In this document: positions 1 to 64,000 of the stretch, one piece after another | Numbering within the stretch: the first letter of the stretch is position 1 | How the letters are laid out: each line of letters opens with the position of its first letter | Source of the DNA: Synechococcus sp. WH 8020 | Lineage (GTDB): Bacteria; Cyanobacteriota; Cyanobacteriia; PCC-6307; Cyanobiaceae | Reading direction: 5' to 3' | NCBI RefSeq assembly: GCF_001040845.1 | Contig: NZ_CP011941.1 | Coordinates: 515,744-579,743 of the forward strand | DNA: 64,000 nt | Notes under the pieces: generated by a model | Told to the model about the DNA's origin: nothing | The model's database searches: none | The model's input: the letters and a program-made list of their open reading frames with translations, nothing else | Position numbers and translations under genes: made by a program

Positions 1-1
1 T

Positions 2-1114
2 GCTGGTCAAGTTCTCGATGTTGATGTGCGTGTAGGTGATCGCGTTGAGAAACAGCAGGTGCTCATGACGCTGTATTTGCCTGAGCTTGAACGTGAACTA
101 GAGCAAGAAAAAGGTAATTTAAAACAGCTTCAAAAACAAAATATCGAGTTAAATCAGCGTGATGCATTGCGCATCGAGACTGCACGACAGGCTCTCGATA
201 CCACTCTCGCCAAGCTCAAAGATGACGAGCGAAGGCTGGGTGAATTGCAAAGCACGTTTTCGGGGAAGCTTCGAAATCTTGAATGGTTGTCGCGACGTGC
301 GGTGGTGGCTCCGCTATCCAGTGAAGTGGTGTCCGCAGAACAAGGACTGACCAGTACCAGCGTTGCCTTGGATGATCTCAAGATTCAGGGCAAACAGGCC
401 CTCACAAGATTCCAGCAAATCAAACTTGATGTTGAGTCTGAGCAGCTTGATCGGACCTTTGTGATTGATGATCTGAAGCGCAAGATTCGCGTCAGCGAGG
501 CGAAATTGGCCTTTGATGGCACGATTACAGCTCAGCGCGATGGCAGTGTGCTGGATCTTCAAGTGATTCCGGGTCAAACCATCAAAATGGGTGATCGTCT
601 TGGCACGATTGGAAGGGGGGAGGTGGCACGAGGTAACGGCCCTGATCTGATCGCTGTCGCCTACTTCCGACCTGCTGATGCGCGACGACTACCGCTTGGG
701 CTGCCTGTTGAGGTGGTCCCGCGCTGGAACCAAAGGGGCCGGTTTGGTGGAATTGAAGGGAAGGTGAAAAATGTGCTGACTTTGCCTGCAACCCAGGAAG
801 ATATCGCCACCACAACAGGCAATGCACAGCTTGCTGAAGACTTGGCCGGAGATGGTCCAGTGATGCGGGCTGAGATCAGTTTGCAGCGTCGATCAAGGTC
901 TGATGATGGTTTTCTCTGGACGCTTTCCAATGGCAGTGGCGTCTTTCCGATCCGCGATGGTTTGACCGTCGATACCTTTGCGTATGTGGAATGGCGCTCA
1001 CCGATCACCTATGTCTTGCCCGGGCTTCGATCGATCACAGGCGGTTATCGCACATTGAGGATTGATCGCGTCTTTGACCTCCCTTTCCTGCGTCAACCTG
1101 ACACTCTTCCCTGA
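2..1114 (+). CDS. HlyD-family secretion adaptor (NHLM bacteriocin-system type), 3' part
   Basis: Periplasmic adaptor (membrane fusion) protein of a tripartite exporter, linking an inner-membrane transporter to a TolC-type channel. The reading frame is open from base 2, so the N-terminus and membrane anchor lie upstream of the window. The visible protein begins inside a lipoyl/barrel half (AGQVLDVDVRVGDRV), continues into a long Glu/Gln/Lys-rich coiled-coil hairpin over roughly the next 140 residues, then returns to the second lipoyl half (DGTITAQRDGSVLDLQVIPG) and a beta-rich C-terminal domain. The long C-terminal domain resembles HlyD proteins of NHLM-type peptide export clusters more than haemolysin HlyD; that assignment is from memory of the family. 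A small membrane protein follows 13 bases on, and a TolC-like gene faces it. Confidence 0.8.
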   Translation, partial: AGQVLDVDVRVGDRVEKQQVLMTLYLPELERELEQEKGNLKQLQKQNIELNQRDALRIETARQALDTTLAKLKDDERRLGELQSTFSGKLRNLEWLSRRAVVAPLSSEVVSAEQGLTSTSVALDDLKIQGKQALTRFQQIKLDVESEQLDRTFVIDDLKRKIRVSEAKLAFDGTITAQRDGSVLDLQVIPGQTIKMGDRLGTIGRGEVARGNGPDLIAVAYFRPADARRLPLGLPVEVVPRWNQRGRFGGIEGKVKNVLTLPATQEDIATTTGNAQLAEDLAGDGPVMRAEISLQRRSRSDDGFLWTLSNGSGVFPIRDGLTVDTFAYVEWRSPITYVLPGLRSITGGYRTLRIDRVFDLPFLRQPDTLP

Positions 1115-1127
1115 TTTATTTTCCACG

Positions 1128-1298
1128 ATGTCAATACGTCCATTGCTTAAGCAAGAGATTCCTTGGTTAATCTCCGAATTGGTTTTGTTAATCATTCTGT
1201 TAAATGCTAATCCGCCTGAATTGTGGTTTTGGTTCGTTGTCTTTTTAGTGGTCTTTGGATATCGAATTGAGCGCTGGTGGTCTTCAAGGGCTGACTAA
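1128..1298 (+). CDS. Small membrane protein, 56 aa, unknown function
   Basis: A short hydrophobic protein starting at the ATG 13 bases after the adaptor gene, so probably in its operon. It has a charged N-terminus (MSIRPLLKQEIPW), one or two hydrophobic segments (LISELVLLIILLNA and FWFVVFLVVFGY) separated by a proline turn, and a basic C-terminus (RIERWWSSRAD) that would sit in the cytoplasm. I do not recognise the family. The frame opens further upstream, but that extension runs over the adaptor gene, so the internal ATG is preferred. Its stop abuts the convergent TolC-like gene without a gap. Confidence 0.55.
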   Translation: MSIRPLLKQEIPWLISELVLLIILLNANPPELWFWFVVFLVVFGYRIERWWSSRAD

Positions 1299-3122
1299 TT
1301 AAGGCTGTTTTTTAGGGAAACTAAGAGATAATTCGGTTAAGACTGGATCGTTCGGATTTTTAGGCATGGGCAAGAGTTCACGTAGCATGCGTGCATAGGT
1401 GACATTGACATTCACAGTGGCGAATAATCGTCTTACTAAGGAGTTAACGAGTTGTTCCTGGGTGATGGAAAGGTTGATTTCGTCGCTTAGTCCGGTTTGG
1501 TAGCGCAGTTGTGTGTCTCGGAAGGCCTCTTTGCTGGCGCCAACAGCACGTCTGGCCGACACTAATTTTGCCAAACTAGCTTCGTGGTTTAAAAAAGCTC
1601 GCTCCAGTCGTAAGCGAATCGCGTTGCGGGTGTTCGCATATTGCTCTGCGGTTGCTTGCTCTTGAAGTTTCAAGGCCTTCACTCTGTTTGATGTGCCACC
1701 GGCATCAAAGATCATCCATTTGAAGGCCAGCCCTACCGACCATTCGTATCCGCTGACCTGCTCGAGGGGAAGAAAAGTACCTCCGCAGCATCCACCCCCG
1801 ATCAGGGCAAGATTTGACGTGCGTTCCACGGATCCCAGGCCACCGGCTGCTGCAAACAGGCTGAGCCTTGGTAGCAGCTCAGCCGCCGCTGCATCTTGGC
1901 GGCGCATGAGTGCTTGTTGTGTTGCGAGAATCGCAGTGAGTTCTGGATTGTCGTCGTAAGCCGCCAACACCGTTCTTTCTAAATTCAGGGGCCAACGTGG
2001 TTGGAGGCTGATGGGGTCGCTTGCACTGGGGATGATCTCACTGGAGAGATTGAGAATGGTCCAAAGTTCACGACGGGCTACGGCACGATCAGCCATCGCT
2101 TGGATCAAGCTTTCTTCGTCTGCAGCCAGAAGGCTGCTTCGTCTGAGCAGATCCACCCTCGGAACAAGACCAGCTTGTTTTAGGTCAAGAGTGTCTTCCA
2201 ATACGACCAGATCAGTGCGAACGATCGCATCGCGTATCCGCACAAGTTGCTCAGCACGTTGAAGGTTGTAATAGGCCTCGCTCACTTCAAGCTGAATGGC
2301 TCTTAACCGATCGGCATAGAGATTTTCTTGTTGGGTGAGTCGGGCTTGCGCTGCTTGAACCCTGGGAGTTCGAGCAAAATCAATAATGTTGTAATCAAGC
2401 TGAAGCCCAGCATCTGCCGAAACTCCATTCGCAACCGCCCCTAGCCCACCTCCTTGTGGGATGTAGAAGGGTCCAGCGCTGGAGCCACTGATTTCGTTTC
2501 CATCATTGGTGAGAGCAAAATTGGGAGTTTGCCCTTTTGAATTAAAGAGTTCTCCAAACCCGAAAGTGTTGTTTCCATAGGGGTTGTAAGTGGTTGTTCC
2601 GCTTTGAAATCCATCGACATTGGCAAAAACGCTGATCGTTGGCCAGTACCGGCTCGATTCGGATGCAATGGTGGCGGCTTGAGCCTGGATTAAATCTCGC
2701 TGAGCGCCCAGGGATGGGTTGTTGCGGAAGGCGATCGTGACAGCATCTTCAAGAGAGAGAGAAAGAGTTCGCGATGCAGTGTCAGCTGAAGAAGGAAGGC
2801 GAAGAAGAGGGTCTGGCTGAGTGTCTTGATCTGTGAGTTCACCGGAAGGTGCGGCATTGATATCAATCAGCAGTGTGGGGATCTCTAGTGCTCTGAGATC
2901 GTCACTGCTCTCAATCGCTGGTGCTGGACCAGTCAATGTGTCAATGGCATCGACCTGGGTATTAAGGCGCTCCCAACTTTTCTCAAGTTGCTCTGTAGTG
3001 CCGCCTTCATCCAGTGGTGCAACGTTGGTCTGAGCTGCTACGGGAGCGAAGCTGTTGCAAATCAATCCGAGCGCGCATACGGAACGGGAGAGGACCAGAT
3101 CACAGCGGGATGGTTTCAACAC
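1299..3122 (-). CDS. TolC-family outer-membrane efflux protein
   Basis: Outer-membrane channel of the OEP/TolC family, expected to form a trimeric beta-barrel with a periplasmic alpha-helical tunnel for type I secretion or efflux. The 607-aa protein has an N-terminal signal region (LGLICNSFAPVAAQ), a ~60-residue acidic linker longer than in TolC, then two OEP repeats. Repeat one opens LSLEDAVTIAFRNNPSLGAQ, and repeat two contains the NPELTAILATQQALMRRQDAA helix. A loop with GGGCCGG holds two adjacent cysteines. Start is GTG (3122); no better ATG with a signal peptide lies close. It converges on the HlyD-type adaptor gene, and the two are natural partners in one export machine (inference from position). 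Confidence 0.85.
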   Translation of the reverse strand: MLKPSRCDLVLSRSVCALGLICNSFAPVAAQTNVAPLDEGGTTEQLEKSWERLNTQVDAIDTLTGPAPAIESSDDLRALEIPTLLIDINAAPSGELTDQDTQPDPLLRLPSSADTASRTLSLSLEDAVTIAFRNNPSLGAQRDLIQAQAATIASESSRYWPTISVFANVDGFQSGTTTYNPYGNNTFGFGELFNSKGQTPNFALTNDGNEISGSSAGPFYIPQGGGLGAVANGVSADAGLQLDYNIIDFARTPRVQAAQARLTQQENLYADRLRAIQLEVSEAYYNLQRAEQLVRIRDAIVRTDLVVLEDTLDLKQAGLVPRVDLLRRSSLLAADEESLIQAMADRAVARRELWTILNLSSEIIPSASDPISLQPRWPLNLERTVLAAYDDNPELTAILATQQALMRRQDAAAAELLPRLSLFAAAGGLGSVERTSNLALIGGGCCGGTFLPLEQVSGYEWSVGLAFKWMIFDAGGTSNRVKALKLQEQATAEQYANTRNAIRLRLERAFLNHEASLAKLVSARRAVGASKEAFRDTQLRYQTGLSDEINLSITQEQLVNSLVRRLFATVNVNVTYARMLRELLPMPKNPNDPVLTELSLSFPKKQP

Positions 3123-3382
3123 GTTCTTCGGATGACGACTTCTAAAACGACTTTTGGGTATGTTTACGCACTCTGGTCAATGATGAAAGGTGTCCAATGC
3201 AAAACTCTGATGAATTTGATCGCTAGCTATCAAACTGGATGGTGACCATGAGACTGTCTTGTAAGCTGAATAGTGCTGCAACAATTGACCGCAAACAGCT
3301 TCTTATACTTAGACGGACTTGATTGGTTGAAGTTTCCGCAAGCCTTGAATAAGTTTCAAGCATGCTGGGTGATTTGAAGAGC

Positions 3383-4519
3383 TCAATCCCTCAGTAATAG
3401 ATGGTTTGTGATTGCTGACTTGGAGTGGGTGGATATTGCTTCGATAATTGCTGATCGAATGTAGTCAATTAGGGTCATTCTTAAGATTATTTGTCTCAGC
3501 TGCTGTTTATTTAAATGCTTGTCGTCAGCAGAAATTGTGCCTTCTGTTGTTTGTTCAAGCCATTGGCTGAAGCCTCGAGAAAGATCCTTGATTGCGATCA
3601 TCTCCCGAGGATTGAATTGTTGATTGTTAATTGTTTTTGGGTTTTTGAGCTCAGCGCTGATGGATAGCAATTGAGCGCTCAGAATATCAAATAAGTCTGC
3701 TTCCTCGTTGTGAAGTCGTTTGACTTTCTCTGATCTAATAAAGGGTGCTGGTAAGCTTCTGATAGACTCAAGAGAGGTCATTATTTGTGAGGCTAAAAGA
3801 TCGATTCTGCTCCAAATGTCATGTAGTGGATGTTGTTCGGGATTAACTCCCAGTTCTAATTGTGCAAGAACCTGCTGTTGTCTTGCTGCGTTGAGTTGTG
3901 TGATCAGTGAAATGCGTTTTGCTTGTTGTTTTCTCGGTGGACTTGAGGAAGGATTGTTTTGTCTGAGGGCATCTCCTTCATCTTGTAGCTCCACTCCGAG
4001 GGCATCTAGCAATGATGCCCATTGTTGGTGTAATTGAGGAATCGTTTGACTCGGCCAAATCCATTGACACGCCAGTAGTGAAATCACAATGCCAAGTCCA
4101 GTCCAGAAAAGACGAATGGGGCCCCAGATGGTTTCAACCTGTTCATGAACAAGCCATCCCATAACGATGATCGTGCCTGCAACTTTGTACCCCACTTGCA
4201 GGCCGAGAATTCCTCCCAAAAGTCGTGTTGAAGCTAAAGCTAATCCAAGCCCTAATGGGAGAGGGAGATCTAGGCATTTTGTAAATATGATCAAAATAAT
4301 CACGCCCATTAGCGATCCCATCAGCCGCTGAATGCCCAGCTTCATGGAATTGCCGTAGGTACTTGACAGAACGGCTGCTGTCGTAAGTGGCAAATAAAAG
4401 CCATATGGAATTGAACTCAGGAGACCGAATCCAGCACTTAATCCGGTAATAAGAACAAGGCGTAATTCTTGTCTAGTAAACCAAGGCTTGCTGAGGGGTT
4501 GACGGCTATTTTTTATCAT
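3383..4519 (-). CDS. FUSC-like inner-membrane protein (second of pair)
   Basis: Integral membrane protein resembling the FUSC/aromatic-acid exporter superfamily. About six hydrophobic segments occupy residues ~18-165 (for example LVLITGLSAGFGLLSSIPYG, GSLMGVIILIIF and TGLGIVISLLACQWIWP), followed by a ~210-residue mostly helical cytoplasmic domain. The ATG overlaps the stop of the preceding FUSC gene by four bases (ATGA), so the two are translationally coupled and the products may form a heteromer. The substrate cannot be inferred; family members export hydrophobic or aromatic acids. At 378 aa it is about half the size of fused FUSC proteins, matching one half each for the two adjacent genes. 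Confidence 0.65.
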   Translation of the reverse strand: MIKNSRQPLSKPWFTRQELRLVLITGLSAGFGLLSSIPYGFYLPLTTAAVLSSTYGNSMKLGIQRLMGSLMGVIILIIFTKCLDLPLPLGLGLALASTRLLGGILGLQVGYKVAGTIIVMGWLVHEQVETIWGPIRLFWTGLGIVISLLACQWIWPSQTIPQLHQQWASLLDALGVELQDEGDALRQNNPSSSPPRKQQAKRISLITQLNAARQQQVLAQLELGVNPEQHPLHDIWSRIDLLASQIMTSLESIRSLPAPFIRSEKVKRLHNEEADLFDILSAQLLSISAELKNPKTINNQQFNPREMIAIKDLSRGFSQWLEQTTEGTISADDKHLNKQQLRQIILRMTLIDYIRSAIIEAISTHSKSAITNHLLLRD

Positions 4520-5481
4520 TCAAATGAGTTTTGCTTGATGGCAAAATCAAGTTTTTTCTGACTTCTAACGATTCGAAGGAATCGAGTGCCTTCTTCCTCT
4601 AAAAGAATACGCTGGGAGAGGCTAAGTCGACTGTTTGAATCTATTTGCAATCGTTTCCATCCCAAGTCATTGCTAATGTCTAACTGATCAGTAAGTTCAG
4701 GTAATTGCAAGGGCTGATGTTTTAAGGCTAGAGCGTCAAGAAGTCTTTCCATCAAAATCCATTGCGCATGTAGGCTGCGCCATAGGCTCATCCGTTGTTG
4801 CCAGCGTAGCCGCGACAATTGTTTCATGTGTTTCGCGCCAAGCTGTTCTTCAATATTAATGAGGCGTTGAATTTCTAAGAGATCTTTCGTGATCGAGCCG
4901 GGCTGTAATGGTGGTGGTGAAGACGTAAGTCCTTGGAGCGACTGGCTATGTTGATGCATACGAGTACTTAGTGAATGAAGTAATTTTTGATGAAGCTCTT
5001 CCATTCGCATCAATCGATTTTTGGGCCAAAGTAAGCGGCTGATTACAATGGCTACTAAGATTCCAACCAGAGTATCGATGCTTCTGTTTAAAATATAATA
5101 CCAGTTTAACTTTGTATAACCGTGAACGCTTAAAAAGATCACCGTAATCACAACGGCTGTCGACAAGCCGCTGCCCCAGCCAAGGAGACGAAGTAAGGGG
5201 ACAGTAATTAAGAGGCTGATGAAAATGCCGATCCAGCCTGAAAGCATTGTGTGGACTAAGAAAACAACAAGGCCGCCACTGACTGTTCCGAGAATCCTTC
5301 CTCTGGCGGCTTGAAGTGTGTTCTCATCTTGATCGTCGACGACTAAAATTACAGCTAAGAGCGGATAAAAAACAAAGCTAATTCGATCAAAGTGTTGTGC
5401 AATGGCGCATGTGATAAAAATGCTCAGGCCAAGTCTCAGACTTTGCTTCGTCAGATTGCTGTCTATCTTTGTAATGTTCAT
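4516..5481 (-). CDS. FUSC-like inner-membrane protein (first of pair)
   Basis: A 321-aa membrane protein of the same superfamily as its downstream neighbour. Hydrophobic segments lie within residues ~13-150 (LGLSIFITCAIAQHF, FYPLLAVILVVDD, GGLVVFLVHTMLSGWIGIFI, TAVVITVIFLSVHGY, TLVGILVAIVISRLLWP), then a helical soluble C-terminus. The motif around GRILGTVSGGLVVF resembles the FUSC GTxxG element (RxxGTxxG), which supports the family. It starts 12 bases after the LCP gene and overlaps the next FUSC gene by four bases, giving the operon order LCP, FUSC, FUSC. A role in envelope export is inferred. Confidence 0.65.
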   Translation of the reverse strand: MNITKIDSNLTKQSLRLGLSIFITCAIAQHFDRISFVFYPLLAVILVVDDQDENTLQAARGRILGTVSGGLVVFLVHTMLSGWIGIFISLLITVPLLRLLGWGSGLSTAVVITVIFLSVHGYTKLNWYYILNRSIDTLVGILVAIVISRLLWPKNRLMRMEELHQKLLHSLSTRMHQHSQSLQGLTSSPPPLQPGSITKDLLEIQRLINIEEQLGAKHMKQLSRLRWQQRMSLWRSLHAQWILMERLLDALALKHQPLQLPELTDQLDISNDLGWKRLQIDSNSRLSLSQRILLEEEGTRFLRIVRSQKKLDFAIKQNSFE

Positions 5482-5493
5482 TGTTAGACGCGA

Positions 5494-6402
5494 TCAGCGC
5501 TTCAGTCTGAGATCCTCGCTGTTGGATCTGCTTGTATCTTCGTCTATTGATGAATCATTGGTAGGCCATTGTGTATCAAGATAGCTCACTCCATTTTTAT
5601 AAAAAGGTCGAGCGCTGAGTTGATTGGTTTGGAGTTCCGTTGTTCCCATTGCGGTGATCAACTTGCCAAAATCTAAAGGTCCAAGATCTGTATCAAGATT
5701 ACGTCCAGCTGCGCTAATCAAGGCTGGTAGGCGTATGAGATTCTGAGGTTGTATGAGTTTATTGAACAGGCTTTTTAATACAAGTTGTTGTCGGTCAAGT
5801 CGTCCAAAGTCACCCTCTCCATCGTGGCGCCAGCGCAAAAAGCCTTCAAGGTCACGTCCCTTGAGAACCTGGCGTCCTGGCTGAAGGTCGATCAGTAATC
5901 CTTGGCTTTTGTCTCGGTAGTAGAGCCGTTTTGGTACATCCACTTCGAGACCACCAAGTAAATCACTAATGGTGCGGATTCCTTCAAGATTCACCAGAAT
6001 ATGGTGATCAATCGGTCGTCCCATGAGGCGTGTAAGTTCTGATTTAACGGCATCTGGGCCGCCTATGGCATGGAGTGCGTTGGCCTTCATTGGACCAAAG
6101 CTACGTGATTCAATATAACTATCTCTTGGGATTTGAATAATCGAAGTCTCGCCATTCTCAACGCTGAGTACGAACATCGTGTCTGTATTCCCTCCTCCAG
6201 CATCCATGCCGAGAATGACTATATTTTCGTTGCCAAAGCTCGCCCAGCTTTCAAGTGGATTATTGATTGAAGCCGGTTTGGGGAGTTCTGTTGATGGAAT
6301 GAGAGATCGACTGAGAGGTATCGATAGCAGCAATCCACCAAAAAGTCCTAGCACTGCTGCTGTGAGCAGGGATTTTTTGTTCGGACTCTGTTGACCGTTC
6401 AT
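5494..6402 (-). CDS. LytR-CpsA-Psr (LCP) family protein
   Basis: Membrane-anchored LCP phosphotransferase; family members attach polysaccharide from lipid-linked precursors to peptidoglycan or other acceptors. An N-terminal anchor (LTAAVLGLFGGLLLSIPLS) is followed by the LCP domain with NIVILGMDAGGGNTDTMFVL, RDSYI, LEGFLRWRHDGEGDFGRLDR and RQQLVLKSL; the Asp and Arg residues of these motifs bind the pyrophosphate in the family. Size (302 aa) is normal. The frame also has a TTG six bases upstream, but the ATG at 6402 is taken. First gene of the operon with the two FUSC genes, suggesting a shared envelope job. Confidence 0.85.
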   Translation of the reverse strand: MNGQQSPNKKSLLTAAVLGLFGGLLLSIPLSRSLIPSTELPKPASINNPLESWASFGNENIVILGMDAGGGNTDTMFVLSVENGETSIIQIPRDSYIESRSFGPMKANALHAIGGPDAVKSELTRLMGRPIDHHILVNLEGIRTISDLLGGLEVDVPKRLYYRDKSQGLLIDLQPGRQVLKGRDLEGFLRWRHDGEGDFGRLDRQQLVLKSLFNKLIQPQNLIRLPALISAAGRNLDTDLGPLDFGKLITAMGTTELQTNQLSARPFYKNGVSYLDTQWPTNDSSIDEDTSRSNSEDLRLKR

Positions 6403-6469
6403 ACGCAAATCTTAGGTCTGTTGCTGCAACCGTTGGATTGTGTTGAAGTTTGTGTAGGGACAACCATGA

Positions 6470-8560
6470 TTAGTGGAGTGGATCGCTGATCATCAAGGCT
6501 GGGCAGCTCAACTGATGAACCAAATTGCTTGTGCGATCACTGGCTGGAATGGGGAGTCCAGCAACTCGGCGACGTTGTGATCGCAGAATCACGAGATCTT
6601 GGTTTTTGCTGAACCAGTGAATTTTGGAATCGATACCAGGTCCCTGAAGCAGTTTGATTTGAATTTGATGGCTGTCGATATTGCGTGGACACCAACTCAT
6701 CAGTTGGTGTTCCATCCAGGATCGTTCGTGTCGGTTGAAGCGTGGGTCATGGATGTGCAGAAGGCTGATGGTGGTGGATGTTGGGTCTGGTGCGGTTGAG
6801 AGGAGCCGTAGGGCGAGTTCAAATTGTTCGCGTGCACTGGCTGATAGATCTTTGATTGGAACGAGGATTCGGTTCACATCCTTCAGCTCTCGTCGTCCAA
6901 GATTGGCTACCACAACTGGGCAATGGGCGGTTCTGCAGACCCCGTCGACGAGGTCGCCCAGGAGCCATTTGCGTAGCGGGTCAGGGCGTCCTGCTCCAAT
7001 CAACAGAAGATCAGCGCCTTCTTCTAAAGCGCTTCTGCTCATGCCCGCAGCGATGTCATCATCCACGCGCAGGAGACAACGCGTGGTTGCGGTGAGTCTC
7101 TCTCCGTTGGTTGCGGCCTGACGCAGCCTCGCTCTCGCGGCAGACAAGGCTCGATTTAAGCCACCGCGAGCTTCTTCGAGGCTTGGACTCACCAGCGCAA
7201 GCGGCAAGAGTTGTCCGTTGTGCTCGCCTTCTCCCTGGGAGAGTCGAGCGGCCAGCTTCAACAGGCTCAACTCTGTGTCTGGATTGGCAACTGGAACCAA
7301 CACTTTTAGGGGGCGGCGTACCACCTCCCCGGGGACGTCCTGATTTGCATCGAGCGTTGTTGTGCCGTAGCTGGAGCGCTCATTCGGTTCCATCAGGGCG
7401 ACGACCGAGCGTGTGGTGAGGGTTGGACCGAGCGTCGCTGTGACGACCATCACGGCTAGAACGCTGTTGAGAACTGTGTTGTCGAGAAGGCCGGCTTGGA
7501 AACCAATGAACGCGGTGGCAAGCGTGGCGGCCACCTTGGGCATGGCGAGTGACCACATCAGCAGCATTTGATTGGGGCTGTAGCGGAACCAGCGACCAGC
7601 AATGACTGCTGCAAGTGCTTTGCATCCCAAGGCTCCAGTGAGCATTAGGGCTGTGAACTCAATGTTGCTGATGCTGTCGGCGAGGCTGCCTAGATCGAGC
7701 AGCAGTCCTAAATGAATGAAGAAGATGGGGATGAATAAGGCTCCCCCCACAAAGATCACTTGCTCTTTGACCTTGCCTTCTGGAAGAACGGAATTCACTG
7801 CTAGCCCAGCCAGAAAGGCGCCTACGATTTTTTCAACTCCTGCTAATTCAGCACCAAGTGAAGCCACAAATAAGGTGAGTAGGACCGCCAGAAACACTCG
7901 GTTTTCATCGATGACATTGCGCATCCATAGATGCCGCCCAATCATCCGAATGCCCCACACGACGACACACGCAAACAAGCCGATGCTGATCAGCAGTGCA
8001 GTAAAGCTGCTCGGTGTGAGGTTTCCTTTGCCCAGCCCTAGGGCTACAGCGAGCAACAACAAGGCTGCAATGTCGGTGAAAATCGTGCTTCCTACGCTCA
8101 CGATCACGGATTCGTCACGCTGTGCTCCGTAACTCCTCACGATCGGATACCCGAGCGGAGTATGGGTTGCCATCAGGGCTCCCAAGAGGAGGCTGGGGAC
8201 TAAGGGGAAGCCAAAGATCTGACCGATGCCGAACCCCGTTCCCACTCCCAGTACAAAGATCAGAGCCCCAAAGGTCACGGAGCGACTTTTGACCCTGTTG
8301 AACTCCTCGAGGTCGATTTCCAGGCCAACAGTGAATAGTAGATAGATGGCTCCGATATCGGAGAGAAGGGTGATTGTTTCACTTTTAGCGTCGATCCAAT
8401 GAAATACATGGGGCCCTACCAGTACGCCAGCGGCTAACAGTCCGACGAGATCAGGAAGCCTTAACCGTCTTGTTAAGGGGGGTACCAAGACGCTGATTGC
8501 AACCAGCTGAGCAAAAATGCCCAGTGGGTGATGCATCAGGTGAGACAGCGAAGCAGCCAT
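6470..8560 (-). CDS. CPA2 cation:proton antiporter with C-terminal Usp-like domains
   Basis: Monovalent cation/proton antiporter of the Kef/Nap (CPA2) type. Residues ~15-385 hold about 12 membrane segments with family signatures PDLVGLLAAGVLVGPHVF, LLFTVGLEIDLEEFNRVK and GVEKIVGAFLAGLAVNSVLP. The C-terminal ~300 residues are soluble and resemble two universal-stress (Usp) repeats: the first ends LLIGAGRPDPLRKWLLGDLVD, the second starts RILVPIKDLSASAREQFELA. This layout is common in cyanobacterial NhaS/Kef proteins. Na+ versus K+ specificity is not decidable from sequence. It stands between the LCP operon and an ABC exporter, all on the minus strand, probably with its own promoter. Confidence 0.88.
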   Translation of the reverse strand: MAASLSHLMHHPLGIFAQLVAISVLVPPLTRRLRLPDLVGLLAAGVLVGPHVFHWIDAKSETITLLSDIGAIYLLFTVGLEIDLEEFNRVKSRSVTFGALIFVLGVGTGFGIGQIFGFPLVPSLLLGALMATHTPLGYPIVRSYGAQRDESVIVSVGSTIFTDIAALLLLAVALGLGKGNLTPSSFTALLISIGLFACVVVWGIRMIGRHLWMRNVIDENRVFLAVLLTLFVASLGAELAGVEKIVGAFLAGLAVNSVLPEGKVKEQVIFVGGALFIPIFFIHLGLLLDLGSLADSISNIEFTALMLTGALGCKALAAVIAGRWFRYSPNQMLLMWSLAMPKVAATLATAFIGFQAGLLDNTVLNSVLAVMVVTATLGPTLTTRSVVALMEPNERSSYGTTTLDANQDVPGEVVRRPLKVLVPVANPDTELSLLKLAARLSQGEGEHNGQLLPLALVSPSLEEARGGLNRALSAARARLRQAATNGERLTATTRCLLRVDDDIAAGMSRSALEEGADLLLIGAGRPDPLRKWLLGDLVDGVCRTAHCPVVVANLGRRELKDVNRILVPIKDLSASAREQFELALRLLSTAPDPTSTTISLLHIHDPRFNRHERSWMEHQLMSWCPRNIDSHQIQIKLLQGPGIDSKIHWFSKNQDLVILRSQRRRVAGLPIPASDRTSNLVHQLSCPALMISDPLH

Positions 8561-8590
8561 CGGTGAAGTCTTGAATAAAAAGTTTTGGGG

Positions 8591-10399
8591 CTAAAGGCTC
8601 AACGCCTCGTTACTGAGTAAGCCAGCTTGAACCCTCCAGAGGTCTGTGTAAGGGCCTGTTTGGTGCAGAAGTTGATCATGGGTGCCCTGTTCCACAATGC
8701 GACCTGCATCCATCACAATGATCTGATCGGCATGCCGCACGGTGCTGAGTCGATGCGCAATCACCAGTGTGGTTCGATTCGCCGTGATTCGCATCAGTGA
8801 ACGTTGAATCGCCGCCTCTGTTTCATTGTCAACCGCGGCTGTTGCTTCATCGAGGATCAACACGGGTACATTTTTCAAAATGGCTCTTGCCAGGGCGATT
8901 CTCTGGCGTTGACCCCCCGACAAACGCTGACCACGTTCACCTACAACCGTGTCAAACCCTTGAGGTAGATCTTGAATAAAAGCCAGGGCTTCAGCTTGTT
9001 CTGCTGCCCAAACAAGAGACGACCTGGTTGCTTCTGGCGAGCCATAGGCAATATTTTCGGCGATGCTTCCGTGGAAGAGGTAGACATCTTGACTTACGAG
9101 TGCAATACAACGACGAAGATCTTGTAGGTGGAGCGATGTAATCGGGTGTTGGTCAAGAACAATTCTTCCGCTACTGAGCGGATAGAGTCTCAGCAGTAAT
9201 TTGACCAGTGAGCTTTTCCCTGAACCCGTAGCACCAACAATCCCAATCGTTTGGCCTGCTCTAATTCTTAGGTTGAAGTTGTTGAGAAGTGGCTCGCGAT
9301 CTCTATAGGAAAAGCAAACTTGTTCATAGATTATCTCTCCTTTGATAGTACTGGGGTTGAGGCGAGTGTTTCCGCTGGCGATCTGAATCGGTGTATCGAT
9401 GAGGTCGAGAACACGCTGGGTGGATGCCATCGAACGTTGGTAATCATCCAAGGTTCGTCCCAATGTGGTGAGTGGCCAGAGCAGTCGCTGCGTGATAAAG
9501 ACCAAGAAGCTGTAGGTCCCGACGGCGATGAGCCCTTGCCAGGCTTGGATCCCTCCGATGAGAAGAATCGCTAAAAAGGCAAATAAGATTGCAAAGCGAA
9601 TCAGGGGGATGAAGGCGGCAGAGATGCGAATTGCCTGACGATTACACTGCCGGTAGGCATCACTAGCAGTACGAAGTTGCTCGAGTTCCCATGCTTCAGT
9701 TGCGAAGCTTTTGATGGTGAGCATTCCACCTAGATTGTTAGACAGTCGGGAGGCTAAATCTCCAGCCCTTTGGCGGACGTCGCGATATCGCGGAGCGAGG
9801 CGACGTTGAAAATGGAGTGATCCCAGAAGGATGATTGGGATCGGTAGAAAGGCAAAGAGTGCTACTCCAGGTGCCATGAGTGTCATGGCGCCACCAACAA
9901 GCAGAACGGTGGTCACTAATTGCAGGATTTCGTTCGCACCTCGTTCAAGAAATCGTTCAAGCTGATGGATATCATCACCAAGAACGGTGAGTAAGCGCCC
10001 AGTGCTGTCTCGCTCGAAGAAATCCATCTCAAGTTTTTGGAGATGGTCGTAGGCTTCTAATCGCAAACTATGCTGCGTTGTTTGTGCCAGATTGCGCCAT
10101 AAAACGCCGTAGAGATATTCAAAGAGTGATTCTGCGGTCCAGACCAGGAAGGACAACACTGCAAGCACGATGAGTTGGCTTGGCACCGTTGTGGCACCCA
10201 AGGCTGCCAGCCACGATGAATCCTGTTGAACAACAACATCAACGGCAAGACCAATCAGAACCGGCGGAAGTAGATCAAAGATTTTATTGATGATCGAGCA
10301 ACTCACCGCCATCCATACCCGTGTTCTGTACGGCTTGAGATGGCTCAAAAGCCGTGGGAGGGCAGGCTTAATGCGTCTAGGCAGAGTTTGTTCAGCCAT
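8591..10399 (-). CDS. ABC exporter, fused membrane and ATPase domains
   Basis: Half-transporter of the MsbA/lipid-A-like exporter class, working as a homodimer. Residues ~1-320 form the six-helix transmembrane domain, with the coupling region DFFERDSTGRLLTVLGDD. Residues ~350-590 are the nucleotide-binding domain: Walker A GATGSGKSS, Q-loop LVSQDVYLF, ABC signature LSGGQRQRIALARA, Walker B VLILDEATA, H-loop VIAHRLSTV. All catalytic motifs are intact, so it should be active. The substrate is unknown (lipid, peptide or drug). The ATG at 10399 (MAEQTLPRR) is preferred to a TTG 12 bases further upstream. Confidence 0.9.
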   Translation of the reverse strand: MAEQTLPRRIKPALPRLLSHLKPYRTRVWMAVSCSIINKIFDLLPPVLIGLAVDVVVQQDSSWLAALGATTVPSQLIVLAVLSFLVWTAESLFEYLYGVLWRNLAQTTQHSLRLEAYDHLQKLEMDFFERDSTGRLLTVLGDDIHQLERFLERGANEILQLVTTVLLVGGAMTLMAPGVALFAFLPIPIILLGSLHFQRRLAPRYRDVRQRAGDLASRLSNNLGGMLTIKSFATEAWELEQLRTASDAYRQCNRQAIRISAAFIPLIRFAILFAFLAILLIGGIQAWQGLIAVGTYSFLVFITQRLLWPLTTLGRTLDDYQRSMASTQRVLDLIDTPIQIASGNTRLNPSTIKGEIIYEQVCFSYRDREPLLNNFNLRIRAGQTIGIVGATGSGKSSLVKLLLRLYPLSSGRIVLDQHPITSLHLQDLRRCIALVSQDVYLFHGSIAENIAYGSPEATRSSLVWAAEQAEALAFIQDLPQGFDTVVGERGQRLSGGQRQRIALARAILKNVPVLILDEATAAVDNETEAAIQRSLMRITANRTTLVIAHRLSTVRHADQIIVMDAGRIVEQGTHDQLLHQTGPYTDLWRVQAGLLSNEALSL

Positions 10400-10496
10400 G
10401 ACCAATGGCAAGTGAGTTTATTCAAGCGTTGTGTTGCCCACCTGCCTCAAAACTGCTGAAACGGTGTCGAGCAGAAATAGAGATTGAGGAGGCTGA

Positions 10497-10598
10497 ATGA
10501 CGCGCTCAAGAGCTTTCAATCGTTTTCATCGCTTCTTGGCACGGAAGCATCGTGATGAAATTCGGAATACAACACTTGCTGTGTCTGTTGAGGCGTGA
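10497..10598 (+). CDS. Small basic protein, 33 aa
   Basis: Very short gene with an excellent ribosome-binding site: GAGGAGG lies four bases before the ATG. The product (MTRSRAFNRFHRFLARKHRD...) is strongly basic and Phe/Arg rich, with no membrane segment. It occupies the gap between two minus-strand genes and is divergent from the ABC exporter. The Shine-Dalgarno match is the main evidence; I do not recognise a family. A second mini-ORF follows six bases after its stop. Confidence 0.55.
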   Translation: MTRSRAFNRFHRFLARKHRDEIRNTTLAVSVEA

Positions 10599-10604
10599 AG
10601 CACC

Positions 10605-10682
10605 GTGGATCGCATCCAACAATTGATCGATCGCCGATTCGCCCTGGATGACGTGCTTCAACATGAGGAGACGGCTCGATGA
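10605..10682 (+). CDS. Possible 25-aa protein after the small basic gene
   Basis: Mini-ORF with a GTG start six bases after the stop of the preceding small gene, product MDRIQQLIDRRFALDDVLQH... (25 aa, charged, helical). The close spacing suggests translational coupling, but there is no separate ribosome-binding site, and the ORF runs into the hairpin at 10664-10695. It could simply be 3' untranslated sequence. Confidence 0.3.
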   Translation: MDRIQQLIDRRFALDDVLQHEETAR

Positions 10683-10695
10683 GCTGTCTCCTCAG
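10664..10695. terminator. Strong hairpin between convergent transcripts
   Basis: GAGGAGAC-GGCTC, a short loop, then GAGCT-GTCTCCTC form a long, almost perfect inverted repeat just past the stop of the RRM gene (minus strand) and over the end of the mini-ORFs (plus strand). There is no clear T-run on either side, so it may be a bidirectional stabilising or attenuating hairpin rather than a classic rho-independent terminator. Confidence 0.5.
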
Positions 10696-10701
10696 CTGCG
10701 A

Positions 10702-11064
10702 TCACCAGCGGTTGCCGCCGCCGTAACCACCGCCACCGCCGCCATTGCCGCCGCCGCCGCCGCCGTAACCGCCGCCGCCGCCGTAACCACCGCGGCCGCC
10801 GCCGCCGCCGCCGCCAGTGCGCTCACGTGGTGTTGCTTTGTTGACACGGATCATGCGGCCCATCCACTCGACGTTCTGGAGATCGTCGATGGCCTTTTGC
10901 TCATCTTCGTCTGTGGCCATTTCAACGAAGCCAAAGCCGCGCTTGCGACCTGTTTCTCGATCGAGAGGAAGACTTGCGCTCTTCACCTCTCCGTATTGAC
11001 CGAATAGATCGAGAAGATCTTCTTGTTCTGCCTGGAAAGACAGATTGCCGATGTAGATGGTCAT
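10702..11064 (-). CDS. rbp: Glycine-rich RRM RNA-binding protein (Rbp type)
   Basis: Single-stranded RNA-binding protein of the cyanobacterial cold-responsive Rbp class. One RRM fills residues ~2-80, with RNP2 IYIGNL and RNP1 KRGFGFVEM, the aromatic residues of which stack on RNA bases. From residue ~83 the tail is nearly pure Gly with regular Tyr (GGGGYGGG units) and ends GGNRW. The tail DNA is a GC-rich CCGCCG-type repeat, prone to slippage. Length 120 aa is usual for tailed members. It is monocistronic, with a ~300-base upstream region that could be a long, cold-regulated leader (inference). Confidence 0.93.
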   Translation of the reverse strand: MTIYIGNLSFQAEQEDLLDLFGQYGEVKSASLPLDRETGRKRGFGFVEMATDEDEQKAIDDLQNVEWMGRMIRVNKATPRERTGGGGGGGRGGYGGGGGYGGGGGGNGGGGGGYGGGNRW

Positions 11065-11374
11065 TTCCTGAGGGGACCGTTGGACATTTGATCAGAGAAG
11101 TTTTGGTCCGAAAAGGAAAGTCCTTGATGCTGAAGCTGGAGAGCTGAAGCTTGGGGGAGCGAGCCGATCAGAGCCGAACATGAAGCTGATGCGTCACCAC
11201 GCTACAGGCTTACCTGGAGCCACATCTCAACTTTTGAAGAGAAAATCGAAAAGTTTTATTTTTTTCGATGTTCTGTTGCATGGTCAGGAGATCCTCACCA
11301 TTTTTCCCTGTTCAAAGCTTTATTGATCGAAGCAGTGACAACGGTCGTGAACGGACTACCTCGAGGTGAGGCTT
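11065..11374 (-). other. Gene-free interval upstream of the rbp gene
   Basis: About 310 bases with no convincing ORF. It holds the upstream region of the rbp gene and the downstream region of the small secreted-protein gene that follows deaD. An AT-rich block (agttttatttttttcg near 11250) is the only marked composition feature. No clear terminator hairpin was seen. Confidence 0.4.
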
Positions 11375-11668
11375 TTACTGTGTTTTCAGAAAAGGTCCGT
11401 ACTTTTCAGCAGCCAAGTCTTTACAGATAGTTTGAGCTTGCAAAATATATGCAATGCCCTTCAGCTCTCTTGCAAAGCATGAACAGGTGAAATCACCCAT
11501 GCCTTCTGGAGGTGTTTGTCTGGCTTGAGACATGGCCGCATTGAAGCCAGCCATGCAAAGCCTTTTGATTTCTTCCGAATCATCTGCTGCTTGCGCTAGT
11601 GATCCAGCGGTTGTGATCAGCATGGGTGATATGCAGAGGCTGATCGAAAGGCGGAAAAGCAGATTCAA
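11375..11668 (-). CDS. Small secreted cysteine-containing protein, unknown
   Basis: A 97-aa protein starting at a TTG only three bases after the stop of the deaD gene, so it is almost certainly in the same transcript. It has a signal peptide (LLFRLSISLCISPMLITTAG...LAQA) and a mature part of ~70 residues with three cysteines (RLCMAG, DFTCSCFAREL) plus one later (QTICKDL). The spacing suggests disulfides in the periplasm or thylakoid lumen. I do not recognise the family. Export of a small Cys protein downstream of an RNA helicase is an odd pairing with no obvious functional link. Confidence 0.65.
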   Translation of the reverse strand: MNLLFRLSISLCISPMLITTAGSLAQAADDSEEIKRLCMAGFNAAMSQARQTPPEGMGDFTCSCFARELKGIAYILQAQTICKDLAAEKYGPFLKTQ

Positions 11669-11671
11669 GAG

Positions 11672-13477
11672 TTAGGAATCCTGGCGGATTTGAAGCTCTC
11701 GGTTCATCACTTTGAGACGACGAAGAGAATTAAAAACGTTTTCTGGCATTCCTTTGGGAAGGTCGACAAGGCTGTGCGTTTCAAAGATCTGAATGCGACC
11801 AATCATTCGTCCTTCTAATCCTGATTCGTTGGCAATGGCTCCAACGAGATTGCCGGGTTTGACGCGATCGCGATGACCGACTTCAACCCTGAAGCGTTCC
11901 ATGTCATCTTCTGGCGGGCGTGATGCTCGCTCTGGTCGCCTGCCGCGGTCGTTGCCTCGATCCCCGCGTCGATCATCTCGGCGGTCGTTGCGCAGTGGAG
12001 CTTTCAGCCAGCTTTCATCGCCTTGTACCAATAGGGGGCCTTCGCCAACGGCCAACCTCATGGCGGCCAAAGTGAGTTGACCTGGCTCTACCTCAAGCTC
12101 TTGGGCCACTCTTTGGATGAGCTCCTGGAGTAGGGCAGTTTCTTCCTCGGGCTTGTCTTCGCTGGTGGCTTCAATGCTCAGGCGGGTGCGAAGACGGTCA
12201 AGACGACTCTGGTTGATTTCAGCATTGCTAGGGATGTCCATCGGCTCAATGGCCTGTCCCACAGCGCGTTCGAGATTGCCAACGAACCTGCGCTCCCTGG
12301 GTGTGATGAACAGGATGGCATCGCCGCTGCGTCCAGCGCGGCCTGTCCGACCGATGCGATGGACGTAGGCCTCACTATCGAACGGCATGTCGTAGTTGAT
12401 GACGAGACCGATACGGTCAACATCGAGACCGCGAGCTGCAACATCGGTGGCCACAAGAATGTTGACGGTTCCTTTGCGAAGACGTTCCACGGTGCGTTCC
12501 CGTTGGTTTTGGGGCACATCTCCGTTGAGAACTGCCACGTCGTGACCGGCGGCTTCTAGGGATTCCGCAACCGTGAGTGTGATTGCCTTGGTTCGGGCAA
12601 AAATAATCACCCCTTCGCCCGTCACCGCTTCAAGCACACGGTTGAGTGCCTCGAGCTTGTGCGAGTTCTGCATGGTGATGCAGCGATGGCGGATCCGACG
12701 TGCTTCTTTGTCCTTCGTTTTGATCGTGATCTCTGCAGGTTCACGCAAGTAGCGCTTCGAAAGCCTGCGTATTTCGTTGGGCATCGTCGCTGAAAACAGC
12801 ACGACCTGACGCTCTTCGGGTAGTTGCTCGAGGATCCATTCCACATCGTCGATGAAGCCCATCCGAAGCATTTCATCGGCCTCGTCGAGGACAAGGCTGC
12901 GCAATCCGCTTGTATTCAGGGTTCCTTGTCGCATGTGATCCATGACGCGACCAGGCGTTCCCACGACAACGTCAACACCACGTCTCAAAGCGTTGATTTG
13001 GGAGCGAAAATCGGACCCTCCATAGATCGCCAGCACATTGAGGTGGGGATGCCCAGCGGAATAGGCCTTGAATGCTTCCGCTACTTGCATCGCTAGTTCG
13101 CGGGTCGGCGCCAGCACAAGCACGCTTGGGAGTGGGCTGTCGCCTTGCAATCGTTCCAGCAAAGGGAGGGCGAAGGCGGCTGTTTTTCCGGTTCCGGTTT
13201 GAGCTTGGCCTACCAGATCGCGTCCGAGCATGAGCTCTGGGATGGCCGCCTTTTGGATGGGTGAGGGTTCTTTATATCCCTTGTCAGCAAGTGTTTTGAG
13301 GAGTGCCTCACTGAAGCCAAACTCCGCAAATCCAGAGGGGGCTTTGGGCTCTTCTACGCTCTCAATCACCGTTGTAAAGACCGCTTCGGAGGTTTCCGAT
13401 GCGGTGGCGTCGGAAATCTCAGACATGCTGAGATCCACTGAACAGGACCCTGCGTCCTGAGCTGGTGTATTGGTCAT
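11672..13477 (-). CDS. deaD: DEAD-box ATP-dependent RNA helicase (DeaD/CsdA type)
   Basis: RNA-unwinding ATPase acting in ribosome assembly and mRNA turnover, typically cold-induced in cyanobacteria. After a ~50-residue acidic Ser/Glu-rich extension come the Q-motif region (FAEFGFSEALL), motif I AQTGTGKT, motif II LDEADEML, motif III FSATMP and motif VI HRIGRTGRAGR. Beyond ~residue 480 there is an Arg/Asp-rich linker (DRRDDRRGDRGNDRGRR) and a DbpA-like RNA-binding domain with RVKPGNLVGAIANESGL. The full 601-aa layout matches DeaD. It sits near the RRM-protein gene, so both may serve cold RNA metabolism. The start is a clear ATG. Confidence 0.93.
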   Translation of the reverse strand: MTNTPAQDAGSCSVDLSMSEISDATASETSEAVFTTVIESVEEPKAPSGFAEFGFSEALLKTLADKGYKEPSPIQKAAIPELMLGRDLVGQAQTGTGKTAAFALPLLERLQGDSPLPSVLVLAPTRELAMQVAEAFKAYSAGHPHLNVLAIYGGSDFRSQINALRRGVDVVVGTPGRVMDHMRQGTLNTSGLRSLVLDEADEMLRMGFIDDVEWILEQLPEERQVVLFSATMPNEIRRLSKRYLREPAEITIKTKDKEARRIRHRCITMQNSHKLEALNRVLEAVTGEGVIIFARTKAITLTVAESLEAAGHDVAVLNGDVPQNQRERTVERLRKGTVNILVATDVAARGLDVDRIGLVINYDMPFDSEAYVHRIGRTGRAGRSGDAILFITPRERRFVGNLERAVGQAIEPMDIPSNAEINQSRLDRLRTRLSIEATSEDKPEEETALLQELIQRVAQELEVEPGQLTLAAMRLAVGEGPLLVQGDESWLKAPLRNDRRDDRRGDRGNDRGRRPERASRPPEDDMERFRVEVGHRDRVKPGNLVGAIANESGLEGRMIGRIQIFETHSLVDLPKGMPENVFNSLRRLKVMNRELQIRQDS

Positions 13478-13580
13478 TCTTGAAAGGCAATTGCCTGATT
13501 AATCCTTTAAATCAGGCTTGCAACGTCCAATCGGCATGAGCCGCGCTGTATTGCTTACCTTTCGATTAAAGGTTGAAAAT

Positions 13581-13934
13581 TTATCTTAACACTCTGCCGA
13601 AGTCATCCTCCAAGCGTTCGATATCGCTTTCTTCAAGGATCGATCCGTGCTGGACCTCAATGATCACTAGGTCTCCATCTCCACCCGAAGCACGGTGGAT
13701 GGCTCCTTTGGGGATGTGCAGGGTGTCTCCGGCTAAAACATTCGACCATTGGCCTTGGCAAAACAGCTCCCCACTTCCCTTTGCCACCGTCCAGTTTTCG
13801 CTTCGGTGTTGATGGCGTTGAAGGCTCAAGCGTTGTCCTTGCCGTATCAGCAATCTTTTGAGCTTGTAACCCTGGCCACTGCCTAAATCTTCGTACCAGC
13901 CCCAAGGGCGAATCACTCTCTCGATTGCGCTCAC
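13581..13934 (-). CDS. Cupin, mannose-6-phosphate isomerase type II-like
   Basis: A 117-aa single cupin domain like the C-terminal half of bifunctional ManC/type II phosphomannose isomerases: RPWGWYEDLGSGQGYKLKR, then the metal-site motif LQRHQHRSENWTVAKGSGE (two His and a Glu) and the second motif LHIPKGAIHRASG with another His. Stand-alone versions are common in picocyanobacteria and probably interconvert or bind sugar phosphates for nucleotide-sugar synthesis. GTG start. It follows recD by 28 bases on the same strand, so it may be the last gene of the phosphatase-recCBD operon, though no functional link to recombination is evident. Confidence 0.85.
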   Translation of the reverse strand: MSAIERVIRPWGWYEDLGSGQGYKLKRLLIRQGQRLSLQRHQHRSENWTVAKGSGELFCQGQWSNVLAGDTLHIPKGAIHRASGGDGDLVIIEVQHGSILEESDIERLEDDFGRVLR

Positions 13935-13962
13935 CTAAGCGTCCCCGTCGTTGCTTTGATCC

Positions 13963-15615
13963 TCAGGATGCCAAGATTGTGGTGCAGCGGCCTAGAGCCA
14001 ACGCTGCTGGGTCTGCAAATAACAGCACTTGCTGTTTAGCGCGGGTGATTGCTGTGTACAGAAGCGCGCTGCTTTGGCGATCGTCGAGAGTCGGCCAGAG
14101 CAGCATCACTTTGTCCATCTCGCAGCCCTGAGCCTTGTGAATTGTGAGTGCGAGAGCTGGCTCTAAGGACCGAAGACGGGCGGGATGGTAAAGCGCATGT
14201 CGACTGTCGCCAGAGGGGTCGCTGCAGAGAAACAGGGCCCGCTGCTGAACCCCCTCGCCGACCATGACCCCAAGATCTCCATTGGCGAGTCCGAGTTCCG
14301 GCTGATTTTCACTGCAAAGCACTGGCAGACCAGAGGGCCAGCGCTGAGGTTCAGAGCTATTGAGCAAGTGTTGGTGGACGGCATTAACGCCCCATGGCCC
14401 CCGTCGACGGGGGCAGAGCACCATCGAGGTATCAAGGATGTTGAGGAGCTCTTGGGCTTGTTGTTGATCGGGTTGCCCATGAGCATTGATCCCTAGTGCG
14501 CTCGCTTTGTCCTTGAGATGGTCAAGATGCTGAGTGAGTGCAGCATGCACAGCTTCAGGGATCTGCCTTGTTTGGGAATAATGAACGGTGATATTGGAGG
14601 TTTTGGGCAACGAGCTGAGTTGTGACCAGAACGGTTTCAAGCCTTGATCACGGAGCACTGCACTCATCTGAGCGAGAGCACCTCGATTGCGATAGACCTC
14701 TGTAAGGGTGATGGCCCCATCCTTGAAACGCTTGTTTTGATCAGGTTCCTGGAGATGCTGCCAAACGGCTCCTGCACCAATCGGTGGTAGCTGAGCACTA
14801 TCTCCCACCAAGATCAGTTGGCAATGGGTTGGCAGTGCACTCAACAGGGCACGGCCTAGTTCTAAATCCACCATCGACATTTCATCGACGATGAGTAGGT
14901 CCAGCTCTAGCGGATTGCGTCGGTGACGGCCAAAGCCTCCAGGGCGAGCTTCAAGCAAACGATGAACAGTGGTGCAGGGCAAGGCTGCGGTGATTGGGTT
15001 GCTGCGAATGGCGTCTTGGAGGCGACGTGCGGCCTTGCCTGTGGGAGCGGCAAGCCGGGCTCGAAGCTTGGGTTGCTTCTCGTAGGCACGGAGCAGCATG
15101 TGCTGCACCGTGCTCGTTTTACCGGTTCCTGGACCTCCGCTGAGCAGAACCACGCCGTAGCGATCGATGGCACGGACAGCCGCTTGCTGTTCAGCACTGA
15201 GATCGTTGTTCTTGGACGGGTGGCTGATCGCGGCGTCTTGGTTTGTTGCATGGATTGGAGCCTGGAAACAGCGGCGCAGAAGTTCGAGTTCGAGCTCTTG
15301 CATGGCTGCTTGCCAGCGACGCCACGACAGGGTGTTGTGATTCAGGACTAAAACCGCTTGGTCACCATCCAGCCATCCACTAGCCACTAAGGCTTCCCGG
15401 TGAAGCAGGGGCCAGCCATCTGTTTCGATCCCCTCTGGAACCTCGGCGCCGTCGTGGAGTTGAAGTGAGATGTCGCCTCTGCTCAGGGCAGTTGTGAGTG
15501 CTCGTATGAGCTCGAAGAGTGGTTCACTGCTTTGCTCCGGCGGCATGCGCCGTTGAAGTGTGGCGAGCACCCCACGGTGAAGGGCAACAAGAGCATCCGA
15601 TGCTGAAGATTGCAT
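13963..15615 (-). CDS. recD: Exonuclease V alpha subunit RecD
   Basis: The fast 5'-3' helicase subunit of RecBCD. The 550-aa protein has the N-terminal domain that contacts RecC, then a superfamily 1 helicase core: Walker A LLSGGPGTGKTSTV, motif II LLIVDEMSMVD, motif III LILVGDSAQLPPIGAG, and the C-terminal motifs ALTIHKAQGCEMDKV and LLYTAITRAKQQVLLF. All ATPase motifs look intact. Its ATG overlaps the recB stop by one base (TAATG), indicating tight translational coupling. Slightly shorter than the 608-aa E. coli protein, which is typical of cyanobacterial RecD. Confidence 0.95.
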   Translation of the reverse strand: MQSSASDALVALHRGVLATLQRRMPPEQSSEPLFELIRALTTALSRGDISLQLHDGAEVPEGIETDGWPLLHREALVASGWLDGDQAVLVLNHNTLSWRRWQAAMQELELELLRRCFQAPIHATNQDAAISHPSKNNDLSAEQQAAVRAIDRYGVVLLSGGPGTGKTSTVQHMLLRAYEKQPKLRARLAAPTGKAARRLQDAIRSNPITAALPCTTVHRLLEARPGGFGRHRRNPLELDLLIVDEMSMVDLELGRALLSALPTHCQLILVGDSAQLPPIGAGAVWQHLQEPDQNKRFKDGAITLTEVYRNRGALAQMSAVLRDQGLKPFWSQLSSLPKTSNITVHYSQTRQIPEAVHAALTQHLDHLKDKASALGINAHGQPDQQQAQELLNILDTSMVLCPRRRGPWGVNAVHQHLLNSSEPQRWPSGLPVLCSENQPELGLANGDLGVMVGEGVQQRALFLCSDPSGDSRHALYHPARLRSLEPALALTIHKAQGCEMDKVMLLWPTLDDRQSSALLYTAITRAKQQVLLFADPAALALGRCTTILAS

Positions 15616-18600
15616 TACGACAACCCCTCAAGCCAGTGGTCCAGTCGGCGGATTCGCTTTAAAGGTGCAGGCTCGATTACGACGCCTGAGCCTCCTTCGG
15701 GGCTGATGCCCCTCAAAAACACATAGGCGTAGCCGCCGAGATGGCGTTCGGGGTCGTATCCATCGAGCCTCCAGCGCAGGTAGCGATCCAGGGCCAAAAG
15801 ATAGAGATGAGCCTGCAGCGGATAGTGATGGGAGAGCATTTGTTCCTCCATCGCGGCTTGGCTGTAGTGCCGCGGTCCGCAGGCGATGCCACGGCCAGAG
15901 TCGTCCCGTTCACCAATCCAATTGCTTTTCCAATCCGCTACCCACCACCTGGCTGTCGCGGGATTCTCCCCATCGGTGAACACCAGATCGATCGATCCGG
16001 TGAGAAACCCCCGACTGCGAATGTCGAGCTGGCGCAAACTTTGCGCGTAGCTCTGACCAAAACGATGGTCGCTGTCTGCTTCAAAGGCATGGGCTAAACC
16101 TGCGGAGCGCACTGGCTTGCCTTGCTGGGCTACGGGTAGGTCAAAGCTGAGCTCGTGAAGACGCCTCCCAGCGCTCAAATCGGACAGTGTCAAGTCTTGG
16201 AGAGGGCCGCCTAGGGGTGCCATCAGCAAAGTGTTGAGCGCTGTGATCACGGCATCGCAGTATTGGAGGTCGATTCCGGCTCGGCCAAGCTCTTCAGTCA
16301 CGACAACCTGATTGGGAGCTTGGTCTGCAGGACCTTGAAAGCTCACCTGTTCCAGGATTCTGTGCAGGCAATCGCCCGCACCCGGACCTTTTGGAAACTC
16401 TGCAAGAGGGCCGTTTTGATCCGCTGAATCCGCTGGGCTTTCGGGGGCTTCCGTATCGGCTACAGCATCGATGTCGCGTCCTTCTTCGAGGTTGCGTGGA
16501 TCAGTTGGGGCTGGCTTGTGATGTCCGTTCTGAGCGGAGATCCAAGCGGAGTAGCTACTTCGACCCCAGCTGCGGTCGAGAGTGCGTTGAGGAACGTCCG
16601 ACAACTGCAAGGTCTCAAGCCTCGGAGCTGGACGCCAGAATGGCAGGGTTGTGGTCTCTGCTGGTAAGTGGCGACTCGTAAGGGGTTCTTCGAGCATGGA
16701 AAGCTCCTTGACCCAGTTCGCGAGAGGATTGGCCTCCTGTCCCGCAGCGGCGACCCAAAAGACCACGAGATGGCGCTCCGCACGGGTTAGGGCCACATAG
16801 GCCAGTCGCTCTGCTTCTGCAGCACTGTCGTCTTGATGTCGTTCTGCGGCCTTTTGTCCCTGCCCCCAATGGGGGTTGAGCGCAACTTGCCAGGTCCCCT
16901 CTGGATCATTGGGGGGGGTACGCCAAAGAGGCCCTTTGCCCTGAGCTGGTGCTTGCCATAAATAGGGGCAGATCACCACTGGGTACTGCAGGCCTTTGCT
17001 TCGGTGCACGGTGACAACGGCCACCGCGCTTTCCGCTAAATCGCTGTGGGGCTGCCTGATGTCAGGGGTGGGTTCGATCGGTTGTAAGCGCTGTCGTCTC
17101 AGCCAATCAGCGGCGCTGCCCAGGTCGAGGCCTTGTCGATGCATGGCGTCTTGCACCAGTCGCGCACATTGCTGGATGTCGCCTAACAAGCGCCCGCGGC
17201 TGGAGAGGTCAGCGAGCATTCGTCCCTCGAGGATTTGGGATAAGCAGCCGAGCAAACCCAGGAAAGGGAGGTCGTCCTGCAGGTTGCGAAGTTGCCCGGC
17301 GAGTCGGTCGAGATCACCGTTGGTTTCGGCGTCCTGCAATTGATGGCTTGTCCATTGCATCAGGGCGGAACAGGCGAGTCGCCGCAAGCGTCCGCCATCG
17401 GCGGGTGTGCTGAGGGCATCGAGAAGATGTTGCAGCTCATCCGCGCCCGTGGTGCTGAGGACATCCCCAGGACTCACGAGTCGGCTGGGGAGGCCTCTTT
17501 GCGCGAGCTGTTCGCGTACCGCTTCGGCTTGTCGATGACGGCTGACAAGAACGCAAAGATCTGATGGGGTCAGAGATGGATCGCTGTCCAGCAGTTGGAG
17601 GGCTTGGCAGGCGACCAGGGGCGGAATGGTCGATTCGAGTGCTGTGCGGGTGGGTGGGGTGTCGGAGTCATCGCGCTGTAAATCGATGAGCTGGAGAGGC
17701 TGCTCACCATCCGGGAGGTTCAAGGGAAGGGCGCTCGCACAGGGCGTGACAGGCGGCACCTCGAGGTTCGAGAGGCTGAGGCCTGGTGCCATCCATTGGT
17801 TCATCGCCTCCATCAGGGACGGGGTTGTACGCCTGTTGTCGAGGAGATTGTCGATTCGATCAGCCCGTTGCCGGGCTTGCTTGTAGGTGTTGAGGTCTCC
17901 TCCTCGAAAGCGGTAGATCGCTTGCTTGGGATCACCCACCATCAGCAAGAGATGGTTTGGCGTCGCAAAGCAGGCTTGGAGCAGGCGCCACTGCAGTGGA
18001 TCCGTGTCTTGAAATTCGTCGATCAGAGCCACGCGGTAGCGCTGCTGAATCGGGGCTAGCCAGCGTTGAGGTTCGGTCTCGGTCGCTAGCGGATCAAGGG
18101 CATCGAGTAATCCAGAAAAGCTGATCACGCCCTGTTGTGCTCGGCGGGCGGCCAGGGTCTGGAGTCCGTGGTTGAGCGCATGTCGCCAAGCCTTCTCAGC
18201 TGGTCCATCCCACAAAGCTGCAATGGCTTTTTGCAGGGTTGGTTGTGGAAGGCTTGGATTGGGTTCACTGCAGCGGCGAGCTGTTTTGCTGAAACATCCG
18301 GGATGGAAGTAGTCGCCAAGGAGGCTCTGACTTCGCACGTCGCCGTAACTGATGCGTAACGTATGCGTATCTTTTTGGCGGGAAACCCAGCTGCTGAGTT
18401 CGTTGGCGCGATCCTTTTTCGGTTTCGGTGAGTAGGGCTTGGTGTCGGTTTGGCCTTGGCTTCGCCAATCCGTTGAGCAGTCGCGAAGGGCCGTTTCCAG
18501 CGTGTGTCCGCTTGCGTTCCATTCCGCTTCGAACACAGTCCAGCTCGATTGCAGCCACTGGTTAAAGCAATCGATCAAGGGACGCTCTAGGTCGTCTGAT

Positions 18601-19253
18601 CCTTCAGTACCGGCGATCCGAACAGCGCAATCGCTGTCCAAGCGACTGAGGGCATGGCTCAACTGATCAGCGGAGAGACCGGCATGCAATAGCCCTGAGA
18701 CATCGTCGGGAGGCAGGGCCAACACTTGTTGTTCCCAGTAGTCGTAGGCCACCTCCTGGCACAGATGCTGGCTGTCATTTTCAAGACAAACCTCAATGGC
18801 CGTGCCGTTCTGGAGAGCTTGTCGGCGAAGGCTGCGCCTGCAGAAGCCATGGATGGTGGTGATGTCGGCACGTTCCAGCCCTTCCAGTGCTTCCAGCAGG
18901 TTGCTGGCGATTGTTCGACGGGTGTTGGGATCTTGCCCGTGGAGGGTTAGCCACTCCTCCATCACTGCATCTGTGGGTGGGGAGTCGGTTTGGGAGGCGG
19001 AGTTGTTGGTTTGGCTTTGGAGCAGCGCTTGGAGTGCGTCGTTGAGACGACGACCAATGCGTTCACGCAATTCCGCAGCGGCGGCTTCTGTGAAGGTGAC
19101 AACTAAAAGCTCTTTGAGGTTCAGCTTCCGCTCTGTGACTAGCCGTAGGACCAGGTGGGCTAAAGCAAAGGTTTTTCCCGTTCCAGCACTGGCCTCAAGG
19201 AGACGAACTCCTGCCTCAAGGGGGTATTGATTGGGTTGGAAACGGCTGCTCAT
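15615..19253 (-). CDS. recB: Exonuclease V beta subunit RecB
   Basis: Helicase-nuclease subunit of RecBCD: a 3'-5' translocase plus the single nuclease of the complex that also loads RecA. Of 1212 residues, the first ~850 form the UvrD-like helicase, with Walker A EASAGTGKTFALAH, motif II VALIDEFQDTDPLQW, motif III MVGDPKQAIYRFRGGD, motif V VVTVHRSKGLQYPVV and motif VI AYVALTRAERHLVVF. The C-terminal domain carries the RecB nuclease signature ADWKSN at about residue 1107 (Asp and Lys of the catalytic motif present), so nuclease activity is expected. It starts four bases inside recC (ATGA overlap). Confidence 0.96.
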   Translation of the reverse strand: MSSRFQPNQYPLEAGVRLLEASAGTGKTFALAHLVLRLVTERKLNLKELLVVTFTEAAAAELRERIGRRLNDALQALLQSQTNNSASQTDSPPTDAVMEEWLTLHGQDPNTRRTIASNLLEALEGLERADITTIHGFCRRSLRRQALQNGTAIEVCLENDSQHLCQEVAYDYWEQQVLALPPDDVSGLLHAGLSADQLSHALSRLDSDCAVRIAGTEGSDDLERPLIDCFNQWLQSSWTVFEAEWNASGHTLETALRDCSTDWRSQGQTDTKPYSPKPKKDRANELSSWVSRQKDTHTLRISYGDVRSQSLLGDYFHPGCFSKTARRCSEPNPSLPQPTLQKAIAALWDGPAEKAWRHALNHGLQTLAARRAQQGVISFSGLLDALDPLATETEPQRWLAPIQQRYRVALIDEFQDTDPLQWRLLQACFATPNHLLLMVGDPKQAIYRFRGGDLNTYKQARQRADRIDNLLDNRRTTPSLMEAMNQWMAPGLSLSNLEVPPVTPCASALPLNLPDGEQPLQLIDLQRDDSDTPPTRTALESTIPPLVACQALQLLDSDPSLTPSDLCVLVSRHRQAEAVREQLAQRGLPSRLVSPGDVLSTTGADELQHLLDALSTPADGGRLRRLACSALMQWTSHQLQDAETNGDLDRLAGQLRNLQDDLPFLGLLGCLSQILEGRMLADLSSRGRLLGDIQQCARLVQDAMHRQGLDLGSAADWLRRQRLQPIEPTPDIRQPHSDLAESAVAVVTVHRSKGLQYPVVICPYLWQAPAQGKGPLWRTPPNDPEGTWQVALNPHWGQGQKAAERHQDDSAAEAERLAYVALTRAERHLVVFWVAAAGQEANPLANWVKELSMLEEPLTSRHLPAETTTLPFWRPAPRLETLQLSDVPQRTLDRSWGRSSYSAWISAQNGHHKPAPTDPRNLEEGRDIDAVADTEAPESPADSADQNGPLAEFPKGPGAGDCLHRILEQVSFQGPADQAPNQVVVTEELGRAGIDLQYCDAVITALNTLLMAPLGGPLQDLTLSDLSAGRRLHELSFDLPVAQQGKPVRSAGLAHAFEADSDHRFGQSYAQSLRQLDIRSRGFLTGSIDLVFTDGENPATARWWVADWKSNWIGERDDSGRGIACGPRHYSQAAMEEQMLSHHYPLQAHLYLLALDRYLRWRLDGYDPERHLGGYAYVFLRGISPEGGSGVVIEPAPLKRIRRLDHWLEGLS

Positions 19254-22200
19254 GGCCGTTGCACCTCCAACATCGGCGCATACAACGCTTGAAATGCCTC
19301 CTCAAAACAGGCCGCTGTTAAAAAATGGTCCGCTTCGAAGTGGTCGCCAAAACAAAGCTGCATCTCTGCCCGTGCCCGCTCCCCCATGCCAGCGAATCCA
19401 CCATCCCAACGGCTTTCAAACGCTCGATTTGCTTTGTCAAGACCTTTGTGCCACATGAGGGCCCTCGCCAACCCACTGGCAGGCGGCACCGGCCAGCACG
19501 ATTCAGCTCCTGCGGCCGCGAGAGTGTGGAGAGACAAGAGAAGCTCCTTCGCTCTGTCTGCATCCAATGGTTGCCAGTGAAGGGCTAGTTGAAAGTGATC
19601 AGCCTTGGTGCTGCTGTCACATCGACTGATCACAGCCGTTGGGGTGGACACTCCCGCCGCTTGCTGGATGAGGTGGGTGAACCATCCGCCAAGTGCCGTG
19701 CGCGACTGAAGCCGGCCTGCGCTGACCAACACCGTGGTTGTCCCAGCCCTGAGCACGGAGCGTGACTCGGTCTCTGAGCGGATCAAATCACAGTGCAGAG
19801 GCCCGAGTCGCAACAGCGTTTGTTGCAGGTTTTGCCAGCGCTGCTCAAGGCGATTGGCCGCCAGTTGGCCTGCTGCGCCAGGCGGAAGCATCCCTTGGCC
19901 GCGAAGCTGTGTGCTCCATTCGCCAGGAAGGGCGTGGTCCCAGACCAAGCTCGAATCCGTCGCCAGCCAGTCGAGCTGATCGAGAAAAGACTGATTTAAA
20001 AGAGATTGACGTTCCCGCTCTTCGAGTTCGAGCGCTGAAAGGTCTTCCACGGGGGTGGACCACTCCCGTGTCTCCAATCCCCGCGCTTTGAGCCAATAGC
20101 GCTGGGGAGCCTCAAGCCAACGATTGATGGCGTCTGAGTCGAAACCCTCAGAGGGGGCACCTGCAGTCCAGCTCAGGGGGTGGGCTAAGCCCAGGGCGCT
20201 GTTGCTCGAGCGCTGATAATCGCGGCGATCGAGATTGAGCCTGGCTTCGAGGTGGTGACGATCACAACTGAAGGCTGAACCGGCACGATTGACGAGAAAA
20301 TTACGGGCATCCAAGGGATTCGCGGGTTGCTCCAACACCACGCGCTCGAACTGTTCGGGCGTGAGTTGCTCGTTGAGCAAGGTGAGCCATTGTTGGACCG
20401 GAGGCGAAGGGGGAAGCTCTTCGCCCTTGCGCTCATCGCGTGCATTCCAGCTAATCAGGAGATGTTGTCGCGCCGACATCAAAGCCTCCAGCAGCACGTA
20501 ACGGTCTTGATCTGTGCTTGATGGATCGCCGAGTCGGCGCTGCTGTTCCAGGAGGTGAAAGCCAGGGCGTTCCTGCTGACGTGGAAAGCTTTGCGAATCA
20601 AGCCCCATCAGCACGATCAGCCGATGGGGAATTGCTCGCATCGGCTCTAGGGCGCTGATCGTGAGGGCACCACTGCGGTGGCCAAAACGACCGCTATCGG
20701 CGGAGAGGGCCTCATCAAGAATGGAGACCACAACGGAAAGATCGAGATCAAGAGTGCACTCAGATGCCTGTTGCTGCATCCTGTCGAGTGCTTCGACGAT
20801 CGCTTGTTGCTCCCAGGCCCAGTCCCCTCCATCCCCATACAGATGCTGGAGAAGCTGATTCAACTGTGTGGTCCAGGCGCTGGGACTGTGGGGTTGACGT
20901 AGTCGAATGATCCATTGCGCTAGTCCATCCAGAAGCGGCCACCATTGTTCAAGCTGCTGAATGGTGAGACCTCCCTGGAAGGGGGCACAGCCTCCCGGAG
21001 CGAGACCTGGCTCTTCAGGCAGCACGAGACCAAGCAGCCAGCGATCAAGACACCAGCTCAGGCTATGGGTGTCATCGCCTCCACGCTCCTTGCCATCCAC
21101 CCCCCAACGGAAGCCCGTTTGCTGGAGGCACTGGGTGATTCGCACGGCATCCGCCGCCGTGATCCCTTGGAGGACCTGAAGGGCGGGGTTAGCGAGAAGT
21201 GCCTCGAGCCCGGATGCCGTGAAGCGCTCACTGGCCAGCTTCAAAAGAGCCATAAACCCTTGGCTCAGTCCAGGAGAGCTCTGTTGGCTTCGGTCGGTGA
21301 GTCGCCAGGGAATGCTGACCCCAGTGGCATCGTGATCACCGAAGACGGAGCTGAGGAGCGGGGCGTAGCGCTCCACATCCGGAGTCATCACCAAGACATC
21401 TCGTGGCTCAAGGCTTGGATCAGAGGCCAGCCATTGCAGAATCTGATCCCGAACCAGTTGGACCTCTCGCCAGGGTCCTGCGCAGGCCAAAAAGCGCAAT
21501 GAGTTGTCTTGATCAACAGGGTTGAGGGATGGTGCGCTTCCATCCACCAGCTGTTGTTGCACTTGCTCCAGGAGCGTCTCTGGCCGCTGTTCGGATGCAG
21601 CGATCTGAATGGGCGCGGCAAAGAGATCTCCCTGATCCCATTGGCCGAGAAAGCAATCGCCGTTGCCTTCTAAAAGCAACTGAAATTCAGCCCCCATGCG
21701 TCCCAAAATCGCTTCCAGTCTTGGCGATTCCAAGAGCCAGGGCCCATCGGGTGGAGTGTTCCAGGCTTGTCCGAGCGTTTGTCTTCTCTGTTCGGAGCGT
21801 TGCCACAGCTCAGGGCAAGGTGTCAGCAGGTAAAGCTCGATCGCCATTAGCCCCGAGAGGCCTTGTAGGAGTTCTATCTGCACTGGGGCGAGATTGCTGA
21901 TGCCAAACAGGCGCAATTGAGGCGGTAGCGCGGCGGCTGAAACATCACCTGCCCGCAGACGTTGAATCGCCTTTTGCACTTGAAGACCAAAAGGATCACA
22001 GGGGAGGAGTGCTGCAAGGGCACGAACGAGCTGTGGTTGCCATTGCAGCTGAGCGGGCAGGTCGGCGTCTCCGTGGCCCTCAATCCATTGGCTCAGCTCC
22101 TGCGGTCGGTAGAGGGCGTAGTCGTCCACAGCATCGGCGAGGCAGCGGGCCAGTTGCCAGTGATCACGATTGAGACGTCCAGAAACGCTTGCGTGTTGCT

Positions 22201-22546
22201 CCCACCAGAGCTTCAGGCTTTCAGCTGTGGGATGCTCGAGAAGACTGGGGAGAACGTTTAAAACAGACCAAACCAGTCGTTCTGCACGCCAAGGATCTTC
22301 GCTCGTTGGATCGAGATCCAAAATGCAGCGCACCAGTTGACGTAAGCGCGATCCAGGAAAGGGAAAACGCACAAGAGCGCTGATGCCATTGGTTTTGGCA
22401 AGCTGCTCTCCGAGCCATCGGCTTGTGGGCCAAGTGTTGACCACAATCTCCAGCTCTTCAAACGGACCTGGGGGGTCAAGCGTCAGCGTCTGTGCCAGAA
22501 GCGTTGCAAGAAACTCTGTGCGATTGCTGCGGTAGACCGTTAGCAA
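19250..22546 (-). CDS. recC: Exonuclease V gamma subunit RecC
   Basis: The large non-catalytic subunit that scans for the recombination hotspot and holds RecB and RecD. I place the start at a TTG at 22546, because the resulting N-terminus (LLTVYRSNRTEFLATLLAQT) lines up with the start of E. coli RecC (MLRVYHSNR), and because this overlaps the upstream gene by only seven bases. An upstream ATG at 22642 would add 32 residues and overlap that gene by over 100 bases. The 1098-aa product has the inactive-helicase layout, including DVLVMTPDVERYAPLL and HRLIVLMGLDSQSFPRQQERPG (quoted in part). No frameshift was seen. Confidence 0.92.
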   Translation of the reverse strand: MLTVYRSNRTEFLATLLAQTLTLDPPGPFEELEIVVNTWPTSRWLGEQLAKTNGISALVRFPFPGSRLRQLVRCILDLDPTSEDPWRAERLVWSVLNVLPSLLEHPTAESLKLWWEQHASVSGRLNRDHWQLARCLADAVDDYALYRPQELSQWIEGHGDADLPAQLQWQPQLVRALAALLPCDPFGLQVQKAIQRLRAGDVSAAALPPQLRLFGISNLAPVQIELLQGLSGLMAIELYLLTPCPELWQRSEQRRQTLGQAWNTPPDGPWLLESPRLEAILGRMGAEFQLLLEGNGDCFLGQWDQGDLFAAPIQIAASEQRPETLLEQVQQQLVDGSAPSLNPVDQDNSLRFLACAGPWREVQLVRDQILQWLASDPSLEPRDVLVMTPDVERYAPLLSSVFGDHDATGVSIPWRLTDRSQQSSPGLSQGFMALLKLASERFTASGLEALLANPALQVLQGITAADAVRITQCLQQTGFRWGVDGKERGGDDTHSLSWCLDRWLLGLVLPEEPGLAPGGCAPFQGGLTIQQLEQWWPLLDGLAQWIIRLRQPHSPSAWTTQLNQLLQHLYGDGGDWAWEQQAIVEALDRMQQQASECTLDLDLSVVVSILDEALSADSGRFGHRSGALTISALEPMRAIPHRLIVLMGLDSQSFPRQQERPGFHLLEQQRRLGDPSSTDQDRYVLLEALMSARQHLLISWNARDERKGEELPPSPPVQQWLTLLNEQLTPEQFERVVLEQPANPLDARNFLVNRAGSAFSCDRHHLEARLNLDRRDYQRSSNSALGLAHPLSWTAGAPSEGFDSDAINRWLEAPQRYWLKARGLETREWSTPVEDLSALELEERERQSLLNQSFLDQLDWLATDSSLVWDHALPGEWSTQLRGQGMLPPGAAGQLAANRLEQRWQNLQQTLLRLGPLHCDLIRSETESRSVLRAGTTTVLVSAGRLQSRTALGGWFTHLIQQAAGVSTPTAVISRCDSSTKADHFQLALHWQPLDADRAKELLLSLHTLAAAGAESCWPVPPASGLARALMWHKGLDKANRAFESRWDGGFAGMGERARAEMQLCFGDHFEADHFLTAACFEEAFQALYAPMLEVQRP

Positions 22547-23148
22547 GGCACTGCCTGCTGCAATGGGGCCATCCTGTTTCGCGGAGCAGCCGTTGTCTTC
22601 TGAATTCCCTCGACTTGGATAACAGCCTCTGTCTCGGGGCAATACGCCGAAAGTTGTCCTCCATACACCGCACCCGTATCCAGCATCACGATTTGTCCAT
22701 GACGTTCCACTTCCGGTCGAGGGGTATGACCAATCACCACAAGTCCATGGCTTCCGTCGTAATGCTCCCAGAAGGGTTCACGAATGGTCAGGTCGGGATG
22801 ACCTGCCGCATCAAATCCTGCGTGAGTTGCCACCCAGCCATGTCCCCGAAAAACGGTAGGGAGCTGCTGTAAGCGCGGCAGCCATGGGTTGGCACTGTTG
22901 AGCTCAGGATCGCTGAGGCTCTGTAGGAGAGCCTGCTCATGATTTCCCCGCAGCCAGGTGGCTCGTCCAGCCGTGACCAATGACCAAACCAGCTGCATGG
23001 TTGAGGCGGTATCGGGCCCACGATTGATGACATCTCCGCAAAACACGACGTGATCATGTTTCGGTAAGACGCCGAGTAACCGCTGCAGTGGCTGGTAACA
23101 GCCATGTACGTCACCGACCAACCAGTGGTTGCAGGTGAGGGATGACAT
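22540..23148 (-). CDS. Metallophosphatase (symmetrical Ap4A hydrolase/PP family)
   Basis: Calcineurin-like phosphoesterase of ~202 aa. Metal-binding motifs are in order: VGDVHGC (GDxHG), VVFCGDVINRGPD (GDxxxRG), TWLRGNHEQALL (GNHE), later a His (VATHAGFDA) and GHTPRPEV. These give the dinuclear metal site used by bacterial Ser/Thr phosphatases and ApaH-like hydrolases; the exact substrate is not decidable. First gene of the recCBD operon and overlapping recC by seven bases, a linkage I would treat as co-transcription rather than proof of shared function. Start ATG 23148 is chosen over a TTG nine bases upstream. Confidence 0.88.
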   Translation of the reverse strand: MSSLTCNHWLVGDVHGCYQPLQRLLGVLPKHDHVVFCGDVINRGPDTASTMQLVWSLVTAGRATWLRGNHEQALLQSLSDPELNSANPWLPRLQQLPTVFRGHGWVATHAGFDAAGHPDLTIREPFWEHYDGSHGLVVIGHTPRPEVERHGQIVMLDTGAVYGGQLSAYCPETEAVIQVEGIQKTTAAPRNRMAPLQQAVPC

Positions 23149-23243
23149 GCCAGGCAACAGATGGCCTCATCACATTAATTCCCTTGACTTGTGCGAATGC
23201 GATGCGTGAAAATGCTTACTCTGATGGGCCTTGAGAACACGGT

Positions 23244-23489
23244 GTGGACCCACGATCATTGCCAGTGGCTCGTCGCGTAAGCCTGCTCGTGAATGCCCTG
23301 GATGGAGCCCAACGCACCAATGAGGCTCTTGCTCGGTGTGCCAATGGCGAAGAAATGTTGGACGTACTCCTGGGAGCATCGATGAAATTAAGGCTTGGCC
23401 TTACGCGCGAGCAGCTCCGCGATACACCCCCGATTCGAGATTGGGTTTGGTGGAAAAATAAAGAAGCAATTGTGACTATTGGGGATTAG
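23244..23489 (+). CDS. Conserved small protein, 81 aa, unknown
   Basis: Divergent from the phosphatase-recCBD operon, with a GTG start. The product (MDPRSLPVARRVSLLVNALD...) is soluble and helical, with a segment EEMLDVLLGASMKLRLGLTR and a Trp-rich end (PPIRDWVWWKNKEAIVTIGD). The even codon usage and well-formed amphipathic pattern look like a real gene typical of marine picocyanobacteria, but I cannot name a family. No signal peptide or membrane segment. Confidence 0.65.
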   Translation: MDPRSLPVARRVSLLVNALDGAQRTNEALARCANGEEMLDVLLGASMKLRLGLTREQLRDTPPIRDWVWWKNKEAIVTIGD

Positions 23490-23546
23490 GAAAAGACGGA
23501 TCTATTGCATTCGTTTTAAGTCTTAAGAAGCGCATGATTGATTTTA

Positions 23547-23906
23547 TTAAACTCTGCTGTAACCCAGCTTTGATGGATAAATCTTGAGGGGAAGTCCGAA
23601 GGACTCCATCAGCTTTTTGCAGTCATCGCCGACAGTTCCATAAACCTCAATTCTGAAGCCATCGCCAAGTTCAGCATGCTTTTGCAAGTACTCTTGAACA
23701 GGTGGGTTGGAGACGTGAGCCGTAAATGCATCGTCATTTGCATAAACTTCTGACCAGACAAACGCTTGTGGGTCGTCCGGATCTTGATCAAAGGTGTGAT
23801 GAAGCATGCCAGGCTCGGACGACTGAACCGCTTTGTCAGTGATCCGGGCGAGTTCCAGATATTGATCGACGCAGCCCGGTTTGACATGGATGCGTGCCAG
23901 AAGCAT
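23547..23906 (-). CDS. Putative antibiotic-biosynthesis-type monooxygenase (ABM domain)
   Basis: A ~119-aa dimeric alpha/beta-barrel protein of the ABM/YgiN class. Typical elements: MLLARIHVKPGCVDQYLELA at the start, EPGMLHHTFDQDPDDP with the family His, FVWSEVYANDDAFTAHVSNP, and a Gly-rich end. Known members oxidise quinols or degrade haem; the activity here is unknown. The frame extends 13 codons upstream to a TTG, but the ATG at 23906 coincides with the first beta strand in relatives and is preferred. Monocistronic, at the left edge of the accessory region. Confidence 0.8.
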   Translation of the reverse strand: MLLARIHVKPGCVDQYLELARITDKAVQSSEPGMLHHTFDQDPDDPQAFVWSEVYANDDAFTAHVSNPPVQEYLQKHAELGDGFRIEVYGTVGDDCKKLMESFGLPLKIYPSKLGYSRV

Positions 23907-23945
23907 GAAGGGAGTGGATTGATCGAAAATCGCCACGTTGAGCAA

Positions 23946-24290
23946 TCAATTTGGACGATTCTCCCAAACAGCACGCTGCGTTTCTGCTCATTTTAAAAAT
24001 GCTCTTCTAAATGAATTGGAATGCATGCTCTGAATAGCCATTTGAAAGCTTTCATTGAGACACTTATTGCTTCTGTTCAGTATGGTCGGGCTCATGCGCA
24101 CTGCGAAATGCCAAGTCTTGCTCAATGGTTAGTCAAATAGTGGAGAATGATTCGTCTCGTGTCTTGTGGAACTTCTTGATTTAATACCTAAAATTTTATA
24201 ATTATGGGATTCTTCTTGGTAACGGGGAACGGTTCTAATGAACGAGTTTGACTATGCATTATTGTTGGTTGTTATGTCGCCTCTGGAATT
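23946..24290. other. Gene-free interval before the BASS transporter
   Basis: About 340 AT-rich bases. The only coding candidate is an 18-codon ORF from ATG 24238 (MNEFDYALLLVVMSPLEF) ending in TGA next to the TTG start of the transporter. It could be a leader peptide or the frameshifted original N-terminus. No clear promoter or hairpin was seen. Confidence 0.35.
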
Positions 24291-25145
24291 TTGATCGAAC
24301 TTCTTTTGACTGGGAGTCTCGCTTTCATCATGTTTTCATTGGGACTGTCCCTGAAACCACAAGACTTTGGAGTTGCACTTCATCAGCCAAAAGCCTTGAT
24401 TGCTGGCGCAATCGCTCAACTTTTAATGCTTCCACTCATTGCTTTTGTATTGCTGAGGATCTTTGGTGTGCAAGGTGATTTCGCTCTTGGAGTTATGATT
24501 TTGAGTTGCTGTCCTGGAGGTATCACATCAAGTCTTGTCACTAAGCTGTCTCGAGGAGATGTAGCCCTTTCAATCTCTTATACCGCACTGGCCAGTCTTG
24601 TTACAGCTGCAACTCTCCCTCTTGTTTTGAGCATCGCAGCACCAATTTTTATCCCACAGCAAGAGATTGGATTGTCAATACTCCCTTTAAGCTTAAAAGT
24701 CTTTTCATTGGCAACACTTCCTGTTCTTTTGGGTGTCTTGATTCGCCAGTGGACCCCAAATCTTGCGGTTCGCTGGCAGTTGCCAAGTAGTCAAGTGGCA
24801 AATGTTTTGTTTGTTGCAGTCTTGATCGGAGTATTGATTGGTCAGTGGGATGTTTTTATCGCTTACCTTCCAGTGCTCGGACCAGTGTTGCTTCTGCTCA
24901 ATCTTTTAATGCTAATCGTAGGTTTAGCGGTTGGTCATTTGCTGAGCTTAAAGAAAGCACAGATTACCTCACTGTCTGTAGAGGCTGGTTTTCAAAATGG
25001 AACGATTGGCATTGTTGTTGGTTCGTTGATCAGTGAAGAACTTTTGCAAGGAGGATTGAGTCGCTTCAGTCTTCCTTCAGCTGTATATAGTGTTTTGATG
25101 TTAATAACGATTGTACCCTTCGTTCTTTGGAGGAGAAGTTTGTGA
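24291..25145 (+). CDS. Bile acid:sodium symporter (BASS) family transporter
   Basis: Membrane carrier of the BASS/SBF family, exchanging or co-transporting organic acids with sodium; in photosynthetic organisms relatives move pyruvate or other 2-oxoacids, which I do not assert here. The protein has about nine hydrophobic segments, with the family motifs FIMFSLGLSLKPQDF near the N-terminus, SCCPGGITSSLVTKLSRGDVALS (crossover region, quoted in part) and VEAGFQNGTIGIVVGSL (second crossover with conserved Glu and Asn). Length 284 aa is slightly short because the first segment is thin. TTG start; a short ORF directly upstream may encode the original N-terminus in another frame. Confidence 0.85.
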   Translation: MIELLLTGSLAFIMFSLGLSLKPQDFGVALHQPKALIAGAIAQLLMLPLIAFVLLRIFGVQGDFALGVMILSCCPGGITSSLVTKLSRGDVALSISYTALASLVTAATLPLVLSIAAPIFIPQQEIGLSILPLSLKVFSLATLPVLLGVLIRQWTPNLAVRWQLPSSQVANVLFVAVLIGVLIGQWDVFIAYLPVLGPVLLLLNLLMLIVGLAVGHLLSLKKAQITSLSVEAGFQNGTIGIVVGSLISEELLQGGLSRFSLPSAVYSVLMLITIVPFVLWRRSL

Positions 25146-25220
25146 TGAGTGAATCTGCTGAATCCCTAATGATTTGCACTTGTTGTCGATAACGGTTATT
25201 CGCTTATTCATGAAGCCACG

Positions 25221-25550
25221 CTAACGTTTTTCAGTTTCGACTTCTTGAATAACTACGGATCCATCTTCTAAGGCGTCAGTCATTTCTTCAACAAAGTGAT
25301 CTGCATAGAACTTGAGGCTGTCTAACTTCTTGGAGGGATCCTGGTCGTTGGTGATCTCATCAATCGACTCATCTGCTATCGCCTTTCTCATCTCAGCCTT
25401 TAAAAGTAACTGTCGAGCTTCCTCGACACTCATCAATGGATTTTGTTTACCCAATGGTGTGTGTGTACTCAGCCATGACCTGCATTTAGAACACTGAAGC
25501 CCCAGTCTGTTGGCATGGTGCCCTATTGCTTTTGTCGTGCTGATAGACAT
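25221..25550 (-). CDS. Hypothetical protein, 109 aa, with CxxC
   Basis: A soluble, acidic protein. The N-terminal ~40 residues hold a single CSKC pair (LGLQCSKCRSW) that might bind metal only with partner cysteines, so a full zinc ribbon is not supported. The rest is helical (VEEARQLLLKAEMRKAIADE, FYADHFVEEMTDALEDG). An internal ATG at 25433 (MSVEEARQ) could be the true start, dropping the CxxC. I do not recognise the family. Confidence 0.5.
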   Translation of the reverse strand: MSISTTKAIGHHANRLGLQCSKCRSWLSTHTPLGKQNPLMSVEEARQLLLKAEMRKAIADESIDEITNDQDPSKKLDSLKFYADHFVEEMTDALEDGSVVIQEVETEKR

Positions 25551-25593
25551 ACGTAAGTGTTACCTTGCTCAAGACTGTCTCAAGGAGCAGTTG

Positions 25594-25794
25594 TTAGCTC
25601 ACGAAGTCTGCTTCTGATGCTGCTTTTACCACTTCCAGGTCGTCAAATGACGCAGGTTTCAAATGGTCAATGAAGTGAATGCGAGCTGCATCCGACTTGA
25701 TCCATAGATTGAGTTGTTCCCTGCTTTGAAGCTCGGGCACATTCAAATTCACCGTGATGGTGGCACGCACAGTTATTTTTTGAGAGTAATCCAT
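25594..25794 (-). CDS. Small hypothetical protein, 66 aa
   Basis: Soluble protein beginning MDYSQKITVRATITVNLNVP, a beta-strand pattern, then helical (REQLNLWIKSDAARIHFIDH) and ending EADFVS. It lies 43 bases after the previous minus-strand gene. The composition and good ATG look genuine; the family is not recognised. Confidence 0.5.
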   Translation of the reverse strand: MDYSQKITVRATITVNLNVPELQSREQLNLWIKSDAARIHFIDHLKPASFDDLEVVKAASEADFVS

Positions 25795-25819
25795 TTGTGA
25801 TTTGGTTGGTGTAATACGT

Positions 25820-26008
25820 ATGCTTGAACAGTTAATCAGTGAGCATGAAGGCCTAAACTATAATGACAGCATAGGGATGCATGCGGGATTCACTCCATCT
25901 GCGTTGAATCAATGGTTCGCAGTTGATTGGAGCGAGCTGAAGTGCAGCGCAAGATTCGTGAATGACTTGCATCTTCTGCTCTGTGGTGATGCCAACATGC
26001 ATGATTAG
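25820..26008 (+). CDS. Possible small protein, 62 aa
   Basis: ORF from the ATG in MLEQLISEHEGLNYND. It has no ribosome-binding site, two cysteines and a C-terminal LHLLLCGDANMHD. It is divergent from the 66-aa gene. Support is only an uninterrupted frame of moderate length, so it may be spurious. Confidence 0.25.
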   Translation: MLEQLISEHEGLNYNDSIGMHAGFTPSALNQWFAVDWSELKCSARFVNDLHLLLCGDANMHD

Positions 26009-26330
26009 AATCGTACAAAGCAGGGCTGATCAATCGTTCCTTGAGGAGCATTTCATTTGTCATTGCAGAGGCAGGACTAACATTGTTGTAATGGCTGTGG
26101 AGATGAACAGACTTCTTGAAAAATGTGGAACATGATCAAAGGATTAATAAGAATTGATGTGGCCACTGCAACTGAATGGGATGAAGGTCGCACGCAATTC
26201 ATAGTTCTGCTCAGCCACACCCTTTCAACCGCCCGCACCTTTCCCTAGGTGTGAGGTTTTTAGTGACAAAACTACGCTCTCGTAGGCTTACAAGATACGA
26301 TTTCGCATGATCGGAAGGAGGCGCATACCC
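26009..26330. other. Gene-free interval upstream of secreted-protein gene
   Basis: About 320 bases without a plausible gene. A weak hairpin (CACCT...AGGTG followed by TTTTTAG, near 26238-26264) could end a plus-strand transcript. GGAAGGAGG at 26313-26321 is the ribosome-binding site for the following gene. Confidence 0.35.
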
Positions 26331-26639
26331 ATGATCCGCGTTCAATTCACTGCAGCAGTTTTTGCTCTTGCAACCCTTGTCGTGCCATCCAGGGCCGAGA
26401 TCGTTCCCTCCCAGTGTCGTCTCATTCGTTACGGCGGCATTGACACTCCTGTAGAAAACTTTCCTTGTGATTTCCGTCAGTCAGGTGGGAATGTCACTGT
26501 GGACTCCAAGAACTGGGCATTCACTTTCCTAGAAAGGAATCAAGGCAAGACTTTTATTCGCATCAATAGCATCCCACTCACGTTTACTCGTACAGGCCGA
26601 TATACCCTCCAGGTGACTCAAGGCCCCAGGATTCGTTGA
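26331..26639 (+). CDS. Small secreted protein, paralogue of the gene at 48424-48750
   Basis: A 102-aa exported protein. The start ATG is fixed by a strong GGAAGGAGG nine bases upstream and by the paralogue's N-terminus. The signal peptide is MIRVQFTAAVFALATLVVPSRA; the mature part is a ~80-residue beta-rich domain with two cysteines (SQCRL, FPCDFRQSGGN). The match to the product of 48424-48750 runs the full length: xCxLxxYG, (E)xFPC(D/E)FRQS(A/G)GN, SKNWxFxFL, QGKx(F/Y)(I/V)RINSxPLxF, GxYxL. Unknown family; the two conserved Cys should form a disulfide. Followed one base later by another small gene. Confidence 0.75.
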   Translation: MIRVQFTAAVFALATLVVPSRAEIVPSQCRLIRYGGIDTPVENFPCDFRQSGGNVTVDSKNWAFTFLERNQGKTFIRINSIPLTFTRTGRYTLQVTQGPRIR

Positions 26640-26640
26640 G

Positions 26641-26964
26641 ATGATTCTTACCTTGGCAAAACCCTATATTCAATATTGGATGGGACTTGGAGGCATCATG
26701 ATGAATGGGCTGCCAGCTGCCTTGCTTCTTGCCGGTCCCCCTGCTCCTCCCATGCCGCCTATTGAAATTCAACAGCAAGTTCCAGAAGAACAACCTGGAT
26801 TCAAAGTGGAGAACTTTCGATTTGAGATCGATCAAAAGAGCTTTGATTGCTCTGCAGGCACGCTGAACTCAGGGAATAAGGCTCCCTATGCTTACAACCC
26901 ATCAACGAATGCTTTTGCAAGAGAGCTACAAATCCATGCAGCTCAATGTAAAACTCGCTTTTGA
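26641..26964 (+). CDS. Hypothetical protein, ~107 aa, proline-rich segment
   Basis: Starts right after the secreted-protein gene, so probably co-transcribed. The N-terminal ~35 residues are hydrophobic (IMMNGLPAALLLAGPPAPPMPP), either a membrane anchor or a poor signal peptide; an internal ATG at 26698 would make this the N-terminus. The mature part has two cysteines (KSFDCSAGTL, AAQCKTRF), again matching the small exported-protein theme. Family not recognised. Confidence 0.5.
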   Translation: MILTLAKPYIQYWMGLGGIMMNGLPAALLLAGPPAPPMPPIEIQQQVPEEQPGFKVENFRFEIDQKSFDCSAGTLNSGNKAPYAYNPSTNAFARELQIHAAQCKTRF

Positions 26965-27221
26965 ATAGTTTGGAGGTTATCCAAAAAAAATAATCTGTAT
27001 AACACTCACTGCCATTGGATGAACAACCGCATTCCACTCTGTCAGTGAGTGAATGGATCCTGCAATTGCTCAGGCCGATAGCATTTTCGTCTGTTTATCC
27101 CTGGCTTGGCTATGAGATTGAAGTGAATGTCGAGATTGCTTCAGTCTTCAGCCATGATTCCACAATGGAGTTCAATCGATGCGGATGAATTTAGGTAGGG
27201 TCTAAACCGCTAAGACTCAAT

Positions 27222-27254
27222 AAAAAAAGCCCCCACGGTTTAGAGAAGGGGGCC
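27222..27254 (-). terminator. Rho-independent terminator of the DUF4278 gene
   Basis: On the minus strand a GGCCCCC...GGGGGC hairpin (plus-strand GCCCCC 27229-27234 and GGGGGC 27248-27253) is followed by a run of seven Ts. It lies ~20 bases after the DUF4278 stop codon. Confidence 0.8.
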
Positions 27255-27274
27255 TTCGTTGTGATCAATTGAGA

Positions 27275-27382
27275 TCACTTTGCATAGGGAATGCCGCGGT
27301 AGGTCAGAAGTGCTTTCTTCGATGAATCGAAACCAGCACCTTGGATCTGCACGTACTTTTTGCCGCGATAGGTGAGAGTCAT
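27275..27382 (-). CDS. DUF4278 protein, 35 aa
   Basis: Very short cyanobacterial protein missed by length cut-offs. The sequence begins MTLTYRGKKYVQIQG and ends ALLTYRGIPYAK; the repeated LTYRG-xxY motif at both ends is the DUF4278 signature. Function unknown; members are widespread in cyanobacteria and often numerous per genome. It has its own terminator directly downstream. Confidence 0.8.
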   Translation of the reverse strand: MTLTYRGKKYVQIQGAGFDSSKKALLTYRGIPYAK

Positions 27383-27797
27383 TTTGGGTTCCTCAGAAAT
27401 CCAGGTCCCCGTTCCGTGGCCTGGCGAGTCTGCGCCTCATGTCAATGAGGTGAACGTTGTTTGTAGCTGTTGCTACTAGATCTTCATAGCAATAATGTCT
27501 CCCTTTTAGTTGTTCGAGGGGATACAAAGCGGCATGTGATTTTGAATTCTGTAGCTTTTCTATACAGAACACTCTGCCTGCTTTCTCGTTATCCACGTGT
27601 ACCTCACACGTGATGAGCAGTCAGCAAAGAAACGCTCATTTCAGCAGTCGTAGAGAGTGAAGAAAAGACTTTTCTGCTTCTCAAGGGTTTGGAGGTCCTT
27701 CTTATGGCCAAAATCCCTGCGTTTGCTTGCTTTCTGTCGTTGCGGGGTTGCATCTCCTTAAGAGAGTGGTTTCATATTGAAATCGATTACTTGACTG

Positions 27798-27941
27798 ATG
27801 TCCTTGCTTCTTAAGCGTCAGATTGAGCGGCTGGAACTTGCTATTGAGCTTTCTACAGACTGGTTAGAGATTCAATATTTGAGGGCCGAACTGGACCAAC
27901 TGAAGGACTTATATGAGGAGCCACACGCAGGTGTCGCCTGA
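27798..27941 (+). CDS. Small coiled protein, 47 aa
   Basis: ORF from ATG 27798 giving MSLLLKRQIERLELAIEL..., a heptad-like Leu/Glu helix (QIERLELAIEL, EIQYLRAELDQLKDLYEE). The strongly amphipathic pattern argues for a real gene. No Shine-Dalgarno match is visible and no family is recognised. Confidence 0.45.
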   Translation: MSLLLKRQIERLELAIELSTDWLEIQYLRAELDQLKDLYEEPHAGVA

Positions 27942-28491
27942 TCAAAGGTTTTTGTCCAAGATGCTTGCCAACTTTTGGCAGCAGATCCATGAATCGTTTG
28001 GCCTATGCACTCCCCTGCTGTCCTGACCTCTTGGAACCGCTCCAATCAACGAAAGAAGGGATCATTTCTGATTCAATGGGATGCGTTAACTGATCTTTAT
28101 GTTGATTGCTCTAGATTTGGAAAGATCTGATCCAGACGTATGACTATTTCTTGACTCGGCCATGGTGATGGCGTCTTCCGTGACGGACGCCTCATCGCCC
28201 ACAACGCGATCGCCAAGTGTTCGTATAGTTTGCGTCAACAGAGGTAGGTGGTTCCAACAAGTGTTGTCCAAGTGATGAATGAGAGGGTCTGGGAATTTTT
28301 ACTGGATGAAACATCATCATGCACACCCTTGCTAAATCTCCCTCCATGCAAAAGTTATTTGATTAATATCGTCAGTTCGCTCACGATTGAGACGATGACT
28401 TCGATGTAAATCACCTCAGGATGATCTTCTCAGGCGGTGTAACCCAACACCTAGAAAATATCTCCGTTTATACAGGCCTTTCAGAGATTCA
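27942..28491. other. Gene-poor interval
   Basis: About 550 bases. The only ORF, minus strand 28086-28271 (61 codons), has no ribosome-binding site and an undistinguished composition, so I do not call it. Nothing structured was recognised. Confidence 0.35.
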
Positions 28492-28680
28492 TTGAAGACC
28501 TACCTTATCAGCGATGATCTAAAACTGATCCCGTTGTTCTTGATTCAATTTATAGATGTTGAGCGCGAAGCATGCGGTACCGAAGCTTACAAGGAGTACG
28601 AGCAGATCTTGAGTATTCATGGTTTATCCAGTAGAGATTTTTGCCTAAGCCTCAATCTTGAGCAGCTTTTGCTTTCTTGA
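28492..28680 (+). CDS. Possible small protein, 62 aa
   Basis: TTG-initiated ORF with product MKTYLISDDLKLIPLFLIQF..., helical, ending LNLEQLLLS. Codon pattern is plausible, but it overlaps the 3' end of the membrane-protein gene on the other strand by 29 bases and lacks a ribosome-binding site. No family recognised. Confidence 0.35.
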   Translation: MKTYLISDDLKLIPLFLIQFIDVEREACGTEAYKEYEQILSIHGLSSRDFCLSLNLEQLLLS

Positions 28681-28783
28681 CGACAGGCAGGTCGGAAGGC
28701 TGGGCAAGGATGTAAACGACAGCAGCGCAGACGACTGCAGTGAAGGTGATCAAGCCAAAGATGGCGGTTGAATAGTCGGTCAT
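28652..28783 (-). CDS. Single-span membrane protein, 43 aa
   Basis: Product MTDYSTAIFGLITFTAVVCA..., one hydrophobic helix (AIFGLITFTAVVCAAVVYIL) then a short basic tail (LPVVKKAKAAQD). The size and layout recall small photosystem or cytochrome-complex subunits, but it does not match PsbX, PsbY, PetN or PsaM as I remember them. The frame opens upstream to a TTG at 28918 (88 aa, basic extension); I prefer the ATG at 28783, because the extra part has low-quality composition. Confidence 0.55.
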   Translation of the reverse strand: MTDYSTAIFGLITFTAVVCAAVVYILAQPSDLPVVKKAKAAQD

Positions 28784-29380
28784 CGAGAGGTGGTTGAAAC
28801 GCTTGTTGCGAATCTTAGCAAATTTGTAACGAAAGGTAAAGCCACGGATCGATTTCGCTGTTTTCGGAGCATCTAAGGGTATTTCGGCCTCCTTTGAGGG
28901 GGAGGTAGGTGGAATCAAAGCTGTCAGACGTTGTTGGTTCGCAAGGTGAGGAGATTCTTCAGCTCAGTGAATTAACAGATTCAGAGCGCATGCTTAGCAA
29001 GATTGCTGAGTCACAATTCAATGGTGAGAACGGCCCCCTTGCGCAGTGCCAATGAGCCAACGCTCCCTGCGAGAAGCCGACAGGCTCTCACTTTGGCGCA
29101 ATTTTGATGTGCATCAAAAACAAATGGGCGGTTTTTGACCTCACCCCCAAATTCTCTATCCATTCAGTCCAACGCCGCTGCGGCAAGAATGATGGATCAC
29201 TTAAAAAGCACATTTTGATGATACATGCTCAATTTGAGCCATGATCCGCACCACGATAATCTCATAATCCAGTCAATCCATCTAGTGACGTCGGCGTGAG
29301 GTCTTTCGTCGGCGGAGGCAGTTGATGTTGTGCCGCTCATCGCTGTTCCAAGGGCAGTCAACGATTCAAGAGCCATCTTG
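28784..29380. other. Gene-poor interval with a decayed MIRTT gene start
   Basis: About 600 bases. At 29241-29261 there is another copy of the ATGATCCGCACCAC gene start (MIRTTIIS then stop), preceded by a run resembling the other copies. Otherwise no coding signal. Confidence 0.4.
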
Positions 29381-29455
29381 AAAAGGAGCCAACGCAGGGG
29401 AGCAGTGGTTCCACTTCACACGTCCAGGCAGAGGATTGAAGTGCCTCTCCTTTTT
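29381..29455 (+). ncRNA. Candidate structured RNA or terminator stem
   Basis: AAAAGGAG (29381-29388) pairs with CTCCTTTT (29447-29454), closing a region that contains an internal 7-bp stem CACTTCA (29412-29418) with TGAAGTG (29437-29443). It ends in five Ts. No clear promoter was found, so it may be a processed 3' element rather than an independent gene. Confidence 0.35.
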
Positions 29456-29501
29456 GGTGATTAAGTGATAAAGTTGAAATGCTTTTAAGAGTATTTATCT
29501 G

Positions 29502-29532
29502 TTGACCTTATATGCGCAAGCTGTGTTATAAA
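29502..29532 (+). promoter_or_regulatory. Sigma70-type promoter of candidate sRNA
   Basis: TTGACC at 29502-29507 and TATAAA at 29527-29532 (19-base spacer; 17 if the shifted GTTATA is used). Transcription would start near 29539, at the first hairpin of the sRNA candidate. Confidence 0.5.
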
Positions 29533-29538
29533 TTTATT

Positions 29539-29597
29539 GAGAGTTGGTAACTCCAGCACTCCAAAGACAGAGGCTTAGAGAACCTTTGTCTTTTTTT
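29539..29597 (+). ncRNA. Candidate ~58-nt sRNA with own promoter and terminator
   Basis: Short transcription unit without an ORF. The 5' hairpin is GAGTT-GGT-AACTC (29541-29553). An unpaired linker (CAGCACTCC) follows, then an 11-bp terminator stem AAAGACAGAGG (29563-29573) with CCTTTGTCTTT (29583-29593, one G-T pair) and a T-run. A sigma70-type promoter lies just upstream. The two-hairpin plus single-stranded-linker design is like Yfr1, but the linker does not carry the Yfr1 core ACTCCTCACAC, so I treat it as a new candidate. Confidence 0.5.
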
Positions 29598-29601
29598 ATG
29601 T

Positions 29602-30551
29602 GATTCCTGGCAACACCTGGAGTGAGCTGCTCTGGAGCTAAGGATAACTTCTCTGAGAAAAGTGACGTGATTATCAAGTGCTCCATCGCCGTTCCGCAAG
29701 GACTCTTTCTTGTTGGTGCTTTTGATGCTCAAGCATCTTCACCCATTCAGCCAATCTGAGCTAGGAATGATGCTAGTGATCTTATCTGCGTTGACTCAGA
29801 AGCTGTATTGATCCCGCATACAATTTTGCTTGATGAAGACTGGTCAGTACAGCTTGCGAGTGAAGCAGGCGATCTCTAAAGAAGCTTCTACGACTTTACG
29901 GATCAAGACCATGCCAATCATGATCTGATCGCTCAGCAATTTCATTCCTGATACTATCAATTCGTGGTTTTTGGCTTTGATTCAGGCAAGCTCTGATTCT
30001 TCCGTACAGTTCAATTTAAATTCGACTTGCCCGCTGACATGTATATTGTGAAGCAAGTGTATGGGTGAACCTTGTAGAAGCTATTCGGGGCCATTCTAGA
30101 CAATCTTTGTGCCATGAATCAACTGCCAATAAAGCTACGATCATTCACCGCATCAGTCCAAAGAAAACTGCGCAAGATTCACGCTTTATAGGCTTCTCTT
30201 TGGACGTATTTCCTAGTTTGTACTTCTTGACCAAGCCATCCTAACGAGTGAATTGTGTCTTAAGAATCAGAACTCCCAAGTCTCTGTTGATTGGTTGGTT
30301 GGCTGATCCCATTCCCTTCCTAACTATGTAGGGTTCTATGTCTGTAAAGGTTTTCTTCCCGCTTCCCACGACCCACTCGAAGATGGCTGAGGTGCCTTCT
30401 TCGATTGACCTGCTTTCATTTCATCTCTGGGGCTATGCCAGCGCTGGTCGGCCTGACAAGTGTGCAGATTCTATGTTTTGGTTAAGGACTGCCACTGATG
30501 CAGCAATGAGCACCTGCCTTGCGTCAAAGAGACTTGATTGAATGGACAGCG
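29602..30551. other. Long gene-poor interval
   Basis: About 950 bases. ORFs of 60-70 codons on either strand (for example plus 30338-30541) show no ribosome-binding site and no recognisable pattern. No tRNA or repeats were seen. It may be decayed sequence. Confidence 0.35.
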
Positions 30552-30908
30552 ATGGCTAAACAATCAAGTGTTCTGTTTGTCTCCATCCAAAAGATGGTGA
30601 TGACCTCCATTACTTTCGTTGGAATTCTCGGAGCTACATCATTGGCCATGGTTCCGGCAGTTGAAGCTAACCATCACCATCATAGGAATCACCACAACAG
30701 ACATCATCGCCGTGTCGAGAACAGGGAAAGACGCCGAGCTATCCGTCATGACCGGCGGGATTGGGATCGATATCGCCGTAATTACTACAGCACTGGAAGA
30801 TATGGAGGTTATCTACCACTTCGTCCTGCCTACGCCTATGGATATGGCTACAGGAATGGTCACAGGTATCACAATCCTTCTGGCATACAGGTAAGGATTG
30901 GATTTTGA
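30552..30908 (+). CDS. Histidine/arginine-rich exported protein
   Basis: A 118-aa protein with an N-terminal signal region (MVMTSITFVGILGATSLAM...AVEA), then a metal-binding-looking stretch NHHHHRNHHNRHHRR, an Arg/Asp-rich helix (ENRERRRAIRHDRRDWDRYR) and a Tyr/Gly-rich end (YAYGYGYRNGHRYHNP). The His run could bind Zn, Ni or Cu, but this is inferred from composition. The start may be ATG 30552 or the later ATG 30594 nearer the hydrophobic segment. A second His-rich exported protein lies at 33714-34259. Confidence 0.6.
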   Translation: MAKQSSVLFVSIQKMVMTSITFVGILGATSLAMVPAVEANHHHHRNHHNRHHRRVENRERRRAIRHDRRDWDRYRRNYYSTGRYGGYLPLRPAYAYGYGYRNGHRYHNPSGIQVRIGF

Positions 30909-31162
30909 TCTAGATCAGCTCCATCATTGTTTAGGGGCTCAGCCCATCTCCGTACTCATCCGCTAGAACTTTGTCCAGTTGGTGTACCGCGCGGCTTGGT
31001 TAGGTGCTCCTCCTACTGCAACTCCTGCATGACCTTTGCATAGGTCTAGGGGGCATTAGCGGGGAGACGAGCGGATGGTCAAACAGCAAACCTTAAACTG
31101 CCTACTTCGACTGGTATCAGCAGCACAAGTGAGGCATCGTTGCCTTATTTCAATACTGTGCT

Positions 31163-31819
31163 GTGCTGCGTTGTCTCTCCTTAGGCCTGTTGGCTGCTTC
31201 TATTTCTGTTGCTGCTTTACCTGCCGTTGCTCAAGAGGGCAGTGCCGACTTCCCTAAGCTCTATATCACTGGGGCAGCTGGAGCGAATAATCCAACAACC
31301 CGATCGAATACAGGAGAGGCAGGTACTTTTGAAGAATATACAAATCCTGGTGCATCTGCAGAATTAGGATTCGGTCTTAATTTTGACGGTTTTAGAGTCG
31401 AGGTGACTTATGCCATAGATGCCAGTCAATTGCGAGGCTATACGAATATTAGAGGAGTTGATTTTGACTATGTTTCAGGCGGAGAAACCCGAAAGCAATC
31501 AGCTTTCTTAAGCGGATACTGGGATGTTTTGCGTCATAAAAGTTGGACGCCTTACTTCGGTGCCGGATTAGGCTATTCAAATTTAGATGTGCGAAACTTT
31601 TCTGATGCAGGTCTCTCTTATGATGCATTCAATCGCTCTCTTTGGGGGTATCAATTAAAAGCAGGCCTGTCTTTAGATGTCTCGTCTAGATCGACACTGT
31701 TTGCTGAAGGTATTTATAGGGCAACGTCTCGCTTTGATACCAATGATGGATTCAATGATTGGAACAATGCGTCTTGGAGTAGCTGGGGTGGTCAGCTGGG
31801 GATCAGAGTAGATCTTTGA
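31163..31819 (+). CDS. Outer-membrane beta-barrel protein
   Basis: A 218-aa protein with a signal peptide (LRCLSLGLLAASISVAALPAVAQ) and eight-strand barrel features: alternating hydrophobic/Gly strands such as LYITGAAGANNP, AELGFGLNFDGFRVEVTYAI, YFGAGLGYSNLDV and a terminal strand GGQLGIRVDL ending in a residue typical of barrel closure. It resembles OmpW/porin-like small barrels. GTG start, since an upstream stop leaves no other choice. A decayed copy of its signal-peptide region lies at 44487-44725. Confidence 0.75.
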   Translation: MLRCLSLGLLAASISVAALPAVAQEGSADFPKLYITGAAGANNPTTRSNTGEAGTFEEYTNPGASAELGFGLNFDGFRVEVTYAIDASQLRGYTNIRGVDFDYVSGGETRKQSAFLSGYWDVLRHKSWTPYFGAGLGYSNLDVRNFSDAGLSYDAFNRSLWGYQLKAGLSLDVSSRSTLFAEGIYRATSRFDTNDGFNDWNNASWSSWGGQLGIRVDL

Positions 31820-31887
31820 TTTGTGCTATTGAATAGAATTGACTGAAATTAAAAATCATTTTGTTGTGAGAATATTGGCTTTGCATT

Positions 31888-32364
31888 CTACTGTTTATTT
31901 TTCTTGTAATGGTTTCTAATTGCTACTGGCTTATTGCCAGATTGGAGAAGAATCATGTCTATTGAACCGTCTGGTAGCAGTCTGCCCCTGTAAATGCCAG
32001 GCTCATCATATTCAGCTAGGCCAATTTCACAATCAAATGGGTCTACTACACCTATTGTCTTCTCGGCATGGGCCTTGGTCACTTTCCCATCATCTGTATG
32101 CCCAGAATGTGTCGGTGACTCCCACGACCGAGTGCCGGTGATCACGCCATCATTATCCACATTAATTGAAAGCATGGATATACCTACATGTTTCCCGATA
32201 CTATTAATCCCTATGTTTTGGGCTGAATACATGCCTGATAGTTCTGACAAATGTATTGGTGGCTTGCAGGAAATATCAGCTATTGTTTGATGCTTTTCAA
32301 TTCCACAGGCAGAGACAGACCCGGCTAGCAGCAACCAATAAATTGTTCGCATTGAACTAATCAT
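31888..32364 (-). CDS. Putative lipoprotein, 158 aa
   Basis: Exported protein with a lipobox-like signal (MRTIYWLLLAGSVSACGIEK; the Cys after SVSA would be lipidated). The mature part is beta-rich, with three further cysteines or near-cysteines (ISCKPPIHLSELSG, PFDCEIGLAEYD) and acidic loops. Convergent with the barrel-protein gene. Function unknown. The start may also be the internal ATG of MRTIYW (32352). Confidence 0.6.
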   Translation of the reverse strand: MISSMRTIYWLLLAGSVSACGIEKHQTIADISCKPPIHLSELSGMYSAQNIGINSIGKHVGISMLSINVDNDGVITGTRSWESPTHSGHTDDGKVTKAHAEKTIGVVDPFDCEIGLAEYDEPGIYRGRLLPDGSIDMILLQSGNKPVAIRNHYKKNKQ

Positions 32365-32474
32365 TAGATTGAACTTGAAGGGAATGACTAGCCCTTCGGG
32401 GCTGTGTGTTGTGTCAAAGCTTGATTAGCAGGATGTCCTGTTTTGTCTCCTGCCAGGCGTTGCTAGTTCTCATT

Positions 32475-33155
32475 CTATTTTAGTGCTGCAAGAACTAGAT
32501 TTGCAACAGCCTCTGAGGAGCTCGGGTTCTGACCGGTGATGAGATTGTCATCCTGACAGGTGTGGGACTCCCAGTCGCTTCCTTTGGAATATTTGGCACC
32601 ACGTGAAATCATCGTATCCTCCACTAGCAGTGGAACAATCTTCGTGAGACCAATAGCATCTTCTTCAGAGTTTGTGAATCCCGTCACTTCTCGCCCTTTC
32701 ACAATGTGAACCCCGCTCTTGTCTTTTGCGTTGACTAGCGAAATTGGAGCGTGACAGACAGCGGATACTGGCTTATTGCTATTCCAGAACTCTTCGATCA
32801 GACGAATCGATGCATCATTGTCGACGAGATCCCACAATGGACCATGACCACCTGGGTAGAAGACTGCATCAAAATCTTTGCTAGAGATTGAGTCAAGCTT
32901 CGCTGTCCTGGAAAGTTCTTCATTGGCTGCCCTATCTGCTTTGAAACGTCGAGTGGCCTCAGTTTGTGCTGAAGGGTCGTCGCTTTTGGGATCAAGTGGA
33001 GGCAGCCCACCTTTTGGAGATGCCAGTGTGATCTCAGCTCCTGCATCTGTGAATGCGTAGTAGGGAGCAGCAAGCTCCTCTAACCAAAACCCCGTCGCTT
33101 GGCCTGTATCGCCGAGTTGATTGTGTGATGTGAGTACGAAGAGGATTCGTGTCAT
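32475..33155 (-). CDS. DJ-1/PfpI family protein (Hsp31-like)
   Basis: A 226-aa class I glutamine-amidotransferase-like protein of the DJ-1/ThiJ/PfpI superfamily. It has the nucleophile elbow VSAVCHAPISL with Cys at ~134 and the adjoining His, an early Glu (FWLEELAAPYYAF, ~27), and the glycine loop YPGGHGPLWDL. This pattern fits the Hsp31-type glyoxalase III/deglycase branch, which protects against methylglyoxal, but activity is inferred. Monocistronic with an ATG start. Confidence 0.85.
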   Translation of the reverse strand: MTRILFVLTSHNQLGDTGQATGFWLEELAAPYYAFTDAGAEITLASPKGGLPPLDPKSDDPSAQTEATRRFKADRAANEELSRTAKLDSISSKDFDAVFYPGGHGPLWDLVDNDASIRLIEEFWNSNKPVSAVCHAPISLVNAKDKSGVHIVKGREVTGFTNSEEDAIGLTKIVPLLVEDTMISRGAKYSKGSDWESHTCQDDNLITGQNPSSSEAVANLVLAALK

Positions 33156-33713
33156 GATTGTGATTGCTTTTCAGTGCATGTAAGTGTTGATGCTTGTCTA
33201 TTCAGCAAGCAAAGAAAAGAGCTTACCGCTGATAGATTTTAGCTGTTAGAGGGGTATGATTTGTAGTGTTGTTCCCAAATCAGATACCTACTCGATCCCC
33301 ATTGTGTTGTCTTTAGGCCGGGACGTCCTGTAAATCGATTGAAAGAACAAAGGTAGTCTGAGTTCGTCGATCTTGTTCGAGTTTGTTAGGACGAAAGAAA
33401 TCATGTTGATCTCTTCCGTTTCTATGCAGCATTCTTCTCCCCATATCGCCCATCAGAGTAGTGATCTCTGTTGCTTTATTGTCCAACGCGCCTTATGGCT
33501 TACTTCTAGGCTGCTAAGTTATAAGTCAGTTTCTTGTCACTCTTATCAATCAAGTTACTAACCACTCAGGCTCAACCTCTGCGACTATATCCCTTTTAAA
33601 TTCTTTAATACTGAGTGCTCGCCAATGCTTACAGTTTTCAGAATTGTCAGTCCTCAGTGCCACCAGTGGGGGTGACATTAAATCTACTTTGTGTTTACAA
33701 TTTTCTTGCCAGA
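33156..33713. other. Gene-poor interval
   Basis: About 560 AT-rich bases. An ORF at 33373-33561 (62 codons) is not supported by composition. Nothing else was recognised. Confidence 0.35.
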
Positions 33714-34259
33714 CTAATTACTCGCAGCATGGCAAACGGCATTTAATGTATGAACATCTGCTGCGCTTCTCGGCTGATTGCCGTTGATCAGACCTTGCTG
33801 ACAATTGGCTTGACCATTCACTCTGATTCCATTGACATAATAGGTGAAATCGATGCTTATAGGCTGTGGCGATGATTGTTCAAGCTCGTAATCAAGATTC
33901 CTATTGGTTTCTGGAACGACGATCGTAGGAGAATTTTGCTCACGAGAGTTGGCAATCGCAGAGGTGATCATTGCTCCTGTTGCTAAACCTGCGATACCCC
34001 ATTCAGCTCTTCTATTTGGATACCAGCCCCAATTATCATGATGCCATCTGCCACCGTGATGCCAACCACCTCCGCCGTGATGCCCGCCTCCACCGTGATG
34101 CCCACCGCCGCCGTGATGCCCGCCTCCGCCGTGATGCCCGCCTCCGCCGTGATGCCCGCCTCCGCCGTGATGCCCGCCTCCGCCGTGATGGTGTCCAGCA
34201 CTGATTGGCATGACTCCTGCCAACGTTAATGCTGATGCAATCAAGAACGTTCGCAGCAT
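33714..34259 (-). CDS. Exported His/Gly-repeat protein
   Basis: A 181-aa protein with a signal peptide (MLRTFLIASALTLAGVMPISA) followed by seven near-identical GGGGHH units, then WHHGGRWHHDNWGWYPN and a hydrophobic Ala/Gly stretch (WGIAGLATGAMITSAIANS). The C-terminal ~90 residues form a small domain with two cysteines (ANCQQG, AVCHAAS). The repeat is encoded by a perfect 18-base unit over ~110 bases. A role as periplasmic metal buffer is plausible. The C-terminal domain is conserved-looking rather than low complexity. Confidence 0.75.
   Translation of the reverse strand: MLRTFLIASALTLAGVMPISAGHHHGGGGHHGGGGHHGGGGHHGGGGHHGGGGHHGGGGHHGGGGWHHGGRWHHDNWGWYPNRRAEWGIAGLATGAMITSAIANSREQNSPTIVVPETNRNLDYELEQSSPQPISIDFTYYVNGIRVNGQANCQQGLINGNQPRSAADVHTLNAVCHAASN
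34078..34190. repeat. 18-bp tandem repeat in the His/Gly gene
   Basis: Repeated unit CATCACGGCGGAGGCGGG (coding strand), about six to seven copies, each encoding GGGGHH in frame. The array can gain or lose units without a frameshift, and so change metal-binding capacity. Confidence 0.85.
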
Positions 34260-35183
34260 AACCTCAATATCATTTTTTTATGGAATAGCCACTGATAATC
34301 GATTTGTCAACATTGTTAAGAATTTAGAATTGCTCCTGTTAATTGTAATCTTGCTTGTTCGCTTGCCTGAGTGTTGGTGGATGAGACTTGGCTTGATAAG
34401 CCACTCTCAAATGTTTTGGTCGGTTTGGTTATGCGACCAATGATTTGTGGCTCTCTGGCGGCCAAAGACCAGCTATTTTTTGATTCTGAACGTTCTAAGC
34501 AAAGTCAAATATTTGGAATCAGAAGATCCGAATTCTATTCTCTACCGCAGTGTTAATCTTCCATTCCTTTGCAGAAGGTGCAATCCTTGTTATAGGGATG
34601 CGCAGAAGCGACCACGCCCAATCCCACAATGAGTTGCCTGTATCAGCTGTAGTTGTGCTGATTCTCATCTGCTGGAGCACGAGGTTATGAGTGCTGTTAT
34701 CACTGGTAGTTGGATCAACTGAAAGGGTCCGAAGGTCTTTCATTTCTATGCGTTGGTGTGATGTGTATGTGTAGCCCTCTTCAGTCTTGGTTTCTTGCTT
34801 TCGTTTGTTCACCAATGCTGCATCTTCGCACCTCTTTGCTGTATGTATCTGCAGAATTAGTGGGTTCTGCCCTGACTTGTTGTCCAAAAAACTAATCATT
34901 GGGAGTCAGAATTTCATCCCCACTGCCTGGGTCGAATTGATCCTTTGAAGGTGTATGAGGGCATCCTTTGGAGGTCTGCATTTCTGCAAGACACCTTCTG
35001 GCGAAGATCTGAGTGATTCCTCTTACCTAGCCCATCTTGCATGAGACCTTCCTGTCCACACTCTGCTGCCTTCAGCTTCAGCAGGCAGCAGTTGGAGCAG
35101 TGGTAGCACCTAATCAAGAGTTGAACTCTTCGATCAACCACCTATCCATGCACCGCCGGGTCGGCTCCTGGCCTGGCATGGCA
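34260..35183. other. Long gene-poor interval
   Basis: About 920 bases. Overlapping ORFs on both strands (for example minus 34519-34899, 126 codons) have no ribosome-binding site or motif and are not called. The region may hold a decayed gene. The structured repeat begins at 35184. Confidence 0.35.
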
Positions 35184-35459
35184 TGGGGTGAGTCAGGCAA
35201 GCCCCAACAGGTTGTCCTGCAGGGGCAGTCCTGGTCCTGGACGGGATCCAAGAAACCTAAAGGTTAGGTCTCAAGTTCTTTCTACCAAACAATGCAAAGT
35301 CCCTCAACCTTTCGCGGGCTTCTAAATCGCGAAAGATTGATGGTTGTGGGACTGTTGACCCCGTCCAAAGAGTCACTATTTCATTTTGCGTCCGCCTGAG
35401 TCTCTGTTAGTGCGAAAAGCTCTCAATAGTTGTGACGATTGAGCGTGACGCATGAAAAA
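35184..35459 (+). repeat. Structured dispersed repeat, copy 1
   Basis: A ~276-base element with a second copy at 48067-48343, same orientation. Conserved hairpins: ACCTAA/TTAGGT (35255-35269); GTCCCTCAACC (35299-35309) with GGTTGTGGGAC (35342-35352), enclosing TTTCGCG (35310-35316) with CGCGAAA (35328-35334); and CTCAAT/ATTGAG (35422-35443). Identity is highest over 35300-35375. The homology ends at the ATG of a short ORF in both copies, so this may be a 5' regulatory leader or ncRNA gene. Not a known family to me. Confidence 0.7.
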
Positions 35460-35550
35460 GGTGAGCCCTCTTGGCTTCATTGTCTTGACCTCTTGCACCG
35501 TTGGTTCCTTCGTCTGCCTTGATCAATCAGGCAATACAGAAGGCGACTAA
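35452..35550 (+). CDS. Possible 32-aa protein after the structured leader
   Basis: ORF MKKVSPLGFIVLTSCTVGSF... begins exactly where the structured repeat ends. It looks like a signal-anchor peptide (one hydrophobic segment with a Lys-rich start) ending DQSGNTEGD. If the upstream repeat is a leader, this is its regulated gene or a fragment of one. Confidence 0.35.
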   Translation: MKKVSPLGFIVLTSCTVGSFVCLDQSGNTEGD

Positions 35551-35648
35551 CCTTCTTCTGGGGTGTGAAGAGCCAAACTCTTTTAGAACTTTTAAACCAC
35601 AAGCTGAGGACATTCTGTAGTTCAGTCAATCAACCAAGACGTAGGTTC

Positions 35649-35677
35649 TTGCTTATTGGGTTTTTTCTGGCATTATT
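35649..35677 (+). promoter_or_regulatory. Putative promoter of the Yfr2-like sRNA
   Basis: TTGCTT (35649-35654) and ATTATT (35672-35677) with a 17-base spacer; start expected near 35684. Confidence 0.4.
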
Positions 35678-35680
35678 TCG

Positions 35681-35766
35681 ATGTGAGGAGGGCTTCTTCA
35701 CGGAGTGGAAACTAGGAAACACGTCTAACGAGAAGCCGAGAGACCCCGCCTTTGGCGGGGTTTTCT
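35681..35766 (+). ncRNA. yfr2: Yfr2-type sRNA candidate
   Basis: Short unit without ORF: a 5' hairpin GTGAGGAG-GGC-TTCTTCAC with wobble pairs, then the unpaired core TGGAAACTAGGAAACAC, then a GC-rich terminator CCCCGCC-TTT-GGCGGGG plus TTTT (35744-35764). The AGGAAACA core in a hairpin context with a strong terminator is the hallmark, as I remember it, of the Yfr2-5 sRNA family of marine picocyanobacteria, and the ~85-nt length agrees. Confidence 0.6.
35744..35764 (+). terminator. Terminator of the Yfr2-like sRNA
   Basis: CCCCGCC, TTT loop, GGCGGGG, then TTTTC: a short, very stable rho-independent terminator. Confidence 0.85.
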
Positions 35767-36006
35767 TTTGTCTCTTCACATAGTCCGAATCGTTGTTGAC
35801 ACCACTTCGATTTCATCTGTTTTTGCGTGAGCAGCAGATCGCCGTTATTGCAAGAATGATGTAACCCTCGGATCGATCCTGTGTGTTGCGATGCAGGCAA
35901 AGGCCGGAAAAAGCTCGGGGGCAGCACAGGTGCTCATTCTTTAAGTAGGGAGGAATCACCCATTCACCGCACCAAAGAACAAGTTTTCGCCAATCTCTAA
36001 GAAACA

Positions 36007-36453
36007 ATGATCCGCATCACACTGACCGCTGCAGCACTGCTCTTAGTTGCCAGCGGTACTCAGAGGGTTCTTGCCGAACAGGTCGAGCAACAGCCTGATC
36101 CCATCGCTTCTGAGGTGGTTCTGCAAGCATCCTCTTCCTGGAAGGGTGATCAGTACAAATATCCCCAAGGCACGCCACTGATCACTGTCAAAACAATCCT
36201 CTTCCAGCCAGGAGCCAAATCAAAACCACACTCCCATGACATGCCAGGAGCTGCACTGATTCAACAAGGAGAACTTTTATGCGCGGTTCCTGTGAAGGGA
36301 CCTGCCAAGCACTTTGTAGAAGGGGACGTTCTCCCAACAACATTCAAAAATGATCTACACACCTGTGAGAATACGGGAACTGACGTGGCCAAAGTATTGG
36401 TTTTTTATGCAGGTGCAGTTGGTCTTCCTACCTCGTATTACATCCAGAAATAA
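36007..36453 (+). CDS. Secreted cupin-domain protein
   Basis: A 148-aa exported protein: signal peptide (MIRITLTAAALLLVASGTQRVLA) then a single cupin barrel. Metal-site motifs are FQPGAKSKPHSHDMPGA (two His, quoted in part), QQGELLCAV (the Glu) and FKNDLHTCENTG (third His). The gene start is nearly identical to those at 26331, 36491 and 48750. Substrate unknown. A truncated copy of the same start follows at 36491. Confidence 0.8.
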   Translation: MIRITLTAAALLLVASGTQRVLAEQVEQQPDPIASEVVLQASSSWKGDQYKYPQGTPLITVKTILFQPGAKSKPHSHDMPGAALIQQGELLCAVPVKGPAKHFVEGDVLPTTFKNDLHTCENTGTDVAKVLVFYAGAVGLPTSYYIQK

Positions 36454-36490
36454 GCGGCTTGAAGGCATGAGCAAACGGACCTAGAACAAA

Positions 36491-36556
36491 TGATCCGCAC
36501 CACACTCACTGGAGCAGCCGTCCGATTAATGTCAAAAAAAATAGAAGCCCAACTGT
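36491..36556 (+). pseudogene. Broken MIRTT-type gene start
   Basis: ATGATCCGCACCACACTCAC followed by GGAGCAGCC reads MIRTTLTGAAVRLMSKKIEA... and stops after ~22 residues. It is a remnant of the same exported-protein start seen at 36007 and 48750, 38 bases after the cupin gene. Confidence 0.55.
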
Positions 36557-37404
36557 GAAGGCTGGCTGTGATGAACTGTCAAGAAGGGACCATCATTCAG
36601 ATCATGCTGGCTGTACTTTAAATCCTGTTCATGACATTTTGAGCTCAAAAGGTAGATGACTACATGATTCGGATAGCACCTAGTTTCGAATGGCATAAAG
36701 GGGATGAAACAGCGGAGGTCCATCCAATGATTTGCGCCCACTTCGATTGCCACAACCTCGTTAAGTCATCACAAAACGGTCGCCTTCTTAATGTTGCTCT
36801 TCTTCTTAAGAGGCCTCAACACTCCAGTTAGGACTTCAATGCAAAGTCGACTCATGGATATGCGAGTGTCTAGATAGCCCCCAATATTTTAAGAAGCAAA
36901 AAAAAGCCACCCTGTCCAGGGGCGACTCACTGCATGCGCCACCAAGTCATCCAAACCGGGTGCTTAACCATCAAAATCTAGCGAAGGTTGATCGTGAGAG
37001 CTAACCGCACATTTTGATTGAACACTTGTTGTTAGTTGGTGTAGCTAATGAAGCGCATACGGCTGTGAATAGATGCAGGTAACAAGTGCCTCGTAGAGAC
37101 AGACAGGCTGATGGCCTGGTAGCTGGGAGTGAGCCTCTAGCCCTTTCGCGAGAGATGTCAGCTGAGCACTCCACCCTTCTATGGGATGTGGAGATGGGGT
37201 TGTTGGCAATTTCTGAACAGGCCCAGGACGGTTCACCTCTTCAATTTCCATAAAGTCCATCCAGGACTGAGAATCACTCAAGTATGGCTAAAATTCACCG
37301 CTTTAGGTGGCATAGTATTAGTTATCGATAGAGCCTTACAAAGGAACACTAGTGGGTTGTTTGTTTCACTATTTATCCTTCGACAAAAAATACTTGATCT
37401 GCCA
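36557..37404. other. Gene-poor interval
   Basis: About 850 bases. Minus-strand ORFs (36532-36753 and 37045-37281) lack support. The latter includes a stretch (HSQLPGHQPVCLYEAL, near 37080-37145) related to the repeats at 47674 and 47860. A weak hairpin with a T-run on the minus strand sits at 36898-36924. Confidence 0.35.
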
Positions 37405-37458
37405 ATGGCGGGGATTTTCGATTCTTGCTATGAGGGAGGAGACTTAGTCTTTTCAATT

Positions 37459-37857
37459 TTGTCAAATCAACGTGTGGGACTCGCAATTCTTGCTGGCTTC
37501 ATTCTCTCGGGACAGGTACAAGCGAAACCAGTTAACAAAAATCTCAATCTTATGTCTGTTAACAATAAGGCAGAGATGACTAGGGCTATTTGTATGAATT
37601 CTGGTGCAACCAGTAAGCTAATAATCACAAAGATGGCTGTCGTAAGGCGTATGAGTAGTGTTAAGTGTCATTCTGGGGAAGCCATGATTAGATATCGAGA
37701 AGATTCCTCCGATCCAGGTCATGTGTTGGTCAATATTGATCCACCTATTGGCAATGGTAAAGGTTTAGACTGTGATGGTAAAGCTGATATTGGACTTCAT
37801 TACATTGGCCTAAACTGTTTGCAATCAAATCTAGAATCTACTGCACATTCCAAATAG
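37459..37857 (+). CDS. Secreted Cys-containing protein, unknown
   Basis: Exported protein of ~132 aa if started at the TTG that gives MSNQRVGLAILAGFILSGQV, a good signal peptide cut after VQA. An ATG at 37405 would give a longer N-terminus. The mature part has cysteines in AICMNSG, VKCHSGE, GLDCDGKAD and LNCLQS, consistent with two disulfides. AT-rich. Not recognised. A clear terminator lies just downstream. Confidence 0.55.
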   Translation: MSNQRVGLAILAGFILSGQVQAKPVNKNLNLMSVNNKAEMTRAICMNSGATSKLIITKMAVVRRMSSVKCHSGEAMIRYREDSSDPGHVLVNIDPPIGNGKGLDCDGKADIGLHYIGLNCLQSNLESTAHSK

Positions 37858-37894
37858 CTTATCAACTTCTATCCACCACGCCTTTTTTGTTTTG

Positions 37895-37916
37895 CCCCTC
37901 TTTTTGAGGGGTTTTT
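37895..37916 (+). terminator. Rho-independent terminator
   Basis: CCCCTC-TTTTT-GAGGGG followed by TTTTT, 38 bases after the stop of the secreted-protein gene. Confidence 0.85.
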
Positions 37917-37982
37917 ATTGTCTGCAGAATCTCAGTCCAATTGTACTTTTTGCAGCAGCGGAAAGTGTGCGAGGACCTGTTT

Positions 37983-38005
37983 GCGAGAATGAGAATCATT
38001 CTTGC
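37983..38005. promoter_or_regulatory. Fur/Zur-like operator before the ZIP gene
   Basis: AGAATGA-GAA-TCATTCT (37986-38002) is a 7-3-7 perfect inverted repeat, extended by GC at both ends. It also reads as a 7-1-7 Fur-family box centred on AATCATT. It lies immediately before the preferred start codon of a metal transporter, where repressor binding would block expression. The gene context (zinc-type transporter) favours Zur over Fur. Confidence 0.65.
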
Positions 38006-38013
38006 TAACGCAA

Positions 38014-38769
38014 ATGTCTGGTATGGCCTTGAAACCGCTGTTGGTCGTAGTTGTCGTCCTTGTTTCTCTTGCAGCTGGCAGATCTGCCATACGAGCTAAG
38101 GGTTCCGATCTTCATAAACCAGCCCTAGGTTTTGGCGAAGCTTTCGCTGCTGGGATTTTTCTTGGAGCTGGGCTCATTCATATGCTTGGCGATGCTGAGG
38201 GAGCTTTTGTCGCTGCAAACGTCAACTACCCCTTCGCAATGGTCTTCTGTGGTGCTGTGATGTTGCTACTGCTCTGGATCGAACATCTGGCTAATCAGAG
38301 CAGTGAAAGCCCAGCAGGAAACAAAAAGCTTGTAGCTTTTTCGGCTGTGCTGATGCTTTCAATTCACTCGCTGTTGATGGGTGCTGCTTTTGGAATATCA
38401 ATATCAGCTGCATTGACAATGGTGATTTTTGTTGCAGTTCTTGCTCACAAAGGTTCTGCAAGTTTTGCCTTAGGTCTTGAGCTAAGCAGGTCTCAATTTT
38501 CTTTATCGTCTGTTTGGTGCTTGTTTATGTTTTTTTTTGCGATGTTTCCGCTTGGTGCCTTGCTTGGCCAGTCCGTGAGCGGAGCAGCTAAGGCCTATCC
38601 TTTGGTTGAAGCTTCAATTAGTGCTGTAGCTGCTGGAACATTTTTATTTTTTGGTACGTTGCATGGTTTAGCTACCAGTCCAATGATCGTTCGTTGTTGT
38701 AATCAGAGGGAATTTGTTGGAGCGGTTGCTGGATTTACTTTGATGGCAGTTGTGGCTATATGGACATAA
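38014..38769 (+). CDS. ZIP-family metal permease
   Basis: Divalent metal importer (Zn/Fe/Mn class) in the inner membrane. About eight hydrophobic segments span 251 residues. Metal-path motifs: LGAGLIHMLGDA (segment 2, His), SIHSLLMGAAFGIS (segment 4, the conserved ZIP His) and AHKGSASFALGLEL (segment 5, HK...E). The operator at 37983-38005 sits immediately upstream of the ATG at 38014; a TTG at 38002 would fall inside the operator, so the ATG is preferred. With the metallothionein at 42503, this forms a zinc uptake/storage pair under similar operators. Confidence 0.85.
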   Translation: MSGMALKPLLVVVVVLVSLAAGRSAIRAKGSDLHKPALGFGEAFAAGIFLGAGLIHMLGDAEGAFVAANVNYPFAMVFCGAVMLLLLWIEHLANQSSESPAGNKKLVAFSAVLMLSIHSLLMGAAFGISISAALTMVIFVAVLAHKGSASFALGLELSRSQFSLSSVWCLFMFFFAMFPLGALLGQSVSGAAKAYPLVEASISAVAAGTFLFFGTLHGLATSPMIVRCCNQREFVGAVAGFTLMAVVAIWT

Positions 38770-39391
38770 TGGAATTATTTGAAATATACTACGGGATTAT
38801 TGATCACTTGCTAAGGCTGCTTGGGATCGCATGTGACACGAAATTTCAAAGATTTATAGATAAGCTTTGTCCTTCATGATTTCTAGTATTGGTAATTATC
38901 CGCACTGTTGTTAGCAACAAATTTGTTTCTACTTGGCTTTAATGTAAACTGACACATCCCATCCAAGCTGGTTAATGCCGTGTGTGAGCTAACAATTGTA
39001 GCTTTTATTGTCATTGCTCGTGAGGACCATAGTAGTCCTTTCTAGAATGCTGGAAATAGTCATTTTTCACTCTTGTTAATTCTCTGCCAACATTAAAAGT
39101 ATACTTCCGTAGGCTAAGTTGGACAGTTGTTTGTGATCAGTCTATGCTAATCCCTAATGTTGCTTCGTTTATAAGCGAACAACTTGAAGTTGATATAGAC
39201 ATTTTGTTGGAAAATTCTCAAAGAGTTTAGGTCGGGGTCACTTGGATTGATGGCTTAAATACTGGCATGATGCGTGCGGCGCCACCATGCAGACAGAATT
39301 ATCTCTTTCTCTTTATGAGGATTTGGCAATGATATTATTCATTTTAGTATTCATGGCTTAGATTATAACTCTGCAAGTGCTGCCTACTCCT
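38770..39391. other. AT-rich gene-poor interval
   Basis: About 620 AT-rich bases with only very short ORFs. It separates the ZIP gene from the hydrolase/kinase pair. No clear promoter was called. Confidence 0.4.
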
Positions 39392-40012
39392 ATGTCTACA
39401 CTGCCTTCGCGTAATATTGCTTTACTACTTATTGGCTTTCAGCGGGACTATTTTGACCCTGACGGCATTCTGTTCTCTGTTGTTGAAGAATCTCATCGTA
39501 TTTCTGGAACTCTTGAGCATACAATTCAACTAATTGATTCTATTATTGATTCACCAGTTACTATTGTTAATACACCAATTGTGTTTAGTGAGACTTATCA
39601 TGAAATAGAGAATCCGATGGGTATTTTGAAAGCAATCAAAGATGCTGAAGCATTCAAGTCTGGTACACCTGGTGCTGAAACTATTCCGCAAATTGCAAAG
39701 TATGGAGATCGAATTGATGTTATTCCAGGAAAGAAAGGTTTCAATGCATTTTCTAATACAGAATTGAAAGATTTACTTGAGAAGAAAGGAATAGAACGAC
39801 TTGTAATAGCAGGCTGCGTGACCTCTCTTTGTGTGAATGCCACTGCACTTGCGGCTAAGGAAAATGGGTTTGAAGTAACGATCTTATCTGACTGTACTTC
39901 TGGTCGAACTCCAGTTGAACAAGATATGTTCTGTAAGGAAATTTTTCCATTATTTACTGATGTGATAGATCATAATCAATTCGCCAATGGAATTCTTCGT
40001 GATTCTGACTGA
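39392..40012 (+). CDS. Isochorismatase-like cysteine hydrolase, atypical active site
   Basis: A ~206-aa protein of the isochorismatase/nicotinamidase fold. The nucleophile motif is clear: LVIAGCVTSLCVNATALAA, with the catalytic Cys in SLCVN. The basic residue lies in IPGKKGFNAF. The N-terminal strand reads ALLLIGFQRDYFDPDG: where most family members have the catalytic Asp (LLxIDxQxD) there is Gly, so chemistry may differ or another acid may serve. ATG 39392 follows an in-frame GTG at 39377. Its stop overlaps the hybrid-kinase start by one base (TGATG), so the two are strictly coupled. AT-rich relative to the core genes. Confidence 0.8.
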   Translation: MSTLPSRNIALLLIGFQRDYFDPDGILFSVVEESHRISGTLEHTIQLIDSIIDSPVTIVNTPIVFSETYHEIENPMGILKAIKDAEAFKSGTPGAETIPQIAKYGDRIDVIPGKKGFNAFSNTELKDLLEKKGIERLVIAGCVTSLCVNATALAAKENGFEVTILSDCTSGRTPVEQDMFCKEIFPLFTDVIDHNQFANGILRDSD

Positions 40013-41562
40013 TGTCCATAGATCGTCATCATGATCCAGATGCTATAGCAGAAGCTCAGTCAAGGCTAATTGAACGCTTGGCAGAGTCTGAACGAAGTAT
40101 TAGAGATATTCTTACTAACCTTCCTGTTATTGTTGCTCGCTTTGATAGGCATGGTAAAGGAGAAATTCAATTTGTGAATATGGCTTGGAATAGAATATTA
40201 GGGTTTGATATTGATTCTACTATTGGGACCGCGATTGACTCATATGTTTTGCTAGATGATTTAGAAAAGTGGAGAATACTTGTTACTAATGCTAAGAGTA
40301 GTGCTCATGATTTTTCGGATAGTCAAGTTCGCTTTAAAGACTCAAATGGCGAAATACGTTGGCTGAAGGTTAAATTTGATCAGCGCGAAAGTGGTGAGGC
40401 CATTGTTTTAATGGAAGACTTTACAGATAGAAGACGTTTAGATTCTGAATTGTTACGTGCTCAGAGATTGGAGAGTATTGGCAGGCTCGCCGGAGGTCTC
40501 GCGCATGATTTCAATAATCTTCTGCAGGTTATTATGGGTTATATTGATCTTAGCCAGAGATTAAACAAGAATAATGGCATTGACGCAAAGTATTTGAAGA
40601 TTGCGAGTCAGGCTTGTCTCCGTGCAGCTGGTTTAACAAAGCAAATGTTGTCATTTAGCAAAGGTGGAGATCCTGTTAGAACGATATGGGCATTGCAAGA
40701 TGTTGTTAAGGAAGCAATGGAAATGACCTTGCACGGTTCTAATGTCAAAGGTGTTTTAAATTGTCAGTCATTATTGCCTAATGTTGACATTGATTCTGGA
40801 CAGATACATCAAGTTTTTAATAACATTATTCTCAATGCCGAACAAGCTATGCCAGAAGGTGGTCAAATTGACCTACAAATTTGTAATGAATGGGATGGAA
40901 ATGATGGACAGTTGAGAGAGATGGTTGTTGTTGAAATTACTGATTCTGGAATTGGCATCAAACCAACGGATATGGACAAGATCTTTGATCCATTCTTTAC
41001 TACCAAAAGCCATGGAACAGGTCTTGGCTTAACAAGTGCATATTGGATTGTTAAAAGGCATGATGGCGACTTGCAAATTAAAAGTGAATTAGGCAAGGGA
41101 ACTCTTGTTCGTGTTTCCTTGCCTGCTGTTCGAAATGTTAATACTCCTGTGAAGTCGATTATTGTTGACCAACAACCTTTGGATCGTGCCAGAATATTGA
41201 TTATGGATGATGAAGAGATGGTGAGATCATCGCTCCGCCTAATGCTTGAAGAACACGGCCATTCTGTTGTTAGCACTGAGCATGGTCAGGAGTGTTTAGA
41301 TGTTTATCTTAGTGCCTTTGATGCTGGAAATCCGTTTGATCTAGTCATACTCGATCTTACTATTTCTGGAGGTAAGGGAGGGATATGGGCTATTAATCAG
41401 TTGAAAACAGTCAACCCATCAATTAAGGCAATTGTAGCTAGTGGATACAGCCAGGATTCAATCTTGGCAGATTATAAAAAAAGTGGTTTTAGTGCAGTCT
41501 TGCAAAAACCTTTCGATATGCAATCGCTTTCTAAATCATTGGCCGCTATTTTGACAGATTGA
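40012..41562 (+). CDS. PAS hybrid sensor histidine kinase with receiver
   Basis: Soluble 516-aa kinase without transmembrane segments. PAS fold residues ~25-140 (LPVIVARFDRHGKGEIQFVN, later EAIVLMEDFTDRRRL). HisKA with phospho-His165 in RLAGGLAHDFNNLLQVIMGY, the NtrB-like DFNNLL type. HATPase: N-box FNNIILNAEQAMPEGG, G1 DSGIGI, F-box FDPFFTTK, G2 GTGLGLTSAYW. Receiver from ~395 (ILIMDDEEMVRSS) with phospho-Asp448 (LVILDLTI) and Lys (LQKPFD). All catalytic residues are present. No DNA-binding output, so signalling must pass to a separate protein. Translationally coupled to the cysteine hydrolase. Confidence 0.9.
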   Translation: MSIDRHHDPDAIAEAQSRLIERLAESERSIRDILTNLPVIVARFDRHGKGEIQFVNMAWNRILGFDIDSTIGTAIDSYVLLDDLEKWRILVTNAKSSAHDFSDSQVRFKDSNGEIRWLKVKFDQRESGEAIVLMEDFTDRRRLDSELLRAQRLESIGRLAGGLAHDFNNLLQVIMGYIDLSQRLNKNNGIDAKYLKIASQACLRAAGLTKQMLSFSKGGDPVRTIWALQDVVKEAMEMTLHGSNVKGVLNCQSLLPNVDIDSGQIHQVFNNIILNAEQAMPEGGQIDLQICNEWDGNDGQLREMVVVEITDSGIGIKPTDMDKIFDPFFTTKSHGTGLGLTSAYWIVKRHDGDLQIKSELGKGTLVRVSLPAVRNVNTPVKSIIVDQQPLDRARILIMDDEEMVRSSLRLMLEEHGHSVVSTEHGQECLDVYLSAFDAGNPFDLVILDLTISGGKGGIWAINQLKTVNPSIKAIVASGYSQDSILADYKKSGFSAVLQKPFDMQSLSKSLAAILTD

Positions 41563-41830
41563 TGAACAGTGATCTTGATGCTTCATTCTCTTGCTAATGT
41601 CTCATGTTTTTCTTTTGTCTCCAGAAAAATGACAAATGCCGTTTTGTCTATCACTTTTGAGTCATAAGCATGAGAATTCTATCATTTATTGATCATTTGA
41701 ATAGGTTTAATTGTTGGAACCCTATGCTTCCTTTGGCTTTTATGAGTATTGGTATTGTGAATCGCTTTAATTGATGTTTCTCCCTGTCAGCATGCGTGAA
41801 TGCTGATTTAATGCATTGAAATTAGCTTTC

Positions 41831-42103
41831 TCAACCAATCCAGATGCTTGTGTTTACGGAATCCATCACTGCTCCATTTGTTTCTACATAATCTCTATTG
41901 TCAAGAAGGAATTGTTCAGTAGCTCCTTCAGGAGCTTGAATGATTACCAGTACCTGCTTGGGATCCTTAGGTGAAACACCACGAAAAAGAACTTGCATGG
42001 CGTAACGGTCATGGAGCTCAGAGGTTTCTTTGCTGTCAAAAATTTGAACCCATTCATCCCAAGTATTTGAGATGGACAGTGTCACGACTTCAGTTAGGAC
42101 CAT
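41831..42103 (-). CDS. DUF3764 family protein, 90 aa
   Basis: Small soluble protein; layout TLSISNTWDEWVQIFDSKET, VLFRGVSPKDPKQVLVIIQA (quoted in part) and a C-terminal VNTSIWIG strand fits the cyanobacterial DUF3764 family, an ABM/dimeric-barrel-like fold of unknown function. ATG start. It lies downstream of, and convergent to, the kinase gene, with ~270 AT-rich gene-free bases between. Confidence 0.7.
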   Translation of the reverse strand: MVLTEVVTLSISNTWDEWVQIFDSKETSELHDRYAMQVLFRGVSPKDPKQVLVIIQAPEGATEQFLLDNRDYVETNGAVMDSVNTSIWIG

Positions 42104-42386
42104 TGATTTCTCTCGTCTGAATCAAAGTTATGCCTCCGTTTCAAGTCTTACAAGGGTGATAGCCGACCCGCTTATTGGTAATACCCGACTCATTGACAAA
42201 GGACAACTCTCTAATGGGCGAGGAGTATTGCATGGGACATGTGATCGTCAGTTGCCACTAACGGGTCTGCTCAAGCAGTGATCACTCGCGTCTAGCTCAA
42301 TCTTTAACGCACCTCCGTCATCATCCGATTCCACTGGAGTACCAATCAAGAGCTGCTTTCGATTAATACAATTATCGTTTTGAATG

Positions 42387-42415
42387 TCATTCTCTAGAAA
42401 CGGTAATCATTCTCA
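42387..42415. promoter_or_regulatory. Zur-like operator region upstream of metallothionein
   Basis: TCATTCTC occurs twice, at 42387-42394 and 42407-42414, spaced 20 bases (two helical turns). The second lies in GGTAATCATTCTCA, which resembles the Fur-family half-sites at the ZIP gene (shared AATCATTCT). The site is ~90-115 bases before the bmtA start, an upstream position that suits activation. Zur is known to activate bmtA in marine Synechococcus; here that role is inference. Confidence 0.5.
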
Positions 42416-42502
42416 CTGTCGATCTGATTGTGTAACACTCATGAAATTTTAAGGCTCTATATTTACCTATGCTGTTAAAATTACTATAGATGGAATAGGT
42501 CA

Positions 42503-42679
42503 ATGACAGTAACAGTCGTCAAGTGTGCCTGCTCACGCTGCACCTGTGAAGTAAGCAGCTCTTCTGCTATTTCTAGAAATGGCCAGATCTACTGTTCTGA
42601 TGCTTGTGCAAGTGGTCACCCCAATCATGAACCTTGTCATGACGCCGTTGGCGCTTGTGGTTGTACTTGTGGTTCTTGA
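42503..42679 (+). CDS. bmtA: SmtA/BmtA-type bacterial metallothionein, 58 aa
   Basis: Zinc (and cadmium) binding cytosolic protein, too short for usual ORF cut-offs. The Cys pattern is diagnostic: KCACSRCTCEV at residues 7-17, then GQIYCSDACASGHP at 28-40, a NHEPCH segment, and CGCTCGS at the end. Ten cysteines and His39, His42 and His46 give a four-metal cluster as in SmtA; the SDAC zinc-finger-like part matches the inert zinc site. It has one Cys more than SmtA. Start preceded by GGAATAGGT. Operator-like repeats lie ~100 bases upstream. Confidence 0.93.
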   Translation: MTVTVVKCACSRCTCEVSSSSAISRNGQIYCSDACASGHPNHEPCHDAVGACGCTCGS

Positions 42680-43382
42680 CCAAGTTAATGGGAGGGATTC
42701 TCTTTCAAATGATCTGCTATTACCTGTAGTGGGCATCTCGCCCAACTGCCCAAATGTGGCAGCAGTAGTCCGGCCTCGCCCAATAAACGAGATGTTCAAC
42801 GGTCAAGACTGTCTGTTTAACAGACAAGACTGGACGCTCATCTAGATCAAGTCAAAGACTAAAACTCAGCATGTCTTTGCTTTGAGGGGTCGGTTAGCAG
42901 CGATGTCTCTTGGAATTTGGACCTGTTATGACCAAATGATTTCTCAAGCAATTGGTAACGGGGATCAGCCATCAAGGAAGAGGGTCGCCTAAGGGGTAAG
43001 GCAACCTCCCTTCCTCTGGGAAAGACGGTTGCTTCCTCGATGGACCGCCTCATTACGGGTGATGACTCCCGTCCCACTCCAACTTTGCTCCCTAAGGATT
43101 TCTTTGTCTATGGTTATCGTCAAGGCTATACCTATTGGAAAGAATGAAGACTTTTCTTCAATGGAACTAAGAACTTAGCTTAACAAGCATGTACAAATAT
43201 TTTCACCGATTCACTGATCGACGTAACAGGGGGAATGCAGACGATGTTCAAGTATCTACAATTCATCAAGCGTTCCGTTCTTGTCGTTATTGATCTCCCT
43301 AGTCGTAGGGCTCTATGACCAGGCTTTTCTGCCAGTAGACCTTCCTACGAGTCTTCCCTTTCTAAAATCAGGATTTTTCGAC
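42680..43382. other. Gene-poor interval after bmtA
   Basis: About 700 bases. ORFs antisense to bmtA or over 42859-43077 are not supported. Pairs of short inverted sequences (GGGCGAG/CTCGCCC near 42736-42782; GGTCAAGACTGTCTGTTTAAC near 42800) could form local hairpins. No gene called. Confidence 0.4.
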
Positions 43383-44183
43383 TTATTTTGATTCGATATG
43401 TTCAAGGATTGCCACAGTGAGTGAACCTCCCTGTGTTTGTAAATAGGCATATCCCTTACTGTCGGTGCGCAGAATGGCTATGTAGTCGTACGTCACTCCA
43501 TAGGAATCCTGTTGTTGAATTCTTCCAATACAATTACTAATTTGAGTGAATTTACCTTGATACCTGGCTACTTCAAACTTTCCCGAGTAGGATGAAATTG
43601 CAACCCCAGACATCGTCCAGTCAATCCATTGCTCCCTTTGAATCACTCTGTTGGATTGCCAGCGACCATTCTGGAACTGATGGCCTTCCTGCAAGCTCAA
43701 TATTTCACCGGTAATTGTGTCTTTTGTGCAAGACATGTTTGATTGCGGAAACCAACGTTCACTTGCGACCACTCCAGGTGTCCCTAGGATGCCAAAATGC
43801 GGTTGACCGTTGGAGTTTAGTATTGCATGGCTGTCCATGCCGCCGTCATTGCGGTTTATCTTGACACTGCAATTGTCAACATTCTTCCATCTTCCTGTGT
43901 AATGACTTGTGCTGTATTTTTTACCCTCTCTGAGAAAACGTGTTCCTTTTAAGCTGCCATCTGAATTCCAGGTTTCTCGTTGAAGTTGTCCAAGAGGGAT
44001 GTTTTTTTTGCTTCCTTGGCTAACGATTAGGTAGGTGCCAATCTTGGCCTCCTCACAAAAAGTATTGGAATTGGGTCTTGCCTTTGATGGCTGACCGAAA
44101 ATTGGAATAAGTAGTAGTCCAAGCAACGGGAAGGAAAACCATTTTTTCGTTGATAAATTGCAGATGCGTTTTGACGTTAACAT
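43383..44183 (-). CDS. Secreted protein with internal duplication
   Basis: A 266-aa exported protein. The signal region is MLTSKRICNLSTKKW then FSFPLLGLLLIPIFGQPSKA. The mature part consists of two related ~110-residue beta-rich halves: half one with QREWN-type start (LQRETWNSDGSLKGTRFLR), YTGRWKNVDNCSVKINR and HAILNSNGQPHFGILGTPG; half two with IQREQWIDWTMSGVAISSY, YQGKFTQISNCIGRIQQQ and YIAILRTDSKGYAYLQTQGG. Each half has a conserved NC residue pair. The function is unknown. ATG 44183 is preferred to a GTG 12 bases upstream. Confidence 0.65.
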   Translation of the reverse strand: MLTSKRICNLSTKKWFSFPLLGLLLIPIFGQPSKARPNSNTFCEEAKIGTYLIVSQGSKKNIPLGQLQRETWNSDGSLKGTRFLREGKKYSTSHYTGRWKNVDNCSVKINRNDGGMDSHAILNSNGQPHFGILGTPGVVASERWFPQSNMSCTKDTITGEILSLQEGHQFQNGRWQSNRVIQREQWIDWTMSGVAISSYSGKFEVARYQGKFTQISNCIGRIQQQDSYGVTYDYIAILRTDSKGYAYLQTQGGSLTVAILEHIESK

Positions 44184-44195
44184 TTCATGTTTCAC

Positions 44196-44486
44196 AACGA
44201 GGACTGGCCCTAAATGATGTCCTGCTTTCAGTTGACAAGATTATTAGGTGTGATGCTTTCTGTGAGTATTTTAGGGTTTTGATCCCACTCCTCATTCGAT
44301 GCTTATCAATATGTAGAACTACGTCAGCTGGCGCTAATCACGAATGTTTTCGTCACTCAACACTTTTTATCAGAATTCATGACTCTATCTCTCCACGCCC
44401 TGCCAGGATCGGGGCTTTGGATTTCCTACTGACTAGCGGTAAAGGCTAGGCATCTTCACTTCATCTAATGATTGCCCCAAGTTTCG
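44196..44486. other. Gene-free interval
   Basis: About 290 bases upstream of the secreted-protein gene, without a supported ORF or hairpin. Confidence 0.3.
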
Positions 44487-44725
44487 ATGTCTTTCCCAGA
44501 GGGCTTCTGACTTCTGCATCTCTGTTGCTGCCTTGCCTGCCATTGCTGAGGAGGATGGCAGTAGTGCAGATGAGCTTGGTGAGATGAGTTTGAGATTGAA
44601 GGACTTGATCTAACCAATACAGGCACTCAGCAAGGATCAGGAACGCCAAGCCAAGCATGCATTGAAGGGTTCTTGCCTCTGTCTATTGGTGGCATCAGCA
44701 GATCAAGCGGGCTTGAACGTTAGCG
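44487..44725 (+). pseudogene. Decayed exported-protein gene
   Basis: Reading from 44487 gives CLSQRASDFCISVAALPAIA followed by EEDGSSADEL, which matches the signal peptide of the barrel protein at 31163 (CLSLG...ISVAALPAVAQEGSAD) at both DNA and protein level. The frame then closes at a TAA; the +1 frame continues as GLDLTNTGTQQGSGTPSQAC to a later stop. This is the mark of a frameshifted remnant with no intact start. Confidence 0.6.
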
Positions 44726-44903
44726 GCACATTAGAAAATTGCTTTCTTTTAGTCGGTGGTACTCAGAAGTGAAGAATCCGTGAATTTGCTCCCGTAGAGA
44801 CCGACAGCCAAGTTCGTTTAACCGTCCCTCTAATGACGGCTGACCCATCTTCCTGGCGGATCGAAGCAGGCATAGACCGTTTGGGTCCCTCTCGGAGACA
44901 CCC

Positions 44904-45161
44904 ATGACCACCACCACACTCCGTTACAACGGTAGAGCTTTTATCTACGCACCAACCAGTCCTGTCGCCAGAGATGGAGAAGAGCAGGGCAATGTGTACA
45001 GCAAAGAGCGGCGTCTGGAAGTGTCCGCACCAGATGCGGGATGGGGCTTTCATGAGCGAACAGAAAAGCTCATAGGACGCCTCGCAATGATTGGATTCGT
45101 TGCTGAGACAGCGACAGAACTGATCAGTGGTGAGGGTTGGCTGCGCACCATTGGACTTTGA
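44904..45161 (+). CDS. hli: High-light-inducible protein (HLIP, CAB-like)
   Basis: An 85-aa thylakoid protein with one chlorophyll-binding helix. The conserved segment ERTEKLIGRLAMIGFVAETA carries the family Glu and Arg (GRLAM) that form the interhelix salt bridge; the usual Asn of the ExxNGR motif is replaced by Ile here (EKLIGR). A ~50-residue N-terminal extension precedes it. HLIPs pair up to bind chlorophyll and carotenoid for photoprotection and chlorophyll recycling. CGGAGA lies six bases before the ATG. A strong terminator follows. Confidence 0.85.
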   Translation: MTTTTLRYNGRAFIYAPTSPVARDGEEQGNVYSKERRLEVSAPDAGWGFHERTEKLIGRLAMIGFVAETATELISGEGWLRTIGL

Positions 45162-45198
45162 CCTGGCGTCCATCGCTCAAAGCAATCACCATCCACTG

Positions 45199-45219
45199 CC
45201 CCGCCACGAGCGGGGTTTT
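45199..45219 (+). terminator. Rho-independent terminator of the HLIP gene
   Basis: CCCCGC-CACGA-GCGGGG followed by TTTT, 38 bases after the stop codon. Confidence 0.85.
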
Positions 45220-45248
45220 GTATCAGCAAGGAATGCTTTACGCGCCTG

Positions 45249-45318
<70 letters not shown>

Positions 45319-45432
45319 ATGATGCTGGCTTTGCTTCAGGAGTTACTGATGGGAGGCACCTAAGGGCTCAAGGTCATCACTACTTAACCATCCTTCTTCG
45401 TTGATGATGGTGTTATTCCATGTATACGAGCG

Positions 45433-46143
45433 GTGAAGACTATTGATCCTCAGCAGCCGGTTGTGATCCTTGGAGGGTTTTTGATTACAGCCGAGGCTTA
45501 TGCACCAATGGCTGAATGGCTGAAACATCAGGGAGTTTGTGATGTTCTGGTGGTTCCTATGACTCGTTTGGATTGGTTTTTGACCATTTGGAAATTTGGT
45601 TGGCGTCGCGCACTCGACCGTGTGGATGACATGGTCAAACAAGTTCAACAACAGTCTCCTAGTGGAAAAGTTACCTTGATTGGGCACAGTTCCGGAGGAG
45701 TGATGTTGCGTCTCTATCTCAGCGATGAACCTTTCCAGGGAATTGTTTATGCCGGTTCAACACGATGTGATCGCTTGGTGACGCTCGGCAGTCCCCATCA
45801 GGCGGCTCGTGCAACACCTTTGAGGGCGATGGTGGACCGTCGCTTCCCTGGTTGTTATGAATCTGGAGTCGACTATGTCTCTATCGCAGGAAAGCTGGAC
45901 TTATCGAGTGAACATGCATCGAGCTTCAGCCGCAGAGGTGCCAAAGCTAGTTATCAAAGAGCCGTTAATGATGATGGATGTCTCGGTGACGGATTGGTTC
46001 CAGTTGAGTCAGCTCTGCTGACAGGTGCTCGCTCTTTGATTCAAGATGACACTGCCCACGGTGGTTTATTTGGGGACATCTGGTATGGATCTACGCAACG
46101 TCTTGATGCGTGGTGGCACTTTGTAGTGGGTTGTGAATTCTAA
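45433..46143 (+). CDS. Alpha/beta hydrolase, lipase-like
   Basis: A 236-aa soluble hydrolase. Catalytic elements in order: nucleophile elbow LIGHSSGGVMLRLYL (Ser in GHSSG), Asp in CLGDGLVPVES, His in TAHGGLFGDIWYG. These form a complete triad of lipase/esterase type. Early strand PVVILGGFLITAEAY and the oxyanion region are typical. The likely substrate is a small ester or lipid, unproven. Start is a GTG at 45433; no better ATG in frame. The upstream heptamer array ends 115 bases before this start. Confidence 0.85.
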   Translation: MKTIDPQQPVVILGGFLITAEAYAPMAEWLKHQGVCDVLVVPMTRLDWFLTIWKFGWRRALDRVDDMVKQVQQQSPSGKVTLIGHSSGGVMLRLYLSDEPFQGIVYAGSTRCDRLVTLGSPHQAARATPLRAMVDRRFPGCYESGVDYVSIAGKLDLSSEHASSFSRRGAKASYQRAVNDDGCLGDGLVPVESALLTGARSLIQDDTAHGGLFGDIWYGSTQRLDAWWHFVVGCEF

Positions 46144-46413
46144 TAGGACAACGCTAATACTTAAAATGATGTATCAATAAAAATGCATGCCTTTAGGTTA
46201 ACTCGTTGTCAGCTTATTGGATTGTCAATGCTTGAGACAAGGGTTTATGCCAGTTGTGTTCATTCACTTCCATCGATCTGTAAATCTCTCATTGCTATTA
46301 AAAAGCTTTTGGTAAAAAGCAATTGATAGGGGTCCCCAAAAGAGCTGGACACGACAAAACTAACTGCTTGGCCGTAACAGCAAATAATTTGCTGGAGGAA
46401 TGTGATTTGTGAT

Positions 46414-47556
46414 CTATATGATCCTGGCCACAGATGGAATTCGTCTGAGCTGATGGCTGATTCCGAACGAGATTATGATTCCTATAGCTGATGCAGCTAT
46501 TGCAATAAGCCAATGATTTAGCCCGATGAAACCAATAGCCTCTAGCAATACCACGAGCACCAGTGGGTGAATGATATAGGCCCCGAAGCTGTCGATTCCA
46601 GCGGTTGCTAACCACTGACCGTATTTGGTTTCATTGCGCTGGAACCACAGCAACAGATAGGCAATCATTCCCCAACCAATGAAGGGATTCAGGAAAGCCC
46701 CCAAAATTGTAAGTTTGCCAGATTCAGATGACATGCTGCCGTTGAAGGTCAGCACTAGAGAGATCGCCAGAAGGCAGAGAGCCAATGCGACGGAGAAGCG
46801 GAACCAGCGCACAACCAGATGGGAGTTAAGTCGCTCCAGCCAGCAATGGAACGATGCCTTACTACCCAGAAAAAACAAAAAGGCATAAGTGAAAATGTGC
46901 ATGCCTTGGAAACCCAGGCCGTCTAACGGTGTACTTCTCAAAGCAGCCCATAGGTCTGTTCTTGTCGTTAGCACCACCTCAATGATCGCGAGGACAACGG
47001 CACTGATGAGCCAAGAGCGAAGCCGGGGTATGGGAACGGAGGTGTCGACAGAGAAGCGATCTCCTCGCAGCGCAACCCAGGCGCAATAGAGCAAATCGAA
47101 GACGAATAGAACCACCAGAAACCAAAGCACTCCTACGCGATTAAAAGGTATGTCGCTCCATGGCAACTCGGCTAAGGGACTTGCTGGCGAGAGCCTCCCT
47201 AACAGCCATGCGGCGTTGTTGATCAAGAACAGACCAATTAAAAAGGGAATGCCAATTCGCCGGAGACGATCTTTGAGGTAATTCGCTATGCCCTTCTTAT
47301 GTACTGATCGCGGCACAAAGTAGCCCGAGAGCAGAAATAACATATAGATGAAGAAGGTGTTGCAGAAATATCCAAACCAGATGCTAATACCTCCAAAGAA
47401 AGGCACTGCAGCTCCCTCGATTGGAATACGCACTCCCATCCAACTAATGCCAAAAGCCATTGGAACATGGACAGTAATGACTAGCGCGATCATTAGCGCC
47501 CTGATCTGATCAAAGAAGAGCACACGCTGGTTGGTGCTGATTTGTTTGTTAGTCAT
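46414..47556 (-). CDS. Acyltransferase family 3 membrane protein
   Basis: Integral membrane O-acyltransferase of the OafA/MdoC class, moving acyl groups onto extracellular or surface sugars. Ten or so hydrophobic segments in 380 aa. Family features: FFDQIRALMIALVITVHVPM near the start with the conserved His, FYFCNTFFIYMLFLLSGYFV (quoted in part), RRIGIPFLIGLF and FGAYIIHPLVL near the end. It has its own upstream region. Probably modifies a cell-surface glycan; the target is unknown. Confidence 0.85.
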   Translation of the reverse strand: MTNKQISTNQRVLFFDQIRALMIALVITVHVPMAFGISWMGVRIPIEGAAVPFFGGISIWFGYFCNTFFIYMLFLLSGYFVPRSVHKKGIANYLKDRLRRIGIPFLIGLFLINNAAWLLGRLSPASPLAELPWSDIPFNRVGVLWFLVVLFVFDLLYCAWVALRGDRFSVDTSVPIPRLRSWLISAVVLAIIEVVLTTRTDLWAALRSTPLDGLGFQGMHIFTYAFLFFLGSKASFHCWLERLNSHLVVRWFRFSVALALCLLAISLVLTFNGSMSSESGKLTILGAFLNPFIGWGMIAYLLLWFQRNETKYGQWLATAGIDSFGAYIIHPLVLVVLLEAIGFIGLNHWLIAIAASAIGIIISFGISHQLRRIPSVARII

Positions 47557-48066
47557 AGAATATAGAATCAGTATCAGCAGGAATTAAAAATTCTTGCTCC
47601 CCTATATGGGTGATTCCTGTCTGAGTATTGAGTGAGTAAGAGTGACCTAACTGTCACAGTGGCTAGTGACTTTCGCCCAATTGCCAAGCCATCAGCCTGT
47701 CTGTCTCTTCTACAACCAGCAAAGGCTTCATCTACTCGGACTTGACCTCACCACCTATTATCGCGTCCAAGTTATTCAATTCCCAGTACCAGCCAAGACT
47801 TGTAGCCATCGCCGAAAGGGCGGTGAAGGCGCATCCCCCAAACGGACTAAAGACTTATGCCCAGCTGCCAAGCCATAAGCATCTCTCTCTCCTCTTCAAC
47901 CAATAAAGGCACCATCCAATCCGACCCGACTTCACCAGTACATCCTTCCAAGCTGTTCAATGCCAAGGGCCAACCCACCCTTGAAGCCCTCAGCGTCCTC
48001 TGAGTGTCGAGGTTCATTGGTTTAGGGCCACTGCATCAAGTTTCCCTGCTGCAATAAAAACCCCGG
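47557..48066. other. Gene-free interval with imperfect tandem duplication
   Basis: About 510 bases. Two related ~120-base blocks lie at 47674-47800 and 47866-47990; each begins (T/C)GCCAAGCCAT(C/A)A, then (A/T)CTCTC-type sequence, then CAACCA. A third related piece is inverted near 37080-37145. A plus-strand ORF covers only the first block, so coding is doubtful. The structured repeat copy 2 starts at 48067. Confidence 0.5.
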
Positions 48067-48343
48067 TGGGGTGTGTCAGGCAAGCCCCAACAGATATTTC
48101 TGCGGGGCAGTCCTGGTCCTGGACGGGATCTGGGAAAACCTAACGAATAGGTCTCAATATCGTTCTATCAAAAAAGACAATGTCCCTCAACCTTCCGCGG
48201 GCTTCTAAATCGCGAAAGATTGATGGTTGTGGGACTGTTGACCCCGTCCAAAGAGTCACATCAGTATTTTTATGCCTGCTTGAGGCTTGGTTAGTGCGAA
48301 AAGTTCTCAATAGGTGTGACCATTGAGCTTGTCGCATGAAAAA
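48067..48343 (+). repeat. Structured dispersed repeat, copy 2
   Basis: Second copy of the element at 35184-35459, with the same order of stems. Differences: a one-base deletion in the CTGC(A)GGGGCAG stretch, TTCCGCG against CGCGAAA (one mismatch) in the inner stem, and the first stem shortened to ACCTA/TAGGT. The CTCAAT/ATTGAG stem and GTCCCTCAACC/GGTTGTGGGAC stem are kept. Homology ends at ATGAAAAA (48336), after which the two loci diverge. Confidence 0.7.
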
Positions 48344-48423
48344 CGGCGAGTCTGACCGACCTGGCAAAGCACCGCAGGTTGGGCATCCGAGATGGGGTGA
48401 ACCATTTCGTTTCAGAGGAAGGA

Positions 48424-48750
48424 TCAGCGCTCGAACTCTTGAGCGGGCATCCCGTTCTGAAAGACAAAGAGGCTGTATTTTCCGAGGCGATGGAACGATA
48501 GCGGATTGGAATTTATCCGCACATAAGACTTGCCCTGATCAACTGCCAAGAATTCAAAACTCCAATTCTTGCTCCAGATCTGCGCGTTGCCAGCGGACTG
48601 ACGAAATTCACACGGAAAGATTTCAGTGAGGGGAGAATCTCCATACTTGGAGAGTTTGCACTCAGCCTTGATGATTTCAGCTTGCGATGGTGCTGATGTG
48701 AAGGCGGCAGCGAAGGCGAGCGCTGCGGCGGTGAATGTGGTGCGGATCAT
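48424..48750 (-). CDS. Small secreted protein, paralogue of the gene at 26331-26639
   Basis: A 108-aa exported protein with signal peptide MIRTTFTAAALAFAAAFTSA then PSQA, and a mature domain with two cysteines (AECKLSKYG, FPCEFRQSAGN) followed by SKNWSFEFLA, GKSYVRINSNPLSFHR and GKYSLFVFQ. This is an end-to-end match to the 26331 protein. Its 5' end belongs to the recurring ATGATCCGCACCAC gene start. It lies 81 bases from the end of structured repeat copy 2, on the other strand. Unknown function. Confidence 0.75.
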   Translation of the reverse strand: MIRTTFTAAALAFAAAFTSAPSQAEIIKAECKLSKYGDSPLTEIFPCEFRQSAGNAQIWSKNWSFEFLAVDQGKSYVRINSNPLSFHRLGKYSLFVFQNGMPAQEFER

Positions 48751-49308
48751 TTGATTTGCTCGACTTGATTACGGATAACGAGCTGTGGTCCAAAGCTATT
48801 CCAAGTGAAAAAAGCCATGGATCTGACCACAGCGACGTGAAAGACCAAACCACCCAAGTTGTGCTTAAACACTGGTTTTTGGCGTGGTCCCTGCTGCTAA
48901 TGGGCAGAGGGTTGACCCCAGTCGTTAGTCATCAGTTGTGCTCTCCATAGGTCTTATGCGGCTAGCGTTGTGGAACGCTTTGACCGTGTTGGCGGCTTGC
49001 CATTCCCTGATCGCTGGCACGTTGAACCGCATAGGTCCACTTGGCTTGCCTTTGGCATAGATCCAATGCTTTCCAGGCGTTAGATCACCAGCCCATTGCA
49101 GGCTGCGTCAAGCGGTGGATCCAATGCCGAGTTGTAGTTGTGCCGATACTTCGCTTGCGTTTAGCCAGTCGGTACACGCAGGAGTTCCGTTGCGTTTGTG
49201 CATCGTGTTGCCGTCTATTAGTGACGTTTCCCTTTGTCTAGGCAAGGTCAAAAAAGCTTGGCGCTGCTCTTGACCGTCAATGCTCACGGGACAAAGGCTT
49301 GACGGTAC
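48751..49308. other. Gene-poor interval left of tRNA-Pro
   Basis: About 560 bases. Short ORFs on both strands are unsupported. It marks the right edge of the accessory region. Confidence 0.4.
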
Positions 49309-49333
49309 AAAAAAGCCGCCCTGGGGAGGCGGC
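49309..49333 (-). terminator. Terminator downstream of tRNA-Pro
   Basis: On the minus strand GCCGCC-TCCCCAG-GGCGGC is followed by TTTTTT; it lies just past the 3' end of the tRNA. Confidence 0.85.
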
Positions 49334-49365
49334 AACTGAGCCCGTCAATACTGACGTCTCGGGCA

Positions 49366-49439
49366 TCGGGGTGACAGGATTCGAACCTGCGACATCCTGC
49401 TCCCAAAGCAGGCGCGCTACCAAACTGCGCTACACCCCG
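49366..49439 (-). tRNA. tRNA-Pro (anticodon TGG)
   Basis: Full cloverleaf on the minus strand: acceptor CGGGGTG/CACCCCG, D arm GCGC...GCGC, anticodon stem CCTGC/GCAGG with loop TTTGGGA (anticodon TGG), T arm with GGTTCGAATCC. Discriminator A at 49366. The 3' CCA is not encoded. Confidence 0.97.
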
Positions 49440-49517
49440 CAGCTCACGTACTTTAAAGGAATGGGTTCTCTTGATCCTTTAGATGCGTGTCTAAGCTGAC
49501 AAAAAGCTTTTCCGGGC

Positions 49518-49901
49518 ATGTCGGAATCCTGGACTCCTGGTGCGGTTGATGCGTTAAGGCAGAAACACAATCTCCCTTTTGTACGAACCGATTCCCAGGG
49601 TCAGGTCGTTGAGTTTAATGACCGCTTCCGCCTGGTTTATGGCTGGGACGATCGCTTGGTAGGTCAAACCATTGGGATGATCTTGCCCGCATCGTTCCGT
49701 GAGCTTCATCACGCAGGCTTCTCTCGGTTCAAATTCACAGAGACCTCATCGCTTCTGAATCACCCTCTTGAGTTGGCGACCATTTGTAGTGATGGAGCAG
49801 AGATTCGTAGTGAACATTTCATCGTTGCAGAATGCGGCGATTCTGGTGGTTGGAGCTTTGCGGCAACGCTGAGGCCCCTGGAGGGCCCCCATGCCTGTTG
49901 A
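49518..49901 (+). CDS. Stand-alone PAS-domain protein
   Basis: A 127-aa protein that is one PAS domain: LPFVRTDSQGQVVEFNDRFR, LVYGWDDRLVGQTIGMILPA, a middle helix with FRELHHAGFSRF and a strand GGWSFAATLRP. It ends 11 bases inside the following histidine-kinase gene, so it is co-translated and may be a separated input domain for it. No cofactor-binding residues are obvious. Confidence 0.8.
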   Translation: MSESWTPGAVDALRQKHNLPFVRTDSQGQVVEFNDRFRLVYGWDDRLVGQTIGMILPASFRELHHAGFSRFKFTETSSLLNHPLELATICSDGAEIRSEHFIVAECGDSGGWSFAATLRPLEGPHAC

Positions 49902-51084
49902 AGACAGCTTTTCAGCTTCCCCAGAGTCCAGATTGCTGATACAGCAGATGAGGGAGTCGCTCGGATTGTTGCGAGTTGCATTCGATTCGACTGGTGAAGC
50001 GATGTTGATCGTTGACGAATCCTCTGCAGTGCGCTGGGCCAACCAGCAAGCCGCAGATCTTTGGGGAGGAGGAATCACATTGCAGATGGTTGGTCGACCA
50101 CTTTCCGCTTTGCTGAATTTTTATCATCTTGATCGACGTCCCTTGGGGGAGGAAGAGCCCAGTCACCCCCTACATAAAGCCCGATCTGCTGAAGGTCGTA
50201 ATACCTTCCTATTGCAAGCACTTTCTAGTTCTGTTATTGATCCTGATCAGTCAAGACTGATTAAGCGATCGGTGAGTTGGCGTCTGATTATTCAAATGAA
50301 TCAGAGCTTTGTTCTGCTGATATTTCGTGATCTTGATCCATTGGAGAAAGCCTTGGCAAGGCAACAACAATTTATCAACAATCTTGCTCATGAATTAAGA
50401 ACGCCGCTTGCAATTATTGCTGGCAATTTGCATCGACTTAGGCGTAAACAACAGTCTTCTGATAATGTTCGACAATCACTGTCTGATGCCACTGCGGAAA
50501 CTCAAAGGATGGCAACTCTGGTTGATAATCTTTTGTTGCTTTCTGAGTTGGATGCTGATTCTCGCTGTTGGAAGTTACAAGTCGATGATTTGCGAATTTT
50601 TCTGGATCAGTGGACTGTCACGCTAGGTTCTGGTTTGAGAGGCTGTCTTTGGGTCGATGTTGTTGATGAGGCTGATGACTATCTAGTTCAGATTGATCAG
50701 GATGCTTTGCATTCTATTCTTGATAACTTGCTTGATAATAGTTGTCGTTTTTGTCGCTCCGAGCCGTTGATTCAGATCCGATTGATTCGAACTGAATCCT
50801 ACGTAGAGCTGCTATTCATTGATAACGGTCCTGGGGTTCAGAGTGAGGATCAATGTGTTGCAGTGTTTGATCGATTTGCCCGTATTCAGGACCATCGAAA
50901 TCCCGACATTGCTGATGGAGGAGGGCTTGGACTTCCTTTGGTGAAGAGCCTGATGGAAGGAATGGGAGGCTCAGCAAGTTGCTCGTCTCCTCAAGCAACA
51001 GCTAGCTCAGGCCTGAATGGCCTTGTCGTATCGTTGCGATTTCCACACCCAAAGTCATCCACTGGGATGGTGAATTCTGATTAG
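49891..51084 (+). CDS. PAS sensor histidine kinase
   Basis: Cytosolic 397-aa kinase. PAS region residues ~25-150 (VAFDSTGEAMLIVDESSAVR). HisKA with His167 in FINNLAHELRTPLAIIAGNL. HATPase: N-box DALHSILDNLLDNSCRFCRS, G1 FIDNGPGVQ, F-box VFDRFARIQD, G2 GGGLGLPLVKSLM. Standard class I architecture with intact catalytic boxes. It overlaps the PAS gene and converges on a response-regulator gene by four bases, so the trio probably forms one signalling unit, although the regulator is on the opposite strand. Confidence 0.9.
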   Translation: MPVEDSFSASPESRLLIQQMRESLGLLRVAFDSTGEAMLIVDESSAVRWANQQAADLWGGGITLQMVGRPLSALLNFYHLDRRPLGEEEPSHPLHKARSAEGRNTFLLQALSSSVIDPDQSRLIKRSVSWRLIIQMNQSFVLLIFRDLDPLEKALARQQQFINNLAHELRTPLAIIAGNLHRLRRKQQSSDNVRQSLSDATAETQRMATLVDNLLLLSELDADSRCWKLQVDDLRIFLDQWTVTLGSGLRGCLWVDVVDEADDYLVQIDQDALHSILDNLLDNSCRFCRSEPLIQIRLIRTESYVELLFIDNGPGVQSEDQCVAVFDRFARIQDHRNPDIADGGGLGLPLVKSLMEGMGGSASCSSPQATASSGLNGLVVSLRFPHPKSSTGMVNSD

Positions 51085-51434
51085 AGATATCGCTTCAGCA
51101 ATTCAGGTAGGAGTTCGAATAAATCTGGTTTGAGAATGAAATCGCTGGCGCCGAGTGCCTTGGCTTCGCTCCGTTTTTGATCTTCGTTGAAGGCAGTAAC
51201 AACCAACACTGGAACAAGATTGGGACGCTCACTCAGCCGTTGTAGGCAGGTCATGCCATCCATCTTTGGCATCATTAAATCTAGCAAAATTAAATCTACT
51301 TTTCGTTGATCTAGCAGTTCCAGTAAAGCTTCTCCGTCCGGGCAAACAACAGGCTCCACTCCCTCGTCAATTAATTCATCCCGAATTAATTCTCGTATTC
51401 GTGGATCATCGTCAACGATCGCAACGCACTTCAT
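51081..51434 (-). CDS. Single-domain response regulator (CheY-like)
   Basis: A 117-aa receiver without an output domain. Acidic pair D8/D9 (AIVDDDPRIR), phospho-Asp52 in LILLDLMMPKMDG, Thr80 (VLVVTAF), Lys102 (FILKPD): all switch residues present. It probably relays or buffers phosphate from the converging kinase (inference). tRNA-Lys lies 73 bases away. Confidence 0.92.
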   Translation of the reverse strand: MKCVAIVDDDPRIRELIRDELIDEGVEPVVCPDGEALLELLDQRKVDLILLDLMMPKMDGMTCLQRLSERPNLVPVLVVTAFNEDQKRSEAKALGASDFILKPDLFELLPELLKRYL

Positions 51435-51507
51435 GGTTTTTTCGATCCAAGGAGCTTTTGCCTGAAACCATTAAGAAAGAATGGAAAAAGGTTTAGCTTT
51501 GAACAAA

Positions 51508-51579
51508 TGGGTCGCCTGAGATTCGAACTCAGGACCAATCGGTTAAAAGCCGAGTGCTCTACCGCTGAGCTAGCGACCC
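51508..51579 (-). tRNA. tRNA-Lys (anticodon TTT)
   Basis: Minus-strand cloverleaf: acceptor GGGTCGC/GCGACCC, D arm GCTC...GAGC, anticodon stem CTCGG/CCGAT around loop CTTTTAA (anticodon TTT), T arm CTGAG-TTCGAAT-CTCAG, discriminator A. Confidence 0.97.
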
Positions 51580-51674
51580 GCCGCATGGGCATGCCAATCA
51601 GGCACCTGTGGAGGTTATCACTCAACGATCCTCCCGCATGATATTTCCTTCCCATACTGATCACCGAGTTAGGA

Positions 51675-52223
51675 ATGGACAACCTGTGGCCCCAGCCCAG
51701 CATTGCTTCGGATGCCTTTATTGCACCTGGAGCTGTACTGATGGCCGATGTGACTGTGAGCTCAGGAGCAAGCATTTGGCCCACGGCCGTTGCCCGTGGT
51801 GATATGGCACCAATTCTGATCGGTGCTCGCAGCAACGTTCAGGAGGGAGCTGTTTTGCACGGCGATCCCACTTTTCCCGTTCACATTGCTGAAAACGTGA
51901 CGATTGGACATCGAGCCGTTGTTCACGGTGCTTCGCTAGAGGCTGGGTGTCTAATTGGTATCGGTGCCGTTGTGCTCAATGGCGTCACAGTTGGGCGAGG
52001 GGCCCTTGTTGCTGCTGGGTCTGTGGTCACGAAGGATGTCCCAGCCCAAACCCTTGTGGCCGGTGTGCCTGCAAAGGTGAAACGTGAGCTGGGTCAGGAG
52101 GAAATCAAGGATCAGTGGCACCACGCAGATCACTACGCCGAACTAGCTGCGCAGTGGTCTCAATTGCTGCAAAACCAAACGGACTGCCCACTGTTGATCC
52201 CCCCTTCTCCCGACTGTCCTTAA
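51675..52223 (+). CDS. Gamma-carbonic anhydrase-like protein
   Basis: Left-handed beta-helix hexapeptide-repeat protein of the CaiE/PaaY/gamma-CA type, 182 aa. The metal-binding histidines are in [13 protein letters not shown] and [16 protein letters not shown], the normal triad spacing. Repeats run [20 protein letters not shown] through [20 protein letters not shown] (quoted in part). CO2 hydration activity is possible but not proven for most homologues. ATG preceded by ttaggaatg. Directly upstream of psbY, 27 bases. Confidence 0.9.
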
Positions 52224-52250
52224 ACTCCAAAAGATTTTGTGAATGAACCC

Positions 52251-52373
52251 ATGGACCTTCGGCTCGTGCTCGTTGCTTCTCCGATCCTTCTGGCACTTGC
52301 CTGGGCTGGGTTCAACATCGGTCGTGCTGCTGTTGGGCAGCTCCAGCTGATGATCAAACGAAGCCGTGCTTGA
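52251..52373 (+). CDS. psbY: Photosystem II protein Y
   Basis: A 40-aa single-span subunit at the periphery of photosystem II. Sequence MDLRLVLVASPILLALAWAG, then NIGRAAVGQLQLMIKRSRA: the MDLR start, the A.P....AW..FNIGRAA motif and the basic tail are the PsbY signature. Too short for ordinary ORF calling. It lies between the gamma-CA gene and trmFO, 27 bases after the former. Confidence 0.95.
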   Translation: MDLRLVLVASPILLALAWAGFNIGRAAVGQLQLMIKRSRA

Positions 52374-52416
52374 TGGTGATCGATAGGGTTGAGCTGAGTT
52401 CTCGATTCCATCGTCC

Positions 52417-53796
52417 TTGAGCGAACAGTCTTCGGTTGTTGTGATTGGTGCCGGCCTTGCCGGTACAGAAGCTGCTTGGCAGGTCGCGAACGCTGGCGTT
52501 CCCGTCACGCTCTGGGAAATGCGCCCTATCAAGCGATCCCCCGCTCATCACAGCTCTGAATTTGCTGAGCTTGTTTGCAGCAACAGCTTCGGAGCTCTCA
52601 GTAGTGACCGTGCATCAGGGTTGTTGCAGGAAGAGTTAAGGCGCCTCGGATCACTCGTCATCCAAACAGCTGATCATCACTCCGTTCCCGCCGGCGGAGC
52701 TCTTGCTGTCGATCGTGGCCGATACAGCGCAGCACTGACATCTGCCCTAGACGATCACCCTTTGGTAACGATTCGTCGAGAAGAGCAGCTAACTCTTCCA
52801 GATCCTGATCAGATCACCGTGTTGGCCACAGGCCCTCTGACCAGTGAAGCGTTGGCCGATGATCTACGCGTTTTCACAGGCCGAGAAGATTGCCATTTCT
52901 TCGATGCGGCGAGCCCGATCGTTGAGGGTGAAAGTATTGATATGACCAAGGCTTTTCGGGCCAGTCGCTACGACAAGGGCGATGCCGACTACATCAATTG
53001 CCCAATGGATCGAGACCAGTTTTTGGCGTTTCGAACCGCCCTGCTGGAGGCCGAACAAGCCGATCTGAAGGACTTTGACAAGAACAGTGCCACTTTTTTT
53101 GAGGGCTGCTTGCCGATTGAAGAGTTGGCCCGTCGTGGAGAGGACACGATGCGTTATGGACCTCTCAAGCCAATTGGTTTATGGGATCCGCGCTGGGGAG
53201 ATGTGAATGACCGTGATGTGCGGCGCGCAAAACGGGCCTATGCCGTTGTTCAATTGCGGCAGGAAGATAAGGATGGGAGGCTCTGGAATCTCGTGGGTTT
53301 CCAGACCAATCTCAAGTGGGGAGAACAGAAACGGGTGCTGCGTTTAATCCCAGGGTTAGAGCAGGCCGATTTTGTTCGTTTTGGGGTGATGCATCGCAAC
53401 ACCTTTTTGGAGGCTCCAGAACTGTTGGAGCCAACTCTTCAGTTTCGACGCCGCCCTCATTTGCTCGCTGCTGGTCAAATCACAGGCACTGAGGGATATG
53501 CAGCCGCTGTTGCAGGAGGCTGGTTGGCGGGTACAAATGCAGCACGGTTGGTTCATGGTCATGACCCGATCCAGTTGCCACACACCACGATGATTGGGGC
53601 ACTCACCCATTTCATTAGTGAGGCGCCGTCTGGAAAATTTCAACCGATGCCCCCTAACTTTGGCTTGATGCCTGAACTTCAGGAGCGCATTAAAGAGAAG
53701 CGAGCCCGTTATGGGGCTTATCGCGACAGAGCCTTGGCGGATCTTCAGCAAACCATCGATGAGAGCCAGGTAGCCAATGTCGCTTGCACCGCTTGA
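52417..53796 (+). CDS. trmFO: tRNA U54 methyltransferase TrmFO
   Basis: FAD- and folate-dependent enzyme making ribothymidine at U54 of the tRNA T-loop, using methylenetetrahydrofolate. FAD-binding [14 protein letters not shown] at the N-terminus, the family block [20 protein letters not shown] and the Cys motif [20 protein letters not shown] (quoted in part), a mid-region GYFE-like [10 protein letters not shown], and [20 protein letters not shown] near the end. Length 459 aa is normal. TTG start. It overlaps the next gene by 20 bases. Confidence 0.95.
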
Positions 53797-54730
53797 AGCG
53801 CGTCAAATCGAAATCCGCTCGTTACGCATTGGCGTCTATGCCAGCGCCTGTATGGCCGTGGCTGGGATTGGCGTTCACTTGCTTTCAGGGTCCTATGCCC
53901 TTCTCCTCGATGGTCTTTATTCCGCGGTGATGGTGGGTTCAGGTCTTGTCGCTTCGAGGATTAGTCGCAATGTGGTGCGTCCTCCCGACCGGGCCTACCC
54001 CTACGGCTACGACGGTCAAGAAGCCTTATACGTCTTATTCCGTTCACTTGTCTTGATCGGTGTCCTCAGTTTTGCCGCGATCAGTGGCCTGAGCACGTTG
54101 ATTGATTACGCAAGCGGAAGTTCCATTGCCGTGGTCACCCTGGGCCCCGTAGCGTTTTACTCCATTTCGATGGTGGCGATTTGCTGCGGTCTGGCATGGC
54201 GTCATCACCATGATTGGAATCGCTCCGGCCGTCAGTCTCAATTGCTTTTGACGGAGGCCAGGGCCGCGAGTATTGATGCCTTGATCAGTGGGCTTACGGG
54301 CATTGCTTTGCTCGGCGCGCCGCTGCTACAGGGGACGCCTTTGGCGTCTTTAAGTCCGATCGCCGATTCAATCTTGGTGTTGGTGGTGAGCATGGTCATC
54401 CTGAAAGATCCTGTGCAGACCTTTTTGAATTCGCTTGGACAGGCAGCAGGTGCATCTGCAGAAACCGAGATCGTCCGCAGCACTCGACTTGCTCTGGAAG
54501 ACTTGCTGGCCGGGTTGTCATGTTGGCTGTTGGATCTCACCGTGATGCAGGTGGGCCGCACGTCTTTTGTGGTGGTGTATCTCAATCCCAATCAACCGAT
54601 GGATGGGGCTGCCATAGATCTGATCCGAGAACGAATTGAGGAGCGCTGTGGGGAGCTCTTAGCCATGCCGGTGCGATCAGAAGTGATTTTGACCGCCACC
54701 CCTCCCTTTTCCACGACCGGAGCCTCCTAG
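53777..54730 (+). CDS. CDF-like membrane protein lacking half the metal site
   Basis: A 317-aa protein with the cation-diffusion-facilitator layout: six hydrophobic segments to ~210, then a ferredoxin-like cytosolic domain ([20 protein letters not shown]). The usual transport site is D-xxx-D in segment 2 and H-xxx-D in segment 5. Here segment 2 reads [11 protein letters not shown] (the second Asp is Ser) and segment 5 reads [11 protein letters not shown] (the His is Ala). [11 protein letters not shown] corresponds to the GxxKxE loop. It may move another ion or act as a regulator. Overlaps trmFO by 20 bases. Confidence 0.75.
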
Positions 54731-54761
54731 GGTCTGGATCGAAGGATGAATCGTCGCTCCG

Positions 54762-56297
54762 ATGCCTGACTGGGATGTAATTGTCATCGGATCTGGGATT
54801 GGTGGCCTGGTCACAGCATCACAACTGGCCGCGAAGGGAGCGAAGACCCTGGTTCTCGAGCGCTATCTGATTCCTGGTGGTTCTGGAGGCAGCTTTCGCA
54901 GAGAGGGATACACCTTCGATGTTGGTGCTTCGATGATTTTTGGCTTTGGAGAGAAGGGGCACACCAACCTGCTCACCAGAGCCCTGGCCGACGTGGGCCA
55001 ACACTGCGCGACGGTTCCTGATGCTGTGCAGCTTGAATATCACCTTCCAGACGGCCTCACGATGGCTGTGGACAGGAACTACGACGACTTCATCACGCGA
55101 ATGAGTGCCCGCTTTCCCCATGAAGCCAAGGGCATTAGCGCTTTTTATGAGACCTGTTGGCAGGTGTTTCGTTGTTTAGATGCGATGCCTTTGCTTTCTT
55201 TGGAGGATCCGGCTTATCTCGCAAAAGTATTTTTTAAGGCGCCACTTGCTTGCCTTGGTCTGGCTCGGTGGCTCCCTTTCAATGTTGGAGATGTGGCCAA
55301 AAAGCACATCAAGGATGAGGATCTTTTACGTCTGATCGACATGGAATGCTTTTGCTGGTCTGTGATGCCAGCAGATCGCACACCCATGATCAATGCAGGC
55401 ATGGTGTTTTCCGATCGGCATGCCGGTGGCATCAACTATCCGAAAGGTGGCGTAGGTGTGATCGCCAAAAAACTCGTGGCTGGTCTGGAAGCCAATGGTG
55501 GCGAAATTCGCTACAAGCATCGCGTAACCAACGTTTTGATTGAACAAGGTCAGGCTGTTGGCGTTCGGCTTGCCGATGGCGAGGAGCTAAGAGCTAAGCG
55601 GATTGTGAGTAACGCCACCCGCTGGGATACCTTCGCCGGGAAAGAGTCACCACAGTCAACTCTGGTTGGCCCTGATCACACGCCAGCCTCTGAAACGACA
55701 TGGCGCAAGCGTTACCAGCCCGCATCATCATTCCTGTCCCTCCACCTCGGCGTTGATGCATCTGTGGTTCCTGAGGGTTTTCATTGTCATCACTTGTTGC
55801 TTGAGGACTGGGCCGAGATGGAAGCAGAGCAAGGGGTGGTGTTCGTATCGATGCCATCTCTGCTCGATCCTTCTCTGGCTCCAACTGGACGTCACATCCT
55901 GCACACCTTTACGCAGAGTGATATGCGCTACTGGAAAGGCCTCTCCCCCTCGGCTTATGCCGAGAAGAAACAGAAGGATGCCGATCGCTTAATTGAGCGG
56001 TTAGAGGCACTCCTTCCTGGATTAAAGAGTTCAATTGAGTTCAAGGAAGTCGGGACACCCCGCACGCATCGGCGCTTCCTTGGCCGTATGGGTGGTAGCT
56101 ATGGGCCGATTCCGGCGAATCAACTTCCTGGGTTGTTGCCGATGCCGTTTAACCGCACCGGTTTGAAAAACCTGTACTGCGTTGGTGATTCCTGCTTCCC
56201 CGGTCAGGGGCTCAATGCAGTTGCCTTTAGTGGTTACGCCTGCAGCCACAGAATTGGGGCGGACCTTGGCCTGAACCCTTGGTCTCTTCCAGATTGA
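54762..56297 (+). CDS. crtH: Carotenoid (prolycopene) isomerase
   Basis: FAD/NAD(P)-dependent CRTISO enzyme that converts 7,9,9',7'-tetra-cis-lycopene (prolycopene) to all-trans-lycopene, needed for beta-carotene. Dinucleotide-binding motif IVIGSGIGGLVTASQLAAKG, then VLERYLIPGGSGGSF and RREGYTFDVGASMIFGFGEK, all CRTISO signatures. C-terminal FAD site NLYCVGDSCFPGQGLNAVAF. The 511-aa length is right. ATG preceded by no clear Shine-Dalgarno but fits homologues. Membrane-associated; 31 bases after the CDF-like gene, perhaps in the same transcript. Confidence 0.95.
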   Translation: MPDWDVIVIGSGIGGLVTASQLAAKGAKTLVLERYLIPGGSGGSFRREGYTFDVGASMIFGFGEKGHTNLLTRALADVGQHCATVPDAVQLEYHLPDGLTMAVDRNYDDFITRMSARFPHEAKGISAFYETCWQVFRCLDAMPLLSLEDPAYLAKVFFKAPLACLGLARWLPFNVGDVAKKHIKDEDLLRLIDMECFCWSVMPADRTPMINAGMVFSDRHAGGINYPKGGVGVIAKKLVAGLEANGGEIRYKHRVTNVLIEQGQAVGVRLADGEELRAKRIVSNATRWDTFAGKESPQSTLVGPDHTPASETTWRKRYQPASSFLSLHLGVDASVVPEGFHCHHLLLEDWAEMEAEQGVVFVSMPSLLDPSLAPTGRHILHTFTQSDMRYWKGLSPSAYAEKKQKDADRLIERLEALLPGLKSSIEFKEVGTPRTHRRFLGRMGGSYGPIPANQLPGLLPMPFNRTGLKNLYCVGDSCFPGQGLNAVAFSGYACSHRIGADLGLNPWSLPD

Positions 56298-56559
56298 TCG
56301 GTTAGCAGCAGCATCCGAGGCTGTGTTGGTTCTTTTTAACTCCTGTGATTGATTCGTGTGGGCAAGGAACCATTCTCCTCAAATTGCCAATGATTTAGCT
56401 GTGACGGTGATTGATAACTTTTTCGAGGCTCCATTAAATCCCACACTCGACCACATGGCATAGGTAGATCATGCTTTGGATTGTTGTCTTTGCCTAAGGC
56501 TGGGCCACTCTGGTAACGCCCATCATGGAGTCCATCCCTCCCAGTGCCGCTGAATTGGC

Positions 56560-57309
56560 TCACGATCTCGAGAGGAGAGGGGAAGCCGTGTGGACTGAAT
56601 CTGTGGTTGTAGTTGTTCTGATTTCCCTAGTGTTGTGAGTAGTCATTGAAGGTTTAGGTTTAGCGATACCTAAGGTGTTGTAATAAGCAGCCTCTAAAGC
56701 ATTCTCATAGTTCCTGAGGTGCTTCCTCAGGCTTGCCTCTGCCTCCATATTTGCAGTGGTTAGTGGTGGTTTAAGCATCACCCAATAAGGTGACATAAGG
56801 GGATCTATCGAGCAGCGGCTACCCTCGGGCCAATCCTTGGCAAGTTCAAAGGGGTTGCTGTTGGAGATAACATTGGCCATCCACTTAGAGTGCTTGCGAT
56901 CTATCCAAGAGTGAGATTGCCTGATGCGAACTTTAATCACATTCGTTACAAATTTATCCCATTTGGATTGTTTCTCCAGGTTGTTCTTCTTCAGCCTCAG
57001 AAGACGTAGGTAGTAACCATTGTGGTGTAATTTCTGTTTGAGGTATAGGCGATCTCTTCTCTCTTGGCTAGTCTGTCTAATCCTCTGCTTGAGTCGCCTG
57101 AGAGCCTCTGCAGAGGCTTTTTCTTGATGTTGTTTGTCATGGGCTGTCTTCTCGCTAGGAGTCCTACAAAGGGTGTCTAGATCGTTCTGGTAGGTTGAGA
57201 GAACTGAATGTGAATAGAGGTATTTGCAATCAAGGATCTTCTTTTTTTGAGCTCCCGACGTGATGCGCTGGAATCGACTAGGCGAAGGAGATCTACTTGA
57301 ATTGTTCAT
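56560..57309 (-). CDS. Unknown basic coiled protein, 249 aa
   Basis: Second of two overlapping genes. The product is basic and helical: QEKASAEALRRLKQRIRQTS, then RRDRLYLKQKLHHNGYYLRL, later a Trp/Lys-rich part (WIDRKHSKWMANVI) and a Thr/Ser-rich C-terminus. No membrane segment, signal peptide or recognised domain. High Lys/Arg content suggests nucleic-acid contact, but that is speculation. Its ATG lies 17 bases inside the preceding gene, so it is coupled to it. The unit stands alone between crtH and a membrane-protein gene and differs in style from its core neighbours. Confidence 0.6.
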   Translation of the reverse strand: MNNSSRSPSPSRFQRITSGAQKKKILDCKYLYSHSVLSTYQNDLDTLCRTPSEKTAHDKQHQEKASAEALRRLKQRIRQTSQERRDRLYLKQKLHHNGYYLRLLRLKKNNLEKQSKWDKFVTNVIKVRIRQSHSWIDRKHSKWMANVISNSNPFELAKDWPEGSRCSIDPLMSPYWVMLKPPLTTANMEAEASLRKHLRNYENALEAAYYNTLGIAKPKPSMTTHNTREIRTTTTTDSVHTASPLLSRS

Positions 57310-57499
57310 TGATGGTTCCTAATTGTGCAACATTTATCTGCGTACGCGCAGGCTTAAGCCCAAGTGGTTTTGTGGGCGGTTTAGGGGCTTCCCGGAGAGC
57401 TGTCTTGCCTTCTGCACGTTGAATACGATCACCAAAGTAAGAGCCCACATCCTCTGTCTTCTTTCTGCGCATTTCCTGAGCTTCTAATGAAGAACTCAT
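57293..57499 (-). CDS. Unknown small protein, 68 aa, with the basic coiled gene
   Basis: Upstream partner of the 249-aa gene. Product MSSSLEAQEMRRKKTEDVGS..., with a Pro/Lys-rich middle (EAPKPPTKPLGLKPARTQ) and no membrane segment. It looks largely disordered. The close overlap supports a two-gene unit. Not recognised. Confidence 0.5.
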   Translation of the reverse strand: MSSSLEAQEMRRKKTEDVGSYFGDRIQRAEGKTALREAPKPPTKPLGLKPARTQINVAQLGTINEQFK

Positions 57500-58180
57500 T
57501 AGCGGCTCGGGTGTAAAGGTTTCAGTGGTTATTATTCTTCCTTCAGTTGTTTCTCAATTTTCCACGGACGTCTCTCCACTGCTTTAAGAGTGGTAAGGCT
57601 CTACTGTGCAGCACTCGCCCTTAGCTCGGGTTGAAGTGTTGATGTCAATAGTTAATGGCTTGGTAATATTTAGCGTTGATGTTCTCACCCTCAAAAAGAG
57701 CTGTTCGAGGTCGGATATCTGCTCTCTATGTTTTTGATGCTCTGGATTGGCGGCAAGGATCCCCCATAGAGCTGATTAGTGCTCCAACTCTGATAATTGT
57801 TTGATCACTTTTATGGAATGGGATGGATTAGTCATCTGCGAAAATGAGCATGAAGCGATTCCTCCAGTGTTTGGAGACTGGCTACGCTTTTCTATCCCCT
57901 ATCAGAGCACTGATCAGGCTAGATCGTCTGCTTTTTGATCTACTTGCCCCCTTATGAAGCCCAGGTTTCGTGCTCTTGCGTATAACTGCTAAATCACATC
58001 GATTCCTGGATGGAGATGAATTCCTTTAATGTGTCCTTTAAGATGCATTGGTATACCTAGGCTCTCTTAACGGTTCATGCGATTGGGTGAATTCAGGAAA
58101 GGTCGTGAGGCAAGCGTATTGGTTGGGTATTACGGATCCAATGACGTGATCGAGCCCTTGCCGGGATCTGCGGAGGATCG
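57500..58180. other. Gene-free interval
   Basis: About 680 bases with no supported ORF. It contains the upstream regions of two divergent units. No structured RNA was recognised. Confidence 0.4.
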
Positions 58181-58726
58181 ATGAACGAATGCCGCCATTG
58201 TTTTCAGCTCTCCCCGTTGATTCGTGGGACGTTGATCAGCGTCTACTTGGCTTTGGTTTTGCCATTGCCAGCCCTGGCACCCGAATCTCTGAGGTTGTGG
58301 CTGTTTGCTGCTGTTCCATTGGGATTGTTTGTTGTGTTGGCGATGCTCAGTGAACAAGTCACCGTCACAGATACTGGAATCACTGTTGGACACCCGCTTT
58401 GGAGCAGCTGGCTGCTGCGTCGAGGATGGAGCCTGAAATGGGCCGAGATGAAAGCCCTCGTTCCTGTGGGTACGAGTCAAGGCGGGAAGGTGTTTTACAT
58501 CACAACCCATGATCAGAGTCACCGTCTGCTTCCCCAGCGTTTAGAACACTTTGATCGTTTTCTCGATCTGATTGAATCTCAGAGCTCATTGCGAACGACG
58601 GGAATTGGTAGGTTGACACCTCCTTGGACTTATCAGCTTTTGGCAGCATTAGCTGGTTTGATGCTTGTTGGTGAAGGATTCGTAGCTATTGCTATTCATC
58701 AAGGTTTGATCATTATCCCTTCATGA
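58181..58726 (+). CDS. Membrane protein, 181 aa, unknown
   Basis: Start fixed by GGAGG four bases before ATG. Layout: a pair of hydrophobic segments near residues 15-65 (LISVYLALVLPLPALA, LRLWLFAAVPLGLFVVLAML), a soluble PH-like middle (VTVTDTGITVGHPLWSSWLL, WAEMKALVPVGTSQGGKVFY), and a final membrane segment (YQLLAALAGLMLVGEGFVAI). It resembles small cyanobacterial proteins with a bacterial-PH-type domain, a loose impression only. Function unknown. Confidence 0.75.
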   Translation: MNECRHCFQLSPLIRGTLISVYLALVLPLPALAPESLRLWLFAAVPLGLFVVLAMLSEQVTVTDTGITVGHPLWSSWLLRRGWSLKWAEMKALVPVGTSQGGKVFYITTHDQSHRLLPQRLEHFDRFLDLIESQSSLRTTGIGRLTPPWTYQLLAALAGLMLVGEGFVAIAIHQGLIIIPS

Positions 58727-59343
58727 TCAGGTAGCTCTAGAGGGATTTATTCGTTGTTTGAATTAAAGAGTAAGAATGAAAAAGAGTTCTTTTTGGGCTT
58801 CTATTGTGCAGCTGAATGACTTCTTGTTGTTTAATTTAGATTAGCGGCACTGATAGCAGATTGTGGAGATCAGTGCCACGTTTAAGATAACGAGGCTTCC
58901 CGCGATCACAAAACTAGTCATGGTTTTGACAAGGGAGCTCAGTTCTAGTGAGCTGAATCGTTACCCTCTTAGCAGTAACTTTTGCTACCAATAGCTTTGG
59001 TTATTCCACTATCGCTGCTGGCTTAGAGCGAATCAGCTCTCTCGCCCATTCTGTTTTAGGCAGAGAGTCTTGAAAAGCAGCTGTCCAGGGTGGCAAAGCG
59101 CAAAGGGCCTTCTGGGCTGTTGGCTCGGCCACACGGCCTGTGACGCCATGTTCTCACTTTCTGAGCTTCTCAGAGGCCCATACCCAAAACTCAGCTCAGC
59201 CAAGATCAGGAGAGAGCCACAACGTCTGCGGATGCTGTTTCGTCAGAAGTCACCGATCCATCTCGATGGGGCAATTGATTGGGTGATTTCCCTAACCAAT
59301 TGCACCGATCGAGCTATTGCACAAGCCATCACACGACCCACTC
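58727..59343. other. Gene-poor interval
   Basis: About 620 bases. It includes a possible 26-aa membrane peptide on the minus strand (58841-58921) and a plus-strand ORF at 59070-59354 that overlaps the regulator gene and has no support. Confidence 0.4.
58841..58921 (-). CDS. Possible 26-aa single-span peptide
   Basis: ORF MTSFVIAGSLVILNVALIST..., ending ICYQCR: one hydrophobic helix with a basic end, the size of the smallest thylakoid subunits, but not matching one I recognise. No ribosome-binding site. Could be chance. Confidence 0.3.
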   Translation of the reverse strand: MTSFVIAGSLVILNVALISTICYQCR

Positions 59344-60108
59344 TTAGTCCCTGATGTTTTCAAGGCTGAATCGGTAGCCCTGTTGGCGAACGGTTGTGAT
59401 GCCGCCCCCATCTCCCAATCCTGCTTGTTCCAGTTTGCGCCTCAGTGTGAGTACCTGGGTGTCAACGGATCGTGGTCCTCCACTGAAGGGAGGCCATGCC
59501 ATACGCAGCAATTCCTGTCGACTTCGCACCATTCCGGGTGGCATCAACAGAGCGCAGAGCAAGGCGAATTCCCGTGGGCTGAGCTCAACAGGCTTCTCTC
59601 GCAGGGTGACCTGTCGAAGTAGGAGGTGAACTTCTAGGGGGCCAACACTGACGCGCTCCTGAAGACCGCTGTGGCCTCGTTTCAGCAATGTGCGGCAGCG
59701 TGCAGCTAACTCCTCGAGCCCAAAGGGCTTACGGAGCACGTCGTCAGCACCATCGTCGAGTAGTCCTACGACCGGTTCAGCGCCTGTGCGTGCGGTTAAG
59801 ACAATGACTGGCGAGCGCAATTGCTGTGCCAAGCGCAAAGCTGAACTTTGCTCAAGGAGCTCAGCACAAACCAACAGATCAGGAGATTGGTCCTGACAAA
59901 GCTCTTGAGCTTCTGCAGGGGAGGCAACCGCTGCAGTCAGGTGCCCGTCTTGACGCAGACGCTGAACCAGAACAGTTCTCAGCTTGGGATGGGGCTCAAC
60001 AACCAGAACCCGGAACGGTTCTCGAGGTTGACCTGCAGACGGCAAAAATTGTGAAGTGGAGACCAAGTCAGGACTGTTGTCCAGAAGGTCCCGAGATGAG
60101 GAGGTCAC
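59344..60108 (-). CDS. OmpR-type response regulator with degenerate receiver
   Basis: A 254-aa protein: N-terminal receiver fold (~33-150) and C-terminal winged-helix DNA-binding domain (~160-250: EKPVELSPREFALLCALLMP, RRSVDTQ-type PRSVDTQVLTLRRKLEQAGL, TTVRQQGYRF). In the receiver, the acidic pair is EPH (VLVVEPHPKLR) instead of DD, and the phosphorylated Asp is replaced by Ala (PDLLVCAELLEQ). The later Thr (VLTARTG) and Lys (LRKPFG) remain. It cannot be phosphorylated in the normal way, so it probably senses another signal or acts constitutively. GTG start. Confidence 0.88.
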   Translation of the reverse strand: MTSSSRDLLDNSPDLVSTSQFLPSAGQPREPFRVLVVEPHPKLRTVLVQRLRQDGHLTAAVASPAEAQELCQDQSPDLLVCAELLEQSSALRLAQQLRSPVIVLTARTGAEPVVGLLDDGADDVLRKPFGLEELAARCRTLLKRGHSGLQERVSVGPLEVHLLLRQVTLREKPVELSPREFALLCALLMPPGMVRSRQELLRMAWPPFSGGPRSVDTQVLTLRRKLEQAGLGDGGGITTVRQQGYRFSLENIRD

Positions 60109-60184
60109 ACAGCAGGGAAAACCGCGCTTACGCTAGTACCATTCCACTGAATGCTGGTAGCAGAGGCTGCAGCTCACACCAAAG

Positions 60185-60457
60185 ATGACATCCCTACAGC
60201 ATCCGGAAGCTATTCGACACTTCCAGTCGCTGTGCGATGCCTGTCAGGAGCTGACCACCAGATACCACAGCCCGTCTGAGCTCAGGCTGTATGCGGATGG
60301 TTATTTGCACGCACTAAGGCGCAGTAGTGCACTCGAAACTCGCGACATGGCTCGACTTGAGTCGCTTGTTGAGCGCTGGATTATGGATCCATCAAGCTTT
60401 ATTGGGCCCGATGGGGATGTCAGTACGTTGTACAGCCATCCCCATCGCGACTGGTAA
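60185..60457 (+). CDS. DUF6761 family protein, 90 aa
   Basis: Soluble cyanobacterial protein: MTSLQHPEAIRHFQSLCDAC, then ELRLYADGYLHALRRS, DMARLESLVERWIMDPSSFI and GPDGDVSTLY at the end. This matches DUF6761, function unknown, found across cyanobacteria. It is divergent from the regulator gene (76 bases between the starts). Confidence 0.75.
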   Translation: MTSLQHPEAIRHFQSLCDACQELTTRYHSPSELRLYADGYLHALRRSSALETRDMARLESLVERWIMDPSSFIGPDGDVSTLYSHPHRDW

Positions 60458-60493
60458 CGGGCCAATTTTTAGGTCAGATCGAATTGCTCAGAG

Positions 60494-60817
60494 TTAGCTG
60501 GCGAGCTCAATCTCTAATTTTTCCTTCAATTCCCCGCTGTTGTACATCTCGATCAAGATGTCGGATCCACCCATGAATTCCCCTTTGACATACACCTGAG
60601 GAATGGTGGGCCACTCTGAGTAATCCTTGATGCCCTGACGGATTTCCATGTCAGACAAAACATCAAAGGTCTCAAAACTCATGCCCAGGGCATTGAGGAT
60701 TTGGACAACATTGTTTGAAAAGCCGCACTGTGGCATTAATTTCGTGCCCTTCATAAACACAAAAATGGGACTTGACTGGATCAGCGCCTGAATGCGCTCT
60801 TTCGTTTGGGAATCCAT
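60494..60817 (-). CDS. grxD: Monothiol CGFS glutaredoxin (Grx4/GrxD type)
   Basis: A 107-aa protein with the CGFS active site in LMPQCGFSNNVVQILNA, the glutathione-binding WPTIPQVYVKGEFMGGSDIL and the characteristic IQSSPIFVFMKGT start. CGFS glutaredoxins hold and transfer [2Fe-2S] clusters rather than reduce disulfides. The bolA gene lies just upstream on the same strand (45 bases), and BolA and Grx4 are known to form a joint Fe-S complex, so these two act together. Confidence 0.95.
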   Translation of the reverse strand: MDSQTKERIQALIQSSPIFVFMKGTKLMPQCGFSNNVVQILNALGMSFETFDVLSDMEIRQGIKDYSEWPTIPQVYVKGEFMGGSDILIEMYNSGELKEKLEIELAS

Positions 60818-60862
60818 GGATCAAAGATGGCGATGAGGGGTAAGGACTGAAGGCGCGAACAA

Positions 60863-61096
60863 TTAGCTAGGAGTGGACGTGATGAGAGCTAAGGCGTGAA
60901 TGGCCTCACTCGCAAGGTCTTCACGCAAAGCCCCATAGACCAATTGATGCTGCTTGATTCGGGTGAGACCCTCGAATTTTGCTGACACCACAGTGACTTG
61001 GAGATGATCTCCACCTCCCGTTAGGTCTTCCACTGAGACTTGAGCATCTGGAAGAGCTCGGCGAATCGCCGAACTCACCGCCTCTGACTGAACCAT
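60863..61096 (-). CDS. bolA: BolA-family protein
   Basis: A 77-aa BolA fold if started at ATG 61096 ([18 protein letters not shown]). It has [20 protein letters not shown], with the His that ligates the shared [2Fe-2S] cluster with Grx4, and the signature [16 protein letters not shown]. The frame extends 13 codons upstream, without similarity. Together with the downstream Grx4 gene it makes the conserved BolA-Grx4 pair of iron-sulfur homeostasis. Confidence 0.92.
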
Positions 61097-61164
61097 GCAA
61101 CGCGGGATTGAACTGAGCTGATGCTGGCAGATCAACGTCGTGAATGACTCCTGTGGCTCGCGTC

Positions 61165-61704
61165 TTAGTTCGCTGATTTCGCCCCAGCAAAGGGAGTCTC
61201 TACAAACCCCAGCTCAACCAGGCTTTGATAGGCCTTCTGACCCTCGCTGCTGGCTGGAGTCATCAGACGCACGACCTCAACGAGAACAGGCACTGCAACT
61301 TCTGGTTGATTTTGGCGTCTGAACAAAGCGGCTAAACGCAAATTGGCCTGCGCCAAAAGGGTGAGAGCTTCGCGTCCTTTGGCATCCATCTCCCTTGGAA
61401 TCCGTGCATCCAGACCTCTGAAAGCACCACTGAGATCTCTATAAAAAGCCAACAGCTGCTTGGCCGCAGTCCGAGCGCTGTCGTAATCGGTCTTGGCTTG
61501 ATCAAGATTGCCTGATGCCACTGCTGCATCACCCCGGTTGAGAAGGGTGCGGACAGCAGCAACATTGAAGCCAGCACCGCTTGAAGCCAGAACTTTGCTC
61601 ACAGAGGAGTTGGTTCCATCTGAAGACTGAGCCACCACCTGCACGGGAGCAGCAGCCAAACCAGCCAAAAGGGCCAAGGCGGTAATGGTGAGACGGGAAC
61701 GCAT
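61165..61704 (-). CDS. Exported helical-repeat protein, 179 aa
   Basis: Signal peptide [20 protein letters not shown], then a mature, mostly helical protein with two TPR-like antiparallel pairs ([60 protein letters not shown]). The pattern of Ala-rich helices suggests protein-protein contact in the periplasm or lumen. It resembles conserved marine Synechococcus proteins of unknown function. Lies between bolA and plsC, all minus strand, with ~25 bases to the plsC stop. Confidence 0.75.
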
Positions 61705-61730
61705 GAACTGAGCAGGACAGTGGGCGGACT

Positions 61731-62396
61731 TTAGTGGCTTCTTAGTGGTCGGCCCACTGCCTGTCGGGCCGCTTGTTCAGCCGTATGCATCCGATCTGCT
61801 AATTGCTGACTCATATGAGCTGCAGCTTCCCGACCTGTTCCTTCGGCTAAAAGAGGGGCTTCAAAGCAGATTGCGGCACGACTAGAGGCCGGCGGACTGG
61901 CCTCGCTGTAGGCGATCCCTACGGGAACAACGCTGACGGGAACCCCATTCGTTTTGGATAGTTGGGCAAGACGAACGAGCCCTTGGCGCAAACGAATTGG
62001 TTCGTCGGTGCGGTTGATTCGCCCCTCGGGAAACACAACCACCTGCTCGCCAGCCGCCAGAAGATCGATTGCGAAGCGAAGCGTCGTCAGTGTGGGGCGT
62101 CCCTGGTCTACGGGAAAGCAGCCGAGCCGATAGAGGAACCAGCCCTGAAGTCCTTTCATTTCACTTCGCGTCACCATGAAGCGGCAATCACGACCTGTGA
62201 TCCGTCGACCCGTTGCCATGGGCAAGATCAAGGCATCCCAGCGAGCTCGATGGGTCGGGGCCAAAAGCACAGGACCCTCTTTAGGCAAATGATGGGCCCC
62301 GAGCACATATCGCTCTCGGAAATACCAAGGCAAAGCCAAGTCTTGCGTGAACAACATCGCAAGCGATGACCAGAAGGGATTCATCGCTGAACCCAA
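61731..62396 (-). CDS. plsC: 1-acyl-sn-glycerol-3-phosphate acyltransferase family protein
   Basis: Membrane-bound acyltransferase of the PlsC family, probably making phosphatidic acid from lysophosphatidic acid. Catalytic motif HRARWD (HxxxxD) in LLAPTHRARWDALILPMATG, glycerol-phosphate-binding VVFPEGRINRTDEP and a Pro-rich block VPVSVVPVGIAYSEA. I place the start at a TTG at 62396 with GAGGAG five bases upstream; a GTG at 62429 and an ATG at 62384 are alternatives. Substrate specificity among relatives varies. Confidence 0.85.
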   Translation of the reverse strand: MGSAMNPFWSSLAMLFTQDLALPWYFRERYVLGAHHLPKEGPVLLAPTHRARWDALILPMATGRRITGRDCRFMVTRSEMKGLQGWFLYRLGCFPVDQGRPTLTTLRFAIDLLAAGEQVVVFPEGRINRTDEPIRLRQGLVRLAQLSKTNGVPVSVVPVGIAYSEASPPASSRAAICFEAPLLAEGTGREAAAHMSQQLADRMHTAEQAARQAVGRPLRSH

Positions 62397-62562
62397 TACT
62401 TCTCCTCTCGTTTTCAGAACACTGCCCACGGCTTAATACCGCTGTCCTACAGGGTTGAAATGTAGGCGGCTCATGTCTCCCTATCGCGCATGCTTGGGCA
62501 GTTAGAGCGGCGTCTCGTTCGGAGACCACCCGCGCATACAGTTGAATCTTTGGACGAGGATT

Positions 62563-63312
62563 GTGGCCAGTCTCGGGGTCAACATTGATCACATTGCCAA
62601 TGTTCGGCAAGCCAGGCGAACAGTCGAACCTGATCCCGTGCCGATGGCCTTGATGGCTGAGTTGGGTGGTGCTGACGGGATCACGATTCACCTCAGGGAA
62701 GATCGCCGTCACATTCAAGATCGCGACCTAACCCTCTTACGTCAAACCGTTCGGACCCGTTTGAACTTGGAAATGGCTGCCACCACAGAGATGGTGGAGA
62801 TTGCGCTGCGAGAACAACCAGACATGGTCACATTGGTTCCTGAACGGCGAGAAGAAGTCACAACAGAGGGAGGCTTAGACGTCCGCAGTCAGTGCAAAAG
62901 CTTGTCTTCTCTGATTGATACGCTCCAGAGCAACGACATTCCCGTCAGTTTGTTCGTGGATCCAGATCGCAACCAGCTGGAGGCTTGTCAGCAAAGTGGC
63001 GCCCGTTGGGTTGAACTTCATACCGGACGCTATGCGCAGGCCAGCTGGAGGGAACAACCCATGACCTTGGCGCGTCTTGTCGAGGCGACGGAACAGGCTC
63101 GGTCGATGGGGTTGCGGGTGAATGCAGGCCATGGATTGACCTATCAAAACGTGGAGCCCATTGCTGCAATCGCAGGAATGGAGGAGCTCAACATCGGTCA
63201 TACCATTGTGGCCCGGGCTCTTTCTGTGGGCTTACAAGAAGCCGTAAGAGAAATGAAGTGTCTGGTTCAGAATCCACGACGTGACCCCTTGTTCGGAAGC
63301 ACTAGCTCATGA
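62563..63312 (+). CDS. pdxJ: Pyridoxine 5'-phosphate synthase
   Basis: Last step of the DXP-dependent vitamin B6 route: condenses 1-deoxy-xylulose 5-phosphate with 3-amino-2-oxopropyl phosphate. Motifs: [16 protein letters not shown] (GVNIDH active-site start), [51 protein letters not shown] and [13 protein letters not shown]. The frame opens at 62542 but the GTG at 62563 gives the normal N-terminus (VASLGVN), preceded by GAGGA. Its stop overlaps the ycf54 start by four bases (ATGA). Confidence 0.94.
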
Positions 63313-63629
63313 CCATCCATCATTTTGTTGCAGCGAGTGCTCGCTTCTTAACGGAAGAAGAACCTCTCGATGAAGTGCTTAAGGAAAGACGCAGGCATTA
63401 CGGCGAACAAGGCAAGGAAATTGATTTTTGGCTTGTTCACAATCCAAGTTTCTTGAATGCGCCTGAATTGTCTGAGATCAAAGCGAAGCTGCCACAACCT
63501 TCAGCAGCAGTGGTCTCCACAGATTCCACCTTCATCACATTCATGAAGTTGCGTCTGGAATATGTACTCGAGGGACAATTCGATGCTCCGACCGACTCTA
63601 TTCCAGACCCTCTTGCAGAGGAGAGCTGA
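63309..63629 (+). CDS. ycf54: Ycf54, Mg-protoporphyrin monomethyl ester cyclase complex subunit
   Basis: A 106-aa protein needed for the aerobic cyclase that forms ring V of chlorophyll. The motifs [57 protein letters not shown] and [11 protein letters not shown] are characteristic of Ycf54. Length normal. Coupled by four bases to pdxJ; the sharing of a transcript with a B6 gene is of no obvious metabolic meaning but is worth comparing across genomes. Confidence 0.95.
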
Positions 63630-63728
63630 CGCTAAAGGATTGAGACCCAAATTAAAGAGTGAGATCTAGGTTCATGGAGCTGTGTTTTTCTTAGTGCATA
63701 ATAATAAAGAAGACCTAAGGGCGATCTG

Positions 63729-63935
63729 ATGGAGTTTAGTCGAAGACAAATTATCAAAGCGCTATGCAATGAATACAATCAGTTGTTCAAAGATGCCTAT
63801 GATCCTGGGATTGATCTTTCGTTTGAAGAGTATCAATCAGCAATGGAAGCTAAGACTCTTGATGAGTTGATCAAAGAAACCTCTACAGACAATGAGTTCT
63901 ACACGCTTGACAACTTTATGAAGCGTTATGGGTAA
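63729..63935 (+). CDS. Small conserved protein, 68 aa
   Basis: Soluble acidic protein MEFSRRQIIKALCNEYNQLF... with LSFEEYQSAMEAKTLDELIK and a C-terminal NFMKRYG. The N-terminal helix plus EExxxxLExxxLDELI pattern fits small picocyanobacterial proteins I have seen as hypothetical; no function is assigned. Monocistronic, near the window end. Confidence 0.65.
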   Translation: MEFSRRQIIKALCNEYNQLFKDAYDPGIDLSFEEYQSAMEAKTLDELIKETSTDNEFYTLDNFMKRYG

Positions 63936-64000
63936 TCAAAGAATGTGACTCGTCAAATCACCGCTAATGGTTGATCCATGCTCGATCAGCGTCTTTGATC

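Follow-up and report, generated by a model that had tools for sequence, protein, structure and literature searches.

The Element and Its Surroundings

The window analysed here, which is the whole stretch of 64,000 nucleotides from the 2.66 Mb, one-contig genome of Synechococcus sp. WH 8020, holds two copies of a structured element on the same strand, copy A at 35184–35459 (+) and copy B at 48067–48343 (+). Each is annotated as an RNA gene, the limits of A being those common to A and B. The two copies are 85.1% identical over 282 alignment columns (E 2.8e-84 in the genome search), which confirms the repeat in the same orientation described in an earlier sequence-only reading of the window. That reading placed the best identity in the paired core, and 35299–35376 of A indeed differs from B by a single substitution. 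A third, partial copy is found in the genome at C1:1024420-1024585 (-), with 78% identity. In a multiple alignment A and B are 75% identical to each other, while A is nearest to a copy in another genome (86%) and B to two copies elsewhere (88% and 85%). Since each is closer to copies elsewhere, A and B do not represent a recent local duplication.

The homology between A and B stops directly 3′ of ATGAAAAA, as had been noticed from the sequence. This limit stands for the A/B pair but is specific to it, as several other copies extend into a terminator-like hairpin (recognized by eye). Several copies also share sequence 5′ of the left edge of A and B. On the 3′ side of B, 48360–48400 (+) matches the sequence immediately 5′ of copies at two further loci (L047 and L050), and is probably the truncated start of a second tandem unit.

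A separate sRNA gene of the Yfr2 family (Cyano-1) lies downstream of A at 35677–35741 (+). Also present in the window are a degenerate Yfr2-like sequence at 30160–30245 (-), which is 73% identical to the Yfr2 region downstream of A, a Glutamine-II riboswitch at 27400–27459 (-) scoring 56.4 bits, and a gene at 33714–34259 (-) whose protein product has a long HHGGGG repeat and matches no Pfam family.

Conserved Structure of the Predicted RNA

The layout of the element comprises a stem of 4–5 bp, a 3′-side bulge of roughly seven bases, an inner stem-loop, box 1 (CTGTYGAYCCCGTCCAARGA...) and box 2. In copy A, the core hairpin (35299–35352 (+)) consists of a GUCCC/GGGAC stem, an asymmetric bulge, inner stems, and the apical loop GGGCUUCUAAAU (35316–35327); its counterpart in B occupies 48182–48235 (+), with the loop at 48199–48210. 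Directly 3′ of the core hairpin follows box 1 (consensus CUGUYGAYCCCGUCCAARGA), which reads TGTTGACCCCGTCCAAAGAGTCAC in A (35353–35376 (+)), lies at 48236–48259 (+) in B, and is nearly invariant, with one T/C change in 15 near-copy rows. Box 2 (AGTGnnAAAnnTTC, CAATAG-like) carries a small hairpin; in copy A, box 2 (AGTGCGAAAAGCTCTCAATAG) and the small CTCAAT/ATTGAG hairpin span 35409–35443 (+). The alignment of the 15 near copies features long invariant runs, and their apical loop is nearly constant; distant copies carry other loops. The outer stem varies widely in sequence, occurring as GUCCC/GGGAC, GGGUC/GACCC, GGGCC/GGCCC, CCCC/GGGG, or CCUC/GAGG.

Folding supports the stems proposed in the sequence-only reading. 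Copy A scores z = −3.4 over 317 nt, with 0 of 100 shuffles as low, and its core hairpin alone scores z = −4.2 (−2.9 in B). The distant hairpin at L116 folds no better than shuffles (z = −0.9).

Compensatory changes maintain the core hairpin. Of the 26 pairs predicted for the near copies, 3 are changed on both sides, and the RNAalifold covariation term for these copies is small (−0.19). In a plain, unstructured alignment of distant copies, RNAalifold returned 5 pairs with none covarying, because the hairpins differ in length and sequence, and an arm-swap test was used in its place. For 17 representatives (<72% alike) drawn from 48 copies, cognate arms gave a mean of −19.6 kcal/mol vs. −13.0 kcal/mol for swapped arms, with 0 of 20,000 permutations as good; each arm pair was split at the predicted loop of its own copy, which may favor cognate arms somewhat, and the slice for G380 was slightly misplaced. 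The own partner ranked first for 6/17 members by row and 9/17 by column, with no own-partner preference by row in the weakest four (G380, G352, G034, and G235).

Stop codons interrupt each of the six frames, at least one per frame, in all 16 aligned rows, and the family has no conserved open frame. Together with the further copies and their compensatory changes, this upholds the earlier proposal of a copied non-coding RNA gene rather than a coding one. A search for more copies with covariation had been suggested as a check; it yielded both additional copies and compensatory changes in the hairpin.

Candidate Ends of the Transcript

An upstream site, TGGACGGGATC, is found in A at 35238–35248 (+) and is 91% complementary to GACCCCGTCCA in box 1 (35357–35367), 108 nt away. 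The same site in B lies at 48120–48130 (+), with its partner at 48240–48250. The GGACGGG core of this site was recognized by eye 123–146 nt 5′ of box 1 in 31 of 48 copies, and is followed about ten bases 3′ by TATAAC, TCTAAC, or CCTAAC. Its reverse complement is contained in box 1 (11 nt at 91% in both A and B). The site is missing in the other 17 of the 48 copies, most of which retain box 1, and in the distant copy G356 there is a paired change. GGACGGG may serve as a promoter site or form the 5′ strand of a closing helix, the latter being suggested by the predicted fold of A. A sigma-70 scan found no promoter. CCTTGGACGGG was considered as a general promoter motif and rejected, as it was absent from 1.6 Mb of CC9605-like sequence outside the weak copy of the element that this genome carries.

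At the 3′ end, several copies feature an A-tract and a GGCGAG...CTCGCC hairpin (by eye), which is decayed in A and B. In A, the A-tract and decayed terminator-like hairpin, again assigned by eye, span 35450–35481 (+) and contain ATGAAAAA. A terminator scan lists a 5-pair stem at 35463–35477, having found 2 sites vs. 1.2 in shuffles, and the scan of L045 did not list the GGCGAG...CTCGCC hairpin. Since an A-tract precedes the terminator-like hairpin in the better-kept copies, ATGAAAAA is most simply a terminator A-tract. The ATG at the A/B end, which the sequence-only reading took as the boundary, is therefore probably not a start codon.

A Dispersed RNA Family in Marine Synechococcus

Copies A and B are very probably two members of a dispersed family of structured non-coding RNA genes in marine Synechococcus. 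In blastn searches of 99 related genomes, clear matches (E ≤ 5e-5) were confined to the same genus, namely the host genome and five others, and the many weaker matches were short and chance-like. Of the 6 stretches of a bacterial genome collection that contain a core 20-mer, five belong to Synechococcus records and the sixth to a bin labelled Spirochaeta. On a contig assigned to Spirochaeta (MED672; L062, NZGT01000028.1), which may be misbinned, there is a copy with 91% identity to one from Synechococcus. The 20-mer is absent from viral contigs, and a viral or phage origin was rejected for lack of any match in viral searches.

Two covariance models extend the family. R1, built from the 15 near copies with 26 pairs, matches 19 of 400 Cyanobiaceae genomes at E ≤ 0.01, some of which belong to a second Synechococcus genus, whose members have a different hairpin sequence in the same layout. 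R2 was built from 12 distant copies, ten from this second, distant genus and one each from two other genera, including that of the window; it matches 19 of 34 genomes of the second genus and, at E ≤ 0.001, 28 of the 400 family genomes, which fall into 3 of 59 genera. R2 also recovers near copies, with E 6e-8 to 2e-5 for 8 of the 10 listed in three genomes, and 0.002 and 0.02 for the other two. Copies used to build either model match it by construction. Seven candidates were scored per genome in the 400-genome searches with R1 and R2 and 89 in the second-genus search, which makes an absence in the near genus less secure than one in the second genus. Genomes with matches hold 1 to 5 copies, and several loci are syntenic between genomes.

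At gathering scores, Rfam release 15 gave no match over the A/B element, the copies in 8 distant loci, or those in 14 near loci. In the open-access literature covered, including parts of PMC5069720, PMC7368042, and PMC6202907, no paper was recognized as describing this RNA; an earlier publication may list single copies.

Association with Iron-Stress Genes

What is new here is the association of the family with iron-stress loci. Of 44 element places, 21 have a gene for an IsiA-like protein (PF00421), flavodoxin, or ferritin within 6 kb, vs. 274 of 20,000 positions drawn at random from 1.6 Mb of a single genome; the choice of these genes followed inspection of the neighbors, and orthologous loci, which are not independent, were counted separately. 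The 44 places are those in the 42 fetched stretches, a subset of the copies found, and we judge them to represent about ten independent locus groups. None of the three genes is found within 6 kb of the other 23 places. In the distant genus, several copies adjoin a flavodoxin gene (PF00258) or an IsiA/Pcb-like gene (PF00421), and ferritin is found near two near copies.

Viewed from the genes, a copy lies within 5 kb of 18 of 35 IsiA-like genes across two genera and within 1 kb of 8. Three of these 18 copies (G128, G034, and G273) come from searches of 9 to 14 genomes, leaving 15/35 without them, and one (G004) is in neither covariance model. The arrangements are head-to-head, tail-to-tail, and tandem, and these differing orientations argue for a co-inherited, co-functional locus rather than for cis control.

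The RNA and IsiA also co-occur across genomes. Among 34 genomes of the distant genus, 16 have both, 3 have IsiA only, 3 have the RNA only (all three under 80% complete), and 12 have neither. The corresponding numbers for 31 near-genus genomes are 9, 7, 0, and 15, counting as lacking the RNA two genomes (G002 and G014) missing from the listed results; dropping both gives 9/6/0/14. Fisher tests, which ignore kinship, give p = 2.5e-4 for the distant genus, 5.7e-4 for the near genus, and 4e-7 when pooled. In-frame stops interrupt the IsiA matches of G317 and G356.

The three copies in the host genome are not near IsiA, the nearest being 556 kb away. The only metal-related neighbor of A is a ZIP metal-transporter gene 2.5 kb downstream, and the orthologous locus of A in another genome has ferritin in its place. 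A scan with an E. coli-type Fur consensus gave no upstream stretch a score above the highest among its 40 shuffles. No signal came from a duplex test against the 5′ regions of isiA, which covered 4 of 15 rows with energies from an unsuitable global duplex. Box 1 as an antisense to ferritin mRNA was rejected, as the 10-nt match occurs in one genome and is not kept in four other ferritin genes compared. On balance, the RNA family is probably coupled to iron stress.

Comparison with Known RNAs and Alternative Explanations

The association with isiA-like genes recalls IsrR and IsrR-1b, antisense RNAs of isiA and pcbD, respectively. In the genome that we take to be CC9605, a copy lies 0.36–0.5 kb from an IsiA-like gene. 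However, element copies are separate loci in many arrangements, and no measured copy lies inside IsiA, the nearest being 97 nt away and two tail-to-tail copies about 100 nt away (by model limits). IsrR, in contrast, is a cis-antisense RNA of isiA in the account consulted (PMC6202907). The role proposed below, that of a trans-acting RNA in the iron-stress response, resembles that of IsaR1, which at 68 nt (PMC6202907) is of a different size. A further difference from IsaR1 is that no Fur-like site of the E. coli-type consensus was found upstream of element copies.

Two other RNA families bear on the identity of the element. The Yfr2 family (Cyano-1, RF01701) likewise comprises multi-copy sRNA genes, often in the same intergenic regions, although the element has no Cyano-1 match and the adjacent Yfr2 is a separate gene. 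A Yfr2 gene lies 0.2–0.25 kb downstream of 6 of the 15 near copies, on the same strand and in about three locus groups, and A itself is 0.2 kb upstream of one, although no more than 8 Yfr2 matches, 7 of them above the cut-off, occur in the host genome. GGGCUUCU is common to the near-copy loop (35316–35327) and the 5′ arm of Yfr2 RNAs from the near genus. The element could then be a partner or regulator of Yfr2 sRNAs, kept beside their genes, its near-constant loop GGGCUUCU pairing with AGAAGCC in the Yfr2 stem or competing with the Yfr2 5′ arm, given that the near-genus Yfr2 genes inspected carry GGCUUCU/AGAAGCC arms. We consider this unlikely, as AGAAGCC is buried in the Yfr2 stem, the distant copies have other loops, and no Yfr2 was found in the downstream stretches scanned for 9 of the 15 near copies or in the 8 distant loci scanned; the adjacency may only mirror shared islands. 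It is extremely unlikely that the element belongs to Yfr103, another multi-copy structured RNA of marine Synechococcus, about 300 nt long, with which it could be compared by description only. One genome is taken as CC9605 and another as WH7803; the former holds one strong and one weak copy of the element family and the latter none at E ≤ 10. Yfr103 differs in copy number and strain distribution, with seven paralogs of 290–328 nt in CC9605 and further members in WH7803, CC9311, CC9902, and others according to PMC5069720. A non-coding repeat search over 1.6 of the 2.51 Mb of the genome taken as CC9605 instead returned a different family in seven places plus one 46-nt fragment, with matches in 12/12 genomes tested, and this family, judged by the published description, is likely Yfr103. 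Its members comprise L188:18757-19237 and six further places in G273, one about 3 kb from an element copy. The family of L163:10750-11120 (G273), a dispersed and mostly non-coding repeat with 13 match rows in one genome, was also tried as Yfr103 and did not fit.

The dispersed and patchy distribution, with few copies per genome, and the tandem remnant behind B could also point to a non-autonomous mobile repeat or island passenger that folds without an RNA function. A hairpin kept by compensatory changes and loci syntenic between genomes speak against this, and the edges of A and B lack terminal inverted or direct repeats. Furthermore, the 42 neighboring proteins searched against Pfam (50 entries, some being repeats of one family) include no transposase and one phage-type integrase, 2.8 kb from the distant copy L302. 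A mobile repeat thus appears unlikely. The 5′ leader that the sequence-only reading had also offered, acting in cis on a downstream gene, has the strong structure in its favor as well as an IsiA-like gene about 1 kb downstream on the same strand at L310. It did not hold up across the family, whose copies have neither a downstream gene nor a gene orientation in common. In the case of IsiA and flavodoxin, divergent or convergent arrangements are the more frequent, and a terminator-like hairpin (by eye) follows several copies; we regard a leader as very unlikely.

Proposed Role and Implications

The best overall reading is that of a stand-alone structured RNA coupled to iron stress and proposed to act in trans, to which we assign a probability of roughly 0.5. 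A stand-alone gene of about 300 nt would encode a structured non-coding RNA, with A and B as paralogs. This RNA would present a rigid hairpin with an apical loop that varies among subfamilies, then the nearly invariant box, predicted to be single-stranded, and a second small hairpin, and it would probably end at an intrinsic terminator. An iron-response role is proposed because the genes adjoin IsiA-like, flavodoxin, and ferritin genes and occur largely in genomes with IsiA. RyhB is a trans-acting iron-stress RNA, and the element may function in the manner of IsaR1 or RyhB, base pairing in trans through its loop or box. By analogy with these RNAs, pairing in trans is a plausible but tentative part of the model. 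The analysis shows the copies, the hairpin maintained by compensatory change, the lack of an open frame, and the association with iron genes; we infer the transcription of the element, the ends of its transcript, its induction under iron limitation, and its pairing targets.

A more elaborate version is a long shot: the stem and invariant box would form a fixed scaffold, the paralog-specific loops would act as guides, and box 1 and GGACGGG would provide self-control of transcription by the RNA or a shared protein. If true, this would be a new kind of iron-stress RNA, with each dispersed copy adding its own targets.

Iron limits growth over large parts of the ocean. To our knowledge, no dedicated iron-stress RNA with known targets has been established in marine Synechococcus. 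The element adds a covariation-supported family with no match in Rfam 15, and, as a multi-copy family found in company with IsiA, flavodoxin, and ferritin genes, some of whose host strains are in culture, it is a directly testable candidate for such an RNA.
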